Assembly (NCBI GenBank): GCA_021783235.1
Contig: JAJXUD010000001.1
Location: forward strand, 62,001 to 126,000
Source: Myxococcales bacterium
GTDB taxonomy: Bacteria > Myxococcota > Myxococcia > Myxococcales > JAKAPL01
Reading direction: 5' to 3'
DNA length: 64,000 bases
A model generated the notes under the pieces. The model ran no database searches and had not been told where the DNA came from. It saw only the letters and a program-made list of their open reading frames with translations. This document shows positions 1 through 64,000 of the stretch, one piece after another. The position numbers and the translations under genes are program-made. Position 1 is the first letter of the stretch; each line of letters begins with the position of its first letter.

Positions 1-174
1 GTCCGGATCGACCAGCGCTGCCGGGCCCTCGACGGAGACGGCCGGCCGCTCGGCTGGCTCTGGGCGGCGGGCTCGGTGGTCGGGGGCGCCGACCAGGGCG
101 CGGACGGCGCCGGGCTGGGCCTCTGCGCCTTCACCGGCCTTTTGGCTGGACGGGACGCCGTGGCGGCGAGCTAG
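1..174 (+). CDS. FAD-dependent oxidoreductase, C-terminal fragment
   Basis: Only the last 57 codons are in the window, read in frame 1 and ending TAG at 172-174. The residues GWLWAAGSVVGG followed by GAGLGLCAFTGLLAGRDAV look like the closing part of the FAD-binding domain of GlpB-like or fumarate-reductase-like flavoproteins, where a Gly-rich stretch and a final helix contact the dinucleotide. The next gene encodes an Fe-S protein 12 bases later, which fits a flavoprotein/Fe-S dehydrogenase operon. The substrate cannot be told from this fragment. Confidence 0.55.
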   Translation, partial: VRIDQRCRALDGDGRPLGWLWAAGSVVGGADQGADGAGLGLCAFTGLLAGRDAVAAS

Positions 175-186
175 AATCGACGCGGC

Positions 187-621
187 ATGACGCAGAAAGA
201 GTTCGCCGGCTACGTCCGGATCGTCTTCCGCGCCGCCTTCGTGCGGCCCATCCAGGTCGCCTTTCGCTCCGAGCCGGGCAGCGATCGCTTCCGGCGCAAC
301 TTCCTGCCCGAGGGGCTCGTCCCGACGAGCGCCGAGGACCGCGAGCGGCTGCGCGAGGCGAGCCGCTGCATCCACTGTGGCCTCTGCGACGCGGCGGCCA
401 TCGGCGTCGGCGTCTCGCCCAGCCTCGTGCCGCTCGTCTTCGCGCGCACCGCCGTCGAGCTGCCGCTCGCCGGGCGGGAGCTCGCGCTGCTGCTCGCACG
501 TCCCGAGCTGCTCGAGGTGGGTGAGCGGCTCTGCCCCGAGCGGGTGCCGCTCGTGCGGCTCGCCCGCTGGCTCGGGGAGCGGCTCGAGCGGGTGCGCGAG
601 GCCGCGGCGGAGGCCGCCTAG
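187..621 (+). CDS. Small Fe-S (ferredoxin-like) protein
   Basis: A 144-residue protein with one cysteine cluster, CIHCGLC at about residues 61-67, and a later LCPERVP. This is an incomplete [4Fe-4S] ligand pattern; the fourth ligand may be the later Cys or come from a partner. In GlpC/HdrC-type proteins such clusters pass electrons from a flavoprotein to the quinone pool or a partner subunit. It lies between a flavoprotein tail and an FAD oxidase, whose ATG follows its stop codon directly. A TAGAAT hexamer at 172-177 could be a -10 element for a very short leader. The role in electron transfer is inferred. Confidence 0.65.
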   Translation: MTQKEFAGYVRIVFRAAFVRPIQVAFRSEPGSDRFRRNFLPEGLVPTSAEDRERLREASRCIHCGLCDAAAIGVGVSPSLVPLVFARTAVELPLAGRELALLLARPELLEVGERLCPERVPLVRLARWLGERLERVREAAAEAA

Positions 622-3198
622 ATGGAGCTCGCCGCCGAGAGCTCACGAGCGGCGCGGCCGGCGGGCGAGCTTCGGCCGGCCGACCGGCCAGTGGTGCCGG
701 TCCCGCCGCCGTCGCAGGGCTCGGAGGCGCTCGCGCGCGAGCTCGAGCGACACTGCCGCGTCTCGCAGGACGACCTCGACCGGATCGGCTGCGCCCGGGA
801 CATGTGGCCGCGCTGGCTCATCTACGCGCGCGAGGGGCTCTGGCCGAAGCCCCCGGACGTGGTCGCGAGCCCGTCGAGCGCGGGCGAGGTGGCCGCGGTC
901 CTGCGCGCCTGCAAGGCCGCGGGCGTGCCGGTGATCCCCTACGGCGCCGGCTCCGGGGTCTGCGGCGCGACGCTCTTCTCCGAGGGCGGCGTGGCGCTGG
1001 ACATGAAGCGGCTCTCCCGCGTGCGGCGCATCGACGCCGAGCGGCGGCGCGTCGAGGTCGAGGCGGGCCACCTCGGCTGGACGCTCGAGGAGAAGCTCGG
1101 CCGGGCGGGCTTCACGGCCGGCCACTTCCCCTCCTCGATGAGCTGCTCGACGGTGGGCGGCTGGATCGCCGCGCGCGGCGCCGGCCAGCTCTCGACCCGC
1201 TACGGGAAGATCGAGGATCTCTGCCTCGAGGTCGAGGCGGTGCTCGCCGACGGCCGGATCCTGCGCGGCCGCGCCGACCGCGACCCCTGGACCGAGCTCC
1301 TCTGCGGCAGCGAGGGGACGCTCGGCGTCCTCACCGCCGCGACGCTGCGACTCCGCCCGGCCCCGGCGCGCCGCCGCTTCCTCGCCTTCCGCTTCGCCGG
1401 CGTCGAGGCGGGCATCGGCGCGCTCCGGCAGCTCTTGCGCGCCGGGCTGCGACCGGCGGTCGTCCGACTCTACGACCCGCTCGACACGCTGATCGCCGGG
1501 GGCGGAGGCCACGACGAGGCGCAGCCGGCGGCGGCGAGGCTTCCCATCCGGGGCGGGCTCGCGATGGCCCACGACATCGGCAAGCGGCTCGGCTTTCGGA
1601 CCCTCGGGCTGGCGCTGCGCTCGCCCGGCTGGATCGGGCCGGCGGTCGACCGGATCGCGCGCCGAGGCTGCCGGCTCGTGCTCTGCTTCGAGGGGAGCGC
1701 CGAGGTCTGCGACGCCGAGGCCCAGGCGTGCGACGAACGCGCCCGCGCCGCCGGCGGCGAGCCCGAAGGGCCCGGTCCCGCCGAGCACTGGTGGGCGCAC
1801 CGCTACGACGTCTCGTTCAAGCAGATGCCGGTCTTCGAGGCGGGGCTCTGGGCCGACACGATGGAGCTGTCGGCCACCTGGGACCGGATCGTTCCGCTCT
1901 ACCGGAACGCCCGCGCGGCCATCGGCCGACACGCGCTCTGCATGGCGCACTTCTCCCACGCCTACCCCGAGGGCTGCTCGGTCTACCTGACCTTCGTGGG
2001 CGGCGGCGAGAGCGCCGACGAGGCGGCCGAGCGGCACCGGCGCGCCTGGGCAGACGCCATGGAGGCGGCGCTGGCCCTCGGGGTCAGCGTGAGCCACCAC
2101 CACGGGGTCGGGCTCGCCAAGGCCGACGCCTACCGGCGGCAGCTCGGCGAGGGCGGCCTCGCGCTCTTCTCCGCCGTGAAGCGATCGCTCGATCCCACGG
2201 GGATCCTGAACCCGGGGAAGATCGCCCCCTCGGAGCCCGCCGGGCGGCCCGCCCCCGCGGCCGGGCGGCGCGCCGCGGCGCCGAAGACGGCCGACGAGCT
2301 CGCTGCCGCCCTCGCGGCGGGCGCCAAGATCGACCGGAGCGGCCTCGACGAGATCGGGCCGCTCGACGAGAACTCGGTGGCGGTCGAGGTCGGCGCGGGC
2401 GTGCCGCTCGGCGGGCTCGAGTCGCGGCTGCGCCAGCACCGGCTCACCCTCGGCCCCTTGCCGCCCTCGCTGCTCGGCGGGACGGTGGCCGACTGGTTCG
2501 AGGGGCCGCTGCGCGGCCTGCGCGCCACCGCGGACGGGCGGCTCGAGCCGGCGGCCCTCTCGCTCGTCGCCGCGCTCCCCGGCGGCCAGCTCCTGCGGAC
2601 CCCGGACGTCCCTCGCTCGGCCGCGGGTCCCGCCCTCGACGCGCTCCTCCGCGCCGCCGGCGGCCGCTTCGGCCTGCTCGCCTCGGCAAAGCTCCGGATC
2701 GAGCCCGCCCCCGAGGCTCGCGCCCGCCGGCTCTTCCTCGCCGCGAGGATCGAGCCGCTCGTACGGCTCTTGCGCCGCTCGCAGGACCTCGACGCGACCC
2801 CGCGCTGCGCCGGGATCTTCTCCGAGGGGCGGAGGCTCTGCCTCGCGATCGAGCTCGCGGGACCGCGGCTCTGCGTCGACGCCGCGGCCGGCGTCTGGGA
2901 GCAGGGCGCTCGCGAGGCGGGCCTCGCGACGGCGGCCGTCTCGAGGGCGGAGCGCTGGTGGCGCGACCGGCCCGGACACGCCGGGCACGAGGTGGCGCTC
3001 GACTGGGACGAGCTCCCGGCCGCGCACGGCCAGTGGCGCGGGCCGCTCGAGCTCTACCGGATCACGTTCGAGGGGGCGATCGCCGTGGGAAAATCACAGG
3101 GACCGAAGGCCCGCCCGCGCAAGGGCGCGACCCGAGCGGTGGGCGACCGGCTGCTCGAGGCGGCGCGGCGCGAGCTCGCGCCCGGGGCGAGCCGATGA
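622..3198 (+). CDS. FAD-linked oxidase, AGPS/GlcD-like with second GlcE-like half
   Basis: An 858-residue protein, about twice the length of a plain FAD_binding_4 oxidase. The N-terminal half has the PCMH-type FAD fold: PPDVVASPSSAGEVAAVL, then IPYGAGSGVCG and FPSSMSCSTVGGWIAARGAG, the last resembling the alkyl-dihydroxyacetone-phosphate synthase/GlcD pattern. The cap domain ends in LDPTGILNPGKI near residue 530. The C-terminal 300 residues look like a second, shorter FAD-oxidase half of the GlcE type. The stop overlaps the ATG of the GlcF-like gene (ATGA), so the two are probably co-translated. It likely oxidises a 2-hydroxyacid or glycerol-phosphate-type substrate; an ether-lipid role is an alternative suggested by the AGPS-like motif. 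Confidence 0.8.
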   Translation: MELAAESSRAARPAGELRPADRPVVPVPPPSQGSEALARELERHCRVSQDDLDRIGCARDMWPRWLIYAREGLWPKPPDVVASPSSAGEVAAVLRACKAAGVPVIPYGAGSGVCGATLFSEGGVALDMKRLSRVRRIDAERRRVEVEAGHLGWTLEEKLGRAGFTAGHFPSSMSCSTVGGWIAARGAGQLSTRYGKIEDLCLEVEAVLADGRILRGRADRDPWTELLCGSEGTLGVLTAATLRLRPAPARRRFLAFRFAGVEAGIGALRQLLRAGLRPAVVRLYDPLDTLIAGGGGHDEAQPAAARLPIRGGLAMAHDIGKRLGFRTLGLALRSPGWIGPAVDRIARRGCRLVLCFEGSAEVCDAEAQACDERARAAGGEPEGPGPAEHWWAHRYDVSFKQMPVFEAGLWADTMELSATWDRIVPLYRNARAAIGRHALCMAHFSHAYPEGCSVYLTFVGGGESADEAAERHRRAWADAMEAALALGVSVSHHHGVGLAKADAYRRQLGEGGLALFSAVKRSLDPTGILNPGKIAPSEPAGRPAPAAGRRAAAPKTADELAAALAAGAKIDRSGLDEIGPLDENSVAVEVGAGVPLGGLESRLRQHRLTLGPLPPSLLGGTVADWFEGPLRGLRATADGRLEPAALSLVAALPGGQLLRTPDVPRSAAGPALDALLRAAGGRFGLLASAKLRIEPAPEARARRLFLAARIEPLVRLLRRSQDLDATPRCAGIFSEGRRLCLAIELAGPRLCVDAAAGVWEQGAREAGLATAAVSRAERWWRDRPGHAGHEVALDWDELPAAHGQWRGPLELYRITFEGAIAVGKSQGPKARPRKGATRAVGDRLLEAARRELAPGASR

Positions 3199-4301
3199 GC
3201 GCCGGGAGCCTCCTCGAGGCCCGCCGGCACGAGCTCGAGCACTGCGCCTACTGCCCGAAGCTCTGCCGCTTCAACTGCCCGGTCTCCGAGGCGACGGGGC
3301 GGGAGGGGCTGACGCCCTGGGGAAAGATGTCGGTGGCCTTTCTCGCGGAGCAGGGGACCCGTCCGCCCGATCCCGCCCTGGGAGTCGCGGCGTTCGGCTG
3401 CACCGGCTGCGGCCGCTGTCAGTCGTTCTGCCGCGATCACAACGACGTGGCGGGCAGCCTGGTCGCGGCCCGCGGCGTCGCGCTCCAGGCCGGCGTCGCG
3501 CCCGAGGGCGTCTCGGCGCTCCTCCGCCGCTTCCGCCGCGACGGCAGCCCGGTCGGCGAGATCGTCCCGGCGCTCGAGTCGCTCGACGGCGAGCTTTCGA
3601 CCCCCTCGAACGTCGAGGCGTTCTTTCCCGGCTGCGTCGGCCTCGTCCGGGAGCCGTACGACGTCCGGGTGACGCAGGCGGTGGGGCGCGCGCTCGGCAA
3701 CCCGCTGCCGTTCGCGCCGGGAGTCGAGCTCTGCTGCGGCTACCCGCTCTACGCCGCGGGCGACCGGGAGGGCTTCATCGCCCAGGCGAAGCGGGTCGCG
3801 ACGCGGCTCGCCGGGCTCGGCCGGATCGTCGTGGGCGATCCCGGCTGCGCCCACACGCTCAAGCAGCTCTACCCGGAGGTCGGGGTGCCGCTCCGGGCCG
3901 AGGTGGTGCCGCTCGCGGTCCGCCTCGCCGAGGGGCTCGCCACCGCGCCCGCTCGCCCGCCGCTGCCCGAGCGCGTCACCTACCACGACCCCTGCCACCT
4001 CGCCCGCTCGCTCGGCTGCACCGAGGAGCCCCGGGCGATCCTGCGGCGCGCCGTGCGCGAGCTCCGCGAGCCCGCCCACTCGGGCGCCGAGACCGTCTGC
4101 GCGGGGGCCGGCGGGGCGATGGCGTGGTCGATGCCGTCCGAGTCGGCCCTGATGGCCCGAGCGCGCGCCGCCGAGCTGGCCGAGGCGGGGCCGCTCGTCG
4201 TGACCGCCTGTCCCACGGCGAAGCGCTCGCTCGCCCGGGGAGGCGCCAAGGTTCGCGACCTCGCCGCCGTGCTCGCGGACTGGCTCGGGATCAGCGCGTG
4301 A
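3195..4301 (+). CDS. (Fe-S)-binding protein, GlcF/GlpC-like, CCG domains
   Basis: A 368-residue protein starting at an ATG that overlaps the preceding stop. The N-terminus has two ferredoxin clusters, HCAYCPKLCRFNCPVSE and GCTGCGRCQSFCRDH. Two cysteine-rich domains follow, with FFPGCVG, VELCCGYP, GDPGCAHT, THDPC-like YHDPCHLARSLG and ETVCAGAGG. This is the build of GlcF, LldE and GlpC subunits that carry electrons from an FAD subunit to quinone. It is probably the electron-transfer partner of the oxidase encoded just upstream. The stop overlaps the GTG start of the next gene. Confidence 0.82.
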   Translation: MSAGSLLEARRHELEHCAYCPKLCRFNCPVSEATGREGLTPWGKMSVAFLAEQGTRPPDPALGVAAFGCTGCGRCQSFCRDHNDVAGSLVAARGVALQAGVAPEGVSALLRRFRRDGSPVGEIVPALESLDGELSTPSNVEAFFPGCVGLVREPYDVRVTQAVGRALGNPLPFAPGVELCCGYPLYAAGDREGFIAQAKRVATRLAGLGRIVVGDPGCAHTLKQLYPEVGVPLRAEVVPLAVRLAEGLATAPARPPLPERVTYHDPCHLARSLGCTEEPRAILRRAVRELREPAHSGAETVCAGAGGAMAWSMPSESALMARARAAELAEAGPLVVTACPTAKRSLARGGAKVRDLAAVLADWLGISA

Positions 4302-5209
4302 TCGTCGCGATCGTCAACCCGCGCTCGGCGAACGGCGCGACGGCGCGGCTCTGGCCCGAGATCGCGCCGAGGCTCGCGGCCGCCGTGGGCGAGGTCCAGA
4401 GCCGCTTCACGCAGCGGCCAGGGCAGGCGACCGAGCTCGCCCGCGAGGCGCTGCGCGCCGGGGCGGAGCTCGTCCTCTCGGTGGGCGGCGACGGCACCCA
4501 CAACGAGGTGGCGAACGGCTTCTTCGACGGCGCCTCGCCCGTGCGACCCGGGGCGGCGATGGGGCTCGTGCCCGCCGGGACCGGCGGCGACTTTCGCAAG
4601 ACCTTCGGCTGGTCGGCCGACGCCCGCGAGGCGGTGGAGCGGCTGCGGAGCGGCGCCCGGCGCCAGATCGACGTCGGCCGCGTCACGTTCACGACCGACC
4701 GGGGCCCGGCGGTGCGCCACTTCGTCAACGTCGCGAGCTTCGGCATCGGCGGGCTCGTCGACGACCGGGTCAACCGGACGACCAAGGCGCTCGGCGGCAA
4801 GCTGTCGTTCGCGATCGCGAGCCTGCGGGCCCTCCTCGCCTTCCGGGATCAGCGGGTCCGGGTCTCGATCGACGGCGGCGAGACGCGCGAGCTCGCCGTC
4901 ACGAGCTTCGCCGTGGCGAACGGCCAGTATTTCGGCGGCGGCATGTGGGTGGCGCCCGAGGCGCGCCCCGACGACGGGCTCTTCGATCTCACCATCTGGC
5001 AGGGGTTCGGCCTCTCGGACTTCGTCCTGCGCGCGGGGCGGCTCTACGACGGCAGCCACCGAAAGCTGCCCGGCACGACGACGGCCCGGGCGAAGCGGCT
5101 GCGGGCCGAGAGCGACGAGGTCGTGCTGCTCGACGTCGACGGCGAGCAGCCCGGCCGCCTCCCCGCGAGCTTCGAACTGCTCCCCGGCGCGCTGACGCTC
5201 GCGGGGTAG
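4298..5209 (+). CDS. Diacylglycerol kinase-family lipid kinase
   Basis: A 303-residue protein with a GTG start overlapping the previous stop (GTGA). It begins IVAIVNPRSANG and has the nucleotide-binding signature VLSVGGDGTHNEVANG followed by GLVPAGTGGDF, which together define the DAGK catalytic fold of the YegS/DgkB/LCB5 group. The C-terminal beta-sandwich part carries ANGQYFGGGMWVAPEA and DGLFDLTI, typical of YegS-like enzymes. It should phosphorylate a lipid alcohol such as diacylglycerol with ATP at the inner membrane face. Position at the end of the oxidase operon suggests a link to glycerolipid metabolism. Confidence 0.87.
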   Translation: MIVAIVNPRSANGATARLWPEIAPRLAAAVGEVQSRFTQRPGQATELAREALRAGAELVLSVGGDGTHNEVANGFFDGASPVRPGAAMGLVPAGTGGDFRKTFGWSADAREAVERLRSGARRQIDVGRVTFTTDRGPAVRHFVNVASFGIGGLVDDRVNRTTKALGGKLSFAIASLRALLAFRDQRVRVSIDGGETRELAVTSFAVANGQYFGGGMWVAPEARPDDGLFDLTIWQGFGLSDFVLRAGRLYDGSHRKLPGTTTARAKRLRAESDEVVLLDVDGEQPGRLPASFELLPGALTLAG

Positions 5210-5224
5210 GGAAGGCACCGCTCC

Positions 5225-6166
5225 ATGCGCTCGATCCTGCTCGCCTCGCTCGCCGTCCTCCCGCTCGCCGCCTGCCACGGGCGCCCAGCTCCCCTTCCAC
5301 CGGTGGTCGAGGGGTCGTCCCTCCGGAGCTCGGTGCCAAGGCTCGAGCACGTCTGGCTCCTGGTCGAGGAGAACGCCGGCCTCTCGGAGGTCCTGCGGGC
5401 GACGGCCGCGATGCCCTACCTGCACCGGGAGCTCTTGCCCCGGGCGGCGCTGCTCATGGGCTTCCACGCGGTGGCGCACCCGAGCCTGCCGAACTACCTG
5501 GCGCTCGCGGGCGGCGACACCTTCGGCGTCACGAGCGACGGCGACGCCACCGACCCGGGCCATGAGGTGCCGACGGATCGGCCGAGCCTCGCCGACGAGC
5601 TCTCGCGCGCCGGCCGCTCGTGGAAGGCCTACGCGGAGTCGATGCCCTCGCCCTGTGATCCCGCCTCGTCGGGCCGCTACGCCGCGCGCCACAACCCGTT
5701 CCCCTTCTTCCTCGGCCTGCAGGGGACGGCCGCCTGCCGGGAGAACGACCTGCCGCTCGACGAGGACGCGCTTCGCGCCGATCTCGCCGCCGGCAAGGCG
5801 CCGAGCTTCACGTTCCTCGCCCCGAACCTCTGCGACGACGGCCACGATTCCTGCGGCGGCGATCGGCTCGCGCACACCGACGCCTTCCTCGCGCGCGTCG
5901 TGCCCGAGATCCTCGGCAGCCCCGCCTTCCAGAAGGGCGGGGCGCTCTTTCTCACCTGGGACGAGGACGACGCGCGGCTCACCGACAACCGGGTGCCGCT
6001 CCTCGTCCTCTCGCCGCTGCTCGCGAGGCCCGGCGCGCGCGAGAACGACTGGCGGGACGACTACGGGCTGCTCGCGACGATCGAGGATGCGCTCGGCGTG
6101 CCGCGGCTCGCCAAGGCGGCGCACGCCGCGCCCATCGACGGCATCTGGCGCTCGGGGACGCCATGA
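5225..6166 (+). CDS. Phosphoesterase-family lipoprotein (acid phosphatase/PLC-like)
   Basis: A 313-residue protein. The N-terminus MRSILLASLAVLPLAACHG has a lipobox (LAAC), so it should be a lipoprotein. The body resembles the phosphoesterase family of phospholipase C and AcpA-like acid phosphatases: HVWLLVEENAG near residue 40, PSLPNYLALAGG, then HADTDAFL-like HTDAFLARVVPEIL and LFLTWDEDD, which would supply metal-binding Glu, His and Asp residues. Substrate is not predictable. The stop overlaps the start of the next lipoprotein gene (ATGA). Confidence 0.78.
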   Translation: MRSILLASLAVLPLAACHGRPAPLPPVVEGSSLRSSVPRLEHVWLLVEENAGLSEVLRATAAMPYLHRELLPRAALLMGFHAVAHPSLPNYLALAGGDTFGVTSDGDATDPGHEVPTDRPSLADELSRAGRSWKAYAESMPSPCDPASSGRYAARHNPFPFFLGLQGTAACRENDLPLDEDALRADLAAGKAPSFTFLAPNLCDDGHDSCGGDRLAHTDAFLARVVPEILGSPAFQKGGALFLTWDEDDARLTDNRVPLLVLSPLLARPGARENDWRDDYGLLATIEDALGVPRLAKAAHAAPIDGIWRSGTP

Positions 6167-6522
6167 AGAGGCTCGCCTGGCCCCTCGGCGTCGCCCTCTG
6201 CCTCGCCGGCTGCAGCACCGGGGGCGTGCTCGAGGTCCACTGGAGCTTCGGCGGGAAGCCGTGCGCCGCCGCGGGCGTGACCCGGGTGCGGCTCGAGCTC
6301 ACCGACGTCCCGCCGCGGACTCTCCCCTGCCGGCGCTGGAACGGCCGGGAGGAGGGGAGCCTCGAGGACGTGCCCGAGGGGGTCCACACCCTCCGGGCGG
6401 AGGGGCTCGACGCCGCTGGGAAGGTCCGCTTCGAGGCGCTCCACGAGGGGCTCTACTTCGTGAAGGGGCTGACCACGGGCGTGAAGATCGACCTGCCGCC
6501 CGGGGGCGGACGGCCCCGCTGA
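6163..6522 (+). CDS. Small hypothetical lipoprotein
   Basis: A 119-residue protein with signal peptide MKRLAWPLGVALCLAGCST and a clear lipobox (LAGC). The mature part is a single small domain rich in beta-strand-forming residues (VLEVHWSFGGKPC, VTRVRLELTDVP, VHTLRAEGLD), with a second Cys pair that may form a disulfide. It resembles a carboxypeptidase-regulatory-like or Ig-like fold, but I recognise no family. It overlaps the upstream phosphoesterase gene by four bases and is probably co-translated with it. Confidence 0.7.
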   Translation: MKRLAWPLGVALCLAGCSTGGVLEVHWSFGGKPCAAAGVTRVRLELTDVPPRTLPCRRWNGREEGSLEDVPEGVHTLRAEGLDAAGKVRFEALHEGLYFVKGLTTGVKIDLPPGGGRPR

Positions 6523-6594
6523 CCGGCGCCGCGCCTTCACGCCGCCGCGACGGGGGGTCGACCGTTCCCCGGGCGCGGTGGGAGAGTCGCTGAA

Positions 6595-8697
6595 ATGGCC
6601 CGCTTCGCGTCGGTCGTCTTCCTGGGCGCCTTCCTGCTCTTCCAGGTCGAGCCGCTCATCTGCAAGTACCTGCTCCCCTGGTTCGGCGGCGTCCCGGCGG
6701 TCTGGAGCGCCTGCCTCGTCTTCTTCCAGACCGCGCTGCTCGCGGGCTACGCCTATGCCCACGCCTCGGCGCGCCGGCTCTCCCTGCGCGGTCAGGCGCG
6801 GCTCCACCTCGTCCTCCTGGGGGCAGCCTCGCTCCTCCTGCTGGCGCTGGCCTTCCGCTGGCGGGCGCCCATCCTCCCTCCGGCGAGCCTGCGGCCCGAG
6901 GACAGCAGCCACCCCGCGCTGCGCATCCTCGTCCTGCTCGCCGCGAGCGTCGGCTTCCCGTTCTTCCTGCTGTCGGCGACCGGGCCGCTCCTGCAGCACT
7001 GGCGCGCCCGGATGGACGGCGTCGCCCCCTACCGGCTCTACGCGCTCTCGAACGCCGGCTCGCTCCTCGCGCTGCTCGCCTACCCGACGCTCGTCGAGCC
7101 GACGCTGCCGCTCAGGGCGCAGGGCTGGGCCTGGTCCGGGGCCTTCCTCCTCTTCGCCCTCGGCTGCGGCTCCTGCGCCCTCGCGGCGAGCCGCGCGCCC
7201 GAGGCGCCCCTCGCCCCCTCGGCGGCCGCCGCGCCCCCCGCCGCCGAGCGGCTCGCGCGGCCGCTCCTCTGGGTCGCGCTCGCCGGTCTCGCCTCGGTGA
7301 TGCTCCTCGCGATGACGAGCGAGATGTCGCAGAACGTCGCGGCCATCCCGCTCCTCTGGATCCTCCCGCTCGCGCTCTACCTGCTCTCGCTCATCATCTG
7401 CTTCGATCGCGCCGCCTGGTACCGGCGCCGCTACTGGTACCCGGCCTTCGGCCTCGCCCTCGCCGCGATCACGGCGCTCACCATCGGCCGGCCGAACGCC
7501 GGCGGGCTCGGCGTCCGGCTGCTCGCCGACGGCGCGACGTTGCTCACGGGCTGCATGATCCTCCACGGCGAGCTCTACCGGCTGAGGCCCACCGCCGAGC
7601 GGCTCACGGCCTTCTACCTCTTCGTCTCGCTCGGGGGCGCCCTCGGCGGCATCTTCGTCGGCCTCCTCGCCCCCCACCTCTTTCGGACCTACTGGGAGTT
7701 CCCGCTGGCGCTGACCGGCTGCGCGCTCGTCGCGGTCCTCGTCACGGTGCGCGAGGGGGAGCGGCGGCCGCCGATCTGGGAGAAGGTCGCGCGGCTCCTC
7801 GGCGCCACCGCGCTCGCCTCGCTCGCCGTCGGGCAGGTCGGCCGCTGCCTGCAACAGGAGGCGCACGCGGTGGAGATGCGGCGCGACTTCTTCGGCGTGC
7901 TCCGGATCGAGGACGTGGGCTCGGGGCTCGACCGCGGCTTCGCGCTCTTCAATGGAACCATCGTGCACGGCTGGGAGTTCAGCGACCCCTCGCGCGCCGC
8001 GCTCCCGACGGCCTATTACGACGAGAAGAGCGGGCTCGGGCTCGCCTTCGCCGGGCTGCGGGCGCGGCGGCCAGCCGGGGAGGGGCTGCGGGCCGCCGTC
8101 CTCGGGCTCGGGGTCGGCACCAGCGCCGCGCTCGGGCGGCCAGGCGACCGCTTCCGCTTCTACGAGATCGACCCCTCGGTGATCCGCTTCGCGCGCGGGG
8201 AGGGGGGCTACTTCCACTTCCTCGGGCTGCTCTCGGCGCCGCCGCCCGAGCTGATCGAGGGCGACGCGCGCCTCTCGCTCGAGCGGGAGCTCGCGGCGGG
8301 GCAGCGGGGAGATCTGGACCTCGTCGCGGTGGACGTCTTCACGGGCGACGCGATCCCGCTCCACCTGCTCACCGAGGAGGCCGTCCGGCTCTACCTCGCC
8401 CGCCTCCGGCCGGACGGCGTCCTCGCCTTCCACGTGAGCAACAAGTACCTGGATCTCGCCGAGGTGGTGCTCGGCATCGGCGACCGGCTGGGGCTCGCCT
8501 CCTTCGACCTGAAGACCCAGAACGACCTGCCGCGCTCCTTCGCGAGCCACTGGATCCTCCTCTCGCCCGACGCGAGCCTCTTCCGTGAGCCGGTCTTCAT
8601 CCACGCGCAGGGGACGATCGGCCACGAGACGCGCCGGGTCGTCTGGACGGACGACCGGAGCGACGTCTTCGGGCTGCTCAGAGGGCGCTCGGACTGA
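6595..8697 (+). CDS. Membrane-fused spermidine synthase-like protein
   Basis: A 700-residue protein with about a dozen hydrophobic segments in the first 400 residues, starting VVFLGAFLLFQVEPLICKYLLPWFGG, a signature of fused MFS/spermidine-synthase proteins. The last 250 residues form a Rossmann-type methyltransferase-like domain: AAVLGLGVGTSAA, FRFYEIDPSVIRFAR, IEGDARLSLE and VAVDVFTGDAIPLHLLT. Family members are usually annotated as spermidine synthases, although polyamine synthesis has rarely been shown for the membrane-fused form. The gene stands alone, with 72 bases before it and 99 after it. Confidence 0.8.
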   Translation: MARFASVVFLGAFLLFQVEPLICKYLLPWFGGVPAVWSACLVFFQTALLAGYAYAHASARRLSLRGQARLHLVLLGAASLLLLALAFRWRAPILPPASLRPEDSSHPALRILVLLAASVGFPFFLLSATGPLLQHWRARMDGVAPYRLYALSNAGSLLALLAYPTLVEPTLPLRAQGWAWSGAFLLFALGCGSCALAASRAPEAPLAPSAAAAPPAAERLARPLLWVALAGLASVMLLAMTSEMSQNVAAIPLLWILPLALYLLSLIICFDRAAWYRRRYWYPAFGLALAAITALTIGRPNAGGLGVRLLADGATLLTGCMILHGELYRLRPTAERLTAFYLFVSLGGALGGIFVGLLAPHLFRTYWEFPLALTGCALVAVLVTVREGERRPPIWEKVARLLGATALASLAVGQVGRCLQQEAHAVEMRRDFFGVLRIEDVGSGLDRGFALFNGTIVHGWEFSDPSRAALPTAYYDEKSGLGLAFAGLRARRPAGEGLRAAVLGLGVGTSAALGRPGDRFRFYEIDPSVIRFARGEGGYFHFLGLLSAPPPELIEGDARLSLERELAAGQRGDLDLVAVDVFTGDAIPLHLLTEEAVRLYLARLRPDGVLAFHVSNKYLDLAEVVLGIGDRLGLASFDLKTQNDLPRSFASHWILLSPDASLFREPVFIHAQGTIGHETRRVVWTDDRSDVFGLLRGRSD

Positions 8698-8796
8698 ACG
8701 GCCCCCGGGCTCCGTCCCTCGCCGCCGTCGCCCGCCCTCGCCCGATCACGGGGCGAGTGGCTAGCTTTCGAGCGTGCGCCGCGCGGGGAGGGCTGT

Positions 8797-9252
8797 GTGA
8801 ACCGGCTGACGCGACTGGTCGCGGCGTCCCGCTACCTGGGCCTCCTCGGCGTCGCCTCGGCCCTCGCGACGGCCGCCGCGGCCTTCGTCTGGAGCAGCTA
8901 CGAGGCGCTCGCGCTCATGGCCCGGCTCCTCCACGGCGAGACGCGAGGCACCCCGCTCGCGCTCGTCCGGATCATGGACAGCTTCCTCATCGCCGCGGCG
9001 CTGCTCATCTTCGCCCTGGGCCTCTTCGAGATCTTCATCGGCGAGATGCCGCTGCCGAAGGGGCTCATCGTCAACGACATCGATGCCCTGAAGAGCAAGC
9101 TCGTCGGCATCATCTTCGTCGTGCTCGCGGGCTCCTTCCTCGAGCGGCTCGAGACCAGCGCCGACGCGAAGGAGATCCTCTTCGTCGGGGTCGCAGTCGC
9201 GCTCGTCAACGGAACCCTGGCCTGGTTCCGCCGGGGGCCCGAGTCGCGCTGA
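8797..9252 (+). CDS. YqhA family (UPF0114) membrane protein
   Basis: A 151-residue protein read from a GTG start. It has four hydrophobic segments and the family-like sequences RYLGLLGVASALATA, IMDSFLIAAALLIFALGLFEIFIG and VNDIDALKSKLVGIIFVVL. UPF0114/YqhA proteins are small inner-membrane proteins of unknown function. Length is normal for the family. The next gene is convergent, and the 54 bases between them show no clear terminator hairpin. Confidence 0.83.
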   Translation: MNRLTRLVAASRYLGLLGVASALATAAAAFVWSSYEALALMARLLHGETRGTPLALVRIMDSFLIAAALLIFALGLFEIFIGEMPLPKGLIVNDIDALKSKLVGIIFVVLAGSFLERLETSADAKEILFVGVAVALVNGTLAWFRRGPESR

Positions 9253-9306
9253 CGCAGGCGAGGAGGCGTGAGACAGAGCTTTTCTGAGGCAGCGCGCCGC
9301 GGAGGG

Positions 9307-10701
9307 TCAGTCGCCGCAGACCGTGTTGCTCGGATCGCCGAAGGTGTTGGCGCTGCTCGCCGCCGTGTAGGAGCTGAGCGAGGCCTGGCTGATGCCGCCG
9401 GCGATGATGCCGCAGTCGCCCGAAGGGTAGGCGAGGATCGAGCTGCCGGTGATCGAGGGTCCGATCGCCTGGCTCGTCGGAACCGTCACCGGCCCGTCGA
9501 GGAAGATGGAGCCCGAGAGGCTCGCGGATCCGATCGTCCAGTTGCCGCCCGCGCCCTCGACGGTGACGCCCGTCAAGCTGGAGCCCGCCAGTCCGGCGCT
9601 GGTGACGTGGAAGTGGATGCCGCTCCAGCTTCCGGCCGCGGCCTGCTTGGGCGCGAGGAGCGAGGTGAAGGTGACGCCGCTCGAGACGACCAGGTTCCCC
9701 TGGCCGGTCGATTGCGGATCGACCTCGATCGACCCCCAGTCGCGAAGCTCGAGCGTGTTGGGCCCGGCGATCGTCAGGGTGGCCACGCTGCTGCCGTTGC
9801 CCTCGATGTTGATGCCGCTCTGGACGCCCTGGCTTCCCGTCCCCTGCGTCTGGCCGTCGAGCAGGTAGGGAAGCGAGAGCGAGGGCCAGGTCTGCGTCTG
9901 CATGACCCACGCCCCGCCGCCCGAGCCGGGGCTCGCGTCGCCGTCGATGAGGTCGACGACCGCCGGCGATCCGTTCGATTGAGGCGGCGCGGTCAGCGAC
10001 GAGGGGAGCGTCCCGGCCTCGTTCGCGGTCACGACGAACGGCGCGGAGCCGCTCGCCCAGTCGTTGACGGCGAGCTGCCCCGAGCCCTTCGCGAAGCCGA
10101 CGCCGAAGCCGTTCATCACGAGCCCGTTGCCGCCGTTGTGGCTGAACGTCAGGTCGTGGAGCAGGACCTGGAAGGGCGTCGTGCTGCTGTCGGTGATGAG
10201 CGCCCCCTGCGGACCCGCGTAGCCATTGGCGCTGTTCCAGCCGCCGGCGCCGAAGTCGAAGTCCGCGTAGCCCACCTCGGAGCTCTGGAGCGTGTTGTCG
10301 AAGAGCTCGACGGCCGCCCAGTCGCCCGCCTTGGGCAGCGCCGCGCTCGACGTGAAGGTGATGTGAGCCGAGGGGGTACCGACCGCGTGGAGTCCACCCG
10401 GACCGTTGACGCCCACCCCGAGGGTGGCGCCCTGATCGAAGGCGACGGTGACGCCGGGATCGATCGTCAGCACCGGGATGGCGGCTCCCTCCACCAGGGT
10501 TCCCCCCGAGGTGACGCGCCAGGGGTTGCACGAGCCGTCCAGCGTGAGGTTCGTCGAGATGGTCGAGGGGAGGGTGCAGTTGCCGCCCGTGGTCCCGTTC
10601 GTCGTCGTCGTGTGCGGGGGGTGGACCGCTGTTCCGCAGCCGAACGCCAATGCCAGAGCCAGAGCCGTTCCAACGCTGCTTCGAAGAATCGAGCGGTTCA
10701 T
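9307..10701 (-). CDS. Right-handed beta-helix lipoprotein
   Basis: A 464-residue protein with signal MNRSILRSSVGTALALALAFGCG (lipobox AFGC). The mature protein begins with a Thr/Asn-rich linker (HTTTTNGTTGGN), followed by many short strand-turn repeats rich in Gly, Asn, Ser and Thr (LTIDPGVTVAFDQGATLGVG, DWAAVELFDNTLQ, DLTFSHNGGNGLVMNG), the pattern of a right-handed parallel beta-helix. Such myxobacterial lipoproteins are presumably displayed at the cell surface; function is unknown. The ATG is preceded by a GGGGAGGAA ribosome-binding site. Confidence 0.75.
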   Translation of the reverse strand: MNRSILRSSVGTALALALAFGCGTAVHPPHTTTTNGTTGGNCTLPSTISTNLTLDGSCNPWRVTSGGTLVEGAAIPVLTIDPGVTVAFDQGATLGVGVNGPGGLHAVGTPSAHITFTSSAALPKAGDWAAVELFDNTLQSSEVGYADFDFGAGGWNSANGYAGPQGALITDSSTTPFQVLLHDLTFSHNGGNGLVMNGFGVGFAKGSGQLAVNDWASGSAPFVVTANEAGTLPSSLTAPPQSNGSPAVVDLIDGDASPGSGGGAWVMQTQTWPSLSLPYLLDGQTQGTGSQGVQSGINIEGNGSSVATLTIAGPNTLELRDWGSIEVDPQSTGQGNLVVSSGVTFTSLLAPKQAAAGSWSGIHFHVTSAGLAGSSLTGVTVEGAGGNWTIGSASLSGSIFLDGPVTVPTSQAIGPSITGSSILAYPSGDCGIIAGGISQASLSSYTAASSANTFGDPSNTVCGD

Positions 10702-10815
10702 CGTTCCTCCCCGTTTGTGGAGCCCTGCTCATACTTCAGGTGACACGACTCGAGCAATCGGCTCGTCGCGCATTCGACCGGTCGGGTGAAGCGCCAACCG
10801 TGGTAGAGGAAGACA

Positions 10816-11472
10816 ATGGGCCAATCGAACGAGCGCGACGCCGCCGCGCACGGAGGTCGCCGGATGACGAGCGAGGCTGCCGACTTCCCGCGCTGCTCGC
10901 GGCTCGCGACGCTCGTGGGCAAGCTCCTCCTGAGGCTCGCCGGCTGGCGGGTGCAGGAGCCCGAGTACCCCGGGCCCAAGTTCATCCTCATCGCCGCCCC
11001 CCACACGAGCAACTGGGACGTCTACTTCATGCTGGCCTGCGGCTGGACCCTCGGCCTCACCGTCTGCTGGATCGCGAAGGACTCGCTCTTCCGCTTCCCG
11101 CTCGGTGGGCTCATGCGCTGGCTGGGCGGCATCCCGGTCGACCGCAGCAAGAACCAGAACCAGGTGCAGGCCGCGGCCGCGCTGTTCCGCGACCGGCCGG
11201 CGCTGATCGTCGCCGTGGCCCCCGAGGGGACCCGCGGCAAGGCGGAGCACTGGCGCTCGGGCTTCTATTACATGGCCCTCGAGGCCCACGTCCCCATCGG
11301 CCTCGGCTTTCTCGACTACGCCCGCAAGGTGGGCGGCATCCAGGGCTTCTACCAGCCGAGCGGCGACATCCACGCCGACATGACCCACTTCCGCGAGGCC
11401 TACCGGGACGTCCGGGGGAAGTACCCCGAGAAGGAGAGCCCCGCCCGGCTGAAGGACGAGGTCGGGAGCTGA
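10816..11472 (+). CDS. 1-acyl-glycerol-3-phosphate acyltransferase-like (PlsC family)
   Basis: A 218-residue protein with the acyltransferase HX4D motif as HTSNWD near residue 62 and the PEGTRGK motif near residue 135, which bind the acyl donor and the phosphate of the acceptor. The glycerolipid acyltransferase fold covers nearly the whole length. It probably transfers an acyl chain to lysophosphatidate or a related acceptor at the inner membrane. A second in-frame ATG at 10864 (MTSEAADFP) is an alternative start and would remove 16 residues of low-complexity N-terminus. Confidence 0.8.
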   Translation: MGQSNERDAAAHGGRRMTSEAADFPRCSRLATLVGKLLLRLAGWRVQEPEYPGPKFILIAAPHTSNWDVYFMLACGWTLGLTVCWIAKDSLFRFPLGGLMRWLGGIPVDRSKNQNQVQAAAALFRDRPALIVAVAPEGTRGKAEHWRSGFYYMALEAHVPIGLGFLDYARKVGGIQGFYQPSGDIHADMTHFREAYRDVRGKYPEKESPARLKDEVGS

Positions 11473-11587
11473 AGCTCTCGCCTCCGCCGCTCCGCGGCTG
11501 GTGGCCTCCCGTAGCCTCTTCACCCCGGCGGAGCCAGCTGGAGCTTGCCCAGCTCGGCGAGCACGGCTGCCGTCGCCTCTCTCTCGG

Positions 11588-12181
11588 TCAGCGACCCTTC
11601 GGCAAGCGTCGAGAGCGGCCGAGCCTCGGGCCCGGGCGCCCGGGCGCCGCCGGGCCGATGGGATCCGGGCACTCGTCCCGGAGCCGGCAGCTTCCGCACT
11701 CGGCGCCGCTCCAGATCGCCTGGAAGAGCGCGGTCACCCGGTCGATCACCTCGAAGTCCTCGGTGACGAAGCCGAGCTCGAAGTTGCGGCGCTGCTCGCC
11801 CTTGGCGCCGAGCCCGGCGCCGGTGAGGTTCGCGCTCCCGAGGTAGGCCCAGGCGCCGTCGACGAGGACGGTCTTGAAGTGCACGCGCGGGCAGATGCGG
11901 AGCGCGAGCCCCCCGCGGACCAGCCGCTCGCTCCGGTCGAAGGCGCGGCGGAAGGGGCGCGAGGGCAGCTCGGCATGCAAGAGCCGAAGATCCACGCCGC
12001 GAGAGGCGAGCCCGTCGAAGAGTTCGGCGACCGGCCGGAAGGCCCCGCCGTCCTCGACCAGCATCGCCTTCACGTTGGCGGTGGCGATCCAGGCCGACTC
12101 GCGCGCGTGGGCGAGCCGGCCCAAGACGACCTCCCGGTAGAGCTCGGAGCCCGAGAGCAGCTCGACCTGCACGGGGCGCAT
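11588..12181 (-). CDS. Phospholipase D-like protein, possibly 3' frameshifted
   Basis: A 197-residue protein with one HKD motif, VHFKTVLVDGAWAYLGSANLTG (H-x-K-x4-D then S-x-N), as in the PLD superfamily. A single motif implies action as a dimer, as in Nuc-like endonucleases. A first-half region (ESAWIATANVKAMLV) matches the usual strand before the motif. The annotated end (RSRRLPKGR) looks unnatural. Shifting frame by one base within the G/C-run at about 11633-11660 gives a coding-like tail ending LAELGKLQLAPPG at 11520. Either a sequencing error or a real frameshift is possible. Substrate (DNA or lipid) is unknown. Confidence 0.65.
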   Translation of the reverse strand: MRPVQVELLSGSELYREVVLGRLAHARESAWIATANVKAMLVEDGGAFRPVAELFDGLASRGVDLRLLHAELPSRPFRRAFDRSERLVRGGLALRICPRVHFKTVLVDGAWAYLGSANLTGAGLGAKGEQRRNFELGFVTEDFEVIDRVTALFQAIWSGAECGSCRLRDECPDPIGPAAPGRPGPRLGRSRRLPKGR

Positions 12182-12232
12182 GGCCGGAGGGTCGCACGGC
12201 GCCCCTTCGCCCGCCAGTTCGCGGCCGGCGCC

Positions 12233-12646
12233 TCAGGGGCTGATGGTCGCGGTCGCGTCGCCCGAGATCGACACCGTGGCGGGGTTGCTGCCGGGCGAGA
12301 GGAGCAACGTCGCGCCCGGCGAGAAGGTGACCGAGACCGTGCCGCCGACCTGGGTCGACCACTCGTTCACGGTGAGCGACCCGCTGAGCTGCGAGACGAG
12401 GCTCGGGTCCTCCATCGCGTAGACGTCGGCGGGCGAGCCGCCGCCGAACGCGGTCCACTGGGCCTTCTGGCCGCTGACCCCGTAGCTCGCGCTCACCGCG
12501 AGGCAGGGGTCGCTCATCGAGAGCGTCTGCCCGGCCTGGATGGCGCAGGGGGGCTGCCCGCTCGCGAGCACGTTGCTCGGCGGGAAGTAGATGCCGACGG
12601 TCAGCGCCGGCGAGCTCGTCGAGGAGGAGCTACTCCCTGAAACCAG
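12233..12646 (-). pseudogene. Truncated secreted-protein gene, 5' end missing
   Basis: The reading frame from about 12646 to the stop at 12233 looks like the mature part of a secreted protein: a Ser/Thr linker (GSSSSSTSS), then TVGIYFPPSNVLASG, two Cys residues and a beta-rich end (VSVTFSPGATLLLSPG). No signal peptide or credible start precedes it. The open frame upstream runs into the 3' end of the GH43-like gene in another frame. The simplest reading is a lipoprotein gene that lost its 5' end. A start inside the neighbouring gene is the less likely alternative. Confidence 0.45.
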
Positions 12647-12692
12647 CGCGCCGCCGGGGCCGTCAACGGGCGGGTCGGCTCGCGCTCGCCGC

Positions 12693-13859
12693 TCAGGGGC
12701 TCGCGAGCGCGGGCACGCCGCCGGGCGCCGCGAAGGGGTAGACCCAGAGCGCGCGAACGCCGCCGGCGCCATACCCGACGTTCGGGGCGATCCAGCCGTG
12801 CATCGACATCCAGAGGGCGCCCGACGGGTCGGTGAAGAAGTCCTCGCCGCCCGGCCCCAGCCGAGCGCCCTCGTTGCCGACCCAGGGTCGGCTCGGGGTC
12901 TCCTTCGTGCACGGGCCGAGCGCCGAGGCGCAGCGCCCGTAGCCGATCCCGTAGCTCGCGCTCTGCCAGGCGTTCGCCGAGTAGAACACGAGGTAGATCC
13001 CGCCGACTCGGCGCATCGCGGGGTTCTCCATGACCGGGTCCTCCCACGACCCCGGGGTCCGCGAGAGGAGCGTCACCGGAGCACTCCCGGCCGCGAACGA
13101 CAGGCCGGTGGGATCGAGCCGCCGGATCGCCACGGCGTTCTCGGCGCTGGTCGCGCCACCGAGGGGCGGGCCGTCTTGACGCCAGAGGAGGTAGAGGCCG
13201 CCGTCCGCGTCCACGAATGGGCTCGGGTCGATGGACCAGTACAGTGCCGCGTCCGTGGTGTCGCAGACGAGCGGCTGGTCCCAAGAGTCGACGAAGGGGC
13301 CATCCGGAGTGGCCGCGACCGCCCGGCCGACGCAGAGCTGGCCCGGCGTGCCGGCCCGGTGGCTCGCATAGTAGAGCACATAGCTCGTCGGCCCCTGGGC
13401 AAGCACCGAGGGGGCCCACTGGAACGCGCCGCTCCCATCGGCCCAGCCACCCACGGCCGGAAGGGCGTCGCCGACCCAGCGCCAGTGGACGAGATCGGTC
13501 GAGAGCTGGTGGGGGATGTTCCAGCGCGTCCCACCCACGTCGCGGTTCGTCGAGTAGGCGTGAAACTCGCCGGCGACGCGCAGCACGAAGGGGTCGGGGA
13601 AGTCGTGGGGGAACGACGGGTTCGTCACGGCGCCCGCGTCGAAGCCGGGTGCGCCCGCGTCGAAGCCGGGTGCGCCCGCGTCGAAGCCAGCTGCGCCAGC
13701 GTCCGGCCCAGCGTCGGGTCCGCCCGCGTCGTTCGAAGAGCTCGACTCGCCCGCGTCGGCGCCACGCGGGGGCGTCGGGCCGCCGCAGGCGAAGATCGCG
13801 AGGGCGGCCACGACGAGGAGAGCCGAGGAGATGGAGCTACCGGCGGACGAAGTGGTCAC
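12693..13859 (-). CDS. GH43-like glycoside hydrolase lipoprotein
   Basis: A 388-residue protein. The signal peptide ends in ALAIFACGG (lipobox FAC). A linker of near-identical seven-residue repeats (AGFDAGAPGFDAG...) follows. The catalytic region resembles five-bladed beta-propeller hydrolases of GH43: FPDPFVLRVAGEFHAYST with the putative Asp base, WSIDPSPFVDADGGLYLLW with the pKa-modulating Asp, and SWEDPVMENPAMRRVGGIYLVFYS with the Glu acid. It would cut side chains or backbones of plant-type or microbial polysaccharides outside the cell. Substrate specificity is not readable. Confidence 0.7.
   Translation of the reverse strand: MTTSSAGSSISSALLVVAALAIFACGGPTPPRGADAGESSSSNDAGGPDAGPDAGAAGFDAGAPGFDAGAPGFDAGAVTNPSFPHDFPDPFVLRVAGEFHAYSTNRDVGGTRWNIPHQLSTDLVHWRWVGDALPAVGGWADGSGAFQWAPSVLAQGPTSYVLYYASHRAGTPGQLCVGRAVAATPDGPFVDSWDQPLVCDTTDAALYWSIDPSPFVDADGGLYLLWRQDGPPLGGATSAENAVAIRRLDPTGLSFAAGSAPVTLLSRTPGSWEDPVMENPAMRRVGGIYLVFYSANAWQSASYGIGYGRCASALGPCTKETPSRPWVGNEGARLGPGGEDFFTDPSGALWMSMHGWIAPNVGYGAGGVRALWVYPFAAPGGVPALASP
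13637..13699 (-). repeat. 21-bp tandem repeat in the GH43-like linker
   Basis: Three tandem copies of a 21-bp unit (GCGCCCGCGTCGAAGCC plus four bases) encode the seven-residue linker repeat of the GH43-like lipoprotein. The first two copies are identical and the third differs by a few bases. The unit length keeps the frame, so copy number can vary without harming the protein. Confidence 0.8.
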
Positions 13860-13952
13860 TGAAGACGCTCGGGAACTCGAGGCGTCGCCGTGAGACGCGA
13901 CGGCGGGCGGCGAACGAGCCGTTGGCCTTTGAAACGACGAGCTGAAACCTCT

Positions 13953-13975
13953 GGTGACCCCGACGGGATTCGAAC
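13953..13975. other. attL, 23-bp tRNA-Glu 3' end duplicate
   Basis: The left copy of the attachment repeat, starting GGTGACCCCGACGGG. On the minus strand the bases just outside it complete an encoded CCA after the discriminator A (TGG at 13952-13954 on the plus strand). This copy therefore appears to keep the original chromosomal 3' flank of the tRNA gene. The stretch between the GH43-like gene and here (13860-13952) holds no gene that I can support. Confidence 0.9.
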
Positions 13976-14213
13976 GCGTTTTCAGGCCGCCGAGCCCGTC
14001 CAGTCTCGTCCGCCATCCGCTGTAGAATCAAGCACTTCGGATGCACAGGTAGGGCACGGCGATCCTACCTCGTCGGCCCTCGACGGCCGAAACTGTCACC
14101 ACGTCACCACCGAGCTCGAAAACGCCCTGGCGAACCTCGACCAGGGCAGGGTGGATCTCGCCCGCGCGGCGCTCGAGCGTGCCCTCGCTGAGCTGCGAAT
14201 GGGGGGCCAGTAG
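13976..14213 (+). other. Displaced 3' end of the integrase frame (attP right half)
   Basis: In the integrated state this stretch has no start codon of its own in the relevant frame. Its frame matches the integrase frame across the 23-bp repeat: both sites read GDPDGIRT, after which this side gives RFQAAEPVQS and continues 78 codons to a TAG at 14211-14213, directly before the terminase ATG. The last 36 codons (from VTTELENALANLDQ to LAELRMGGQ) have strong G/C third positions and helical character like real coding sequence; the first 40 do not. In the excised circle this would be the integrase C-terminus. Confidence 0.6.
14093..14112 (-). repeat. Putative integrase arm-type sites, right arm
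   Basis: Two adjacent sequences, CTGTCACCAC at 14093-14102 and GTCACCACCG at 14103-14112, are each a ten-base match to the reverse complement of the perfect 12-bp repeat CGGTGGTGACAG found twice on the other side of the crossover site. Inverted paired repeats on both arms of attP are typical of tyrosine-integrase arm sites. Binding is inferred. Confidence 0.5.
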
Positions 14214-14702
14214 ATGCCGCGCACCTGCACCATCTGCGTCCACCCCGAGCGGCAGGCCATCGACGCCGCCTTGCTTGCCGGCGAGGGGTACCGGAACGTC
14301 TCGGAACGGTGTTCCGTTTCCCTCGGGGCGCTCTCGCGGCACAGGGATCACGTCGCCCCCGCGCTCGCCAAGGCCCGCGAGGCCGTCGAGGTGGCGCGGG
14401 CTGACGACCTCCTCGGCCGCGTCCAGGGGCTCGTGCGCGAGGCTGACGCCATCCTGCGCGAGGCGCGAGGGGATGGCGAAGGCCGCGACCCCAACCTCGC
14501 GTTGAAAGCCATCGACCGGCTGACGAAGCTGACCGAGCTGTTTGCCCGGCTCGCCGGTGAGCTCCGCGAGGGCGGCACGACCGTGAACGTGGCCATCCTG
14601 ACCGACTCCCCGCAGTGGGGCGCTCTTCGCGCTCGCATCCTCGACGCACTGGCGCCGTACCCCGAAGCCCTGGAGGCGGTTCGCCGTGCCCTCGCAGGTT
14701 GA
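14214..14702 (+). CDS. Small terminase-like protein with Cys-rich N-terminus
   Basis: A 162-residue protein starting MPRTCTICVHPERQAIDAAL. The N-terminal Cys pair and the HTH-like stretch YRNVSERCSVSLGALSRHRDHV resemble proteins encoded directly upstream of phage large terminases. The middle is helical (LLGRVQGLVREADAILREA) and could form the oligomeric core that recognises packaging sites. It overlaps the large terminase gene by 17 bases. The assignment rests mostly on position and this N-terminal pattern. The ATG directly follows the TAG of the displaced integrase frame. Confidence 0.6.
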   Translation: MPRTCTICVHPERQAIDAALLAGEGYRNVSERCSVSLGALSRHRDHVAPALAKAREAVEVARADDLLGRVQGLVREADAILREARGDGEGRDPNLALKAIDRLTKLTELFARLAGELREGGTTVNVAILTDSPQWGALRARILDALAPYPEALEAVRRALAG

Positions 14703-16170
14703 AGACGCGCTCAGGAGGGACCTCCTCGCGGCCCTGGACGCCCGCCGTGGGCTCCTGGAGTGGATCCCCACGGCAACCCCTGGCTACGTCGCTCCGACGC
14801 ACCTGGGGCCCGTGGCGGCTGTCCTGGAGGGCGTCTTGCAGCGCCCGCAGAGGGCGATCGTCTCGACCCCACCGCGCCACGGGAAGACGACTCTCACGTT
14901 GCACGCGATCGCCTGGCTCTTGAAGCGAAAGCCGACCTTGCGCCTGGCTTACGTTTCTTACTCGGAGAGCATCGCCCTCTCGAAGAGCCGCGAGGCCCGG
15001 TGGCTTGCCGAGCGCGTCGGCATCAACCTCGCCGAGGGGTCCGCCAACATGCACGAGTGGCGGACGAACCAAGGCGGCGGGCTCGTGGCCACGGGAGTCG
15101 GCGGCTCGCTCACGGGGCGCGGCTTCGACGTGATCTTGGTGGACGACGTGGTGAAGGACCGACAGGAGGCGGACTCCGAGCTCATCCGGCAACGGACTGC
15201 GGATTGGTGGCGCTCGGTGCTCTTCACTCGGCTTGACCCCGGGGCCTCCGTCATCGTCATCGGGACTCGGTGGCACGAAGCCGACCTCCTCGGGACGCTC
15301 GCCACGGAACCGGGCTGGGAGGTCATCAACCTGCCGGCCATCGATGACCAGGGACGGCCGCTGTGGCCCGAGCGTTTTAGCGCGCTCGCCCTGGCCGAGA
15401 TTCGCCGGGGAGTCGGCTCCTACGTCTGGGAGGCGCTCTACCAGGGCCGCCCGAGCTCGCCCGAGGGGGGAATCTTCAAGCGCTCGTGGCTCAAGCCGGT
15501 GGCGAGCTTGCCGGAACCGATCTACACGGCCCTCTCGGTCGACTCGGCGTGGAAAACGGGCGTCGGCGCCGACTTCAGCGTCATCGAGACGTGGACCCTC
15601 TCGAACCTCGAGGGCAAGCCAGGCAGGACGGAGCCGGTGCGGCCGAAGGTTCACCCTGCGATTGAGGCCCTCTTCGAATCGCAGCGCCGCGTCGGGCTAC
15701 GCCAGCGCCACCAGGAGCAGGCGGACGACTCCCGCGGTGGACCCCTGCGCTACGACCTTCGCGACGTTTGGCGGGAGCGAGTCGAGTTGCCCGGGCTGAT
15801 CGATCGCATCGCCCGCATGGCCGACGAGCTGCGCCCCAACGTCATCTTGATTGAGAACTCCTCGAGCGGCATCGGCGCCTACCAGGTTTTGAAGGCGCGC
15901 ACCCGTTTGCCGCTCCTGCCCGTGACGGTCACGCAATCGAAGACGCTGAGGGCCGAGCTCGTCTCGCCGCTCTTCGAGGCTGGCCTCGTGCGCATCGCCG
16001 AAGGCCCATGGAACGGCGACTTCATCGAGGAGCTGTGCGGCTTCCCGAGCGCTCGCCATGACGACCAGGTTGACGCCTGTTCGATGGCGCTGGCCCACCT
16101 CCAGGGCGTCGAGGCTCGCGCCCAACGCCAGCCTGGCCTTGCGCCGGTCATCAACATCTACGGACGATGA
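14686..16170 (+). CDS. terL: Phage terminase large subunit
   Basis: A 494-residue protein from a GTG start. The ATPase part has a Walker A, STPPRHGKTTLT (about residues 60-71), a Walker B, FDVILVDDVVKD (about 147-158), and a TRWHEADL coupling-like motif. The C-terminal RNase-H-like nuclease has Asp in ALSVDSAWK (286), Glu in VILIENSSSG (390) and Asp residues in ARHDDQVDA (459-463). About 60 extra residues lie between the first two nuclease strands (about 305-365). It should drive DNA into a capsid, but no capsid genes are present here, so packaging would need a helper phage. Confidence 0.93.
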   Translation: MPSQVEDALRRDLLAALDARRGLLEWIPTATPGYVAPTHLGPVAAVLEGVLQRPQRAIVSTPPRHGKTTLTLHAIAWLLKRKPTLRLAYVSYSESIALSKSREARWLAERVGINLAEGSANMHEWRTNQGGGLVATGVGGSLTGRGFDVILVDDVVKDRQEADSELIRQRTADWWRSVLFTRLDPGASVIVIGTRWHEADLLGTLATEPGWEVINLPAIDDQGRPLWPERFSALALAEIRRGVGSYVWEALYQGRPSSPEGGIFKRSWLKPVASLPEPIYTALSVDSAWKTGVGADFSVIETWTLSNLEGKPGRTEPVRPKVHPAIEALFESQRRVGLRQRHQEQADDSRGGPLRYDLRDVWRERVELPGLIDRIARMADELRPNVILIENSSSGIGAYQVLKARTRLPLLPVTVTQSKTLRAELVSPLFEAGLVRIAEGPWNGDFIEELCGFPSARHDDQVDACSMALAHLQGVEARAQRQPGLAPVINIYGR

Positions 16171-16203
16171 ACTTCGCAGTCAAACCCGAAAGGAGAAGCA
16201 CAC

Positions 16204-16728
16204 ATGCCCGCAACCGATCCTGACTACTTCCCGCCCCCGGCGCCGCCCGAAATGCCGCCGGGGCACCCGCCGCAGACCGCATCGAGCTTCACCGAGCAAT
16301 CGCCCTGCTGGTTCGGACCGGGGATTGTCGTCGGGACACCGCGGCACGCGGCGCTGTACGAAAGGCTCGCGGCGCTCTCGGGCGTTCCAAAGCCGTTGCT
16401 CGCGGGGGCCTACCGCGGTGAGCCGGTTCCCCGCGACGTGCTGACGACGATCGCCGTCGCGGCTCGCCGACTCGGGATTGCGCCGCCGGGCGTCTTCTCC
16501 CGAGCGAGCCAGCCTGCGCCAGCGCCGACCCAGCTGACCCGCGAGGAATCCATTGGGATGGTCGCGAAGAGGAGCGACGTCGACCTCGCGACCGTTGCCG
16601 CGGTCTACGAAGGACGGCCCGTCGACAAGTTCACGCGGCAGGCGATCGTGCGCGCCGAGGCCGCGCTGCGCCGCGAGAAGCACTTGTGCCTCGACTTGCC
16701 GGCGATTCCGGCGAGGAGCCTGTCATGA
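16204..16728 (+). CDS. Hypothetical element protein with two HTH-like repeats
   Basis: A 174-residue protein with a clear ribosome-binding site (AAAGGAG eight bases upstream). The N-terminus is Pro-rich. Two similar segments, LYERLAALSGVPKPLLAGAYRGEPVPRD and IGMVAKRSDVDLATVAAVYEGRPVDK, each look like a small helical DNA-binding or docking unit of the Cro/XRE kind (helix, turn, helix, then G-x-PV). Function is unknown. It follows the terminase by 33 bases and overlaps the next gene (ATGA). Confidence 0.7.
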   Translation: MPATDPDYFPPPAPPEMPPGHPPQTASSFTEQSPCWFGPGIVVGTPRHAALYERLAALSGVPKPLLAGAYRGEPVPRDVLTTIAVAARRLGIAPPGVFSRASQPAPAPTQLTREESIGMVAKRSDVDLATVAAVYEGRPVDKFTRQAIVRAEAALRREKHLCLDLPAIPARSLS

Positions 16729-16916
16729 CGAAGCGGCCGTTGCCGGAGTGGAAGACCCTCAAGTCGTTGGCGCGCGAGCAACTGAGCGGCGAAGAGCAGG
16801 CCCGCGCCGAGAAGCAGCTTGCGGCGACGGTGGCCGAGGCGGAGAAGGATCTGTCCCCGCGTCAGTGGCGGGAGTTGCGGGCCCGGACGCGCAGGGCCTT
16901 GCAGCGCTGCTCCTGA
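16725..16916 (+). CDS. Small helical hypothetical protein
   Basis: A 63-residue protein, MTKRPLPEWKTLKSLAREQL..., almost wholly alpha-helical and charged. The ATG overlaps the stop of the upstream gene, which is the main support for this start. No family recognised. A remnant of another gene converges on it from the opposite strand. Confidence 0.6.
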   Translation: MTKRPLPEWKTLKSLAREQLSGEEQARAEKQLAATVAEAEKDLSPRQWRELRARTRRALQRCS

Positions 16917-17178
16917 GTGGCCCGCAAGGGTTCCGGCCGGGCTCCTCGGCCTCGACCGCCGCCTCGTAGCCCTCGGGGTCCGTCTTCGCGTAGCGGGCCA
17001 CGGCTTGGGCCTGGTGCGCCTGGCGCTTTGAGATCCCCGCATCGGCGGCCGCCTTCTGACGCGGAGAATGAGGTTCGGGCGCCGTAACCTGATTCCCTGC
17101 TCTGCCGACGGGCCGGGCTGTCTCCAGTTCCTCCAGGAGGCTGCCGAGCCTCTCCACCGCGCGCGCCCTGATCTTCAT
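16759..17178 (-). pseudogene. Remnant of a phage/plasmid-type regulatory protein gene
   Basis: This opposite-strand frame begins MKIRARAVERLGSLLEELE and continues with DAGISKRQAHQAQAVARYAKTDPEGYEAAVE. That pattern, KIRAxRxLGxLLxE followed by GISKxQxxxxxxLA, is familiar from small phage and mobile-element proteins. The N-terminal part expected for such proteins is absent, and the frame runs without a natural end into the antisense of the 63-residue gene. It is the only element gene on the minus strand. It is probably a decayed or inserted fragment; a short functional protein cannot be excluded. Confidence 0.45.
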
Positions 17179-17257
17179 GGCCGCGCTGCTTCTGAGCGGC
17201 CGGCGGGCTTGGGGGGCTCCCGCCGCCGACGAGGGCAAGCAGGGGTCCAAGCGGCGT

Positions 17258-17301
17258 TGACTGACGAGTCACGTCGTATTACTCTGTCACCACGAGGTGA
17301 C
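17258..17301. promoter_or_regulatory. Two palindromes before the serine recombinase
   Basis: TGACT-GACG-AGTCA (17258-17271) and GTCACC-ACGA-GGTGAC (17286-17301) lie just upstream of the recombinase ATG at 17304. The second contains CTGTCACCAC (17284-17293), the same ten bases as one putative integrase arm site. Perfect half-sites with equal four-base spacers suggest dimeric protein binding, such as autoregulation by the recombinase or control by another element protein. Confidence 0.5.
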
Positions 17302-17303
17302 GC

Positions 17304-17912
17304 ATGGACTCCGTGGCCTATCTGAGGGTTTCGAGCAAGGCGCAGGACTTCGCGATGCAGCGGGCTGCCATCGAACGGGCTGCCGCGGCGCGCGGGGACA
17401 CCATCGTCACCTGGTACGCCGAGAAGCGCAGCGGCAAGGCGCTGGCCCGGCCTGAGCTCGACCGGCTGCGCGCGGAGGCTCGCGCCGGCAAGCTTGCCAA
17501 GCTCTACGTCTTCCGGCTCGACCGGCTCACCCGCTCGGGCATCCGTGACACCTTCGAGGTGGTGGAGGAGCTGCGCGCCCACGGCGTCCAGCTTGCCACG
17601 GTGGCCGACGGCTTCGACCTCTCGGGGCCCGCCGCCGAGGTGGTGCTCGCCGTCATGGCGTGGTCGGCCAAGATGGAGCGGGTGGCCATCAACGAACGCA
17701 TCGCCGCCGCCAGGGAGCGCGTGGAGGCCTCCGGCGGTGCCTGGGGGCGTCCGCGGCGGTTGTCCGAGGCCGACGTCGCCCAGGTGGCCGCGCTTCGCTC
17801 TGCGGGCCGCTCCGTGCGCGCCATCGCCGTCGCCTTGAAGCTCCCGCGCTCGACGGTCGCCGACGCGCTCAAGTCCGTGTCCGAAAAACATGCCGCGCGG
17901 AGGGCCGCGTAA
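17304..17912 (+). CDS. Serine recombinase, resolvase/invertase type
   Basis: A 202-residue protein with a resolvase N-terminal catalytic domain: VAYLRVSSKAQ carrying the nucleophilic Ser near residue 10, KLYVFRLDRLTRSG with the conserved Arg residues, and GFDLSGPAAEVVLAVMAW. The C-terminal 50 residues (GRPRRLSEADVAQVAALRSAGRSVRAIAVALKLPRSTVADAL) form a Hin-type DNA-binding HTH. The length is normal for resolvases and invertases. It may resolve element dimers or invert a segment. No paired recombination sites are evident besides the palindromes just upstream. Confidence 0.87.
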   Translation: MDSVAYLRVSSKAQDFAMQRAAIERAAAARGDTIVTWYAEKRSGKALARPELDRLRAEARAGKLAKLYVFRLDRLTRSGIRDTFEVVEELRAHGVQLATVADGFDLSGPAAEVVLAVMAWSAKMERVAINERIAAARERVEASGGAWGRPRRLSEADVAQVAALRSAGRSVRAIAVALKLPRSTVADALKSVSEKHAARRAA

Positions 17913-17943
17913 GCCCGCGAGAGACCCCGGGCCAGCCGGGGGC

Positions 17944-17967
17944 GTCCGAGTAGGGTACTTCTCGGAC
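17944..17967. promoter_or_regulatory. Inverted repeat between recombinase and RHH gene
   Basis: GTCCGAG-N10-CTCGGAC forms perfect seven-base arms 25 bases before the ribbon-helix-helix gene. It may be the operator of that small DNA-binding protein, since ribbon-helix-helix repressors often bind palindromes in their own promoter. A terminator for the recombinase gene is the alternative, but no T-run follows. Confidence 0.4.
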
Positions 17968-17992
17968 TGATAGCCGACGGAGGCACCAACCC

Positions 17993-18193
17993 ATGCCGAA
18001 GCGCAGGAGGAAGCAGCCGATGCCAGTGACCAACGACTCGATGCTCAACGTCCGCGTGCCCCAGGAGGTCATCGACCGCCTGGAAGCCTACGCCGCCGCC
18101 CACGGCCAGCCCGGGGCGCGCTTCACCCGCGCCGACGCCGCCCGCGTGCTACTGCTCGAGGCGCTCGACCGGGCCGAGAAGCAGCAGAGGTAG
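17993..18193 (+). CDS. Ribbon-helix-helix DNA-binding protein
   Basis: A 66-residue protein with a basic N-terminus (MPKRRRKQPMPV). A strand, MLNVRVPQEVIDRL, then two helices (EAYAAAHG, TRADAARVLLLEALDRA) give the CopG/Arc ribbon-helix-helix layout. A GACGGAGG ribosome-binding site lies upstream. No toxin-like partner follows, so it is more likely a regulator of the element than an antitoxin. Confidence 0.7.
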   Translation: MPKRRRKQPMPVTNDSMLNVRVPQEVIDRLEAYAAAHGQPGARFTRADAARVLLLEALDRAEKQQR

Positions 18194-18273
18194 CGCAGTA
18201 GAAGCGGCCGCCGAGGGTGTTACGAGCACCCCCGACGGCCTGACCCACCACCTGAGCGAACAGGAGGCAGGCT

Positions 18274-18339
18274 GTGCCCATCGAAGCCCGAGTCCGCCCG
18301 TGCAGCAAGAAAACCACCAGCGCCGGGGTGACGCCGTGA
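18274..18339 (+). CDS. 21-residue micro-ORF, possibly a leader
   Basis: GTG at 18274 with an AGGAGG ribosome-binding site, ending TGA at 18337-18339, which overlaps the GTG of the next small gene. It encodes a basic, Thr-rich peptide (MPIEARVRPCSKKTTSAGVTP). The good ribosome-binding site and overlap suggest real translation, perhaps only to bring ribosomes to the next start. Confidence 0.4.
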   Translation: MPIEARVRPCSKKTTSAGVTP

Positions 18340-18467
18340 CCCACGCGCTCGCCCTGGTGGCCTCCCACGCCGCCGTCTTCGTCGCCGGCTTCATGCTCGG
18401 CCGCCGCCTCGGCTGGGGCGAGGCCCTCGCGCTCGTCCGCCGGCTCACCGGGAGGCGCCGCTCGTGA
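18336..18467 (+). CDS. 43-residue single-span membrane protein
   Basis: GTG start overlapping the previous stop. One hydrophobic segment (LALVASHAAVFVAGFML) is followed by a basic tail (GRRLG, RRLTGRRRS), as for a small inner-membrane protein with its C-terminus inside. Its stop again overlaps the next GTG. No family recognised. Confidence 0.5.
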   Translation: MTHALALVASHAAVFVAGFMLGRRLGWGEALALVRRLTGRRRS

Positions 18468-18754
18468 CCCGCGAGGCCCCAGGCTGGGACCGGCTCGGCC
18501 GACGCAAGCCACAACTGCGGCTGCGCGGGCGTGGTCGCTGGCTGCGCGACGCCCTGCGACTCCTCGTTCTCCTCCGCACCGGCCGCTGGAGCGTCGCCGA
18601 GCTTGCCGCCGAGCTGGGGCTGCACCGCCGCTCCGTACACCGCATGCTCCAGCAATTCGCCCGCGTCGGCATCGAGCTGGAGCGGCACCCCGAGGGGAAG
18701 GAAGTCTTCTGGCGCGTGGATGGCGAAGCGCTGCGCCGGCTTCTCGGGCTCTGA
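18464..18754 (+). CDS. Winged-helix HTH regulator
   Basis: A 96-residue protein with GTG start overlapping the membrane-peptide gene. The core LRLLVLLRTGRWSVAELAAELGLHRRSVHRMLQQF is a DeoR/IclR-like winged helix-turn-helix, followed by a wing-like strand (GIELERHPEGKEVFWRV). It probably controls element gene expression. Confidence 0.65.
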   Translation: MTREAPGWDRLGRRKPQLRLRGRGRWLRDALRLLVLLRTGRWSVAELAAELGLHRRSVHRMLQQFARVGIELERHPEGKEVFWRVDGEALRRLLGL

Positions 18755-18774
18755 ACCCCGAGCGGCGGAACAAG

Positions 18775-18803
18775 TTGACAAGTTCCGGCGTATCGCGTAG
18801 CCT
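18775..18803 (+). promoter_or_regulatory. Candidate promoter before the replication genes
   Basis: A perfect -35 hexamer TTGACA (18775-18780) is followed after 17 bases by TAGCCT (18798-18803), a weak -10. TTGACA is uncommon in this GC-rich sequence. It sits between the winged-helix gene and the small gene at 18875, so it could drive the replication and integration genes. Confidence 0.4.
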
Positions 18804-18874
18804 GCTAGCGCTGGCCACCGGACGACCGGAGCGGCAACAGGACGCGCTGTTTCGCGCTCGTTGCGAGGCTCCAC

Positions 18875-19126
18875 ATGGCCGGTGGTGGCATCCCCCCGCT
18901 AGACCCTTTCGAACGCCGTCGCCTTCTGCTTGAGGCCGACGTCGACGAGAAGACTTGGCGTAGATTTTCGCTTGGCGCGAACGTTCGGCCGAGCTCGCGA
19001 CGCAGGATTCTGAGAGCGTTGGCGACGCTCGGCTTGCCGACTCCCACCTTCCAAAACTCGAACGCCCCCGGCCAGGGGGGCGCTCGGCACAGCCGCGGAG
19101 GCGCTCGTGCCGCCGCCGCTCGTTAG
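18875..19126 (+). CDS. Small DNA-binding-like element protein
   Basis: An 83-residue protein. RRRLLLEADVDEKTWRRFSLGANVRPSSRRRILRALATLG resembles small phage or element proteins with an XRE-like helical core (helix, W-x-R, NVRP, R-x-R-I-x-x-AL). The C-terminus is Gly/Ala/Arg-rich. The ribosome-binding site is weak. It may regulate replication genes; function is not known. Confidence 0.55.
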   Translation: MAGGGIPPLDPFERRRLLLEADVDEKTWRRFSLGANVRPSSRRRILRALATLGLPTPTFQNSNAPGQGGARHSRGGARAAAAR

Positions 19127-19162
19127 CCAGTCTAGCACGAGCGCGGGCCGCCGGAGCGACGC

Positions 19163-21496
19163 GTGACCCGCTCCGACTTCCTCGGCCGCCTGGCCGACGT
19201 CCGCGCCCGCAACGAGACGCAGGCCGAGGCGCGCTGCCCCGCTCACGAAGACGGCCGGCGCTCGCTTTCGGTTGGCGCGGGCGAGGACGGCCGGATCCTG
19301 CTCCATTGCCACGCGGGATGCGAGCCCGCCGCGATCGTCTCCGCGCTCGGGCTCTCGCTGCGCGACCTCATGCCGGAGCGGCCGACGATGCCGAGCGGCA
19401 ACGGCCGCGGGCGCATCATCGCCACCTACGACTACCGCGACGAGACGGGCGCACTGATCTCTCAGGCGATCCGATTCGAGCCGAAGGGCTTCTCGCAGCG
19501 GCACCGCGCGAGTCCCGGGTGTCACCCCGACAAGAACCCTGACCGCGAGGGGTGGTGCTGGACCATCAAGGGACTTCCCCGCGTCGTCTACCGGCTGCCC
19601 AAGGTGCGCGCTGCCATCGAGGCGGGGCGCGACATCTTCGTGGTCGAGGGCGAGAAAGACTCTGACAACCTCGGGGAGCTGGGGCTCGTCGCGACCTGCA
19701 ACGCCATGGGCGCGGGGAAATGGGAGCAGGCACACACCGACTGCTTGCGCGGCGCCGCGAACGTCTACGTCATCCCCGACAAGGATGCGCCCGGGCGCAA
19801 GCACGCCGCGGCCGTCGCTGCTTCTCTGCACGCCGCCGGGATCTTCGTCGCGATCGTCGAGCTGCCGGGCGCCGGCAAAGACGCGAGCGACTGGATCGCG
19901 ACGGGCGGGACGCGGGCCGAGTTGGAGCGGCTCGCAGCAGCAGCGGCTGAGTGGACGCCAAGCGCGGCCGACTTGCCTCCCGGTGCTACCGACCTGGCCC
20001 ACGATGCACCGGCTGCCGTTGTCGGCGAGGGTGTCACCGAGTCGACCCTGGCCGAGCGGTTGATCGCGTCCTACGGATCGGACCTCCTGTTCTGTGGGCC
20101 GTGGCGGAAGTGGCTCATCTACCGCGGCGGCCGGTGGGAGGAGTGCCCGACGCCCGCGCCAGTGCAGCAGAGGACGATCCGGCTCATCCGGGAGGCACGC
20201 GCACAGGCGGCGCGTGGGAGCGGGGCCGAGGCGCAGGCCGCGGTCAAGGCGCTCTTCGCCGCCGAGAAGCGCTCGGTCCGGGATTCGATCGTGGCCCTGG
20301 CGGCGCACGAGGCCGCCGTTCAGGCCGCGCCTGGCGAGTTTGACCGCGATCCCCTTCTGCTGAACGTGCTCAACGGCACAGTCGATCTCCGCACCGGAGA
20401 ACGCCGGGAGCACCAGCGGGCGGACAGGCTCACGAAGATGGCGCCGGTGGCCTACGATCGCGCCGCGGCGGCGCCCGCCTGGCAAGCGTTCCTCGAGCGC
20501 ATCTTCGCCGGCAACCCGGAGATGCTCGCCTTCATCCAGAGGGCGATCGGGTACTCCCTCACCGCCGACACGGGCGAGCAGTGCCTCTTCATCTGCTGGG
20601 GTGCCGGGGCCAACGGCAAGAGCACGCTGCTGGAGGCGCTCCGGTTCGTGCTGGGCGACTACGCCCGGGCCGCGCCCCTCGACCTGTTCGTGGCATCGAA
20701 GGGCGACCGTCACCCCACCGAGCTCGCGACCCTCGCGGGCGTGAGGTTCGCGCCGTGCGTGGAGACCCGCGAAGGCGCACGCCTGAACGAGACGCTGTTG
20801 AAGCAGCTCACGGGTAGCGACACTGTGCAGGCTCGGCGCATGCGGGAGGACTTCTGGGAGTTCCAGCCGGTCGCCAAGCTCTGGCTCGGGACGAACCATC
20901 GGCCGACGATCCGCGGTACCGATACCGCGATCTGGCGGCGCGTGCGCCTCATCCCCTTCACCGTGACGATCCCGCCCGAGGAGCGGGACCGGGAACTGCC
21001 GGCGAAGCTCCGCGCAGAGGCGCCAGGCATCCTGCGCTGGGCCGTCGAGGGGTGCCTCGCGTGGCAGCGGGAGGGCCTCCGTCCGCCGGCAGACGTCACC
21101 TGCGCCACGGACGCTTACCGGCAGGATGAGGATCGGCTCGGGGCGTTCATCGCCGAGTGCTGCAAGACGGGTCCCGGGTTCGTCGCGAAGTCGGCCGACC
21201 TGTTCGCCGCGTACGCGCGGTGGGCTGAGGACCGGCGCGAATTCGTCGGCACGGCCAAAGCCTTCGCGCTGGCCCTCGAAGAGCGGGGTTTCGCCGCCGG
21301 AACCTCTGGGCACGCGAAGACGTCGATCCGTAAAGGAATCGGGCTCTTGGAAGGCGTGCGGGTCGATGCGGGTCGATTGGAAGTATTTCCCCATGTAGCG
21401 CGCGCATCTAGAAATCAACCGGATGACCGACCCGCATCGACCCGCAACGGTCTGGACGACGACGGCCAGGGGGACTTCGAGGAGGTCCGCCCGTGA
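19163..21496 (+). CDS. Primase-helicase (CHC2/TOPRIM plus D5/SF3 helicase)
   Basis: A 777-residue protein from a GTG with an upstream GGAG. Order: a zinc-binding motif (CPAH at 25-28, CHAGC at 49-53); a TOPRIM-like domain (IFVVEGEKDSD near 155, VYVIPDKDAPG near 197); a D5 N-terminal region; then a superfamily-3 helicase with Walker A GAGANGKSTLLE (about 478-489), Walker B-like VRFAPCVETRE, and LWLGTNHRPTIRG as sensor region. It should prime and unwind DNA for autonomous replication of the excised element, like the large Rep proteins of P4-type satellites. The stop overlaps the next GTG. Confidence 0.9.
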   Translation: MTRSDFLGRLADVRARNETQAEARCPAHEDGRRSLSVGAGEDGRILLHCHAGCEPAAIVSALGLSLRDLMPERPTMPSGNGRGRIIATYDYRDETGALISQAIRFEPKGFSQRHRASPGCHPDKNPDREGWCWTIKGLPRVVYRLPKVRAAIEAGRDIFVVEGEKDSDNLGELGLVATCNAMGAGKWEQAHTDCLRGAANVYVIPDKDAPGRKHAAAVAASLHAAGIFVAIVELPGAGKDASDWIATGGTRAELERLAAAAAEWTPSAADLPPGATDLAHDAPAAVVGEGVTESTLAERLIASYGSDLLFCGPWRKWLIYRGGRWEECPTPAPVQQRTIRLIREARAQAARGSGAEAQAAVKALFAAEKRSVRDSIVALAAHEAAVQAAPGEFDRDPLLLNVLNGTVDLRTGERREHQRADRLTKMAPVAYDRAAAAPAWQAFLERIFAGNPEMLAFIQRAIGYSLTADTGEQCLFICWGAGANGKSTLLEALRFVLGDYARAAPLDLFVASKGDRHPTELATLAGVRFAPCVETREGARLNETLLKQLTGSDTVQARRMREDFWEFQPVAKLWLGTNHRPTIRGTDTAIWRRVRLIPFTVTIPPEERDRELPAKLRAEAPGILRWAVEGCLAWQREGLRPPADVTCATDAYRQDEDRLGAFIAECCKTGPGFVAKSADLFAAYARWAEDRREFVGTAKAFALALEERGFAAGTSGHAKTSIRKGIGLLEGVRVDAGRLEVFPHVARASRNQPDDRPASTRNGLDDDGQGDFEEVRP

Positions 21497-21954
21497 CCCC
21501 CGGCGAGGCCATCGCGACCGCCTACGCCCTTGGCGGCGATGTGCTCCTCGCGGGCGGCCTACGGTTCCGGCTGCCCCGCGGCAAGCTCACCCTCGAGCTA
21601 CAGGATGCCCTGACCGAGCACTGCGACGAGCTTTCCGCCCTGGAACGCCACCGCCGTCTCGACGAGGGCGCCGCCGAGCTCGACGCCGCGTTCACCCGGC
21701 TCGACCGGCTCGGCCGCTGGCGCTCGGAGAATCTCGCCACCTGCGTCGACCTCGGGCGCCGGCTCGACGTCGAGGCCCGGCGCTGGATGGACGGCGAGAC
21801 CGACGACCCGGCGGCGTGGAAGACAGCCCTGAGCGCCTGGGAGGCCGCCTGTGCGAAGAGCGGCCCCAGGGCCACCCAGGGCGCTTCGGCGCATCCTACG
21901 GGCAGCCAGGGGGCGCAGGGCGCGCTCTGGGGGACGACAGGGGGCCGGTCATGA
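21493..21954 (+). CDS. Hypothetical protein with TubC-N-like domain
   Basis: A 153-residue protein with GTG overlapping the primase stop. The N-terminus, VLLAGGLRFRLPRGKLTLELQD followed by ALTEHCDELSALE, resembles the TubC N-terminal docking domain, a small fold of two strands and helices best known from polyketide/peptide synthetases. The rest is helical and Trp-rich, with a low-complexity Gly/Ala tail. Here it may serve protein docking. The similarity is by eye only. Confidence 0.5.
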   Translation: MTPGEAIATAYALGGDVLLAGGLRFRLPRGKLTLELQDALTEHCDELSALERHRRLDEGAAELDAAFTRLDRLGRWRSENLATCVDLGRRLDVEARRWMDGETDDPAAWKTALSAWEAACAKSGPRATQGASAHPTGSQGAQGALWGTTGGRS

Positions 21955-22286
21955 CCGACCACATCCGCCGAGTGCCTGCGCCCCGTGGGGAGGCCGCGCC
22001 CGATCCGGGCAGCTACCGGCAGCGCGGCAACGGCGACATGCGCCCCTCGAGCTACCACGCCGTGCAGCGCGAGCTCTGCCGCTTGCAACGCGCCAGCGGG
22101 GAGGTCCGATTCGACGTCTGCACCGGCAAGAGCGGGCGGCCGTTCGTCAGGATCCAATTCTGGAGGCGGGACGGGCGCGGTGCCTTGGTTCCGGGTGGAC
22201 ACTGGACTGCGGTGCATATCGACGAGCTGCCCGAGCTCTCGCGGCTGTTCGAAGACGTCGCCCGTGATTCGCGGAGGGCGCCGTGA
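21951..22286 (+). CDS. Hypothetical element protein
   Basis: A 111-residue protein whose ATG overlaps the preceding stop. After a polar N-terminus, the core (EVRFDVCTGKSGRPFVRIQFW, HWTAVHIDELPELSRLFEDV) looks like a small alpha/beta fold. No family recognised. It forms part of the overlapping primase-to-integrase gene chain. Confidence 0.6.
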   Translation: MTDHIRRVPAPRGEAAPDPGSYRQRGNGDMRPSSYHAVQRELCRLQRASGEVRFDVCTGKSGRPFVRIQFWRRDGRGALVPGGHWTAVHIDELPELSRLFEDVARDSRRAP

Positions 22287-22636
22287 TCTTCGACGAGGCC
22301 TCACTGCGGGCCCTCATCCGCGAGGAGCTGCGTGCCGTGCTCCGCGAGGAGCGCGCTCTGATGCCAGCGCCGTCACGCTGGGACGGCAAGCTCTACCTCA
22401 CGCTCGAGGAGGCCGGCCAGATCGTGGGCGTGGACTACGAGACCGTGCGCGGCTGGGTGAAGTCTGGCGAGCTGCCGCAGCACGGGAAGGGGAGCCGCAT
22501 TGTGCGCGTGCGCCGCGACGAGCTGGAGGCGTTCCTGCGCCGAGGCGGGGCCGAGCGTACGACCTCCGAGGTAGACTTGGACGAGAAGGCCCGGCAGATC
22601 GTTGCCGGCCACATCGGCAAGGTGAGGTCCGCGTGA
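22283..22636 (+). CDS. Excisionase-like HTH protein
   Basis: A 117-residue protein with GTG start overlapping the previous stop and its own stop overlapping the integrase GTG. Residues 38-95, LYLTLEEAGQIVGVDYETVRGWVKSGELP followed by RIVRVRRDELEAFL, form a MerR-like winged helix as in HTH_17/excisionase proteins. The adjacent integrase and overlap support a role as directionality factor for excision. Confidence 0.75.
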   Translation: MIFDEASLRALIREELRAVLREERALMPAPSRWDGKLYLTLEEAGQIVGVDYETVRGWVKSGELPQHGKGSRIVRVRRDELEAFLRRGGAERTTSEVDLDEKARQIVAGHIGKVRSA

Positions 22637-23973
22637 GCGCCAACAAGTCCAAGCGCTGGGAAGGCATCAACCGCCGCGGCAACAAGCTGTGGTGGAACTA
22701 CCGCCTCCCGGACGGCGAGCGCGTGTTCGAGCCCTCCGGCTTCGAGGCGGGACAGGAGGCCGAGGCGCACGCGCTGCTGAAGAAGATCAAGGCGCAGTTC
22801 GCGGCCGCGCGACGCCTTGGGGTCACCTCTGGGCCGGTCACGGTGCGGGCCTTCGCCGCCCAGTGGCTCGATGGGCGCAGGGATCTGCCCAGCCACAAGG
22901 CCGACGAGGGGCGGCTGCGGCTCCACGCGCTACCCGATCTGGGGCGCCTGGCAATCGGGGACGTGAAGCCGCGGCACCTGGTCGAGCTCGTCGCCGGCTT
23001 GCGCGCCAAGGGCGAGCTGTCGCCGCGCAGCATCCACCACGTCTACGGGCTGCTGCACGTCATGTTCCGCGACGCCCAGCTCGAGGAGCTCATCGCGGCG
23101 AACCCGTGCATCCTCACGAAGAAGCAGCTTGGGCAGAAGCGCGACAAGGATCCCGAGTGGCGCGCGACCGCGATCTACAGCCGCGACGAGCTCGAGGCCC
23201 TGATCTCAGACGCGCGCATCGCCGCCGACCGGCAGTTGCTCTACGCCCTTGCCGGGCTCGCGGGCCTGCGGTTCGGGGAGATCGCCGGGCTCTGTTGGCG
23301 GCACTACGACCCGGACGCGAGGCCGCTCGGGCGCCTGGTGGTGGCCAACTCGAACGACCGCGAAGGGACGAAGACGGGCGTGACCCGCGAGGTGCCCATC
23401 CACCCGACGCTGGCGGCGATGCTGGCCGCGTGGAAGCTTTCGGGCTGGGCCGAGCTGTTCGGCAGGTACCCCGGGCCCGACGACTTCCTGCTCCCTTCGA
23501 GGCGGGCCGTGCGCGTGCTCGACGACGGCGCCGAGGCCCCAGGCATGCGCAACAAGCACACCGCGCTCGAGGTGCTCCACGACGACCTGGCGAAGCTGGG
23601 GCGACGCCAGCGGCGCTTCCACGACCTGCGGCGCACGATGATCTCGCTCGCGCGAGCCGACGGCGCGCGGCCGGACATCCTCAAGACCGTGACCCACGGG
23701 CAGAGCGGGAACATCCTCGACGTCTACACGACCCTGCCATGGGAGGCCGTCTGCACCGAGGTCCGCAAGCTTCGAGTCGAGCGCTACGAGGGCAGGGTGG
23801 TGGAGCTGCCGAGGGTCGCGCAAGTGGCCGGAATGACGTCCGGCCATCGCGGCGGTGGTGACAGCGGTGGTGACAGTCTCTCGGAAGCCTTCTGCCACAA
23901 GGGAAAAAACGGTGACCCCGACGGGATTCGAACCCATGTACCCAGCGTGAGAGGCTGGTGTCCTAACCGTTAG
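22633..23973 (+). CDS. int: Tyrosine integrase with attachment site inside its 3' end
   Basis: A 446-residue tyrosine recombinase from a GTG overlapping the excisionase gene. An arm-binding-like N-terminus and a core-binding domain (about 70-160) precede the catalytic domain with R213 (AGLRFGE), K247 (GTKTG), H330/R333 (HDLRRT), H355 (VTHGQSG) and nucleophile Y365 (DVYTT). The last 20 residues (GDPDGIRTHVPSVRGWCPNR) are antisense of tRNA-Glu, and the TAG at 23971 lies inside the tRNA gene. In the excised circle the frame stays open and would give about 512 residues. Confidence 0.93.
   Translation: MSANKSKRWEGINRRGNKLWWNYRLPDGERVFEPSGFEAGQEAEAHALLKKIKAQFAAARRLGVTSGPVTVRAFAAQWLDGRRDLPSHKADEGRLRLHALPDLGRLAIGDVKPRHLVELVAGLRAKGELSPRSIHHVYGLLHVMFRDAQLEELIAANPCILTKKQLGQKRDKDPEWRATAIYSRDELEALISDARIAADRQLLYALAGLAGLRFGEIAGLCWRHYDPDARPLGRLVVANSNDREGTKTGVTREVPIHPTLAAMLAAWKLSGWAELFGRYPGPDDFLLPSRRAVRVLDDGAEAPGMRNKHTALEVLHDDLAKLGRRQRRFHDLRRTMISLARADGARPDILKTVTHGQSGNILDVYTTLPWEAVCTEVRKLRVERYEGRVVELPRVAQVAGMTSGHRGGGDSGGDSLSEAFCHKGKNGDPDGIRTHVPSVRGWCPNR
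23853..23876 (+). repeat. Putative integrase arm-type sites, left arm
   Basis: Two perfect tandem copies of CGGTGGTGACAG within the 3' end of the integrase gene, starting 58 bases before the att core. Inverted partial copies lie at 14093-14112 on the other arm. Paired repeats on both sides of the crossover site suggest integrase arm-binding sites. In the protein they encode the GGGDSGGDS stretch. Confidence 0.55.
23911..23933. other. attR, 23-bp repeat in the tRNA-Glu 3' end
   Basis: The right copy of the attachment repeat. It covers the T-arm and 3' acceptor strand of the complete tRNA-Glu gene. The base beyond it changes the encoded CCA seen at attL into CCG, and a run of six A (23904-23909) on the plus strand gives a T-run after the tRNA on the minus strand. 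Confidence 0.9.
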
Positions 23974-23984
23974 ACGACGGGGCC
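23913..23984 (-). tRNA. tRNA-Glu (CTC)
   Basis: The minus strand folds as a full cloverleaf. The acceptor strand GGCCCCG pairs with CGGGGTC with one G-T pair, the D-stem is GTCT/GGAC, and the anticodon stem CCAGC/GCTGG closes loop CTCTCAC with anticodon CTC. The T-arm has loop TTCGAAT and the discriminator is A. The 3' CCA is not encoded in this copy (CCG follows), a result of element insertion. Confidence 0.93.
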
Positions 23985-24217
23985 AACTGTCGGTCGCCGA
24001 TGAGGGTCCATCTGCTGCGTTGTCGGGCCGGCTGCGCTGCTCACGTACCAACCACGTACGCTCTGCTGCTCGCCGACCCTCCGCCTTGCAGCAGGGGCCC
24101 TCCTCGTCGACCTCCGACGAACTCACTTTGCCACGGTCGCCGACGCGGTCCATCGGCTGCGTCGGCGGCCTGCCACTTCGTATTCGGTTTTCGCGGCTGC
24201 TTCTACTTCAACTTCGG

Positions 24218-24288
24218 CTGGGGGACAAGGATTCGAACCTTGATAGCCAGATCCAGAGACTGGCGTCCTGCCGTTAGACGATCCCCCA
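24218..24288 (-). tRNA. tRNA-Gln (CTG)
   Basis: The minus strand starts TGGGGGATCGTCTAACGGC and folds as a cloverleaf with D-stem GTCT/GGAC, anticodon loop CTCTGGA (anticodon CTG) and T-loop TTCGAAT. The discriminator is G, as usual for tRNA-Gln. CCA is not encoded. The top pair of the anticodon stem is a T-T mismatch. The 233 bases between this gene and tRNA-Glu hold no gene I can support. Confidence 0.9.
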
Positions 24289-24299
24289 ATGGCGCTCCA

Positions 24300-24674
24300 T
24301 CACGGGTGTCTCTTCTTCTGGGGCTTCGTTCGGGCGAGGACGAAGACGCGCGTCTCGCCGTTGAGCTCGTAGACGTTCAGGCCTTCCCAGCCGTCGTGCC
24401 GGTTGGGATTCGCGATGTGCTCGGCGCGGACGCCGGGCAGGTCCGCGATCGGCGTCCGAGGGTAGCGGTCGCTGCTGTAGGCCTTGGCGTAGAACTTGAG
24501 CGTGTCCTGGTAGACCTCCGGTGATCGAAAACGGTTCTGCCCGACCTCACGGGCGCCCGGCGGTAGCAGGGCGCCGTGCGACGTCTTGTCCGCGAACGCC
24601 GTTCCCCCGAGGAGAGCGAGGAGGCAGGCGAGCGGGAGGCGCAGCTTATAGAAGGAGGGCCCAAGGCAAGTCAA
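24300..24674 (-). CDS. Small exported hypothetical protein
   Basis: A 124-residue protein with a hydrophobic signal segment (LPLACLLALLGGTAFADK) and likely signal-peptidase cleavage after AFA. The mature part is polar (QNRFRSPEVYQDTLKFYAKAY, HDGWEGLNVYELNGETRVFVLAR) and seems a small alpha/beta fold. No family recognised. Third-position G/C preference is weaker than in neighbours. It is divergent from the biotin carboxylase gene. Confidence 0.65.
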   Translation of the reverse strand: MTCLGPSFYKLRLPLACLLALLGGTAFADKTSHGALLPPGAREVGQNRFRSPEVYQDTLKFYAKAYSSDRYPRTPIADLPGVRAEHIANPNRHDGWEGLNVYELNGETRVFVLARTKPQKKRHP

Positions 24675-24772
24675 GGTGAACGGTTCTTGCCATCCGAGCG
24701 AAGGGCCGTCAAGCGGGAACCGCTCGTCTTTCTTGCCGCTTCGGCGGTCGCCTGATACTTTCCGTCGGCGCC

Positions 24773-26116
24773 ATGTTCAGAAAGATCCTCATCGCGAACC
24801 GCGGCGAAATTGCGCTGCGCATCGCGACGGTCTGCCGATCGTTGGGCGTGCGGACCGTCGCCGTCTACTCGGAGGCCGACGCCGGACTCCCGCACGTCGA
24901 GGCGGCGGACGAGGCGCTGGCCATCGGGCCGGCCCCCGCCCGGGACTCGTACCTGAACCAGACGGCGATCCTCGAGGCCGCGCGGAAGAGCGGCGCCGAG
25001 GCCATCCACCCGGGCTACGGCTTCCTCTCCGAAAACGCCGAGTTCGCGCGGGCGGTCTCCGAGGCGGGGATCGTCTTCGTCGGTCCGCCCCCGGAGGCGA
25101 TGCTCCGGATGAAGGACAAGTCGGAGGCGCGCCGGCTCGCCGCGGCGGCGGGCGTCCCGGTGGTGCCGGGCAGCGACGGCACGGTGGAGACGCTCGCCGA
25201 CGGCCTCGAGGTGGGGCGCCGCATCGGCTACCCCTTGCTCGTCAAGGCGGCCAACGGCGGCGGCGGCATCGGCATGACGGTGGCGCAGGACGAGGCCTCG
25301 CTCGAGAAGGCGATGCGAAGCTGCGCCGATCGTGCCCGCTCGGCCTTCGGCCGGCCTGGCGTCTACCTCGAGCGCTACTTTCCGGCGCCGCGCCACCTCG
25401 AGGTCCAGATCCTCGGCGACGGGGAGACGACGCTTCACCTCTTCGAGCGCGAGTGCAGCGTGCAGCGGCGTTACCAGAAGGTGGTCGAGGAGACCGCCTC
25501 TCCGCTGGTGCTCGACAAGGGGCCCGCCTTCGGCGAGCGGCTCTACGCCGCCGCGCTCGCGGCGGCGCGCGCCTTCGGCTACGCCAACGCCGGCACCGTG
25601 GAGCTCTTGATCGGCGACGGCGAGCCCTACTTCATGGAGATGAACGCGCGGCTCCAGGTGGAGCACCCGGTCACCGAGGCCACGACGGGCGTCGACCTCA
25701 TCGGTTGGCAGCTCCGGATCGCCGCGGGGGAGAGGCTGTCGTTCGGGCAGTCGGAGGTCCGCCGCAGCGGCCACGCCTTCGAGTTCCGCATCTACGCCGA
25801 GGATCCCGTCCGCTTCTTGCCGTCGCCCGGCAAGCTCCTCCACTTCGAGCCGCCGGTGGGGGAGGGCATCCGCTGCGACTCGGGCTACCGCACGGGCGAC
25901 ACGGTGACGCCGTACTACGACCCGATGATCGCGAAGCTCATCGTCTCGGGCGCCTCGCGCGCCGAGGCGATCGAGCGCTCCGGGGCGGCGCTCGCGGCCT
26001 TTCGGATCGAGGGGATCAAGCACAACGTCCCGCTTCACCAGCGCATCGTCGCCTCCGAGGCGTTCCGCCGCGGGGAGCTCGACACGCGCTTCCTCGAACG
26101 GCTGCCGAAGCTCTAG
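24773..26116 (+). CDS. Acyl-CoA carboxylase biotin carboxylase subunit (AccC-like)
   Basis: A 447-residue protein, normal for AccC. It begins FRKILIANRGEIALRI, has HPGYGFLSENAEFA, the Gly-rich ATP loop KAANGGGGIGM, ECSVQRRYQKVVEE, and the catalytic region EMNARLQVEHPVTE. It carboxylates biotin using ATP and bicarbonate. The biotin carrier gene follows after 18 bases, so the two probably form a complex. No carboxyltransferase is in the window, so acetyl-CoA, propionyl-CoA or another acyl-CoA could be the final substrate. Confidence 0.93.
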   Translation: MFRKILIANRGEIALRIATVCRSLGVRTVAVYSEADAGLPHVEAADEALAIGPAPARDSYLNQTAILEAARKSGAEAIHPGYGFLSENAEFARAVSEAGIVFVGPPPEAMLRMKDKSEARRLAAAAGVPVVPGSDGTVETLADGLEVGRRIGYPLLVKAANGGGGIGMTVAQDEASLEKAMRSCADRARSAFGRPGVYLERYFPAPRHLEVQILGDGETTLHLFERECSVQRRYQKVVEETASPLVLDKGPAFGERLYAAALAAARAFGYANAGTVELLIGDGEPYFMEMNARLQVEHPVTEATTGVDLIGWQLRIAAGERLSFGQSEVRRSGHAFEFRIYAEDPVRFLPSPGKLLHFEPPVGEGIRCDSGYRTGDTVTPYYDPMIAKLIVSGASRAEAIERSGAALAAFRIEGIKHNVPLHQRIVASEAFRRGELDTRFLERLPKL

Positions 26117-26134
26117 CGACGAAAGGGAGCACCC

Positions 26135-26350
26135 ATGGCATCGGACGTCCCGGCCCACATCACGGGCACGGTCTGGAAGATCGAGAAGAAGGTCGGCGAC
26201 GGGGTCGGGGCCGGCGAGTCGATCCTCATCCTCGAGTCGATGAAGATGGAGATGCCGGTGGAGTCGCCGGTGGCGGGAAAGGTGAAGGAGATCCGCTGCA
26301 AGGAGGGCGACTCCGTCCAGGAGGGGCAGATCCTCGCGGTCGTCGAGTAG
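26135..26350 (+). CDS. Biotin carboxyl carrier (biotinyl-lipoyl domain) protein
   Basis: A 71-residue protein made only of a biotinyl domain. The target Lys is in LESMKMEMPV, with flanking strands HITGTVWKIEKKVGD and VKEIRCKEGDSVQEGQILAVVE. An AAAGGGAG ribosome-binding site precedes the ATG. It would carry biotin between the carboxylase encoded upstream and a carboxyltransferase elsewhere. It is much shorter than AccB and more like the small carriers of acyl-CoA carboxylases. Confidence 0.9.
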   Translation: MASDVPAHITGTVWKIEKKVGDGVGAGESILILESMKMEMPVESPVAGKVKEIRCKEGDSVQEGQILAVVE

Positions 26351-26356
26351 CGATCA

Positions 26357-26372
26357 CTCGTCGGGCGACGAG
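26357..26372. terminator. Short hairpin between convergent genes
   Basis: CTCGTCG-GG-CGACGAG forms perfect seven-base arms in the 39 bases between the biotin carrier gene and the convergent FHA gene. No T-run follows, so it would be a weak or factor-assisted bidirectional terminator at best. Confidence 0.35.
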
Positions 26373-26389
26373 GGCAGCTGGTCTTCGCC

Positions 26390-28027
26390 TCACTGGCCGC
26401 GGGAGCGGTAGTAGGCGTCGAGCATCTGCCGGACCTCGGGAGCGTCCGAGGCGTTCGGCTTCAGCTTCAGGTACTGCTCGTAGTGAACGGCGCCCTTGTC
26501 GGGCTGCCGGAGCTTCGCGTAGCAGATGCCCATCGCCTTGTGGGCGTCGGCGAGTCCCGGGGAGAGCTCGAGGGTCTTCTGGAGCTTCGAGAGCGCCCCC
26601 TCGAAGTTCTCGGCGTTGATGAGCTGGATGGCGTCGTTGTAGCTCTCCATCGCCTGCGCGCGCCGCTCGGCCTTCGAGGGGCCCGGGCTCGCCTCGGCGG
26701 CCGCCGCGGCGGGATGCCGATCGTGCCGCTTCTCCGGACGGCTCGCCCGCTCCTCGGCGGCCTGGACGTCCTTGCGGAGCCGAGCGACCGTGGGATCCGA
26801 GCTCGAGAGGGCCTCGGCCTGCGAGAGTTCGTCCTTCGCGTCCCCGATCCGGTGGGCCTTCAGCGCCCCCTTCGCCTTGGCCACGTGCTCGAGCAGCTCC
26901 TTGCGGCTCGGCCTCGCGGGCGCGGGCGGGGCGGCGGGCTCCGGGGCGGCGCGGGGCGGCGGCGGAGGCATCGGGGCCGGAGCCCGGGCGGCGGTCGGCT
27001 CGGCCATGGCCAGCGGGGCCGAGTGGGACGCGGGGTGCGACTTCGGCTCGGGGGCCGGCTTTCCGGACGAGATCAGGAAGACAATCGCGGTGGCGCCCAC
27101 GAGGCCCAGCGCGCCGAGGCCGATCCAGAGCCCCATCCGGTTGCCAAGGACGGCGGGCTTCCGGCCCTCCTGCTCGGAGTCGTCGGGGTGGAAGACATAG
27201 CGCTCGCCGGGCGCGACGAAGCGCATCCGGACGTGGCCGAGTTCGAGCACGTCGCCGCCCGAGATCGGCGTGTCGCCGTACTCGTCGCCGTTCACGCGGA
27301 CGCCGTTCGCGGATTGGAGATCGAGGAGCCGCCAGGAGCCGCCATCTTCGCGGATGAGCTTCGCGTGGTTGCGCGAGATCGAGCGGTGGTTCACGGCGAC
27401 GTCGTTGTCGCCCTCGGTCCGGCCGAGCCGGATCTCCGTCTTCGGCACGGGGATCTCGCGGCCGGCCTCGTCCGTGTTGAGGAGGACGAGCTTCGGCTGC
27501 TCGCCGGCCGGCAGATCGCGCACCGGGCGCGCGGGCCCGGTGAGGCTCTGGGTCCGGATGACGGCCGTCGCCTGGTGACGCGGCAGCGGGGGTTCGTCGT
27601 CGGAGTCGGCAGGTTCGAGAGCGGGTTGCCCCTGCTCGGACGCCAGGTCGGGCTGCGTCGGAGCCCTGGCGAAGCCGACGGCAGGGTTGGTCGGCCGCCG
27701 GCTCGGGCTGTCGTCGGACTCGACGGCGCGCCCGTCGGCGTCCTCGGCCTCGATGGCCAGGTCGTAGTCGCCGATCTCGAGGAGATCTCCCTCCTGGAGG
27801 TCGTAGCTTCCCTCGATCCGGTCGCCGTTCACCCGGATGCCGTTGAAGCTTCCGAGGTCCTCGACCTGGACCACGCCGTTCTTGCGAACGAGCTTCGCGT
27901 GGCGCCGGGAGACGTTTCGTTCGGTCAGCCGGATGGTGTTGCCTTCCTGCCGGCCGATGGAGATCTCTTCCCGGGCGAACGGGACGACGGTCTTCCGTCC
28001 CTCGTCGTCCTCGATGATGAGCTTCAT
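26390..28027 (-). CDS. Double FHA-domain membrane protein with TPR-like C-terminus
   Basis: A 545-residue protein. FHA domain 1 lies at about residues 20-70 (ISIGRQEGNTIRL, VSRRHAKLVR, SFNGIRVNG). FHA domain 2 lies at about 170-225 (IRLGRTEGDNDVAV, SISRNHAKLIRE, SANGVRVNG). Each carries the Arg, Ser-x-x-His and Asn that read phosphothreonine. A transmembrane segment (LWIGLGALGLVGATAIVFLI, near 305) precedes a Pro/Ala-rich linker, a helical part and TPR-like repeats (FEGALSKLQKTLELSPGLADAH). It likely links Ser/Thr kinase signals to an envelope complex. Divergent from the rhomboid gene. Confidence 0.87.
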   Translation of the reverse strand: MKLIIEDDEGRKTVVPFAREEISIGRQEGNTIRLTERNVSRRHAKLVRKNGVVQVEDLGSFNGIRVNGDRIEGSYDLQEGDLLEIGDYDLAIEAEDADGRAVESDDSPSRRPTNPAVGFARAPTQPDLASEQGQPALEPADSDDEPPLPRHQATAVIRTQSLTGPARPVRDLPAGEQPKLVLLNTDEAGREIPVPKTEIRLGRTEGDNDVAVNHRSISRNHAKLIREDGGSWRLLDLQSANGVRVNGDEYGDTPISGGDVLELGHVRMRFVAPGERYVFHPDDSEQEGRKPAVLGNRMGLWIGLGALGLVGATAIVFLISSGKPAPEPKSHPASHSAPLAMAEPTAARAPAPMPPPPPRAAPEPAAPPAPARPSRKELLEHVAKAKGALKAHRIGDAKDELSQAEALSSSDPTVARLRKDVQAAEERASRPEKRHDRHPAAAAAEASPGPSKAERRAQAMESYNDAIQLINAENFEGALSKLQKTLELSPGLADAHKAMGICYAKLRQPDKGAVHYEQYLKLKPNASDAPEVRQMLDAYYRSRGQ

Positions 28028-28056
28028 GTCGTGAGGGCCCTCGGCATCTGACGGAG

Positions 28057-28065
28057 TTTATACCA
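28057..28065 (-). promoter_or_regulatory. Extended -10 element for the FHA gene
   Basis: On the minus strand TGGTATAAA reads as an extended -10 (TG-N-TATAAA), 30 bases before the FHA start. No good -35 hexamer stands upstream, which extended -10 promoters tolerate. The divergent rhomboid gene shares this 65-base gap. Confidence 0.4.
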
Positions 28066-28092
28066 TAGGGTCGGTCGCGAGGGGACAACCCC

Positions 28093-29574
28093 ATGGGACC
28101 TTTGAGATACTGCCACGCCGTGGGCGATGCGGTCATCTCGGTCCGGACGGATCGCGGCGAGGAGCGGCTCGAGCTCGAGGAGTTCGAGAGCCGCGTCGCG
28201 CGCGGCGAGATCGCGCCCCAGTGCCCCGTCCGCTTCCCGCCGATCGCGGGCGACCGCTGGGTGCCGGCGGGCTCGCTCGAGCTCTTCGCCCGCGTCTACT
28301 CGCCGCGCAAGCTCCACTTCAGCCGCGCGTTTCGGCTGGGGGGCGTGCCGTGGATGACGAGCGCCTTCATCGCGCTCTGCCTCGCCTGGTACGCCGCCGC
28401 GCGGCTGCACCCGGTCGGCGACGCCACCGACACGCTCGTGGCGTACGGGGCGAAGGCGGGCCCGCTCCTGCTGGATCTGGGCCAGCTCTGGCGGCTCCTC
28501 GCCGCGAACCTCGTCCACAAGGACGCGGTCCACATCGCGGTCAACCTGTTCGTCCTCTTCAACTTCGCGGGCGCGCTGGAATCGGCCTTTCGCCCGCTGG
28601 ACATGGCGCTCGTCTTCCTGGCCTCCGCGCTCGGTACGACCCTCGGCTCCTTCGCCTTCGGCGACCCCGCCTCGGCCGGCGCGTCGGGAGTCGCCTACGG
28701 CGCCCTCGGCGGCGCGGCGGTCTTCGGCATCAAGTACCGGGAGATCCTGCCGAAGCGCTACCGGCTCGTGCTCGGCGGCGGGGTCATCCCGACCGTGCTG
28801 GTCTTCCTCATCATCGGCTGGACCTCGGCCGGGGTCGACAACTGGGGGCACCTCGGGGGGCTCTTCGGCGGCTCGCTGCTCGTCGCGCTCCTCGAGCCGC
28901 GGATGCTCTCGGACGCGCCGCGCGGGGCCCGGCTCTGGCTCGGCCGGATCCTCCCCGTCGCGCTGCTGCTCGGCCTGCCGCTCGGGCTCGGCCCGGTCGC
29001 GCGCCACTTCCTGCCGCTGCTCGAGCCGAGGCGCGACGCCGAGCTCGGCATCGCGCTTCCCGTTCCGACCGAGTGGACCCAGGGGGCCGACCGGCTCGGG
29101 CGAATGGCCTTCTCGAACGGCCTCTCGGGCTACGGCGAGGCCCGCCTCTCCGCGGGTGGAGGCTGGGCCGACCGGGCGGTCGATTCGGCTGCCGCGGCGA
29201 GCGCTTGGGCCGAGGGGGACTTCGCCGTGGCCGAGCGCGCGGGCCGCATCGGCGGCCTCACTCGAAGCGAACCGGAGCCGACCCGGGTCGGAGGGCTCCC
29301 CGCCTCGCGGATCCGGCTGCGCTGGGTGGAGGAGGGGACCGCCTTCGCGGGCGAGCTCCTCGTCGTGGCGAGGGGGAAGCTGGCCGTCCGGATCGAGACG
29401 ATCCACTCGGAGTCCGAGCCCGGCTACCGGCGGGTCTTCGAGCGGATCGAGCGGGAGCTCCGCTTCGTCGAGCCGTCGCGGCTCGAGCGGGCCCGCGCGG
29501 CGCTGCTCGTCGCCCCCGACTCCGAGGAGGCCCAGCGCCGCCTCGCCGGCGTCGAAGCCGACCTGCGCCTCTGA
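28093..29574 (+). CDS. Rhomboid-family intramembrane serine protease
   Basis: A 493-residue protein. After a cytoplasmic N-terminal domain (about 1-85) comes a six-span rhomboid core: NLVHKDAVHIAVNLFVLFNF, the catalytic Ser in SAGASGVAYG (near 195) and the catalytic His in WGHLGGLFGG (near 255). A soluble C-terminal domain of about 200 residues follows, which is unusual for simple rhomboids and may bind substrate or a regulator. It cuts membrane proteins within the bilayer. It shares a divergent promoter region with the FHA protein. Confidence 0.85.
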   Translation: MGPLRYCHAVGDAVISVRTDRGEERLELEEFESRVARGEIAPQCPVRFPPIAGDRWVPAGSLELFARVYSPRKLHFSRAFRLGGVPWMTSAFIALCLAWYAAARLHPVGDATDTLVAYGAKAGPLLLDLGQLWRLLAANLVHKDAVHIAVNLFVLFNFAGALESAFRPLDMALVFLASALGTTLGSFAFGDPASAGASGVAYGALGGAAVFGIKYREILPKRYRLVLGGGVIPTVLVFLIIGWTSAGVDNWGHLGGLFGGSLLVALLEPRMLSDAPRGARLWLGRILPVALLLGLPLGLGPVARHFLPLLEPRRDAELGIALPVPTEWTQGADRLGRMAFSNGLSGYGEARLSAGGGWADRAVDSAAAASAWAEGDFAVAERAGRIGGLTRSEPEPTRVGGLPASRIRLRWVEEGTAFAGELLVVARGKLAVRIETIHSESEPGYRRVFERIERELRFVEPSRLERARAALLVAPDSEEAQRRLAGVEADLRL

Positions 29575-29605
29575 CGGACAAGCGCCAGGCGCTCGTTGAT
29601 GCCTG

Positions 29606-29801
29606 GGCTCGGCCGGGTGCTATGCTCCGCGCGTGGGTGACCCGGAGCGCCAGACCGAGATCGCCGCGGCCGCGAGCCGCAACGGCAAGAAGAACATCGT
29701 CAACGTCACCGCCTTCGGCCGCACGCCCGAGGGGCTCGTCTACTTCGTGATGGAGGAGCTCCAGGGCAGGTCGCTCGCGCAGCTCCTGCGAGCCGAGGGC
29801 T
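29606..29801 (+). pseudogene. Partial, deleted copy of the Ser/Thr kinase gene 5' end
   Basis: Bases 29606-29672 are identical to 30615-30681, covering the promoter, GTG start and first codons of the intact kinase gene. The copy then jumps to a sequence matching about 30902-31032 with a few base changes (EELQGRSLAQLLRAEGS), missing about 220 bases that encode the Gly loop and catalytic Lys region. After about 29801 similarity ends. The chimeric frame from GTG 29633 stays open to 29956, but the product could not be a kinase. Confidence 0.8.
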
Positions 29802-29835
29802 CGGCGGAACAGCAGGAGATCGCGACGCAGCTCCG

Positions 29836-30477
29836 CTACTTGGCGCCGCCGGTGCTGCCTCCGCTCGTCGAGCCGGCACCCCCACCATCGGGCGGCGTGC
29901 TCTGCGTCTTCAGCGTACTGATGGGAACGGGCTGCTCACAGGGCGAGGTGGATTGAGCGGCGCTCGCGACCTCGCTCCGAAAGTTCGATTCGGAGATCTC
30001 GTAGCCAGGGGCCCGGTAGCCGGCTCCGTTCTGCAGCTTCTCGGTCGCAGGGTCCCAGGCGAAGTAGCCACCACTGGCAACCACCCACTTCCCGCCGTAC
30101 TGGCGAAGAAAGAAATAGCCTCGCGCGAAGCCCGCGTCTCCATCGACGGAGGGAAGCGGGAGACCAAATCCACTTGGGGCCTCGAGGACGGCCAAGCTGG
30201 TCGAAGGCGCCGTTCCGACAAGGGCGCCTTCAATGTCGATGGTCAGGGGAATCAGGGAGGAAGGGCCATCGAAGTACAACGTTGGCGTCTCGCTCGCTGT
30301 CAGTCCCGCCTGCTCCGCCGTCACGGCCGCGCTCACGCTCGTGATCTGGGCTTCGACGACGAGCGGATCAGCCCGCGTGAGGTCGCAGACACCCGGAGGA
30401 GAGAAGGACACATTGTGCTGGCAGGCTCCGATCATGGCGGTTGCGATGCAGCCCATGAGGCGATTCTTTTTCGTCAT
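29836..30477 (-). CDS. Hypothetical lipoprotein between kinase copies
   Basis: A 213-residue protein with signal peptide MTKKNRLMGCIATAMIGACQ (lipobox IGAC) and a GGAGG ribosome-binding site. The mature part is rich in beta-strand sequence (PLTIDIEGALVGTAPS, GYFFLRQYGGKWVVASGGYF), ending in a Gly/Ser/Thr tail. No family recognised. Codon use is less G/C-biased than in neighbours, which fits recent acquisition. It lies on the opposite strand between the broken and intact kinase genes. Confidence 0.7.
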   Translation of the reverse strand: MTKKNRLMGCIATAMIGACQHNVSFSPPGVCDLTRADPLVVEAQITSVSAAVTAEQAGLTASETPTLYFDGPSSLIPLTIDIEGALVGTAPSTSLAVLEAPSGFGLPLPSVDGDAGFARGYFFLRQYGGKWVVASGGYFAWDPATEKLQNGAGYRAPGYEISESNFRSEVASAAQSTSPCEQPVPISTLKTQSTPPDGGGAGSTSGGSTGGAK

Positions 30478-30641
30478 GTGGGTCCTCCAAGTGCCAGTTT
30501 ACGGGTTCGCAGCCGTGATTGCAGCGACGAAAGTTACGGGCGGGGCGGACACGGGTGGATGGACGGATTACCCGGCTGGACTTACGCGGCCCCAGATGCC
30601 GAACGTTCGTGCCCGGCTCGGCCGGGTGCTATGCTCCGCGC

Positions 30642-32072
30642 GTGGGTGACCCGGAGCGCCAGACCGAGATCGCCGCGGCCGTGCCGTTTGGGGAGACCAC
30701 GCAGCCCTCGCCCCCGGATCCCCTGATCGGGACGCTGCTCGACCGCTACCGCGTCCTCGAGAGGCTCGGCGAAGGGGGAATGGGCACCGTCTACGCGGTG
30801 GAGCACGTGATGCTCCAGAAGCGGATGGCGCTCAAGCTCTTGCGCGCCGACCTCTGCCGCCGCCAGGAGCTCGTGACTCGCTTCGAGAACGAGGCGGTGG
30901 CCGCGAGCCGCATCGGCCAGGAGAACATCGTCAACGTCACCGACTTCGGCCGCACGCCCGAGGGGCTCGTCTACTTCGTGATGGAGGAGCTCCAGGGCAG
31001 GTCGCTCGCGCAGCTCCTGCGGGCCGAGGGCTCTCTCTCCATCGAGCGGGCGCTCGCGATCGCGGCGCAGGCCTGCCGGGCGCTCCACGCGGCTCACGCC
31101 GCGGGGATCATCCACCGGGACATCAAGCCCGAGAACGTCGTCTTGGTTCCCCGCGAGGGGACAGCCGAGTTCGTCAAGGTGCTCGACTTCGGGATCTCCA
31201 AGATGGGGGAGGTCAGCACCACGGGCTCCACGACCGGGAGCCAGCGGCTGACCCAGCTCGGGATGATCGTCGGGACTCCCGAGTACATGTCGCCCGAGCA
31301 GGCCGCCGGCAAGACCATCGACCAGCGGGCCGACGCCTACTCGCTCGGGGTGCTGCTCTTCGAGATGCTCACGGGCCGTCTGCCGTTCGAGGCGGAGAGC
31401 GCGCTGGAGATGCTCATGAAGCACCAGACGGAGCGGCCGCCCCGCCTCGCGGAGGCGAAGCCCGGCCTCGAGGTCCCCGAGCTGCTCGAGGCTACCGTCC
31501 AGAGGCTCCTCGCGAAGGAGTCGGCGAAGCGGACGCAGTCGATGGCGGAGCTGCTCGTCGAGATCCAGGCCTGCGCCGAGATCCTCGGTTTCAGCTCACC
31601 GGCCCTCTGGAGCCCCATCGCGGCGAACGTTCCCCGCCCGCCCACGCCTTCGACGAGGCCCATCCCCTTCGCGAAGACCCTCGCCCCGCAGCAGGTGGGG
31701 CCGCCACGATCTCGCCGCCTGCGATGGATCGGGGGCGCTCTGCTCGTCGCGGCCGCCGCCGCGGCGCTCGCGCTCTGGCTCGGCAGGAGATCCCCCTCGG
31801 GCCCAACGGCGGCCGAGCCGCCCCTCGCCCCGGCGCCGCTTCGGGCCCCGGCGCTGCCAGAGCCGCCCGCGCCCGTCGCCGTGCCAGCCCGGCCCGCGCC
31901 GCCGCCCCCCTCGAAGCCCGCGCAACGAGAGCGACCGAGGGCCGTGGCGCGGCCCCCGGCGAGCGCTCCGCGGCCCCCCCCCGCTGGCGTTCGCGGCGAG
32001 ACCACGCCTGTCGCCCCGAAGGCCGACGTCGACCCCTACGAGAAGGTCGACGACCTCAAGCGCCCCTACTGA
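30642..32072 (+). CDS. Ser/Thr protein kinase, membrane-anchored (Pkn type)
   Basis: A 476-residue protein read from GTG 30642, conserved in the broken copy. The kinase domain (about 30-290) has LGEGGMGTVYAVE, the catalytic Lys in MALKLL, HRDIKPENVVL, DFGISKMG and GTPEYMSPEQA. One transmembrane segment (IGGALLVAAAAAALALWL, near 360) is followed by a Pro/Ala-rich tail ending DPYEKVDDLKRPY. It phosphorylates proteins from the inner membrane, and FHA proteins such as the one at 26390 are possible readers. A TATGCT hexamer at 30630-30635 lies six bases before the GTG, suggesting a leaderless message. Confidence 0.9.
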   Translation: MGDPERQTEIAAAVPFGETTQPSPPDPLIGTLLDRYRVLERLGEGGMGTVYAVEHVMLQKRMALKLLRADLCRRQELVTRFENEAVAASRIGQENIVNVTDFGRTPEGLVYFVMEELQGRSLAQLLRAEGSLSIERALAIAAQACRALHAAHAAGIIHRDIKPENVVLVPREGTAEFVKVLDFGISKMGEVSTTGSTTGSQRLTQLGMIVGTPEYMSPEQAAGKTIDQRADAYSLGVLLFEMLTGRLPFEAESALEMLMKHQTERPPRLAEAKPGLEVPELLEATVQRLLAKESAKRTQSMAELLVEIQACAEILGFSSPALWSPIAANVPRPPTPSTRPIPFAKTLAPQQVGPPRSRRLRWIGGALLVAAAAAALALWLGRRSPSGPTAAEPPLAPAPLRAPALPEPPAPVAVPARPAPPPPSKPAQRERPRAVARPPASAPRPPPAGVRGETTPVAPKADVDPYEKVDDLKRPY

Positions 32073-32201
32073 GTGGCTCGTCGCGGCGGGCGCCAGCCCC
32101 TTTTCGTTCCCGTCCGTTCGGGATATAAGGCCACGATTTTCCAGGCGGCGTCGGCGGGAGAGCGCTCCCCCGGGGCCCTTTCTCTCAAAGCGAGTGGCCC
32201 C

Positions 32202-34271
32202 ATGGCGAAGGATCGCAACGCCGCCAAGCTGATGAAGGAAGAGCCCGAGGCCGTCTTGGACGTCGCGCCGGACGCGCCGCTGGCGGATCCGGGACCGCTC
32301 TCGAAGCGGCTCCTCGAGGAGGCCTTTGGCGAGGGGATCACGAGCCGCGGGCCGCTCGCCTGGTACTACGCCCTTCCGGTCGAGCGGCGGCAGCTCGGGC
32401 TCGTCGCCGCGGGCGCCGCGCTGCTCTTCTTCCCGCTGCTCGGAGCCGTCGGGCTCTGGGATCCATGGGAGCCGCACTACGCCGAGGTCGGCCGCCAGAT
32501 GATGGTGCGGCACGACTGGGTCCACCCCTACTGGGAGTCGGCCTACTTCTTCAGCAAGCCGCCGCTGACGATGTGGCTCACGAACCTCGGCCTCTGGCTC
32601 TCGGGCGCCGGCGCCACCGTGCCGCACACCGAGCTGGGCGTCTGGGCCGAGTGGGGCATCCGGACGCCCAACGCGCTGCTCTCGATCCTGACGCTCGTGA
32701 TGATCTACCTGGCCGCCGGCCGCGTCTTCGGCCGTCGCGTCGGCCTCCTCGCCGCGCTCGCCTGCGGGACCATGCCCATCTACGACCTCCTGGCGCGCCA
32801 GGCGGTCACGGACATGCCGTTCGTCTCGCTGCTGACGGCGGGGCTCTGCGCCTTCATGATCGCGGAGTTCGACCCGAAGGTGGAGAGGCGGGCGCCCTGG
32901 CTCTACGCCTTCTACGCCTTCGTCGGCTTCGCCACGCTCGCGAAGGAGATCCCCTTCGGCTTCGGGGTTCCGGGGGGGATCATCCTCCTCTACATCCTCC
33001 TCACCTGGGACTGGGAGCTGCTCAAGCGGGTCCGGCTCGTGACCGGGGGGCTCCTCGCGCTCGCCATCGCGCTGCCCTGGGTCCTCTTCATGGGCTTCTT
33101 CCGGGGCGTGGACGACGAGTCGAAGACCTTCGCCTTCCGCTACTGGATCCACGACAACTTCAACCGGCTCTTCGCGGGCGTCCACACGACCACGCCGAAC
33201 ACCACCTTCACCTACTTCATCGAGCAGCTCGGCTTCGGCATGTACCCCTGGAGCGCGCTTCTGCCCGGCGCCCTGGTCCCGCTCGCGCGGCTGCGCCCCT
33301 CGGTGAAGGAGCAGCGCCCCCAGCTCTTCGTGGCCCTCTGGGCCCTGGTGCCGTTCTTCGTGGTCTCGATGTCGGCGACGAAGTTCCACCACTACGCCTT
33401 CCCCTGCCTGCCGCCGCTGTCGATCCTGCTCGCGCTCTTCGTCGATCGCCTCTGGCGAGAGGGGCTCGAGCCGAACAGCGTGACGCTGCTCCTGTCGGCG
33501 GCGCTCTTCGCGATGATCGGCCACGACCTCGCGCAGAACCCGAAGCACCTGACCGATCTCTTCGTCTACAACTACGACCGGCCCTACCCGACGAACCTCG
33601 TGGCCGACCCGACGCCCGTCCTCTGGGCGCTGCTGGCCCTGGGGGGCGCGGCCTGCCTCGTCGCGCTCTGGAACGGGGGGAGGGGCAAGGCGGTCATCGG
33701 CGGCGCCGTTACGCTGGCCGCGGGCTTCGCGCTCTTCCTCTGGGTCCACCTGGTCTCGGTGCCGACCGGCGGGCTCACCTGGTCGTCGTCGGTCCTCTCG
33801 CACTGGGAGCCGCGCGAGGTCATGGGCGGCATCTTCGTGGTCGGCGGGCTCCTCGCCGCCATGGCCGCCACGACGGCGAAGAAGGAGTGGTTCCTCGCCG
33901 CCTTCGCGGCCTGCGCCGTGGCCTTCGCCGCCTACCTCTCCTTCGTCCACTGGGAGCAGCTCTCGCCGAACTGGAGCCAGCGCGACATCTTCCACACCTA
34001 CTACACCGAGCGGAAGGCGGGAGAGCCGATCGCCGCCTACTTCATGAACTGGCGCGGCGAGACCTTCTACAGCAAGAACGACGTCCGGCAGATCAAGGAT
34101 CCGGGCAAGCTCCGGCAGTTCATCGCCGAGCCGGCCGGCGCGGAGAACCGGCACTGGGTCATCGTCGAGCAGGCCCGCTTCAACATGCTGCGCCAGGCCC
34201 TGGGCGACTCCCACCGCTTCGAGGTCCGGGACGACAGCGACAACAAGTTCTTCCTCGTGCTCGTGAACTGA
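32202..34271 (+). CDS. ArnT/GT39-type membrane glycosyltransferase
   Basis: A 689-residue protein with about a dozen membrane spans. The first periplasmic loop carries the GT39/ArnT acidic signature LWDPWEPHYAEVGRQM and later SKPPLTMWL, as in enzymes that move a sugar from a polyprenyl-phosphate donor to lipid A or protein. The cytoplasmic N-terminus is about 55 residues. The ATG at 32202 is preferred because the frame upstream lacks coding character. The acceptor is unknown. Seven bases separate it from the ABC transporter genes. Confidence 0.82.
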   Translation: MAKDRNAAKLMKEEPEAVLDVAPDAPLADPGPLSKRLLEEAFGEGITSRGPLAWYYALPVERRQLGLVAAGAALLFFPLLGAVGLWDPWEPHYAEVGRQMMVRHDWVHPYWESAYFFSKPPLTMWLTNLGLWLSGAGATVPHTELGVWAEWGIRTPNALLSILTLVMIYLAAGRVFGRRVGLLAALACGTMPIYDLLARQAVTDMPFVSLLTAGLCAFMIAEFDPKVERRAPWLYAFYAFVGFATLAKEIPFGFGVPGGIILLYILLTWDWELLKRVRLVTGGLLALAIALPWVLFMGFFRGVDDESKTFAFRYWIHDNFNRLFAGVHTTTPNTTFTYFIEQLGFGMYPWSALLPGALVPLARLRPSVKEQRPQLFVALWALVPFFVVSMSATKFHHYAFPCLPPLSILLALFVDRLWREGLEPNSVTLLLSAALFAMIGHDLAQNPKHLTDLFVYNYDRPYPTNLVADPTPVLWALLALGGAACLVALWNGGRGKAVIGGAVTLAAGFALFLWVHLVSVPTGGLTWSSSVLSHWEPREVMGGIFVVGGLLAAMAATTAKKEWFLAAFAACAVAFAAYLSFVHWEQLSPNWSQRDIFHTYYTERKAGEPIAAYFMNWRGETFYSKNDVRQIKDPGKLRQFIAEPAGAENRHWVIVEQARFNMLRQALGDSHRFEVRDDSDNKFFLVLVN

Positions 34272-34277
34272 GGGCCC

Positions 34278-35252
34278 GTGAACCCATCCCCTCCCGACGC
34301 GGCGACGGTGGTCAGCGCGCGCGGGCTCGGCAAGCGGTACGGGAAGAGGCGGGCGATCTCGGGGCTGGACTTCGAGGTCCTCGAGGGCGAGGTCTTCGGC
34401 CTGCTCGGGCCGAACGGCGCCGGCAAGACCAGCACGCTCCGGATGCTCGCCGGACTGCTGCCGCCCGACGAGGGCGAGGTCTCGGTCTGCGGCCTCGACG
34501 CGCGAACGCGCTCCCGCGAGATTCGGGAGCGGGTCGGGCTGCTCACCGAGCAGCCGGGGCTCTACGACCGGCTCACCTCGCTCGAGAACCTCACCTTCTC
34601 CGCCCGCCTCTACGGCGTGCCGGCGGGCGAGATCCCCGGCCGCGCGGAGCGGCTCCTCCGCCCCCTCGGGCTCTGGGAGCAGCGCGAGGAGCGGGTCGGG
34701 ACCCTCTCGAAGGGGATGCGGCAGAAGCTCGCGATCGCGCGCGCCCTCCTGCACGAGCCGCGGCTGATCCTGCTCGACGAGCCGACGAGCGCGCTCGACC
34801 CCGAGTCGGCCCGCACGGTGCGCGAGGCCGTGGCGGCGCTGGCGGCCGAGGGCCGCACCATCGTCCTCTGCACCCACAACCTCTTCGAGGCCGAGCGGCT
34901 CTGCCGGCGAGTCGCCATCGTGCGGGCCGCGCCGGGCGAGGGCGGGCGGATGATCGCGCTGACGGAGGTCGGCCGGCTGCGGCGCGACGGCCGAGCCGTG
35001 ACGGTGGAGCTCGAAGGGCCCGCCGGCCCCCACGCCCAGGGGCTCGGCGCCATCCCCGGGGTGCGGGCGGCGCATCCCTCGGGGACGACGATCGAGGTCG
35101 ATTTCGTGGAAGGAGCTCCCGGAGGCCCCCCCGTGCCGGAGGTGGTGGCCCAGCTCGTCGCCGGCGGCGCCCGCATCCGCTCGGTGGTTCCGCGGGAGCG
35201 GCCGCTCGAAGAGGCGTATCTCTCCCTCGTCGCCGAGGCGGGTGCCTCGTGA
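34278..35252 (+). CDS. ABC transporter ATP-binding protein
   Basis: A 324-residue ATPase from a GTG start. Walker A is GPNGAGKTSTLRML (about 50-63), the signature LSKGMRQKLAIARAL, Walker B LILLDEPTSALD and the H-loop His in VLCTHNLFEAE. The pattern fits the NatA/DrrA group. The C-terminal extension of about 100 residues is usual for these exporters. It energises the permease encoded next, whose GTG overlaps this stop. Substrate is unknown, though the GT39 neighbour hints at envelope lipids. Confidence 0.9.
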   Translation: MNPSPPDAATVVSARGLGKRYGKRRAISGLDFEVLEGEVFGLLGPNGAGKTSTLRMLAGLLPPDEGEVSVCGLDARTRSREIRERVGLLTEQPGLYDRLTSLENLTFSARLYGVPAGEIPGRAERLLRPLGLWEQREERVGTLSKGMRQKLAIARALLHEPRLILLDEPTSALDPESARTVREAVAALAAEGRTIVLCTHNLFEAERLCRRVAIVRAAPGEGGRMIALTEVGRLRRDGRAVTVELEGPAGPHAQGLGAIPGVRAAHPSGTTIEVDFVEGAPGGPPVPEVVAQLVAGGARIRSVVPRERPLEEAYLSLVAEAGAS

Positions 35253-36034
35253 GGGCGCTGGTCCTGCTCGGAAAGGAGCTCCGGGAGATCCGCCGCAGCC
35301 GCGGACTCCTGCTCTCGATGTCGGCGCTCCCGCTCAGCATGCTGCCGGTGCCGATCGTGCTCGTCGCGGGGGTGGCCCACGCGCCGATGGGGGACATCCA
35401 CAACCTCATCGGCTACTACTTCGGCGGGGCCGCGGGCGTGAGCGGGGATCCCCGCGCCGATCTCATCGGCCTCGTCGTGCGCAACTGCGTCGCGCTCTTC
35501 ATGGTCATGCCGCTCTTCATCCCCGTCTTGATCGCGGCCCAGAGCGTCGCCGGAGAGAAGGAGCGGCGGACGATCGAGCCGCTCCTCGCCTCGCCGCTGG
35601 CCGCCTGGGAGATCGTGCTCGGCAAGAGCCTCGCGGCGGTGGTGCCGGCGCTCGGCATCAGCTGGTTCGCCTTCGCCGTCTTCGCCGTGGGGGTCGACTG
35701 GTTGACCCTGCCGCTCTTCCACCGGCTGATCCTGCCGGACGGATCGTGGCTCTTCGGGGTCCTCGTGCTGGCGCCGCTCCTCTGCTTCCTCGGCAACACC
35801 GTGACGGTCCTCGTCTCGTCGCGGGTCTCCGACTCGCGGCTCGCGCAGCAGCTCTCGGCGCTCATCGTCGTGCCGCTGCTCGCCCTGATCGTGGTCCAGG
35901 TCACGGGGCTGCTCTTCGTCGACGGGCGGGTCTACCTCTGGTTGGGGGCCGCGGCCGCGACGCTGGACGGCCTCCTCTTCGCGGCCGCGGTCTGGCTCTT
36001 CGACCGGCAGCGCATCCTGAGCCGCTGGGGCTGA
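35249..36034 (+). CDS. ABC transporter permease (NatB-like)
   Basis: A 261-residue protein from a GTG overlapping the ATPase stop. It has six hydrophobic segments and the typical ABC-2 sequences VLLGKELREIRRSRG, AAQSVAGEKERRTIEPLLASPL (the conserved E-K-E-R-x-T-x-E-x-LL motif) and WEIVLGKSLAAVVP. This is the NatB or CcmB-like exporter type. It works as a dimer with the preceding ATPase to move a lipid, ion or drug out of the cell. Confidence 0.85.
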   Translation: MRALVLLGKELREIRRSRGLLLSMSALPLSMLPVPIVLVAGVAHAPMGDIHNLIGYYFGGAAGVSGDPRADLIGLVVRNCVALFMVMPLFIPVLIAAQSVAGEKERRTIEPLLASPLAAWEIVLGKSLAAVVPALGISWFAFAVFAVGVDWLTLPLFHRLILPDGSWLFGVLVLAPLLCFLGNTVTVLVSSRVSDSRLAQQLSALIVVPLLALIVVQVTGLLFVDGRVYLWLGAAAATLDGLLFAAAVWLFDRQRILSRWG

Positions 36035-36035
36035 G

Positions 36036-36050
36036 CGCCCGGCCCGGGCG
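36036..36050. terminator. GC-rich palindrome between convergent genes
   Basis: CGCCCGG-C-CCGGGCG lies in the 17 bases between the permease gene and the convergent histidine kinase gene. There is no T-run. It may act as a weak bidirectional terminator; in such GC-rich DNA chance palindromes are common. Confidence 0.3.
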
Positions 36051-36051
36051 G

Positions 36052-37257
36052 CTAGGCCGCGCTCGCGGAGTCCGCCACGACGGCGCTCGGGATCCAGCAG
36101 GTCACGGTGGTGCCGCGCCCCTCCTCGCTCTCGAGCGAGATCCGGCCGCCCGCCTGCTCGACGAGCCGGCGGCAATTCGAGAGGCCGAGGCCGGTGCCGA
36201 CGCCCGCGGGCTTGGTCGTGAAGAACTGCTCGAAGGCGCGCGCTCGGACCTCGGGCGTCATGCCGCGCCCGCTGTCGGCGACCCGGACGACGACGCCGTC
36301 GCGCTCCCGCTCGGCGGTGACGCGGATCGTCCGATCGCCTCCGGCCTCGCCGATCGCGTGGGCGGCGTTCGTGAGCAGGTTCACGAGGAGCTGCGAGAGC
36401 TCGGCCGAGGAGAGGACGACCGCCGGGAGCCCCTTCGCGATCTCCGATTCGAGCCGCCCGCCCTGGCCGTTCACCGTGCTCCTCAGGAGGCGGACGGCGT
36501 AGTCGATCGCGAGGGTGGGCTCCGCGGGCTGCGCGGGGCCCGAGGCGCGGCGCGCCTGGAGCTGGATTCCGTCGAGGATGCCGAAGAGCTGATCGAAGCC
36601 CTGCCTGAGGTCCAGCAGAAGCTGGGGCAGCTCCCCGAGCTCGTCCAGGGCCGGCGCGGCGGCCGGAAGATCGAGCGCTCGGGCGAGCCCGCCGTCCGAG
36701 CGGAGCGCGGAGACGAGCCCGTCGAACGCGGCGACGGTCCGATCGAGCGACTCCACGTAGATCTTCAGGTAGGAGAGCGGGTTTCGGAGATCGTGCGCGA
36801 TGGAGGCGACGAGCGTCCCGAGCGTGCTCAGCCGCTCGGAGTCGAGCAGCCGGAGCTGCAGCTCCTCGGCCTGCGACTGGAACTGGTAGACGTCTTGCCC
36901 CCAGGTGAGGATCTCGCGCAGCACCTCGCGGGACCACGGCTTCAAGATGTAGCGGGAGGTGAGCCCCTCGTTGAGGGCGCGCATCACGACCTCGAAGTCC
37001 GAGTAGGCCGTGAGGACCATCCGGACGATGCGCGGGTGGCGCTCCTTGACGATGGCGAGGAGGTCGGTCCCGAGCATCCCGGGCAGCCGCTGGTCGGCGA
37101 TCAAGACCGAGACGGGCCGAACCGCGAGCAGATCGAGCGCCTTCTCGGCGCTGTCGAGCGTGAGGATCTCGAAGCTCTTGCCGAAGGTCCGCTCGAAGAT
37201 GAGCCGGTTCGGCGCCTCGTCGTCGACGTAGAGAATCGGGGGCACGGGCGATGGCAT
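36052..37257 (-). CDS. Receiver domain-histidine kinase fusion
   Basis: A 401-residue protein. The N-terminal receiver domain has ILYVDDEAPN, the phosphoacceptor Asp in VLIADQRLPG and Lys in ILKPWS. A short coiled coil leads to HisKA with SIAHDLRNPL and an HATPase domain with NLLTNAAHAI (N-box), VADSGRGM (G1) and GTGLGLSNCRRL (G2). Receiver-first kinases couple an upstream phosphorelay to a new kinase output. The larger kinase gene ends 10 bases upstream, so the two are probably co-transcribed and act in one pathway. Confidence 0.88.
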   Translation of the reverse strand: MPSPVPPILYVDDEAPNRLIFERTFGKSFEILTLDSAEKALDLLAVRPVSVLIADQRLPGMLGTDLLAIVKERHPRIVRMVLTAYSDFEVVMRALNEGLTSRYILKPWSREVLREILTWGQDVYQFQSQAEELQLRLLDSERLSTLGTLVASIAHDLRNPLSYLKIYVESLDRTVAAFDGLVSALRSDGGLARALDLPAAAPALDELGELPQLLLDLRQGFDQLFGILDGIQLQARRASGPAQPAEPTLAIDYAVRLLRSTVNGQGGRLESEIAKGLPAVVLSSAELSQLLVNLLTNAAHAIGEAGGDRTIRVTAERERDGVVVRVADSGRGMTPEVRARAFEQFFTTKPAGVGTGLGLSNCRRLVEQAGGRISLESEEGRGTTVTCWIPSAVVADSASAA

Positions 37258-37267
37258 GCGGAGGCTC

Positions 37268-39826
37268 CTAGGGCGCGCAGGGGATCGGGGCGTCTTCGGC
37301 CGGGGCGGTGGCCGGGGGGAGGGTGACGCGGAAGCGGGCGCCGCGAGCCGACGGGGTGAGATCCAGCCGGCCGCCGTGCCGCTCGACGATCTGGCGCGAG
37401 ATCGCGAGTCCGAGGCCGGTCCCCTGGCCCGGTGGCTTCGTCGTGAAGAAGGGCTCGAAGATCCGCGCCCTGACCTCGTCTGGGACGCCGGGCCCGTCGT
37501 CCCAGACGTCGAGCTGGACCGCCCCCTCGGCGAGGCGGGTCGCGATGCCGACGCTGCCCTGGGAGCCGACGGCGTTGAGGGCGTTCTCGACCAGGTTCAC
37601 GAGCACCTGCCCGAGGCCGTGGGGGGAGCCCTCGACGTCCCCCTGAAAGGCCAGCTCCTTCTCGATCCGGATCTGGCCGAGCCGAGGGCGCAAGAGATCG
37701 AGCGACTGCTCGACCAGCGCGGGGACGGCGATCCGCGTCCGCTTGCCACCCGAGGGGCGGCTGAACGTGAGGAGCTCCTCGGTGAGCGAGTTCACCCGCT
37801 GGCTCGCAGACTCGATGGCGCCGAGGAGCTGCTCCGCGACCGGTCCGAGTGGACCGCCGTCCGAGGCCAGCTCCTCGCGGAGCGGCAAGATGCCGTTGAC
37901 GAGCACGTTGATGGGGTTGCGCAGCTCGTGGGCCATTCCCGCGAGGATGCGCCCCATGGCGGCGAACCGCTCGGACTCCGCGAGCCGGCGCGCCAGCTCG
38001 CGCACCCGGAGCTGGGCCTGCACTCGCGCGATGAGCTCGGGCTCGTTGAACGGCTTGAGCAAGAAGTCGTCCGCCCCGGACTCGAGCGCCCGCACCAGCA
38101 TCGCGCGATCCTGGTTCGCGGTGAGGAGGAGAAAGGGCACGAAGTCGCGGCCCGCGGACTGCTTGAACCGGCGGCAGAGCTCGATTCCGTCCATTCCCGG
38201 CATCATCAGGTCCGAGACGACGAGGTCGACGGGCTGGCCCGCGGCGCGCGCGAGCGCCTCGGCGCCGTCGCGGGCGACGAGGAGGCGGAACTGGGTCTCG
38301 AGCGAGAGCACGAGGACCTCGCGGAGCTCGGGGTTGTCCTCCACGAGGAGGAGCGTCGCCGCGGGCCCCTCCGGTGCCGCCGGGACGATCTCGGCCGCTG
38401 GGAGGGCCGCGAGGCGTGGCGCGGGCGTCGCGCGGGCGCGATAGCGGGAGCCGTCGCCGGCGCGGCGCTGCTCGGGCGTGGCGCGCGCCTCCCCCCGCCG
38501 ATCCGCGCGCGCCACGACGGCCGCGCCGGCCTCGGCGGGCAGCTCGACCCAGAAGCGGGAGCCGCGGCCGGGTTCACTCTCCAGCCCCACTCGCCCGCCG
38601 TGCCACTCGGCGAGGCTCTTCACGAGCGAAAGCCCCACGCCGACGCCGCTCTGACCCGGGTGGACGGGGCTCCCGGCCCGCTCGAACCGCTCGAAGATCC
38701 GCTCGCGGTCGGAGGGCCCGACGCCGATTCCGTCGTCGGCGACCGTGAGCTCGACGCGGTCGCCCTGCGCGCTCGCCGAGACCCGGATCTCGCCTCCGGA
38801 CCGGGTGTACTTGAGGGCGTTGCTGATCAGGTTGTCGAGGATCCGCCCGACCGCCTCTCGGCTGGCCTGCACGGGCGCCGGCCCCGCGGCATCGAAGGCG
38901 AGCCGCAGCCCGAGCTGCTCGGCGGCGGGGAGGTAGCCTGCGACGGATTCGGCGGCCAGCTCCGCGAGGTCGAACCGCTCGAGCCTGAGGCGCAGCCGCC
39001 CCTCCCGGCTCGCCGCCAGATCCATGAGGTCGCCGACGAGCCGCAGCAGCTTGCGCGCGTTGGTCTCGATCCCGAGGAGCTGGGCCCGGTGCTCCCCGAG
39101 CATCGGAGAGGCGAGCAGCCGCTCGAGGGGCAGCAGCATCAACGTGATCGGGGTCCGGAACTCGTGGTTCAGGTTCGCGAAGAGTCGGTCCCGCGCCGAC
39201 ATGGCCTCGTGGAGCTGGGAGACGGTGGCGAGGAGCTCGTCGCGGGCGTGGGACAGCTCGCTCGTGCGCTCCTCCACCCGCCGCTCGAGGTCGCGGTTCA
39301 GCTCGTCGACCGCGCGCTTCGCCGCCTGGAGCTCGTGGTGCTTCTGCTCGAGGAGCCGGAGCGACCGCTCGAGCTCGATGGCGGCGGTGGCCCGGTTGAG
39401 GCCGAGCCTTCGAACGAAGCTGGCGGCCTGCTCGCGCAGGCGACGCTTGGGGGGGAGGGTGACGTGGTAGACGCCGGTGTGGCCCGAGCGTTCGAGGATG
39501 ACCTGCGCCGGCGGGTAGCCGAGAAACCCGGGCATCGCCTCGAGCGCGCCCTTCGTGATCCAGAAGTACTCCTCGCAGACGGGCAGGCGGTCATCCTGCC
39601 TGATCGTGGCGCGAAGGCCCTCGGCCGTCTCCTCCACCCGAGCCGTCAGCGACGGAAAGAGGTGCCGGAGGCCACGGTTGCTCACCCAGCGGTAGAGCTT
39701 TCGCTGATTGAGGATGGTCCGCATGATGAGCTGACGCGGTCGCCAGACGCTCCCCGAGAGAACGGTGTGCCCGATTTTCGAGAGCTGCTCCGGGCCGCCG
39801 ACCTCGACGCCGATCCGGGACATCAA
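37268..39826 (-). CDS. Hybrid sensor kinase: HK-receiver-HK
   Basis: An 852-residue protein. A sensor-like N-terminal region (about 1-150) and a coiled coil (155-215) precede HisKA 1 (NLNHEFRTPI) and HATPase 1 (NLISNALKYT, GVGLSLVKSL). A receiver (LLLVEDNPEL, Asp in VVSDLMMPG) follows, then HisKA 2 (GMAHELRNPI) and HATPase 2 (NLVENALNAV, GTGLGLAISR). Two complete kinase modules in one chain are uncommon. About 52 coding-like codons extend upstream to 39982 (FRYLTRLRIPLDPLLEGLAA...) without ATG, GTG or TTG except a TTG beside the ATG, so the real start may be a CTG at 39982. Confidence 0.85.
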   Translation of the reverse strand: MMSRIGVEVGGPEQLSKIGHTVLSGSVWRPRQLIMRTILNQRKLYRWVSNRGLRHLFPSLTARVEETAEGLRATIRQDDRLPVCEEYFWITKGALEAMPGFLGYPPAQVILERSGHTGVYHVTLPPKRRLREQAASFVRRLGLNRATAAIELERSLRLLEQKHHELQAAKRAVDELNRDLERRVEERTSELSHARDELLATVSQLHEAMSARDRLFANLNHEFRTPITLMLLPLERLLASPMLGEHRAQLLGIETNARKLLRLVGDLMDLAASREGRLRLRLERFDLAELAAESVAGYLPAAEQLGLRLAFDAAGPAPVQASREAVGRILDNLISNALKYTRSGGEIRVSASAQGDRVELTVADDGIGVGPSDRERIFERFERAGSPVHPGQSGVGVGLSLVKSLAEWHGGRVGLESEPGRGSRFWVELPAEAGAAVVARADRRGEARATPEQRRAGDGSRYRARATPAPRLAALPAAEIVPAAPEGPAATLLLVEDNPELREVLVLSLETQFRLLVARDGAEALARAAGQPVDLVVSDLMMPGMDGIELCRRFKQSAGRDFVPFLLLTANQDRAMLVRALESGADDFLLKPFNEPELIARVQAQLRVRELARRLAESERFAAMGRILAGMAHELRNPINVLVNGILPLREELASDGGPLGPVAEQLLGAIESASQRVNSLTEELLTFSRPSGGKRTRIAVPALVEQSLDLLRPRLGQIRIEKELAFQGDVEGSPHGLGQVLVNLVENALNAVGSQGSVGIATRLAEGAVQLDVWDDGPGVPDEVRARIFEPFFTTKPPGQGTGLGLAISRQIVERHGGRLDLTPSARGARFRVTLPPATAPAEDAPIPCAP

Positions 39827-40094
39827 GACGCAGAAGTCGTCCCAGCCGATCCAGGCGGAGCTGTCCCGGAGGGTCTCGGGCGGGGCCGCGAGCCCCTCGA
39901 GCAGCGGATCGAGGGGAATCCGGAGCCTCGTCAGATACCGAAACGGCAGCTCGAGAGCTCGAACCGAGACGTCTCGAGGCAGATCACGTTCCCCAGCGTA
40001 GGCCAGCGGCGCCCCCGTTCATGCCCGCCCCATCGCGAAAGGATACCACGACCTCGCCCTCTCGAAGGATCCCCTCGCCGAGCCCCGGCCGCCT

Positions 40095-41795
40095 TCACGC
40101 GGCCTCGGACATGGCCTCTGCCACCCGGTTGAACCGAGCTTGCAGCGGCACGGCAGCGGCGCGGGTCAACGCCAGGTCGAGGACCGTGGGGCCCGCGATC
40201 GCCCCCAGCTCGGCGATCTCCGCCGGGCGCTCGATTCGCCGCCCGGCCAGCCCGAGCGACCGGGCCAAGGCCGGCACGTCGAGACCAGGGATTCGAAACT
40301 CCGCGGAGCGGCCGAACACGCGATCGCAGAAGCGCACGCCCATCCCGTAGCCGCCGTCGTTCAGGACGGCGAAGACGATGTCGAGCTTCTCCTCGGCGAC
40401 GGTGAGGAGCTCCGTTCCGAACATCGAGAGCGTCCCGTCGCCGCAGATGCAGCAGACGGGCCGATCCGGCATCGCGAGCTTGAGCCCGATGGCGGCGCCG
40501 AGGCCGGACCCCATCGAGCCGAGCCCCCCGGCGAAGTAGAAGGCATCCGGCCGATCGATCGTCAGGTAGTGGAGGGCAAAGAGGAGGTGGTCTCCGACGT
40601 CGCCGCAGAAGACGGTGTCGGACGGGAGCGCGCGCTGCAGCGCGACGATGGCCTCCGGAGCCGCCATCCCGGGCTCTCGCGGGTCGCGAGGCTCGATCTC
40701 GTGCCGCTCGAGCCCTTGAACCTTCCACGGCTGCCGTCGCTTCGGCAGCCGCTCGCGCAGCTCGCGCAGGAGAACCTCGGCCGGCCCCAGAAGACCCAGA
40801 TCGGCCCGGTAGTTCTTGCCGATCTGCGACGCATCGACGTCGATCTGCACGAAGCTTCGCGAGGCCCGAATGGTCGGGTCCCAGGCGTTCGTCGCCACCT
40901 CGCCGAAGCCCGCCCCCACCGCGAGCAGCACGTCCACGCCGGCCTCGAGGTAACGCTGGGCGGACGGGTGCCCCCCGAATCCGAAGATCCCGAGGGCGAG
41001 CGGGTGGCTCTCGGGGAAGACGCCCTTCGCCTTCGGGGAGGTGATGACCGGGATCTTCCCGCGCTCGGCGAGACCGAGGAGCTCCTTGGGTCCTCGCCCC
41101 CAGCGCGCGCCCGAGCCCGCGATGATCAGCGGGCGCTCGGCGGCGGCGAGGAGCGCCGCCGCCTCGTCGAGATCACGACCGTCGACCTCGAAGTGCGACG
41201 CGACGCTCGTCTCGAGCCGCGTCGGCACGATCTCGGCGCTCAACAGGTCGAACGGCAGCGAGACGAAGACGGAGCCGCGGCGGCCCGAGCGGGCCGTGGC
41301 CAGCGCCTTGCGCATGACGGCGGTCGCCGACTGCGCCCTCGAGAGGCGGAACGAGGCCTTGGTCACCCGCTCGAGCATCGCCCGGAGATCGAGCGCCTCG
41401 GGCCCCCCCTCCTGCAGCGCGCCGCGGCCGTACTGCGAGGTCAAGACCTCTCCGCCGAGCAGCAGCAGCGGGATCCCGTCGCAGTTGGCCGAGGCCAGCC
41501 CCGTGATGGCGTTGGTGACTCCCGGGCCGCTCGTGACGAGCACCACGGCCACGCTGTCCGTGGCGCGCGCATGAGCGGCGGCCGCGAAGACGGCCATCGT
41601 CTCCTGCTTGCAGTTCACGACTCGGATCTCCGGGTGGTCGAGCAGCGAGTCGTAGATGGGCGAGATGGCGGCCCCCGGCAGCCCGAAGATCGTCCGGACG
41701 CCGCTGCGGGACAGCAGGTCGACGATCTCGTCGGCGGCGCGGCGCTGGGTGGGCTGGTGTGAGTTCAGCGACTGAATGGCATCCGAGGCGTTCAT
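40095..41795 (-). CDS. Thiamine diphosphate-dependent enzyme, acetolactate synthase-like
   Basis: A 566-residue protein of the AHAS/pyruvate oxidase family. The N-terminal domain has TIFGLPGAAISPIYDSL, the catalytic Glu in CKQETMAVFAAAAHAR and VTSGPGVTNAITGLASA. The central domain binds FAD or is structural. The C-terminal domain carries the ThDP motif GDGTLSMFG ending in VLNDGGYGMG. No small regulatory subunit lies nearby, so it is more likely a catabolic or decarboxylating relative than the main isoleucine/valine synthase. AAGGAG precedes the ATG and a near-consensus promoter stands upstream. Confidence 0.85.
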   Translation of the reverse strand: MNASDAIQSLNSHQPTQRRAADEIVDLLSRSGVRTIFGLPGAAISPIYDSLLDHPEIRVVNCKQETMAVFAAAAHARATDSVAVVLVTSGPGVTNAITGLASANCDGIPLLLLGGEVLTSQYGRGALQEGGPEALDLRAMLERVTKASFRLSRAQSATAVMRKALATARSGRRGSVFVSLPFDLLSAEIVPTRLETSVASHFEVDGRDLDEAAALLAAAERPLIIAGSGARWGRGPKELLGLAERGKIPVITSPKAKGVFPESHPLALGIFGFGGHPSAQRYLEAGVDVLLAVGAGFGEVATNAWDPTIRASRSFVQIDVDASQIGKNYRADLGLLGPAEVLLRELRERLPKRRQPWKVQGLERHEIEPRDPREPGMAAPEAIVALQRALPSDTVFCGDVGDHLLFALHYLTIDRPDAFYFAGGLGSMGSGLGAAIGLKLAMPDRPVCCICGDGTLSMFGTELLTVAEEKLDIVFAVLNDGGYGMGVRFCDRVFGRSAEFRIPGLDVPALARSLGLAGRRIERPAEIAELGAIAGPTVLDLALTRAAAVPLQARFNRVAEAMSEAA

Positions 41796-41836
41796 TCGAG
41801 GGCTCCTTCATGAACCGTGTCCAAAAAAGCGGAGCG

Positions 41837-41864
41837 AGTATAAATCGCGAAAAGTAGTTGTCAA
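41837..41864 (-). promoter_or_regulatory. Near-consensus housekeeping promoter for the ThDP enzyme
   Basis: On the minus strand TTGACA (41859-41864) and TATACT (41837-41842) are separated by 16 bases, with an AT-rich spacer. This is the best sigma-70-type match noticed in the window and lies 42 bases before the ATG. The rest of the 209-base gap to the divergent lysozyme gene shows no other feature I can support. Confidence 0.7.
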
Positions 41865-42004
41865 GCCGTGGGAGTCATACAGCGTGTTCAGACATGTCGA
41901 GACGAGCAGTGACGCAGTGACTCTCTAGACGGCTTCGTCCGCTCGCCAGTGTCCGACGAGCGGCGGTTTGACAGCGGCCTGATGAGCGCGCGAACCTCTG
42001 TCGC

Positions 42005-44328
42005 ATGACCCGACGATCGCTCGCCCTCCTCGCGCTCGCCGGCGCGCTCTCCTGCGGCCCGGAGAACCCCGAGCACCCCGGCATCGTCTCGGTGGAGCAC
42101 GAGGAGCAGGCGATCACGAAGTGCGCCTCCGGCACGACGATCCAGGGGATCGACGTCTCCGACTACCAGGGGTCGGTGAACTGGTCGCAGGTCGCGGCGT
42201 CGGGCCGCAAGTTCGCCTTCGCCAAGGCGACGCAAGGGAACTACTACCGGGCCTCGACCTTCCCCGCGAACTGGTCGGGCATGAAGGCCGCGGGGCTCGT
42301 CCGGGGCGCCTACGCCTGGATCGACGGCTGCGTCAACGGCACCACCCAGGCCGACTACTACCTCAACTACGTCGGTTCGCTCGGGCCCGGCGACCTCGCC
42401 AGGCCGACTGGGAGTGCAACTCGACCTCCTGCGGCAACGCCTGCGCCGTCTCGTCCGCGCAGGACGCGCAGGTGATGGCCGCCTTCGCGAACGAGATCAA
42501 GGCGAAGACGGGCAAGGAGACGGTCGTCTACACGGGCTACTACTTCTTCACCGGCCTCGGCAGCCCGAGCGGCTTCGGCGGCTACCCCCTCTTCATCGCC
42601 GACTACACCTCTGGCTGCGCGCTCGTCCCCCAGCCGCCGTGGAACGACTGGACGTTCTGGCAGTACAGCTCGACCGGCAGCGTTCCCGGCGTCTCGAGCG
42701 CCTGCGACGTGGACGAGTTCAACGGCTCCTTGTCGCAGATCCAGCAGCTCGCGGGCAGCTCCTCGGCGCCGCTCCTCCCGCAGCTCGACGGCAACGACGC
42801 CATCACGATGGTCAACTGGCCCGACAAGCACGTCGAGGCCTTCGTGAAGTCGCCGGCCGGCGACGAGTACCACGTCTGGACCACGGGCACGACCGACAGC
42901 TGGAACGGGCCGAGCAAGCTCGACTCCGGCGCGGACTGCGGCTCGGCCGACGTCTTTTGGCCCGCGCCCTGGACCTACCCCGAGCTCTTCAGCCCGCGCA
43001 CGAGCAACACGACGAGCCACCTCTGGTACACGAGCGGCACGGGGTGGAACAGCTACCAGGCCTTCGGCGGCTCGAACCTCTCGCACCTCGTCACGCTCAC
43101 CTGGCTCGACGGCCACACCGAGGTCTTCGCCCACGACTCGAGCGGCGCCACGGAGCACCAGTGGTGGGACACTTCGACCAGCAGCTGGTCCGGCTGGCAG
43201 AGCATGGGCGGCACGCTCGACACGGGCGTCTCCGCCATCATGTGGGAGAACGGCACGGGGGAGATCTTCGGCACCGCGCCGGGCGGTCCGGTCTTCCACA
43301 AGTGGTCCGGCTCGGGTTCGGGCTTCTCGGGGGGCTGGTCCTCCTGGCAGCAGCTCGCCACGGGCACCATGACCTCGCGTCCGATCCCGGTCCGCTGGCC
43401 GGACGGCCACGTCGAGATCTTCGCGACGGGAACGACCGGCGAGCTCTACCACGACTGGTTCGACTTCAAGACCGGCTGGCAGCCGAGCTTCCAGCTGCTG
43501 AGCGCCGGCTCGAAGATCATCGGCGAACCGTCGGTGATCATGAACCCGAACGGCTCGGCCGAGGTCTTCGCCCGCGACGACCAGGGCTACGTGGTCCACC
43601 TCTGGTGGAACGCCTCGAACGGCTGGAACAGCTTCACGCGGCTCGGGAGCCAGCAGTCGCAGTCCGATCCCTTCGGCTGGATCCGCGGCGACGGCAACGC
43701 CGAGGTCTTTGCCATCGATCCGGCCGGCGCGCTGGTTCGGCTGCTGCGGACGGGCGGAAGCTGGGGCTCTTGGTCGACCATCGCCACGGGCATGGACCCC
43801 TGCGCGCCCGCCCTCACGAGCGGCGGGGGCAGCAGCGGCGGCTCGACGACCAGCGGTGGCACGACGACCAGCGGTGGCACGACGACGAGCGGTGGCACGA
43901 CGACCAGCGGTGGCACGACGACCAGCGGCGGCTCGACGACCGGCGGCGGCACGACGACCGGCGGCGGCACGACGACCAGCGGCGGCTCGACGACCGGCGG
44001 CGGCACGACGACCAGCGGCGGCTCGACGACCAGCGGCGGCTCGACGACCAGCGGCGGCTCGACGACCAGCGGCGGCTCGACGACCAGCAGCGGCTCCTCG
44101 ATCGGCGGCAGCTCCGGCACGTCGGCTGGCAGCAGCTCGGGCGGCAGCAGCGGGGGCATCACGATCGGCGGCGGCACGTCCGGCGGCGAGGCGGACGGCG
44201 GTGCTCCGAGCGTCATCAAGGGAAGCGGCGGCTGCGGCTGCAGCGAGGCCTCCGGTTCCGATCTGTCCCTCCTCGCCCTCCTGGGGCTGGCCGTCCTCCG
44301 TAGGAGGCCGTCGGCCAGCGTTCGATAG
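42005..44328 (+). CDS. GH25 lysozyme-lectin surface protein, frameshifted
   Basis: Two frames join near 42392-42405. The first encodes a lipoprotein-like signal (LAGALSCGP) and a GH25 start (GIDVSDYQGSVNW, AFAKATQG). The second continues with ADWEC, which carries the catalytic Asp/Glu pair, and the end of the lysozyme fold. Then come repeated units such as WPDGHVEIFATGTTGELYHDW, like a tectonin/PLL-type lectin propeller, then a Thr/Ser/Gly repeat and a MYXO-CTERM-type tail (CGCS, hydrophobic stretch, RRR). It would cleave peptidoglycan outside the cell. A one-base deletion (net) or sequencing error breaks the gene; 650 intact codons follow, so damage is recent if real. Confidence 0.8.
43843..44094 (+). 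repeat. 18-bp tandem repeat encoding Thr/Ser/Gly linker
   Basis: Fourteen units of 18 bp, such as ACGACGACCAGCGGTGGC, encode [T/S]TT[S/G]GG repeats between the lectin part and the C-terminal anchor. Units differ at a few positions. The linker probably spaces the enzyme from the cell surface. Confidence 0.9.
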
Positions 44329-44352
44329 GTCGAGAGGGCTCCGGATGCGTCT

Positions 44353-44907
44353 CTACTGGTACCACTCACAGAAGAGCTGGCTGGTGCCGGCGTCGTAGTT
44401 GGGGCCTTCCTCACAGTCGTAACAGGGCGGGGAGGCCTGGTGTAGAGCCGTCTGGTTGTCGACGACCAGGCTCGGTGCGCTGGTGAAGTACGGGGAACAA
44501 CCGCATAGCTGTCCGATCCGGCAGCCTGGCGGCACGATCGCGCAACCCCATCGCTGAGCCGGACATCCTCCGCAATAGCCGCTGGCACCTTTCGGCTGGC
44601 AGGTGCCACAACCGCCACCGGCGCCGACCAGCTGCTCCAAGTCGACGTGGATGCAAATTTGGCCGGCCGGGCAGGGCGAGCCGTAGATGCAGTCTGCCGG
44701 AGTGATCGTGAAGAGGCCGCCGTCTTCTCCGAACTGGGCGACCCCGCCGTCTCCGTTCGTCCCAACCGCGACCTCGGCACGAGGGCAGCCAGTCGCAGTG
44801 AAGACCCCAAAGGCCAGGAGCGCTCCGAGCTTAGGGGCCACAGACGCCTCCGTCGCACGCTTGCCCCGCCGCGCAGATCCGGCCGCAGAGGCCACAGTGG
44901 GCCGCAT
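44353..44907 (-). CDS. Cysteine-rich lipoprotein
   Basis: A 184-residue protein with a basic N-terminus, a hydrophobic stretch and lipobox (LLAFGVFTATGC). The mature part contains about 16 Cys residues in short spacings (CIYGSPCPAGQIC, CGTCQPKGASGYCGGCPAQRWGC, CRIGQLCGC), suggesting many disulfides. No family recognised; myxobacteria encode many such lipoproteins. Third-position G/C bias is weaker than in neighbours. The next 155 bases (44908-45063) hold nothing I can support. Confidence 0.65.
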   Translation of the reverse strand: MRPTVASAAGSARRGKRATEASVAPKLGALLAFGVFTATGCPRAEVAVGTNGDGGVAQFGEDGGLFTITPADCIYGSPCPAGQICIHVDLEQLVGAGGGCGTCQPKGASGYCGGCPAQRWGCAIVPPGCRIGQLCGCSPYFTSAPSLVVDNQTALHQASPPCYDCEEGPNYDAGTSQLFCEWYQ

Positions 44908-45063
44908 CCGCGGATAAGTCCGCGCGGATCGGACCTCGCGCGCTCCCGCAGAGCCGCGTCGAGATCAGGATCAGAGGAGGAGGTATGGTATGTCAAGCCC
45001 CACCGCCTTCTCGAATGTCGTTCGCGACTCGACGGGAATAAGAGGCCCGACGAAGGGCGTGCC

Positions 45064-45666
45064 TCAGCGGCGCCACTTCTTCCGGCCGACCCAGGCGACG
45101 ATGCCGGCGGCGAGCGAGAGGGCGACGAGCGCGAAGGCGGCGCGCCCGACCCAGTGGTGGACCTCGACCCAGGCGTCGCCGAGGAGGTAGCCGAGGCTGC
45201 TGAAGCCGATCCCCCAGGCGACCGCCGCCACGGCGAGGAGCGGGAGGTAGCGGGACGGCCGGACGCCGCTCAGCCCGAAGACGAACGGTCCGGCGACGCG
45301 CGCCACGGGGAAGAAGCGGGCGAGGAGGAAGGCCGGGGCGCCGAAGCGGTCGAGGAGCGCCTGAATCCGGACGACGTGGGGCGGACGGAGCAGGAGGAAG
45401 CGGCCGCGCCGCTCGTAGCGGCGGCGGCCGGGGCCTCGCCCAAGGAGGAAGCCGGTCGTGTCTCCGAGCAGGGCGCCCGCGAGCGCGGCCACGGCGACGC
45501 GGCCGAACGACAGATCGCCCTGCGAGGCGAGGACGCCCCCGATCACGACGGCGGTCTCGCCGGGGATGAAGAGGAGCAGGCCGCTCTCGGCGAAGACGAG
45601 CAGAAAGATGGCGATCGGCGCGGCGTCGCCGCTCGACGAGAGCCAGTCGAGGAGCCGCTCGGCCAG
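45064..45666 (-). CDS. DedA-family membrane protein, non-standard start
   Basis: The region codes for a DedA/SNARE-associated-type protein: LVFAESGLLLFIPGETAVVIGG (conserved E-x-G and P-G-E), GDTTGFLLGRGPG, and ARFFPVARVAGPFVFGLSG (conserved F/Y-x-P-x-x-R). The first ATG/GTG/TTG is a GTG at 45546, inside the conserved domain, so translation must begin earlier. CTG at 45666, ten bases after the upstream TAG and in the same frame, is my best start. DedA proteins act in lipid-carrier recycling across the inner membrane. Confidence 0.7.
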   Translation of the reverse strand: MAERLLDWLSSSGDAAPIAIFLLVFAESGLLLFIPGETAVVIGGVLASQGDLSFGRVAVAALAGALLGDTTGFLLGRGPGRRRYERRGRFLLLRPPHVVRIQALLDRFGAPAFLLARFFPVARVAGPFVFGLSGVRPSRYLPLLAVAAVAWGIGFSSLGYLLGDAWVEVHHWVGRAAFALVALSLAAGIVAWVGRKKWRR

Positions 45667-45675
45667 GCGCGGCCC

Positions 45676-46452
45676 CTATCGCCAGCTCGACCGAAAGCCG
45701 TGGGCCCGCCAGCCGCCGGCGGAGAGCTCCTGGAAGAGCAGGCCGCGGTAGACCATGGCGTAGTGGGCGAGGGCGAGCACGAGCGGAACGTTCCAGAGCG
45801 AGGCGCCCTGGGCGAGCGACGGGCCGAGCAGGTAGGCGCCCTCTAGGGTGAAGAGCGAGGGCAGGATCACCATGAGGTCGCGCGGCTCGACTCCCCGCGG
45901 CCCGAAGGCGAGGGCGACGAGCGCGAAGCCGAGCGCCAGGTTCGGGACGAACCACTCGACCCAGTGCTCCTGCACGAAGCGAAAGCTCGTGGCGACGAGG
46001 GCGAGGGACATGCCCGGCGAGCGGCCCTGGTAGATGATCTCGGGGACCGGGTTCAAGAAGACGGCGATGAGCAGCCCATAGGCCGCGAGCACGAACGGCC
46101 CGTGATCTCCCGCGCCCTGGCTCAGGCTGCGCGCCACGAAGCCGCCGATCCAGAGCACGAAGAGGACGCCGATGACGTCGTTCAGGAAGGTCGGGACGCC
46201 CCGCCAGAGGTCGTCCCACGAGAGCTTGCCCCCGGAGACCGCGAGGGCGAGCAGCTGAAGGTAGCTCGCGATGCAGGCGGCCTCGAGCAGCCCCAAGAGG
46301 AAGCCGCCCGCCATGCCCAGCCGGCCGAAGATCGTCGCCCCGAACGCCATCGCGACCGCGTACAGGACGACGGCGAGCGCCACCGGCCACGCCTTGACCG
46401 CGCGGCGGGCGGCGAGGGCGGCGATTCGGGCGAGGAGGCGCGCGTAGGCCAT
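45676..46452 (-). CDS. Multi-span membrane protein of unknown function
   Basis: A 258-residue protein with about seven hydrophobic segments (VALAVVLYAVAMAFGATIFG, IGVLFVLWIGGFVARSL, LLIAVFLNPVPEIIYQG). No signature recognised. It ends in a TAG directly before, and in frame with, the DedA-like coding region, so the two are surely linked in translation. A transporter-like or lipid-related role is possible but unsupported. Confidence 0.65.
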   Translation of the reverse strand: MAYARLLARIAALAARRAVKAWPVALAVVLYAVAMAFGATIFGRLGMAGGFLLGLLEAACIASYLQLLALAVSGGKLSWDDLWRGVPTFLNDVIGVLFVLWIGGFVARSLSQGAGDHGPFVLAAYGLLIAVFLNPVPEIIYQGRSPGMSLALVATSFRFVQEHWVEWFVPNLALGFALVALAFGPRGVEPRDLMVILPSLFTLEGAYLLGPSLAQGASLWNVPLVLALAHYAMVYRGLLFQELSAGGWRAHGFRSSWR

Positions 46453-46546
46453 GCGCGTTCATACCAAGCCGCGGCGGCGGCGTCCCAGCGAAAGGAGAGC
46501 GAGCCCGTGAGGTCTCGCTCGACCTGGTCTGATAAGCTCGAACGGC

Positions 46547-47443
46547 GTGCCCTCCGACCTCAGACGCGTCTCCCGGCCCTGGTCGTGGAGGCGGCCGTCG
46601 GGATCGGCGCCGGCCTCGCCGCCGCTCGGTCCGCCTCCGGAGACGCCGCCGCTGGTCCGGCTCCTCGCTCGCGCGGGCTTTCTCGCGGCGCTCGTTCTGG
46701 GCAGCCTCGTCGCGCTGCGGGTCGTCGCCTTCGCGACCGCGCGCGCGGCCCAGCTCCTGCCGCCCGCGTGGGAGGCGAAGCTCGGCGAGCTGGCCTTCGA
46801 CCGGCTCGCGCCCCCTTCCGAGCGCTGCCGGGATCCCGCGCTCGACCGGGCGGTGGACGAGATCGCCGAGCGGCTGACGCACGCCGAGGAGGGGATGCCT
46901 CGGGACGTTCGGGTCGTCGTGTCGGACGATCCGGAGGTCAACGCGTTCGCGCTGCCGGGCGCTCGGATCGTCGTGATGCGCGGCCTCCTCGAGAAGACGC
47001 GGCGGCCGGAGGAGCTCGCCGGGATTCTCGCCCACGAGCTTCAGCACGTGAGGCGCCACGACGCCGCGAGCGCATTCCTTCGCTGGCTGTCGCTGCGCGC
47101 CCTCGCGTCGTTCCTCGGCGGCTCGTGGCTCGCGAACGGCGCGGAGGCGCTCGCGGGCCTCCACTACGACCGCGGGCAAGAGGCCGAGGCCGACCGCGAG
47201 GGGATGGCCCTCGTCCTCGCGGCGGGTCTCGACGGCCGGGGGATGGTCGACGCCTACCGCATGCTCGCCCGGACCGCGCCCGAGCTCCCCGGGCCGCTCC
47301 TCCTCCTGTCGGATCACCCCGACCTCGACGGGCGGATCCGCGAGCTCGCGGCCCTCGCCGGCGCGGGCCAGCCTTCCGCGCCGCCGCTCCGGTTCGACGA
47401 GGGCTGGGAGATCCTGGCGAGGCGCTGCGGCCGGCGCCGCTGA
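46547..47443 (+). CDS. M48-family metallopeptidase
   Basis: A 298-residue protein from a GTG start. One membrane segment (GFLAALVLGSLVALRVVAF) precedes the protease domain, with NAFALPGARIVVMRGLL, the zinc motif HELQH (in ILAHELQHVRRHD) and the third ligand Glu in EAEADREGM. This is the HtpX/Oma1-like M48 arrangement used in membrane-protein quality control or lipoprotein processing. A GATAAG hexamer lies close to the GTG. Confidence 0.85.
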   Translation: MPSDLRRVSRPWSWRRPSGSAPASPPLGPPPETPPLVRLLARAGFLAALVLGSLVALRVVAFATARAAQLLPPAWEAKLGELAFDRLAPPSERCRDPALDRAVDEIAERLTHAEEGMPRDVRVVVSDDPEVNAFALPGARIVVMRGLLEKTRRPEELAGILAHELQHVRRHDAASAFLRWLSLRALASFLGGSWLANGAEALAGLHYDRGQEAEADREGMALVLAAGLDGRGMVDAYRMLARTAPELPGPLLLLSDHPDLDGRIRELAALAGAGQPSAPPLRFDEGWEILARRCGRRR

Positions 47444-47455
47444 GGCGCTTCGCGG

Positions 47456-48034
47456 CTAGAGCCGGAATCCCAGCAGGTTTCGCCGCGTTCCCTGCCACCA
47501 GGGCCGCCTCTGCAGCTTGCCGCAGGCGACGAGGTCGTAGAGCGCGGCGAGCGGCTCGCCGGGCGCCGCGCCGTCGAGCGACACGGTCCGCACGGGGGCG
47601 CTCACCTCGGCCTCGAGGAGCTCGCGGGCGGCCTGGGCCGAGGTGGCGACGATGCCGTCGGCCCCGGCCGAGACGAGCCGGGCCCAGGCGCGGGTCAGCG
47701 GCGCCGGGAGGCGGCGCCAGCGGCCGCCGAGCTCGCCGTCGGGGTCGAAGGTGACGAGCGAGCGGCCGGCGCGGCGGGCCCGCAAGACGAACGACGGGTC
47801 GAAGCCGACGTAGTGGAGCACGTCGCAGGGCGAGCCGTCGTCCTCGCGGACGACGAGGTCGCTCCGGCCGCGCAGCGCCTCGATCCAGCCGCGGGCGCGG
47901 GGGTTCTGCCGGAGCCAGGCGGGCTCGAAGGCGACGTGGACGTGAAGGGGCCGAGCGTGGAGCCGGGAGAAGGCGAGGGGCTGGGGGAGGGCCGGAACGG
48001 CGGCGCTCCCCCGGCTGTGGGGAAGGGTCGACAT
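47456..48034 (-). CDS. Glycosyltransferase-like hypothetical protein
   Basis: A 192-residue protein. LHVHVAFEPAWLRQN, DVLHYVGFDPSFVLRARRAGRS and ADGIVATSAQAARELLEAEV resemble the N-terminal Rossmann half of GT4-type glycosyltransferases (acceptor side), but the C-terminal donor-binding half is missing. It may be a degenerate or single-domain relative. The downstream GtrA-like gene on the same strand would fit surface glycosylation. Confidence 0.5.
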   Translation of the reverse strand: MSTLPHSRGSAAVPALPQPLAFSRLHARPLHVHVAFEPAWLRQNPRARGWIEALRGRSDLVVREDDGSPCDVLHYVGFDPSFVLRARRAGRSLVTFDPDGELGGRWRRLPAPLTRAWARLVSAGADGIVATSAQAARELLEAEVSAPVRTVSLDGAAPGEPLAALYDLVACGKLQRRPWWQGTRRNLLGFRL

Positions 48035-48118
48035 GAGCGGGTGAGACTCCGTGCCACGGGCGCGATGCGCCGTCGGGCACTTCGATGGGGACGAAGGGAG
48101 GGAAGGGACGGGGCTCGG

Positions 48119-48889
48119 TCAGCCGACCCGAGGGGGCCTGCGCCGCTGCTCGAGGTCCGGGGCCCGAGGCGGGACGAAGCTTCGCAGCTCGACGAGCGCG
48201 CGGCCATCGAGGACCGGGGCCTCGAGCCCCGCGAGCCGCACGAGCGCGACGCTCGCCTCGGCCTCGGCGACCGGCGCGTCGAAGAGGGAGGGCGCCCGGT
48301 CGGGAGAGGGGCTGAGCGGCGCCACGAAGGCGGTGGCCTGGGGCGCGCTGCCGCCGAGCGCGGGCGTGCCGGTGAAGGCCGCCGCGAGCGAGAGGCAGGC
48401 GAGGGTGCGGCCGGCCTCCTCGGCGAGCCCCGGCCGCTCGGGAAAGACGACGTAGCGGTTCAGGAGCAGGCCGCCGAGGCTGAAGACGAGGACGTCGGCC
48501 AGGAGCTTCGCGGCGATGTAGTTGACGCCGAGCCGGGCGGTGAGCGTGTAGACGACCCCGGCGTGGAGCCCGAGCGCGATGCCGGTGCCGATGGCGTAGC
48601 GGATCGCCTGCCGGCCGACCTTGGGATCGTGGTCGCGGAAGGCGAAGTACTTGTTCAGGACGAAGTTGGCGGTGCCGCCCACGACGACGCCGGCCATCGC
48701 GGCGACCACCGGGTTCAGCCCCGCGAGCTGGACGAGGGCCACGAGGACGACGAGGTCGATGCAGGTGGAGAGGCCGCCGGCGACCAGGCTGCGGACCGCC
48801 CAAAAGTGGCGCAGCCGCTGGAAGGTCAGCTCGCGAAGCGACTCGTCGAGCTCGAAGTCCCCGCTCTGGCTTTGGGCCTCGCTCGTCAT
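48119..48889 (-). CDS. GtrA-family membrane protein
   Basis: A 256-residue protein. After a polar N-terminus, four membrane spans form a GtrA-like domain: LVAGGLSTCIDLVVLVALVQ, VGGTANFVLNKYFAFRD and LVFSLGGLLLNRYVVF. GtrA proteins are thought to flip polyprenyl-linked glucose or arabinose for cell-wall glycosylation. A C-terminal extension of about 90 residues without clear domains is longer than usual. The ATG at 48889 is the start of the natural protein; the open frame upstream is a shadow. Confidence 0.8.
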   Translation of the reverse strand: MTSEAQSQSGDFELDESLRELTFQRLRHFWAVRSLVAGGLSTCIDLVVLVALVQLAGLNPVVAAMAGVVVGGTANFVLNKYFAFRDHDPKVGRQAIRYAIGTGIALGLHAGVVYTLTARLGVNYIAAKLLADVLVFSLGGLLLNRYVVFPERPGLAEEAGRTLACLSLAAAFTGTPALGGSAPQATAFVAPLSPSPDRAPSLFDAPVAEAEASVALVRLAGLEAPVLDGRALVELRSFVPPRAPDLEQRRRPPRVG

Positions 48890-49033
48890 CGCAGGGCACT
48901 CACAGGGCAAACCCTCGGGTCTCGCTTCGGGCGCGAATCCTGACACAGGGCGTCTGGGCGGGCAAGGGCCCACCCCCAAGGCCCTGGAACGTACGCCAGG
49001 ACTCTGACATTCCCCTGAAATCCCTCCGAGATT

Positions 49034-49063
49034 TTGCATCCTTGGAGCCGGCTGGGGTAGAAC
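49034..49063 (+). promoter_or_regulatory. Candidate promoter for murJ with a very short leader
   Basis: TTGCAT (49034-49039) and TAGAAC (49058-49063) are 18 bases apart, and the ATG follows only six bases after the -10. Transcription would begin at or near the ATG, so the message may be leaderless. No ribosome-binding site is needed or seen. Confidence 0.45.
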
Positions 49064-49069
49064 GCCGCC

Positions 49070-50689
49070 ATGCCGGAAGCCAAGGTCGCCGAGCCGCTCG
49101 AGCCCGAGACCCCCGCCCCAGCCCCCGACCGCCCCGCCCGGACCGGCGCCTCGGCCTTCATCGTCGGGGCCGCGATCCTGCTCTCCCGGATCGTCGGGCT
49201 CGTCCGGCAGCGGGTCTTCGCCCACTTCTTCGGCAACTCCTGGGTGGCCGACGCCTTCAGCGCGGCGCTGCGGCTGCCGAACATCACCCAGAACCTGCTC
49301 GGCGAGGGGACCCTGAGCGCGAGCTTCATCCCGGTCTACGCCCGCGCCCTCGGCCGCGGCGAGCTCCCGCGGGCCCGCGCCTTCGCCCGCGACGCCCTGG
49401 GGCTCCTCTGCGTCGCGCTGATCGCCCTCTCGGCCCTCGGCTGGGCGTTCGCCCCCTGGCTCACCCGGATCTTCGTGCCCGGCTTCGAGGGGCCCAAGCT
49501 CGCGCTGACGACCCAGCTCGTCCGGATCTTCTTCCCGATGACCGGCCTCCTCGCGCTCTCGGCCTGGAGCCTCGGAATCCTGAACAGCCACCGCCGCTTC
49601 TTCCTCCCCTACGCCGCGCCGGTGCTCTGGAGCCTCACCCAGATCGGCGCGCTCCTCTCGGGCGGCCGCCACCTCTTCGGCGCACGGCTCGCGCTGCTCC
49701 TCGGCTGGAGCGCCCTCGGCGGCGCCTCGCTGCAGCTCCTCGTCCAGCTCCCGCTCGCGCGGCGGCTGCTCGGCGGGAGGCTCCGCCCGACGGGCGGCTG
49801 GCGCAGCGCGGACGTCCGCGAGGCGGCCCGCGCGCTCGGCCCCGTGGTGCTCGGGCGCGGCGTCGTGCAGCTCTCGGCGCTGCTCGACACCTTCCTCGCG
49901 AGCCTCCTCGGCACCGGCGCCAACGCGACGCTCGGCTACGTCCAGGCGCTCTACGTCCTCCCCGTCAGCCTCTTCGGCGTGGGCGAGGCCGCGGCGGTGC
50001 TGCCGGAGCTGGCCCGCGACACCGCCGCGAAGGACGACGACGCCCGCCGCGCCACGATGCGTCACCGGGTCGGGGAGTCGCTCACCCGAATCGGCTTCAC
50101 CACCGTGCCGACCACCGTCGGCTTCGCCCTGCTCGCCGACCAGCTCGTCGGCGCGCTCTACCAGACGGGCCGCTTCGACGCCGCCGCCACGAGGTTCGTG
50201 GCGCCGGCGCTCGCCGCCTACATCCTGGGGCTCTGCGCCAACGCCTCGGTCCGGGTCATGGCCTCGGCCTTCTATGCCGTGGGCGACACGAAGACGCCCG
50301 CCCGCTTCGCCGTCTACCGGGTGGTCGTGAGCGCGGGCGGGAGCTACCTGCTCATGCGTCGCTTCGGCGTCGTCGGCCTCTGCGGGGGCGCCGCCGCCGC
50401 CGGCTGGGTCGAGGCGCTGGCGCTCGGCTCCCGGCTCCGCCATCGGCTCGGCGGGCTCGAGCTGCCGGCGCGCCGCTGGGGCGCCTTCGTCCTCTCCTCG
50501 ATCGTCGCGGCCGCGGCGGGGCTCCTCGTCCGTCACCTCTGCGCGGGGCTGCCGATCCTGCTCCAGGCCTGCTCTTCGCTGCCCGCCTTCGGCGCCGCCT
50601 ACCTCGGCGCCGCCTACGCGCTCGGGGTGCCGGATCTGATGAGCTTCCTCGCCGCGGTGCGCCGCAGGCTGGGCGGCCGCAGGAGCTGA
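49070..50689 (+). CDS. murJ: Lipid II flippase MurJ (MviN)
   Basis: A 539-residue protein with about 14 membrane spans. The N-terminal SRIVGLVRQRVFAHFFGNSWVADAFSAALRLPNI is the MurJ signature, and SASFIPVYARAL follows. Conserved charged residues of the central cavity are present. It flips lipid II across the inner membrane for peptidoglycan synthesis and is normally essential. Its last 76 bases overlap the 3' end of a convergent DNA methyltransferase gene. Confidence 0.93.
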   Translation: MPEAKVAEPLEPETPAPAPDRPARTGASAFIVGAAILLSRIVGLVRQRVFAHFFGNSWVADAFSAALRLPNITQNLLGEGTLSASFIPVYARALGRGELPRARAFARDALGLLCVALIALSALGWAFAPWLTRIFVPGFEGPKLALTTQLVRIFFPMTGLLALSAWSLGILNSHRRFFLPYAAPVLWSLTQIGALLSGGRHLFGARLALLLGWSALGGASLQLLVQLPLARRLLGGRLRPTGGWRSADVREAARALGPVVLGRGVVQLSALLDTFLASLLGTGANATLGYVQALYVLPVSLFGVGEAAAVLPELARDTAAKDDDARRATMRHRVGESLTRIGFTTVPTTVGFALLADQLVGALYQTGRFDAAATRFVAPALAAYILGLCANASVRVMASAFYAVGDTKTPARFAVYRVVVSAGGSYLLMRRFGVVGLCGGAAAAGWVEALALGSRLRHRLGGLELPARRWGAFVLSSIVAAAAGLLVRHLCAGLPILLQACSSLPAFGAAYLGAAYALGVPDLMSFLAAVRRRLGGRRS

Positions 50690-51465
50690 TCGAAGGGCGG
50701 CTCGACGCGCGCCGGCTCGGGCTGGAGCGGGTCGGCGCCCGTCGCGGCGAAGGTCCGGGCCCGCTCCCGCGCCGCCGTCGCCGCCTCCGGCGAGAGGTCG
50801 CAGCCCCAGAAGCGGCAGCCCTGCCGAAGCGCGGCCACCGCCGAGGCCCCGCTGCCCGCGAAGGGATCGCAGACGACCGAGCCGGGGCCGGCGCTGCCGG
50901 CGAGCATCGCCTCGAAGAGCTCCACCGGCTTCTGGGTGGGGTAGGCGGGCCTCGAGAGGCGGCCGATGCGCCAGACGTCCGGCAGGTCGCGCCGCGAGAG
51001 CGGGCGCTTCCCCTTGGTGGCGAAGACGATGAGCTCGTGCCGCCGGCGGAAGGCGTGGCCCATCCCGATCCGCAGCTTGTCCCAGACGATGAGGTTCTTG
51101 ACCGAGAGCTCCTCCCGGACGAGCGGCCCGAGCGAGAGGAGCGAGAAGCTGTCGAACATGAGGTAGAGGTGGCCGCCCTCGCGGAGCACCCGCCGGATCT
51201 CGGCGAGGAAGCGGCGGAAGGTCTCGGGGTCGTCCTTGAACTCGCGAAACCACTTCTCGCCCGGCTTGCCGGCCTCCCGCCAGCTCCCGACGATCCGGCC
51301 GTGGCCGAGCTTCAGATGGTCGTTCATCCCCGAGTAGGCGGGATCGGTCGTGACCACGTCCACCGAACCGTCGGGGAGCGAGCCGAGGAAGGCGAGGCAG
51401 TCGGCCTGCTCGATCCGGAGCCGGTCGTCGAGCCCGAGGGCCCGCAAGGCGAGGGAGGTCTGCAT
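50614..51465 (-). CDS. Orphan DNA methyltransferase (beta-class)
   Basis: A 283-residue protein. Motif IV appears as VTTDPAYSGMND (near 40) and motif I as VVCDPFAGSGASAVAALRQG (near 213). Motif IV comes before motif I, as in beta-class N6-adenine or N4-cytosine enzymes. No restriction endonuclease gene is adjacent, so it may be regulatory or a relic of a lost system. The DPAY catalytic sequence differs slightly from the usual DPPY. The 3' end overlaps murJ on the other strand. Confidence 0.83.
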   Translation of the reverse strand: MQTSLALRALGLDDRLRIEQADCLAFLGSLPDGSVDVVTTDPAYSGMNDHLKLGHGRIVGSWREAGKPGEKWFREFKDDPETFRRFLAEIRRVLREGGHLYLMFDSFSLLSLGPLVREELSVKNLIVWDKLRIGMGHAFRRRHELIVFATKGKRPLSRRDLPDVWRIGRLSRPAYPTQKPVELFEAMLAGSAGPGSVVCDPFAGSGASAVAALRQGCRFWGCDLSPEAATAARERARTFAATGADPLQPEPARVEPPFDQLLRPPSLRRTAARKLIRSGTPSA

Positions 51466-51571
51466 CGCGCAAGGATACGACGGGGGTCCGACAGTGCGCG
51501 ACGGGGCGCGATCGAGGCCCAGCGGGCCATCCCTCGGCTCGAGGAGGGTCGCGTCGAGGTCGAGGAGGGTC

Positions 51572-51907
51572 GATCTCGACGCGAGAGCGGTCGTGCTCGA
51601 CCTCGACGCGGTCGCGCTCGACTTGAGAGCGGTCGCGCTCGACCTCGATGCGGTCGCGTTCGACCTCGTCGCGACCGTGATCGCCCTCGTCGCGGTCGCA
51701 TTCGCCCTCGTCGCGACCGCATTCGCCCTCGTCGCGACCGTGATCGCCCTCGTCGCGACCGCATTCGCCTTCGTCGCGGTCGCATTCGACCTCGTCGCGA
51801 CCGTGTTCGACCCCGTCGCGACCGCATTCGACCTCGTCGCGACCGTGCTCGCCCTCGTCGCGACCGTGCTCGACCTCGTCGCGGTCGCATTCGACCTCGG
51901 CGCGACC
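51572..51907. repeat. 21-bp minisatellite
   Basis: Fifteen tandem 21-bp units (for example CTCGTCGCGACCGCATTCGAC) fill 51593-51907, with a degenerate unit at 51572. Units alternate between a few variants (GCATTC, GTGATC or GTGCTC; GACCTC or GCCCTC). The array occupies most of the 468-base gap between two minus-strand genes. Its seven-codon period keeps all six frames nearly open, creating false long open frames. Confidence 0.92.
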
Positions 51908-51933
51908 GTCCTCCAGCTCGAAAGGGGAGCCCT

Positions 51934-52329
51934 TCAGCGCTTCGGCCGGCCGCTCGCCGGCGGCGCGGGCCGATCGCGGGCGATCCGCTCGATCTCGTCG
52001 GCGAGCGCCACCGCGTTGTTGTGCTCGAGCTCCCGGGAGGAGAAGAGCAGGGTGAGCCTCTGGCGGCGCGCCCAGGCGGCGAGCTCCTCGAGCTTCTCGC
52101 GGGCGGGCCCCTTCGCGAGCTCGGCCCGGTAGCGGCGCCGGAACTCCTCCCAGCGGGAGGGATCGTGGCCGAACCAGCGGCGCAGCTCGCCGCTCGGCGC
52201 CACCTCCTTCGCCCACTCGTCGAGGGCGAGCGCGTCCTTGCGCAGCCCGCGGGGCCAGAGCCGCTCGACGAGGACCCGGCGGCCGTCCGTCCGAGAGGCG
52301 GGCTCGTAGACTCGCTTCAACGCCACCAT
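51934..52329 (-). CDS. DUF488-family protein
   Basis: A 131-residue protein with the family pattern RVYEPASRTDGRRVLVERLWPRGL, DEWAKEVAPS, WFGHDP and a conserved SSRELEHNNAVALADEI. DUF488 proteins are small cytoplasmic proteins of unknown enzymatic role. Length is typical. The stop precedes the 21-bp minisatellite. Confidence 0.85.
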   Translation of the reverse strand: MVALKRVYEPASRTDGRRVLVERLWPRGLRKDALALDEWAKEVAPSGELRRWFGHDPSRWEEFRRRYRAELAKGPAREKLEELAAWARRQRLTLLFSSRELEHNNAVALADEIERIARDRPAPPASGRPKR

Positions 52330-52464
52330 CCCGTAGGCTAGTCATCGGTCCGACGAGGAGGTCGGGTGAGGGCCTCCGCCGAGAAGGGGCGCCCCTTTGG
52401 GGGCCGCCGACCGCGCGACGGCCGATTGCCGCTTCGCGGCGTGCTCCCTATCCCTTTCGGCACG

Positions 52465-53982
52465 ATGGCCGAAGAGGGGGAGGGCGCGAAGGCGCCAGCG
52501 GGGACGGGCCTTCGCCTCGCGGCCGCCTGGGCCGAGCTGCGCAGGTCCTTGAGCCAGGCCGGTCCGCTCGTGGCGGGGCGCGCCGCCACGGCGGCGGCGG
52601 GGCTGCTCGTGCCGGTGCTGCTCGCCCGGATCCTCGTCCAGTCCGAGTTCGGCTCCTACAAGCAGCTCTTCCTCGTGGCGACGACGGCCTACGGGCTGCT
52701 CAACTTCGGGATGTACCAGTCGCTCTACTACTTCATCCCGCGCGAGCCGGAGCACGTCCGGCCGTTCCTCGCCCACGCGCTCCTCTACCTGACGGCCATC
52801 GGACTCCTCGTCGCGGTCGCGATCTTCGCGCTCGCCCGGCCGCTCTCGGGCTTCATGCACGACCCGGAGATCCTCCGCTGCGCGCTCCCCCTCGCGCTCT
52901 ACGTCGGCTTCTACTCGGCCTCGATCCCGCTCGAGCACGGCCTCGTGGCGCGCGGCCGCATCGGCTCGGGCGGCCTCGCCTACGTCGTCTCCGAGGGGCT
53001 GCGGATCGTGGTGCAGGTCGGCGCGGCGAAGCTCTCCGGCACCGTGCTCGCGCTCGTCTGGGCCTCGGCGGGCTTCGCGGCGGCCCGCGCCGTGCTCGCC
53101 TGGGTCATCAACGTCGGGGCCCTCCGGGGCCGGATCTTCTCGGGCCCGATCTTCCGCCGGCAGTGGAGCTACTGCCTGCCGTTCGGCGCCGCGGCGATCC
53201 TCATGATCCCGCAGCAGTCGTTCCACCTCTACGCGGTGAGCGCGAGCTTCGACACGGCGGCGTTCGCCCTCTACGCGGTCGGCAGCCTGCAGCTCCCCAT
53301 CGTGGATCTCCTCTACACGCCGATGTCGGACCTCATGATCCTGAGCATCGGCAACGCGGAGCGGGCCGGCCGGCTCGCCGACGGCGCCCGCAGCTTCCGC
53401 GACACGGTGGGGAGGCTCGGCTTCTTCTTCTTCCCGGCGGCCGCGGCGCTCGCGGCGCTGGCCCGCCCCTTCCTCGACTGGATCTTCACCTCGCGCTACG
53501 GCGCCGCGGCGCCGATCTTCCGCATCTCCGTGGTCGCGCTGCCGCTGGCGGCGTTTCCCGTGGAGGGGGTCCTGCGGGCGATGGCGCGCAAGCGCTTCTT
53601 CTTCTGGGCGCAGGTCGGCAGGCTCGGGCTCACCGCCGCCCTCGTGCTCCTCGGGATCCGGCTCCTCGGGCTCGAGGGGGCGATTTTGGGACACGTCCTC
53701 GCCCAGGCGACCCTCACCGCGATCCTGCTCTGGGAGTCGGGGCGGGCGCTGCAGACGCCGCTCGCGGCGCTGCTGCCCTGGCGGCAGCTCGCGGCCGAGG
53801 CGCTCTCGGCCGTCGCGGGGGGGCTCGCCGCGCTCGGGGTCGCGGGACAGCTCGGGTCGAGGCCCGTCATCCGGTTCGCGGGCGGGGCCGCCGCGTTCAC
53901 CGTCGCCTGGCTCGGGGTGACGCTGCTCACCTGGGCCGGCTCGCGCTCACCGCAGGCCGCCCGCGCGGCGACGGCCTCGTAG
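52465..53982 (+). CDS. Wzx-like oligosaccharide/lipopolysaccharide flippase
   Basis: A 505-residue protein with about 12-14 membrane spans, starting GPLVAGRAATAAAGLLVPVLLARILVQSEFGSYKQLF, typical of polysaccharide biosynthesis proteins of the MOP superfamily. It would flip undecaprenyl-linked sugar units. The ATG at 52465 fits better than the one at 52366, whose extra 33 residues are Arg/Gly-rich and non-membrane. The nearest polysaccharide operon starts at 59210. Confidence 0.8.
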   Translation: MAEEGEGAKAPAGTGLRLAAAWAELRRSLSQAGPLVAGRAATAAAGLLVPVLLARILVQSEFGSYKQLFLVATTAYGLLNFGMYQSLYYFIPREPEHVRPFLAHALLYLTAIGLLVAVAIFALARPLSGFMHDPEILRCALPLALYVGFYSASIPLEHGLVARGRIGSGGLAYVVSEGLRIVVQVGAAKLSGTVLALVWASAGFAAARAVLAWVINVGALRGRIFSGPIFRRQWSYCLPFGAAAILMIPQQSFHLYAVSASFDTAAFALYAVGSLQLPIVDLLYTPMSDLMILSIGNAERAGRLADGARSFRDTVGRLGFFFFPAAAALAALARPFLDWIFTSRYGAAAPIFRISVVALPLAAFPVEGVLRAMARKRFFFWAQVGRLGLTAALVLLGIRLLGLEGAILGHVLAQATLTAILLWESGRALQTPLAALLPWRQLAAEALSAVAGGLAALGVAGQLGSRPVIRFAGGAAAFTVAWLGVTLLTWAGSRSPQAARAATAS

Positions 53983-54000
53983 CGGCTTTCGACGTTCCGA

Positions 54001-54075
54001 TGGAGGCGCCACCCAGATTCGAACTGGGGAATGAAGGTTTTGCAGACCTTTGCCTTACCACTTGGCTATGGCGCC
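54001..54075 (-). tRNA. tRNA-Cys (GCA)
   Basis: The minus strand folds as a cloverleaf with acceptor GGCGCCA/TGGCGCC, anticodon stem AAGGT/ACCTT and loop CTGCAAA (anticodon GCA), T-loop TTCGAAT, discriminator T and an encoded CCA (54001-54003). An encoded CCA here supports the view that the uninterrupted tRNA-Glu gene also encoded CCA. Confidence 0.95.
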
Positions 54076-54117
54076 ACGGCTACCGACGGTCGAAGTAGCA
54101 TCGGCCGGACTGGGGCG

Positions 54118-54933
54118 TCAAGAACTCGCCTCGAGCTTCGCGAGCCGCTCGGTCGCCGCCTGGAGGCTCTGGAAGTGGCGCGGGAGGGCGATCTCGAAGC
54201 GGTCGGCCCCGAAGAGGCCGCGGACGATCCCGACCCCGTCCGGATCGAGGTGCATCCGGGCCATGGCGCTCACGAAGAGCGCCCGCTCCCCGTAGCTCGA
54301 GCCTGGGCTCGCGCAGAGGACGTCCCCCGGGATGGGGCCGAAGGTCGCGACGGGCCGGAAGGCGACGTTCTGGACCTCGATGGTCTCGGTCCAGCCGGCC
54401 GTCCGGATCCGGTTGGGCCGGGCGTTCGGATCGATCGAGCAGAACGTCGCCCCGGCCTCGACCTCGCCCGAGGCGACCGCGCGAACCACGGCGGCGTGGG
54501 AGCCCTCGAAGCTCTCCCAGCCGGGCTCCGCCCCGCTCTCCTTCAGGGCGTGCGCCGGCAGCAGGTAGCCCGCCGAGGAGTCGCGGCTGACCCACGCGAC
54601 GCGGCGGCCGCGCAGATCGGCGAGCGTCTGGAGCGGAGAGTCGGCCCGGACGAAGAGCACGCTGTGGTAGCTCGAGCTGTCGCCCCGGATCGACTGGAGG
54701 AGCAGCTTGATCCGGCTCGCGCGGGCGGAGCGGGCGAAGGTCGCGGCGGGCAGCCAGCCGAAGCGAAGCTCGCCGGATTCGAGCTCGGCCGCCACCTCGG
54801 TGAAGCTCTCGAGCGTCTCGATCGCGAGCCCGGCGAAGCCGGCCCTGGCCTCGAGATAGGCCCCGAGCGGCCCGAGGTAGCGGGCGAGCCTCTCCGGGCC
54901 AGGAGATGGCCCCAATCCGAAAGCGATCTTCAT
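54118..54933 (-). CDS. PhnD-like substrate-binding protein without signal peptide
   Basis: A 271-residue protein resembling phosphonate/phosphite ABC-binding proteins: FGLGPSPGPERLARYLGPLGAYLEARAG, then GWLPAATFARS, RGRRVAWVSRDSSAGYLLPAHALKESG and EAGATFCSID. No signal peptide or lipobox is visible, so it may stay in the cytoplasm. No transporter genes adjoin. The ATG at 54933 was chosen because MKIAFGLG begins the fold; ATG 54951 is an alternative. Confidence 0.7.
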   Translation of the reverse strand: MKIAFGLGPSPGPERLARYLGPLGAYLEARAGFAGLAIETLESFTEVAAELESGELRFGWLPAATFARSARASRIKLLLQSIRGDSSSYHSVLFVRADSPLQTLADLRGRRVAWVSRDSSAGYLLPAHALKESGAEPGWESFEGSHAAVVRAVASGEVEAGATFCSIDPNARPNRIRTAGWTETIEVQNVAFRPVATFGPIPGDVLCASPGSSYGERALFVSAMARMHLDPDGVGIVRGLFGADRFEIALPRHFQSLQAATERLAKLEASS

Positions 54934-54977
54934 CCGCCGCCGCCCTTCCATCGAACGGCTCATCGTAGCAGACGAGG

Positions 54978-57134
54978 CTACCGCCCGAAAAGCCGCTCCC
55001 AGAGGCTCCGCTCGGGGGCCGGCCGCACGGCCGCGGCCGGCGGCTGGGTCGCCCGCGCGCGCGGGCCGCGCCGGAACTCGATCGGCGCGGCGGTCGCCTC
55101 CGCGAAGGCGGCGTCGTCGAGGATGCCGTACTCGTGCATCCGGCCGAGCAGCCGGTCGATCCGCTCGTTCAGGTGCGGGGTGACGCTCCGCGCCTCGTAG
55201 TAGATCTGGTAGAAGCGCCGGGGCGCCGGGATGATCGTCGCGAGGAAGGCGGCCTCCCGCGGCGTGAGCTGCGTCGCCGGGACGGCGAAGTAGCGCAGGG
55301 CGGCCTCGCCGATCCCGTAGACGTCCGGACCCCACTCGATCGTGTTGAGGTAGACCTCGAGGATGCGCCACTTGGGCACCGTGGCCTCGACCTCGAGCGT
55401 CACGAGCGCCTCGCGGATCTTGCGCGAGAGGGTCTTCTCCCGGCTCAGGAAGAGGTTCTTCACGAGCTGCTGGGTGATGGTGCTGCCGCCGCGGACGGCC
55501 TCGCCGGTCTCGACGTCGCGCAGGATCGACTCCTTGATCTCGTCGAAGTCGAAGCCGTGGTGGCCGAAGAAGCCGCCGTCCTCCGAGACGACGACCGCCC
55601 GCGCGACCCACTGGGGCAGGCTGGCGTAGGGGACGAAGCGCGGGTTGCGCGGCCCCACCTCGATGATCCGCTGCGGGCCGTCGGGGGCCTTGGGCCGGTA
55701 CTCGAACGGGCGGCGCAGGAAGCCCTCCTCGCCGTCGCGCCGGGCGGCCTCCCTCAGCCCGCCGAGGTCGAGCTCCGCCCGCTCGAACTCGATCTCGTCG
55801 GGCTTTCGCAGCGGGCCGCGGAGCGCGAAGCGGGCGGAGAAGGTCCCCTCGAGCCGCGGCGCCTCGGGGGGCGGGCGGAGCGGGGCCGGGAGCGCGTCGA
55901 CGACCTTCTGGAGATCGACCGCGGGGGCGTCGATTCGCAGCTCGACCGGCCGGGCACCCGAGAGGGTCAGGGCGCCGTCGGCATCGAGGACCGCGGCGGC
56001 GAAGTGCGCCCGCCCCGCGCGCAGCGAGAGCCGGCGCGAGTCGGGATCCCAGGCGACGTCTCCCTCGATGGAGCCGGCGATCGGGCCGACCGGCTTCGGA
56101 TCGAGCCGTGGCCAAACGATCGCGAGCCCTTCGGCGGCGAGCGACCCGTGCCCCTCCATCTCGCCCTTCTCGCTGCGCCGCCCCTCGAAGGCGCCGTCGA
56201 TGGTGCCAGCGGGCAGCTCGACGCCTCGGTCGCCGAACCAGCCGGGGGGAAGATCCGCCGCACGGAGCCCGCGCAGCTCGAAGCCGAGCGTGCCGGCCCC
56301 CGTCTCCCGCGAGAGGCTCCCGGTCACGGAGAAGCGCCCCCCGCGGCCGTCGAGGAGGCCGCCGTGGAGCCGGAGCTCGACGGTCCCTCGGGACGTTCGG
56401 CGCCAGTCGAGCCGGAGCTCCAGGGGACCGAGCGTCGTCGAGCCCTCGGCGTCCAGGGTCGGCATGTCCACGTAGAGGTCGCGGATCCGGAGCTCGGGGG
56501 GCCGCGAGGCCGCCCCGGGTCTCGGGGAGGAGGACCGAGGGTGGCCGCCGGCGCGCGAGAGGAGCGCTCGCAGCGCCTCGCCCCGGGGGCCCGGGTGAAT
56601 CCGAACCCAGCGGAGCTCGATCGACCTCGGCTGGATCCGTCCGGACGCCAGCGCCGCGAGATCCGGGCGGACGACGGCGAGCTCGGCGGAGAGCGTGGGC
56701 GGGGCGGCGGGGGCCGGGCCGGCCCAGCGAAGCCCGTGGATCTCGACGCCCGTGAGGCCCACCCGGACCTCGCCCATCAGCTCGGCGCCCGGCAGGCGAT
56801 CGAGGAGGGCCCGCCGCGCCCGATCCGAGAGCGCCCTCGCGATGGGCGGAAGCCGGAGGAGCGCCGAGGCCGCGAGCGGAAGCAGCAAGAGAACGAGCGC
56901 CGCGATGCCGAAGCGGCGCGGGCGGGGGCTCGTGCGCAGCCGACCGAGCCAGCGGGCGAGCGACGGGCGGCCGCCGGCGGGAGAGTCCTCGTCTGGGGCG
57001 AAGGGCGCGAGCGGCTCGGCCGGCAGCCAGGGCGGGACGAAGCCGGGATCGGTGATCGCCGACGGATCGTCCTCCGCGTCCCCGAGGGGCTGGGCGACGG
57101 GCTGCCGTTCGCGAAGGTCGGGGCTGGCGGCCAC
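54978..57134 (-). CDS. AsmA-like/GT51 peptidoglycan glycosyltransferase fusion
   Basis: A 718-residue protein. A membrane segment near residue 75 (FGIAALVLLLLPLAASALL) precedes about 380 residues resembling AsmA/TamB-type lipid-transfer domains (VGLTGVEIHGLRW, LRLDWRRTSRGTVELRLHGG). The last 250 residues are a monofunctional GT51 transglycosylase: catalytic Glu in SEDGGFFGHHGFD, GGSTITQQLVKNLF and RKIREALVTLEVE followed by YLNTIEWG. No transpeptidase domain follows. It would polymerise glycan strands from lipid II in the periplasm. Confidence 0.83.
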   Translation of the reverse strand: MAASPDLRERQPVAQPLGDAEDDPSAITDPGFVPPWLPAEPLAPFAPDEDSPAGGRPSLARWLGRLRTSPRPRRFGIAALVLLLLPLAASALLRLPPIARALSDRARRALLDRLPGAELMGEVRVGLTGVEIHGLRWAGPAPAAPPTLSAELAVVRPDLAALASGRIQPRSIELRWVRIHPGPRGEALRALLSRAGGHPRSSSPRPGAASRPPELRIRDLYVDMPTLDAEGSTTLGPLELRLDWRRTSRGTVELRLHGGLLDGRGGRFSVTGSLSRETGAGTLGFELRGLRAADLPPGWFGDRGVELPAGTIDGAFEGRRSEKGEMEGHGSLAAEGLAIVWPRLDPKPVGPIAGSIEGDVAWDPDSRRLSLRAGRAHFAAAVLDADGALTLSGARPVELRIDAPAVDLQKVVDALPAPLRPPPEAPRLEGTFSARFALRGPLRKPDEIEFERAELDLGGLREAARRDGEEGFLRRPFEYRPKAPDGPQRIIEVGPRNPRFVPYASLPQWVARAVVVSEDGGFFGHHGFDFDEIKESILRDVETGEAVRGGSTITQQLVKNLFLSREKTLSRKIREALVTLEVEATVPKWRILEVYLNTIEWGPDVYGIGEAALRYFAVPATQLTPREAAFLATIIPAPRRFYQIYYEARSVTPHLNERIDRLLGRMHEYGILDDAAFAEATAAPIEFRRGPRARATQPPAAAVRPAPERSLWERLFGR

Positions 57135-57288
57135 CGACCCGGGTTATCCGCCCTGGCTCCAGAGGTCAACGGGGCGGCCCGCGCGGGGCGGCGGCCAGCG
57201 CGCTCGGTTGGCCGGTAGGTTGCCAAGGAGGCTCGTCGGCCACAGCTTCTGCCAGTCGGCAGGGGGAGCGAAGGGCGACCAGCACACC

Positions 57289-58758
57289 ATGGATGAGGCA
57301 TTGCCAGCGGACAGCAGGGAGAGCCCCACGCAGGCGGTGCTACTCGTCGACGACGAAGAGAGCACGCTGCGCCTCCTCAAGGAGATCCTGGAGGCGCGCG
57401 GCCACGCCGTGACCCTCGCGGGAGGCGGGGTGCAGGCGCTCTCCCTCCTGCAGGCCGGGAGCGCCTTCGCGAGTGCCGTCATGGATCTGCGCATGCCGGA
57501 CATCGACGGGCTCACGGTGCTTCGCCGCTACCGGGCGAACGGCGGGCAGACGCCGGTGATCATGCTCTCCGGGGCCGCCGACGCCGATCTCGTGGTGAAG
57601 GCGATGCGCGCCGGCGCGACCGACTACCTCACGAAGCCGCTCGTCGTCGAGGAGCTCATCGAGGCCCTCGCGCGGATCGACCGGATGGGCTCCCCGCGCG
57701 CGTCCCCTCCCGCGGCGCCGCGGGATCGGCCCCCCGCCGCGCCCCATCCCTCCGACGAGCCGAGCGGCGCCCCGCACGAACGCGAGGCGGGCGAGAGCAC
57801 GATCATCAGCGTCAGCCCGGCGATGGCGAAGGTCTGGGAGATCGTCGATCGCGTGGCCGACACCGACGTCCCGGTGATGATCCGGGGCGAGAGCGGGGTC
57901 GGCAAGGAGATCGTGGCGCGGGAGCTCCATCGCCGCTCGCGGCGCCGCGGCCGGGCCTTCGTGAAGATCAACTGCGCCGCGCTCCCCGGAGAGCTGCTCG
58001 AGTCCGAGCTCTTCGGCCACGAACGCGGCGCCTTCACCGGCGCGACCGCCGAGAAGCCCGGCAAGTTCGAGCTCGCGGACGGCGGGACGATCTTCCTCGA
58101 CGAGATCGGGGAGATGGACCCACGGCTGCAGGCGAAGCTGCTCGCGGCGCTCCAGGATCAAGAGTTCTATCGGGTCGGGGGCAAGCGGAGCATCAAGGTC
58201 GACGTGCGCGTGGTCGTCGCGACGAACCGCGAGCTGGAGCAGGCCATTCGCCAGGGGATCTTCCGTGAGGATCTCTACTACCGGCTCAACGTCGTCGCCG
58301 TGAGGGTCGCGCCGCTCCGCGAGCGCCGCGAGGACGTCCGGCCGCTCGTCGAGTTCTTCGTGCAGAAGTACGGGTCGCGCTACCGGACCGAGGGGCAGAC
58401 CCTGGTGAGCGACGGGTTGCTGCAGCGCTTCCTCGAGCACCCGTGGCCGGGCAACGTCCGCGAGCTCGAGAACGTCGTCCGGCGGCTCGTCGTTTTGGGG
58501 GACGAGCAGACGATCCGCAGCGAGCTCGAGGCCCGGACGCCCACGATGCCCGGCGCCCCCAGGGTGGACGCCGAGCCGGCGCTCAAGGAGGTCGCGCGGC
58601 GGGCGGCGATGATCGCCGAGCGCGAGTGCATCCTGGGAGCGCTGCAGCGAACGGGCTGGAACAAGCGCAAGGCCTCGTTGCGGCTCAAGATCAGCTACAA
58701 AGCGCTGCTCTACAAGATCAAGGAGTGCGGGATCGCGGACCCCAGGAGCCTTGGGTAG
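57289..58758 (+). CDS. Sigma-54-dependent response regulator (NtrC family)
   Basis: A 489-residue protein from the ATG at 57289. It has a receiver domain (VLLVDDEEST, phosphoacceptor Asp in AVMDLRMPDIDG, Lys in LTKPL), an AAA+ domain with Walker A GESGVGKEI, the sigma-54 contact loop GAFTGA, Walker B GTIFLDEIGEMD and R-finger region, and a Fis-type HTH at the end (RTGWNKRKASLRLKISYKALLYKI). It should activate sigma-54 promoters when phosphorylated. A sigma-54-like site lies 380 bases downstream before the exopolysaccharide genes, making them candidate targets. No kinase is adjacent. Confidence 0.93.
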   Translation: MDEALPADSRESPTQAVLLVDDEESTLRLLKEILEARGHAVTLAGGGVQALSLLQAGSAFASAVMDLRMPDIDGLTVLRRYRANGGQTPVIMLSGAADADLVVKAMRAGATDYLTKPLVVEELIEALARIDRMGSPRASPPAAPRDRPPAAPHPSDEPSGAPHEREAGESTIISVSPAMAKVWEIVDRVADTDVPVMIRGESGVGKEIVARELHRRSRRRGRAFVKINCAALPGELLESELFGHERGAFTGATAEKPGKFELADGGTIFLDEIGEMDPRLQAKLLAALQDQEFYRVGGKRSIKVDVRVVVATNRELEQAIRQGIFREDLYYRLNVVAVRVAPLRERREDVRPLVEFFVQKYGSRYRTEGQTLVSDGLLQRFLEHPWPGNVRELENVVRRLVVLGDEQTIRSELEARTPTMPGAPRVDAEPALKEVARRAAMIAERECILGALQRTGWNKRKASLRLKISYKALLYKIKECGIADPRSLG

Positions 58759-58779
58759 GCGAGCCGTCCCGGAGAGCGG

Positions 58780-58956
58780 TCACCCGAGCCTGCGGTCGGC
58801 GCCGGAGCTCCTCAGGCTCGCCACGACGAGCAGCCCCCCCGCGCCGACCAGCGCCAGCGACCAGACCTGCCCGTGCGGCCAGATCTGCAGCGCGAGGGCG
58901 CCGCCCCCGACCGCGAGGCCAAAGGCCGCGGCCGCCCAACCGATCACCTTCCCCAT
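58780..58956 (-). CDS. 58-residue membrane protein
   Basis: ATG at 58956 follows a strong GGAGGGGG purine stretch. The protein MGKVIGWAAAAFGLAVGGG... has two hydrophobic segments (VIGWAAAAFGLAVGGGALAL and VWSLALVGAGGLLVVASL) separated by a short turn (QIWPHGQ). Codon use matches neighbours. It is divergent from the exopolysaccharide operon and convergent with the NtrC-type gene. Function is unknown. Confidence 0.6.
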   Translation of the reverse strand: MGKVIGWAAAAFGLAVGGGALALQIWPHGQVWSLALVGAGGLLVVASLRSSGADRRLG

Positions 58957-59138
58957 CCCCCGCCCCCTCCTTCACCGTTGGTCAAGGTGTGCACGCGAGC
59001 GCGGGGGATCGAGCGGAAAACCTTTGGCCCGGCAGGGGAGCGCGATGCCACGCGGAAGGCGGGGGCTCGCCCCTGGGCGATGGCCGCCACGGCCGCCAAA
59101 CCACCCATCGCCCTTGTGCGCGTAGGAGGCCGGAGCGC

Positions 59139-59154
59139 TGGCATGGAGGCTGCT
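59139..59154 (+). promoter_or_regulatory. Sigma-54 promoter candidate for the exopolysaccharide operon
   Basis: TGGCATGGAGGCTGCT matches the sigma-54 pattern TGGCACG-N4-TTGCW at both invariant pairs (GG at 59140-59141, GC at 59152-59153, ten bases between). It lies 56 bases before the TTG start of the export gene. An NtrC-type activator gene is the near neighbour. GG-N10-GC alone is common in GC-rich DNA; the wider match and position make this site stand out. Confidence 0.55.
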
Positions 59155-59209
59155 CTGGACTCGGCCGACGCCGGGGGATTGGTCGCCCGGCGGGGACGGA
59201 GGTGGCGCC

Positions 59210-59785
59210 TTGGGACGGGTGACTCTGGCGGCGGTGGCGGTGGGAGGGCTGTCGTTCTGGGGCTGCGCGGGCGAACGCCCGCAGATCCCGTCGGCCGAGG
59301 CCCAGGCCGAGTTTCGAATCGGCCTGGACGACGTGCTCGAGGTCTCGGTCTGGCACGACGCCGACCTGTCGCGGATCGTCCCCGTGCGGCCCGACGGCAA
59401 GATCTCGCTCCCGCTCGTGGGCGAGGTGACGGCCGTCGGCCGGACGGCGGAGCAGGTCCAGGCGGAGATCGCGGCCAAGCTGGCCCCGTACGTGGAGCGA
59501 CCGCACGTCGCGGTGATCGTCAAGGAGATCAACTCCCAGCGCTTCTTCGTGATGGGACAGGTCACCCACCCGGGCGCGTTTCCGCTGCGAGGCCCGACGA
59601 CCGTGGTGCAGGCGCTCGCGGAGGCCGGCGGGCTCGGAGAGTTCGCCGACGAGAACTCGATCGTCCTCTTGCGTCCCGCCCAGGATGGCGTCCGGCGCTA
59701 TTCGCTCCGCTACGACGATCTCCTCGAGGACGCGAAGAGGCGAGCGGTCTACCTCGCCCCCGGCGACACGCTGGTGGTGCCGTAG
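59210..59785 (+). CDS. Polysaccharide export lipoprotein (Wza-like, short)
   Basis: A 191-residue lipoprotein (VAVGGLSFWGCAGE). The first domain has FRIGLDDVLEVSVWHDADLSRIVPVRPDGKISLPLVGEV, the poly-export signature, followed by a SLBB-like domain (FFVMGQVTHPGAFPLRGPTTVVQALAEAGGL). The start TTG at 59210 is supported by a GGACGGAGG ribosome-binding site; GTG at 59219 is an alternative. It is shorter than Wza, lacking the outer-membrane helix, so it may pair with the beta-barrel encoded next to export the polymer. Confidence 0.87.
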   Translation: MGRVTLAAVAVGGLSFWGCAGERPQIPSAEAQAEFRIGLDDVLEVSVWHDADLSRIVPVRPDGKISLPLVGEVTAVGRTAEQVQAEIAAKLAPYVERPHVAVIVKEINSQRFFVMGQVTHPGAFPLRGPTTVVQALAEAGGLGEFADENSIVLLRPAQDGVRRYSLRYDDLLEDAKRRAVYLAPGDTLVVP

Positions 59786-59806
59786 CGCGGGCGACGGGGA
59801 CCGACC

Positions 59807-60958
59807 GTGAAACGATCGAGAAGCTGGCTCGCCCTCGCGGCCCTGGGCTGCGGCGTCGGCTGGGCCGCGGGAGGGACGGCCGTCGCCGCCGACGTCGGAG
59901 GCATCGTCGCCGGGGCGACCGCCGAGGGGCGGATGCAGAGCGACACCCTGTACGGCGGCGGGCAGAACTTCGTCAGCGTCATCTCGCCGGACATCGGCTA
60001 TCGGCTCATCGGGCCGACGCTCGATCTCTCGCTCAGGTACGACGGCGACTTCTACCAGTACATGGGCGACACGCCGCGCACCGACGCGAACCACCAGGGG
60101 ACGCTCCACCTCAAGGACCGCCCCTCGGCGCGGTCGACCGTGGCGGCCGACGGATCGCTCCAGTACGTCACCGATCCACTGGCCCTCGACCGGCTCGGGA
60201 TCCCCCGCACGACGAGCCCGGTGATCTTCGGGATCGCAGCCACCGAGGAGGACCAGCGGCTGAGCAGCCGCTGGACCCTGAAGCTCGGCTACCAGTTCCA
60301 GGTGGCGCACTTCGAGGACCCGACGCTCATCGACGGCGAGGTCCACGCGCCCTGGCTCGCGGCCGCCTACCGGCTCTCCATGGGCGACACCCTGACCCTG
60401 CAGTATCGCAGCCAGATCTTCCTGCGGGTGATCTCGCCGAACGGCACGGCCCAGACGCCGTCGCTCGCCTGGGAGCATCGCTTCGGGCCGCGGATCCGGC
60501 TGGACCTCGCGGCGGGTCCCATCCTGTACGTCGACCCCACGGGCGCCCCGGGCTGGACCGAGTATGTGGCCACCGGGCTCATCTACGAGCTCCACCACGG
60601 CGAGCTCGAGTTCGTCGGCGGCAGGGATCTCGTGGGAGCCACCGGGTTCGGAACCGCTCTCTGGGCCGACTACGTCCAGGGCGGCGCGATCGCGCGGCTC
60701 TCCCGGCGCTGGTCCGGGCGACTGGTCGGGACCTACTTCGTCGACGGCCTTCCGCCGGCGGAGCCCGCGGCGCTCTCGGGCTACGGCGCGGAGGCCGCGG
60801 TCGACTACCGCCCGGCCCGCGACTGGACGCTCGAGGCAGCCGTGGATCGGATCGGCCAGACGGGTGGAGCGCCGGGAGACGGAAGCTTCAACCTGGCCCT
60901 CGAGCTCGCCGCGGTGCGGGTGACGTGGCAGTGGGGATCGGATCGTCGGCTCAGGTGA
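59807..60958 (+). CDS. Outer-membrane beta-barrel protein of the EPS operon
   Basis: A 383-residue protein from a GTG. The signal peptide ends in GGTAVAAD. The mature part consists of alternating hydrophobic strands with aromatic ends (TLDLSLRYDGDFYQYMG, WTLKLGYQFQVAHFED, GRLVGTYFVDGLP, VRVTWQWGSDRRLR), as for an outer-membrane beta-barrel of about 16-18 strands. It may form the polymer exit channel with the Wza-like lipoprotein. The family is not certain. Confidence 0.7.
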   Translation: MKRSRSWLALAALGCGVGWAAGGTAVAADVGGIVAGATAEGRMQSDTLYGGGQNFVSVISPDIGYRLIGPTLDLSLRYDGDFYQYMGDTPRTDANHQGTLHLKDRPSARSTVAADGSLQYVTDPLALDRLGIPRTTSPVIFGIAATEEDQRLSSRWTLKLGYQFQVAHFEDPTLIDGEVHAPWLAAAYRLSMGDTLTLQYRSQIFLRVISPNGTAQTPSLAWEHRFGPRIRLDLAAGPILYVDPTGAPGWTEYVATGLIYELHHGELEFVGGRDLVGATGFGTALWADYVQGGAIARLSRRWSGRLVGTYFVDGLPPAEPAALSGYGAEAAVDYRPARDWTLEAAVDRIGQTGGAPGDGSFNLALELAAVRVTWQWGSDRRLR

Positions 60959-60973
60959 AGAGGGAGGGCGGCC

Positions 60974-62341
60974 ATGGAACACGAGCTTCGGTTGCGTGAG
61001 ATCTGGAAGGGACTCTGGGCCCGAAAGGCGCTGCTCGGACTGGTGGCGCTCGGAATCCTCGCCGCGGGAGCCGCGATCGTGATGGGGCTCCCCGCGCAGT
61101 ACTCGGCGAGCGCCACGATCGCGGTGCGCGCGCAGCGGCCGGCGGTCCAGATCCTGCCCGCCACCGTGACGTCCCAGCCCGAGGACCGGCTGAAGACGCT
61201 GCATGCCGAGCTGCTCGCCGAGCCATTGCTGCGGCGAGTCGCGGACGAGCTTCACCTCTTCCCGAAGATCGGGTCCGGAGGAGAACGCGCGGCGGCGCTG
61301 CGCAGCCGCCTCGAGCTCAAGCAGGAGGGGGACGACGTCTTCGTGGTCACGGCGACCTCGCGCGACCCCGCCGAAGCAGCCGCCATCGCGAACCGGCTGC
61401 CCGCCCTCTACGCGGACGAGGTCCGACAGGAGCGACTCGGTCAGGCGCTTCGGGCGAGGGACGCCTTCGCGGCGGAGCTCGCGACCTTGCGCCGGGAGCT
61501 CGACGGAGACGACTCGGCGATCGCGGAGTTCAAGGCGAGCCACCCGGGGCGCCTCCCGGAGCAGCTCGAAGGGAACCTGCGCGGGCTGGATCGGGTGTCG
61601 CTCCTCTCCGAACGTGAGATCGAGGCGACCCTCGACGCCCAGCGGAGGCGCGCCTCGCTGCTCGGCGAGGCGCACGACGACGCCACCGCCCTCGGGCGGC
61701 TGCGGCGCCGGCAGGAGGATCTCGGCAAGGCGCTGCTGGACGCCCGCTCGCAGTGGACCGAGGAGCACCCAGAGGTCCAACGGCTCGAGCGCGAGAGCGT
61801 CGCTCTGGCCGCTCAGATCCGGCAGGCCGAATCGCACCGGCTGGATCGAGACAGCGAACTCCAGACGATCGCGGCGAATCTGGCCTCGTTGCGTGAGACG
61901 AGGGCCTCCTTGGACGCGCAGGCCGCTCAGTACCGCGCGCGCGTCGAGGAGACGCCGCAGACGGCCGACCGGCTCGCGCGGCTGACCCACGAGCGGGACG
62001 CCGCCCAGACGAAGTACCAGGCGATGCTGGAGCGCGAGGTGGAGGCCGACCTGGACCTCGATCTCGAGCGCCGGCAAGGCGGCTCGCTCTTCCGGCTGGT
62101 CGCCCCCGCCACCGTGCCTGCCCACCCGGCGAAGCCCGACCGGGGTACCGGGCTCATCCTCGTGGCGCTCGCCGCGCTGGCGCTCACCGGGCTCCTCGGA
62201 GCGGGGCTCGAGATCGCGGACGGCACCATCAAGGACTCCGAGGACGCGCGCGAGCGGCTGGGCGTCCCGGTGCTCGCCGTCGTGCCTAGGTTGTCGCTCG
62301 CGAGAGCCGGGCGAGCAGCTGGACGGACGGGGGAGGGGTGA
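60974..62341 (+). CDS. Wzz-like chain-length determinant protein
   Basis: A 455-residue protein with two membrane spans, near 30-50 and near 405-425, that frame a long coiled-coil periplasmic part (RQERLGQALRARDAFAAELATLRREL). The sequence YSASATIAVRAQRPAVQ at the start and LTHERDAAQTKYQAMLERE near the second span fit Wzz/GumC-type co-polymerases (GNVR region). It would control polymer length with the ATPase encoded next, whose gene overlaps by four bases. Confidence 0.88.
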   Translation: MEHELRLREIWKGLWARKALLGLVALGILAAGAAIVMGLPAQYSASATIAVRAQRPAVQILPATVTSQPEDRLKTLHAELLAEPLLRRVADELHLFPKIGSGGERAAALRSRLELKQEGDDVFVVTATSRDPAEAAAIANRLPALYADEVRQERLGQALRARDAFAAELATLRRELDGDDSAIAEFKASHPGRLPEQLEGNLRGLDRVSLLSEREIEATLDAQRRRASLLGEAHDDATALGRLRRRQEDLGKALLDARSQWTEEHPEVQRLERESVALAAQIRQAESHRLDRDSELQTIAANLASLRETRASLDAQAAQYRARVEETPQTADRLARLTHERDAAQTKYQAMLEREVEADLDLDLERRQGGSLFRLVAPATVPAHPAKPDRGTGLILVALAALALTGLLGAGLEIADGTIKDSEDARERLGVPVLAVVPRLSLARAGRAAGRTGEG

Positions 62342-63084
62342 GCGCGATGGCACGAGAGCGAATCGTTCCCGACGAGCCGCAATTCCTCGAGCGCTTCGGT
62401 CAGGCGGGCGGGCTCGCATCGAGCGCGGTCGCGGTGAACGCGCCCCGCAGCGTGGCCGCGGATCGCTACCGGCTGCTCCACTTTCGGATCGAGCGGCTCT
62501 GCGAGGAGCACGGCCTCAAGTGCGTGGCCGTCGCGAGCGCCGAGCCGGGGGCCGGGCGGACCACCACGGTCTTGAACCTCGCGCTCACCGCCGCGCGGCT
62601 GGGCGACCGCCGCGTGCTCCTCGTCGAGGGGGATCTCCGCCGTCCCTGCCTCGAGCGGCTGCTCGGCCTCCCGCCGGGCCCGGGGCTCGCGGATCTCCTC
62701 GACGGCGACGCGGAGATCGACGCCTGCCTGCGCCGTCTCGCCCGGCCGCCGCTCTTCGCCATCACCGCGGGGCGGAGGCCGGACGAGGCCGACGTCGAGC
62801 TCGACGGCCGGCGACTCCGCGCGCTCGTCGCCGTGCTCAAGCACAAGTTCGACGAGATCTACCTCGACATGCCGGCGCTGCTCGAGAGCGCCGACGCCTC
62901 GCTCGTCGCGTCGGCGGCCGACGCGGCCCTGCTCGTGCTGCGGCCCCGCGCCTCGGCCTACGAGGCGATCCGAGGAGCGGCCGAGGCGCTGGGCGGCGCC
63001 CGGATCCTCGGCTGCGTCCTGAACGACGCCGAGGGGCGGATGGCGGAGCTGGGCTTGGGGATGCGTCCGGCGCTCCCGGGGTAG
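62338..63084 (+). CDS. CpsD/CapB-like ATPase with altered Walker A
   Basis: A 248-residue protein of the bacterial tyrosine-kinase/ParA-like family. The P-loop region reads SAEPGAGRTTTVLNLALTAA, with Arg where the usual Walker A has Lys. Walker A' is LLVEGDLRRPCLERL and Walker B FDEIYLDMPAL. The C-terminus has no tyrosine cluster. It is therefore a doubtful autokinase and may act as a regulatory or structural partner of the Wzz-like protein. Its start overlaps that gene (ATGA pattern). Confidence 0.8.
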   Translation: MSAMARERIVPDEPQFLERFGQAGGLASSAVAVNAPRSVAADRYRLLHFRIERLCEEHGLKCVAVASAEPGAGRTTTVLNLALTAARLGDRRVLLVEGDLRRPCLERLLGLPPGPGLADLLDGDAEIDACLRRLARPPLFAITAGRRPDEADVELDGRRLRALVAVLKHKFDEIYLDMPALLESADASLVASAADAALLVLRPRASAYEAIRGAAEALGGARILGCVLNDAEGRMAELGLGMRPALPG

Positions 63085-63087
63085 CCG

Positions 63088-64000
63088 ATGGTCCGGCTCT
63101 TTGGTCACTACTGCTCGGCGAGCCAGATCCTCCTCTTCCTCGCCGAAGCGACCGCCCTCGTCGGCGGGGCCGCGCTGGGCTCTGGCCTCTTGGTCCACGA
63201 GCTGGCCGAAGGCTCGGTTCAGCCGTTGCCGATCGCGCTCGCGGCGCTCGCGACGCTCGTGACGTACCAGCTCTGCCTCTACCTCGGCGATCTCTACGAC
63301 GTTCGGATCGCCGGCCGGGACAGGCAGGATGGCAGGCGCCTTCTCCGCTGGACGGGCGTCGCGGCCGCGCTCCTCGGCGGCGCGTCCTGGCTGCGACCGG
63401 ACCTGCTGCCTCCGCTGGCCCTTCTCGGCGCGGCCGCCTGCGCCACCGCGAGCGTCCTCGCGCTGCGCACGGCGCTGCCGATCCTCGTCGGCAAGAGGCG
63501 GCGGGTCCTCGTGCTGGGGACGGGCGCGCGAGCGCTGGCCGTGGCGCGCGCCATCGAGCGGGACTCCTCTGGCGGCGTCGAGCTCGTCGGCTTCGTCGGC
63601 CAGGCGGCTGGGGAGGCCCCCGAGCCGATGAGGCTCGACGAGAGTCGGGGCTGCGAGCGACTCTGCCGGGCGAACGGAGCGACCACCATCGTCGTGGCCG
63701 TCGAGGAGCGGCGCGGCTTCCTCCGAACCGAGGAGCTGCTCGCCTGCCGGCTCCACGGGCTCGAGGTCATCGAGGCCGCCCGCTTCGCCGAGAGCGTCTT
63801 GCGCCGGCTGCCGGTCTCCGAGCTGCAGCCGAGCTACCTGCTCTTCTCCGACGGCTGGAAGCTCTCGGCGGTCCACCGGATCGTCAAGCGGCTGTTCGAC
63901 CTCGCGGCGGCAGCGGTCCTGCTCGCCGTCGCCGCGCCCGTCATGCTGCTCGTCGGCCTGCTGGTCCGGCTGACCTCCGAGGGCCCGGTGCTCTTCCGGC
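63088..64000 (+). CDS. Polyprenyl glycosylphosphotransferase, cut at window end
   Basis: The first 304 codons of a sugar transferase of the WbaP/WcaJ group. Four or five membrane spans (about 1-130) precede a Rossmann-like domain (RRVLVLGTGARALAVARAIE) and then KRLFDLAAAAVLLAVAAPVMLLVGLLVRLTSEGPVLFR, the start of the catalytic domain. It would transfer a sugar phosphate to undecaprenyl phosphate, the first step of repeat-unit assembly. It follows the ATPase by three bases. Confidence 0.88.
   Translation, partial: MVRLFGHYCSASQILLFLAEATALVGGAALGSGLLVHELAEGSVQPLPIALAALATLVTYQLCLYLGDLYDVRIAGRDRQDGRRLLRWTGVAAALLGGASWLRPDLLPPLALLGAAACATASVLALRTALPILVGKRRRVLVLGTGARALAVARAIERDSSGGVELVGFVGQAAGEAPEPMRLDESRGCERLCRANGATTIVVAVEERRGFLRTEELLACRLHGLEVIEAARFAESVLRRLPVSELQPSYLLFSDGWKLSAVHRIVKRLFDLAAAAVLLAVAAPVMLLVGLLVRLTSEGPVLFR

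Follow-up and report, generated by a model that had tools for sequence, protein, structure and literature searches.

The 64,000-nucleotide stretch of Myxococcales DNA analyzed here (the window) very probably carries, at 13953-23933, a 10-kb integrative element at a tRNA-Glu gene, with a tyrosine integrase of the Mx8 IntP type that is predicted to exchange its C-terminal tail upon integration. An exact 23-bp repeat, GGTGACCCCGACGGGATTCGAAC, marks both ends of the 9.96-kb element (Table 1). The copy on the right coincides with the 3' end of the tRNA-Glu gene, read antisense, and a search of the 4.58-Mb assembly at up to 2 mismatches found no third copy. Both copies encode GDPDGIRT in the same frame of the integrase, as the initial annotation had pointed out. 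In the chromosome, this frame stops at 23973, 12 codons after GDPDGIRT and in antisense tRNA, giving a protein of 446 aa. Joined as in an excised circle, it runs for 78 codons after att to the TAG at 14211-14213, giving 512 aa. The sequence of both junctions therefore predicts two integrase forms with different C termini, a long one from the circle and a short one from the chromosome, in agreement with the initial annotation, whose positions and lengths all proved correct; integration replaces the C terminus of the protein by host-encoded residues. A contig spanning the circle junction (23933/13976) was not found in the assembly.

The protein matches the integrase family of PHROGs (phrog_1, E=5e-39). 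Its catalytic residues (R213, K247, H330/R333, H355, and Y365) are all encoded upstream of att, and because of this the short form should keep catalysis. The other genes of the element include a large terminase, a D5-type primase, a serine recombinase, and HTH/RHH genes; no capsid, portal, or tail gene was recognized among the scanned open reading frames (ORFs) of 13953-23933. To the left of the element, the host gene at 12693-13859 (minus strand) contains a 21-bp tandem repeat at 13630-13703 that encodes repeated APGFDAG-type residues.

Table 1. Features of the element and its attachment sites (positions in the window).
Feature	Position	Strand	Remarks
Left att core	13953-13975	+	Exact repeat; two copies in genome
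Integrase tail, joined in circle only, 78 codons plus TAG	13976-14213	+	Linker of ~42 codons, conserved distal block of ~36 codons
Inverted copies of the arm-type repeats, CTGTCACCACGTCACCACCG, P' arm, inside tail	14091-14112	-	~120 bp after core
ORF directly after tail stop, probably small terminase	14214-14702	+	From position and overlap with large terminase only
Large terminase	14686-16170	+	PF03237/PF17289; phrog_38, E=1.5e-91
Probable excisionase, HTH_17/MerR-like	22283-22636	+	4-nt overlap with int; placed like Uoi in Mx8
Short (integrated) form of integrase, 446 aa, starting at GTG	22633-23973	+	Ends in 12 codons of antisense tRNA-Glu
Two direct arm-type repeats, GGTGGTGACA, 12 bp apart, P arm, inside int	23852-23876	+	Start 58 and 46 bases before core
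Right att core	23911-23933	+	Inside integrase frame; 3' end of tRNA-Glu; exact repeat
tRNA-Glu (CTC), attachment target	23911-23984	-	Kept whole at right end of element

The integrase gene holds more of attP than its core. Direct repeats stand ahead of the core, and ~120 bp past it they recur in inverted orientation, just before the conserved distal block of the tail; the linker, with its low GC3, is the stretch between the core and the P' arm. Repeats flanking the core in this way are probably the arm-type sites expected of a tyrosine integrase. Since the core, the P arm, and the P' arm all fall within int, the gene would enclose the whole of attP. In most other elements of the family, as well as in Mx8, the core is likewise flanked on either side by repeats within coding sequence, each element having a repeat sequence of its own, and the annotated repeat of Mx8, TGTGACAGCGG, resembles that of the window. 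We considered GTSACC as a universal arm motif and rejected it, as it is present in the window and absent from most relatives; the layout is common, not the sequence.

According to the initial annotation, the last 36 codons of the tail look truly coding, and their composition bears this out. GC3 is 0.60 in the linker of ~42 codons and 0.86 in the distal 36-37 codons, where composition is of the coding type. The openness of the frame is in itself insufficient evidence: dinucleotide shuffles of the region remained open for as long in 38% of trials (P=0.38), and the 13 elements with resolved att sites, combined by Fisher's method, gave P=0.10, single elements ranging from 0.08 to 0.55. These single-element values, together with the low GC3 of the linker and the conserved layout of the arm sites, would fit an explanation in which only DNA is conserved, as attP arm sites, and a GC-rich composition leaves the frame open by chance. 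We consider this very unlikely, as of the three forward frames that of the integrase stays open longest in 10 of the 13 elements (P=0.0016) and the distal block is situated past the arm sites, with coding GC3, protein similarity, a pN/pS below 1, and stops at gene overlaps. As for protein similarity, the tail is 45% identical (E=5e-9) to its counterpart in another element, which occupies tRNA-Lys in the same genome, and elements at different tRNAs were found to have homologous tails. For the distal block, three independent pairs taken together gave a pN/pS of 0.64 (95% interval, 0.48-0.84); the single pairs gave 0.59, 1.04, and 0.51, and the value of the window's own pair, 0.59 (0.33-1.13), does not fall significantly below 1. 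In 7/13 elements, the stop of the tail either overlaps the following gene or abuts on it (-8 to +10 nt), and a viral contig (L010) carries an uninterrupted int gene of 498 aa whose stop overlaps the next gene by 4 nt (-4). Because of tail homology, purifying selection on the distal block, and stops placed at gene junctions, we infer that the tail is a real protein segment, found in the circle only and, judging from these comparisons, conserved as protein in the family.

It could also be asked whether the block belongs to the integrase at all. It heads the terminase-side genes, and a chance 107-aa ORF that begins in host sequence (13890) extends over it in the chromosome, as might be expected of an independent small gene lying upstream of the terminase. 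The only in-frame ATG, GTG, or TTG codons of the window tail are codons 58 and 74 of 78; these lie inside or after the conserved block and therefore come too late to start it independently. Moreover, the uninterrupted int genes of Mx8 and of L010 contain the corresponding tail, and a separate gene is less likely still than chance openness. Two other lines of annotation were discarded. Tail identity compared in other reading frames was not discriminating, one reverse frame reaching 50%, and matches of the tails to DUF7169 and TPR were below cutoffs and not common to the tails.

Relatives of the integrase were sought in 195 genomes of the phylum and in viral contigs, in one genome-contig scan, and in phage records, and for 27 relatives the upstream DNA was scanned for att pairs over as much as 60 kb. 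Among 27 different family integrases directly followed by a tRNA or tmRNA gene, 24 run in frame into that gene (23 classed as overlapping and one whose frame runs off a short locus), and three stop before it, so the overlap is not essential. There are ten kinds of target, namely tRNA-Glu, -Lys, -Leu, -SeC, -Asp, -Val, -Gln, -Arg, and -Gly and tmRNA. All three frames relative to the tRNA occur, and the frame is therefore not dictated by the target. The initial annotation had looked to related elements for stops or frame breaks in the tail; at several tRNA/tmRNA genes the frame stays open for 73-117 codons after att in 12 of the 13 att-resolved elements (the window included) and for 38 codons in the remaining one. 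For several other relatives, either the contig ended or att was not found. The left att of one of them (G002_C70) was not found, its contig ending before the site, and for another (G057_C112) a tail-like stretch at 45889 was rejected as the left end, there being no att there.

Nine of the 13 elements measure 8.7-15.6 kb, a size typical of phage satellites, and the other four are prophage sized (35-53 kb). The small elements have no gene content in common except xis-int and, in some, a primase. Taken together, these sequences indicate that the Mx8-type layout is the rule in the family, on small and prophage-sized elements. In a tree of the family, which is too diverse and too incompletely sampled to date the origin of the overlap, Mx8 falls inside and the three nonoverlapping cases need two changes. 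Two family integrases that stop before a tRNA/tmRNA gene, L076 (G155:C56) and L054 (G029:C41), would offer natural controls for the effect of the overlap; in the G155 element, int and tRNA-Asp are separated by a GC-rich inverted repeat that resembles a terminator. The second family element of the window's own genome, 9.3 kb long and located at tRNA-Lys (L045/L046, G000:C128:14001-39373), has two left att-like copies ~1.1 kb apart, which may be a tandem remnant or a second element.

The genes on either side of the junction also deserve attention. The gene overlapping the start of int matches PF12728 (E=2e-13) and the excisionase family phrog_66 (E=1e-9), and its homologues adjoin int in 14 other elements. 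At the other end, the initial annotation had placed the tail stop directly before the ATG of a terminase gene. The coordinates are correct, the TAG of the circle-joined integrase being followed directly by ATG 14214 (TAGATG); the ORF at 14214-14702 has no match in Pfam or PHROGs. It is probably the small terminase subunit, because of its position and its overlap with a clear large-terminase gene. The circle would thereby apparently join xis, int, and the terminase-side genes into one co-directional run, which integration would cut. No consensus promoter was found in 13900-14300, although the consensus may not match promoters of the host organism. It is conceivable, though in our estimation unlikely, that throughout a family of Myxococcota elements integration at attP both swaps the integrase tail and disconnects the far-end genes (here terminase) from the xis-int operon, such that packaging genes are expressed only from the circle.

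These features suggest a cycle. In the circle, int would encode the 512-aa protein with the conserved tail, and this long form presumably carries out integration. Integration would leave the tail at the far left, where the tail itself offers no start codon ahead of the conserved block, and would give the integrase 12 final residues read from antisense tRNA-Glu. By analogy with Mx8, the short form may be less active while keeping its catalytic residues, and a weaker enzyme could limit excision until the excisionase, the HTH protein encoded upstream, is made. Excision would then restore the long form and join xis-int to the terminase-side genes. It is also quite possible, if in our judgment not the better bet, that the tail is needed for integration (e.g., for arm-site binding or intasome assembly) and that its loss is a by-product of having attP in the gene, with no regulatory role. 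The tail is conserved, the arm sites force retention of the region as DNA, and a switch is not essential to the family, as three relatives do with a stop ahead of the tRNA; a by-product would accommodate all of this. Against it, the properties of the integrase reportedly change with the swap in Mx8, the relative that has been tested (PMC6070905). Usually mentioned as an oddity of one or two phages, the Mx8 layout proves common in a family of Myxococcota integrases at many tRNA and tmRNA genes. In genome annotations, such integrases therefore end in host-derived sequence, and their true C-terminal segment is to be found at the opposite end of the element.

For the swap, the initial annotation had drawn an analogy to mycobacteriophages. 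The principle, an attP within a gene whose product changes its C terminus, is sound, and the closest system proved to be the phage Mx8, in which attP lies in the integrase's own gene, and not the BPs repressor. Among 50,697 phage records, Mx8 IntP was the closest phage integrase (42% identity, 86% query coverage, E=8e-68), and the published Mx8 att core is located within the IntP coding sequence. That attP lies inside int in Mx8, with a resulting change of C terminus, was published in 1996 and 1999, and the swap alters integrase properties without inactivating the enzyme (summarized in PMC6070905); the integrase of another Myxococcus phage, Mx9, is reported to integrate on a similar principle (PMC6070905). 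The window element shares with Mx8 IntP (prophage form IntX/IntR) a homologous integrase, an att core in int, a target at a tRNA 3' end, host codons that replace the C terminus on integration, a small excisionase gene overlapping the start of int, and repeats around the core. It differs in size (10 versus 49 kb), in its tRNA-Glu target, and in its shorter tail, which gave no BLASTP alignment with that of Mx8. The tails of two 50-kb prophages of the family (G086 and G088) do align with the Mx8 tail.

In BPs-type mycobacteriophages, attP is likewise inside a gene, that of the repressor rather than the integrase, and integration shortens the product (PMC4557955). The virally encoded form of that repressor is destroyed by way of an ssrA-like tag; none was seen in the integrase tail of the window. 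The Islander database paper names the enzymes of Mx8 and SSV as integrases whose genes reach across attP (PMC4383910). In this respect the window integrase resembles the SSV-type archaeal enzymes. In the SSV type, integration splits and disrupts the integrase gene, whereas the catalytic residues of the window integrase stay in one piece. The conjugative element Tn916 has circularization-dependent expression, as excision joins a promoter-bearing region to genes at its other end; in the window the genes joined would be terminase-like, and an effect on their expression may be supposed by analogy. An attP within int and the accompanying C-terminal swap are thus already known from Mx8, and what is new, as read from these sequences, is how widely the family shares the layout and that the tail present only in the circle appears conserved as protein.
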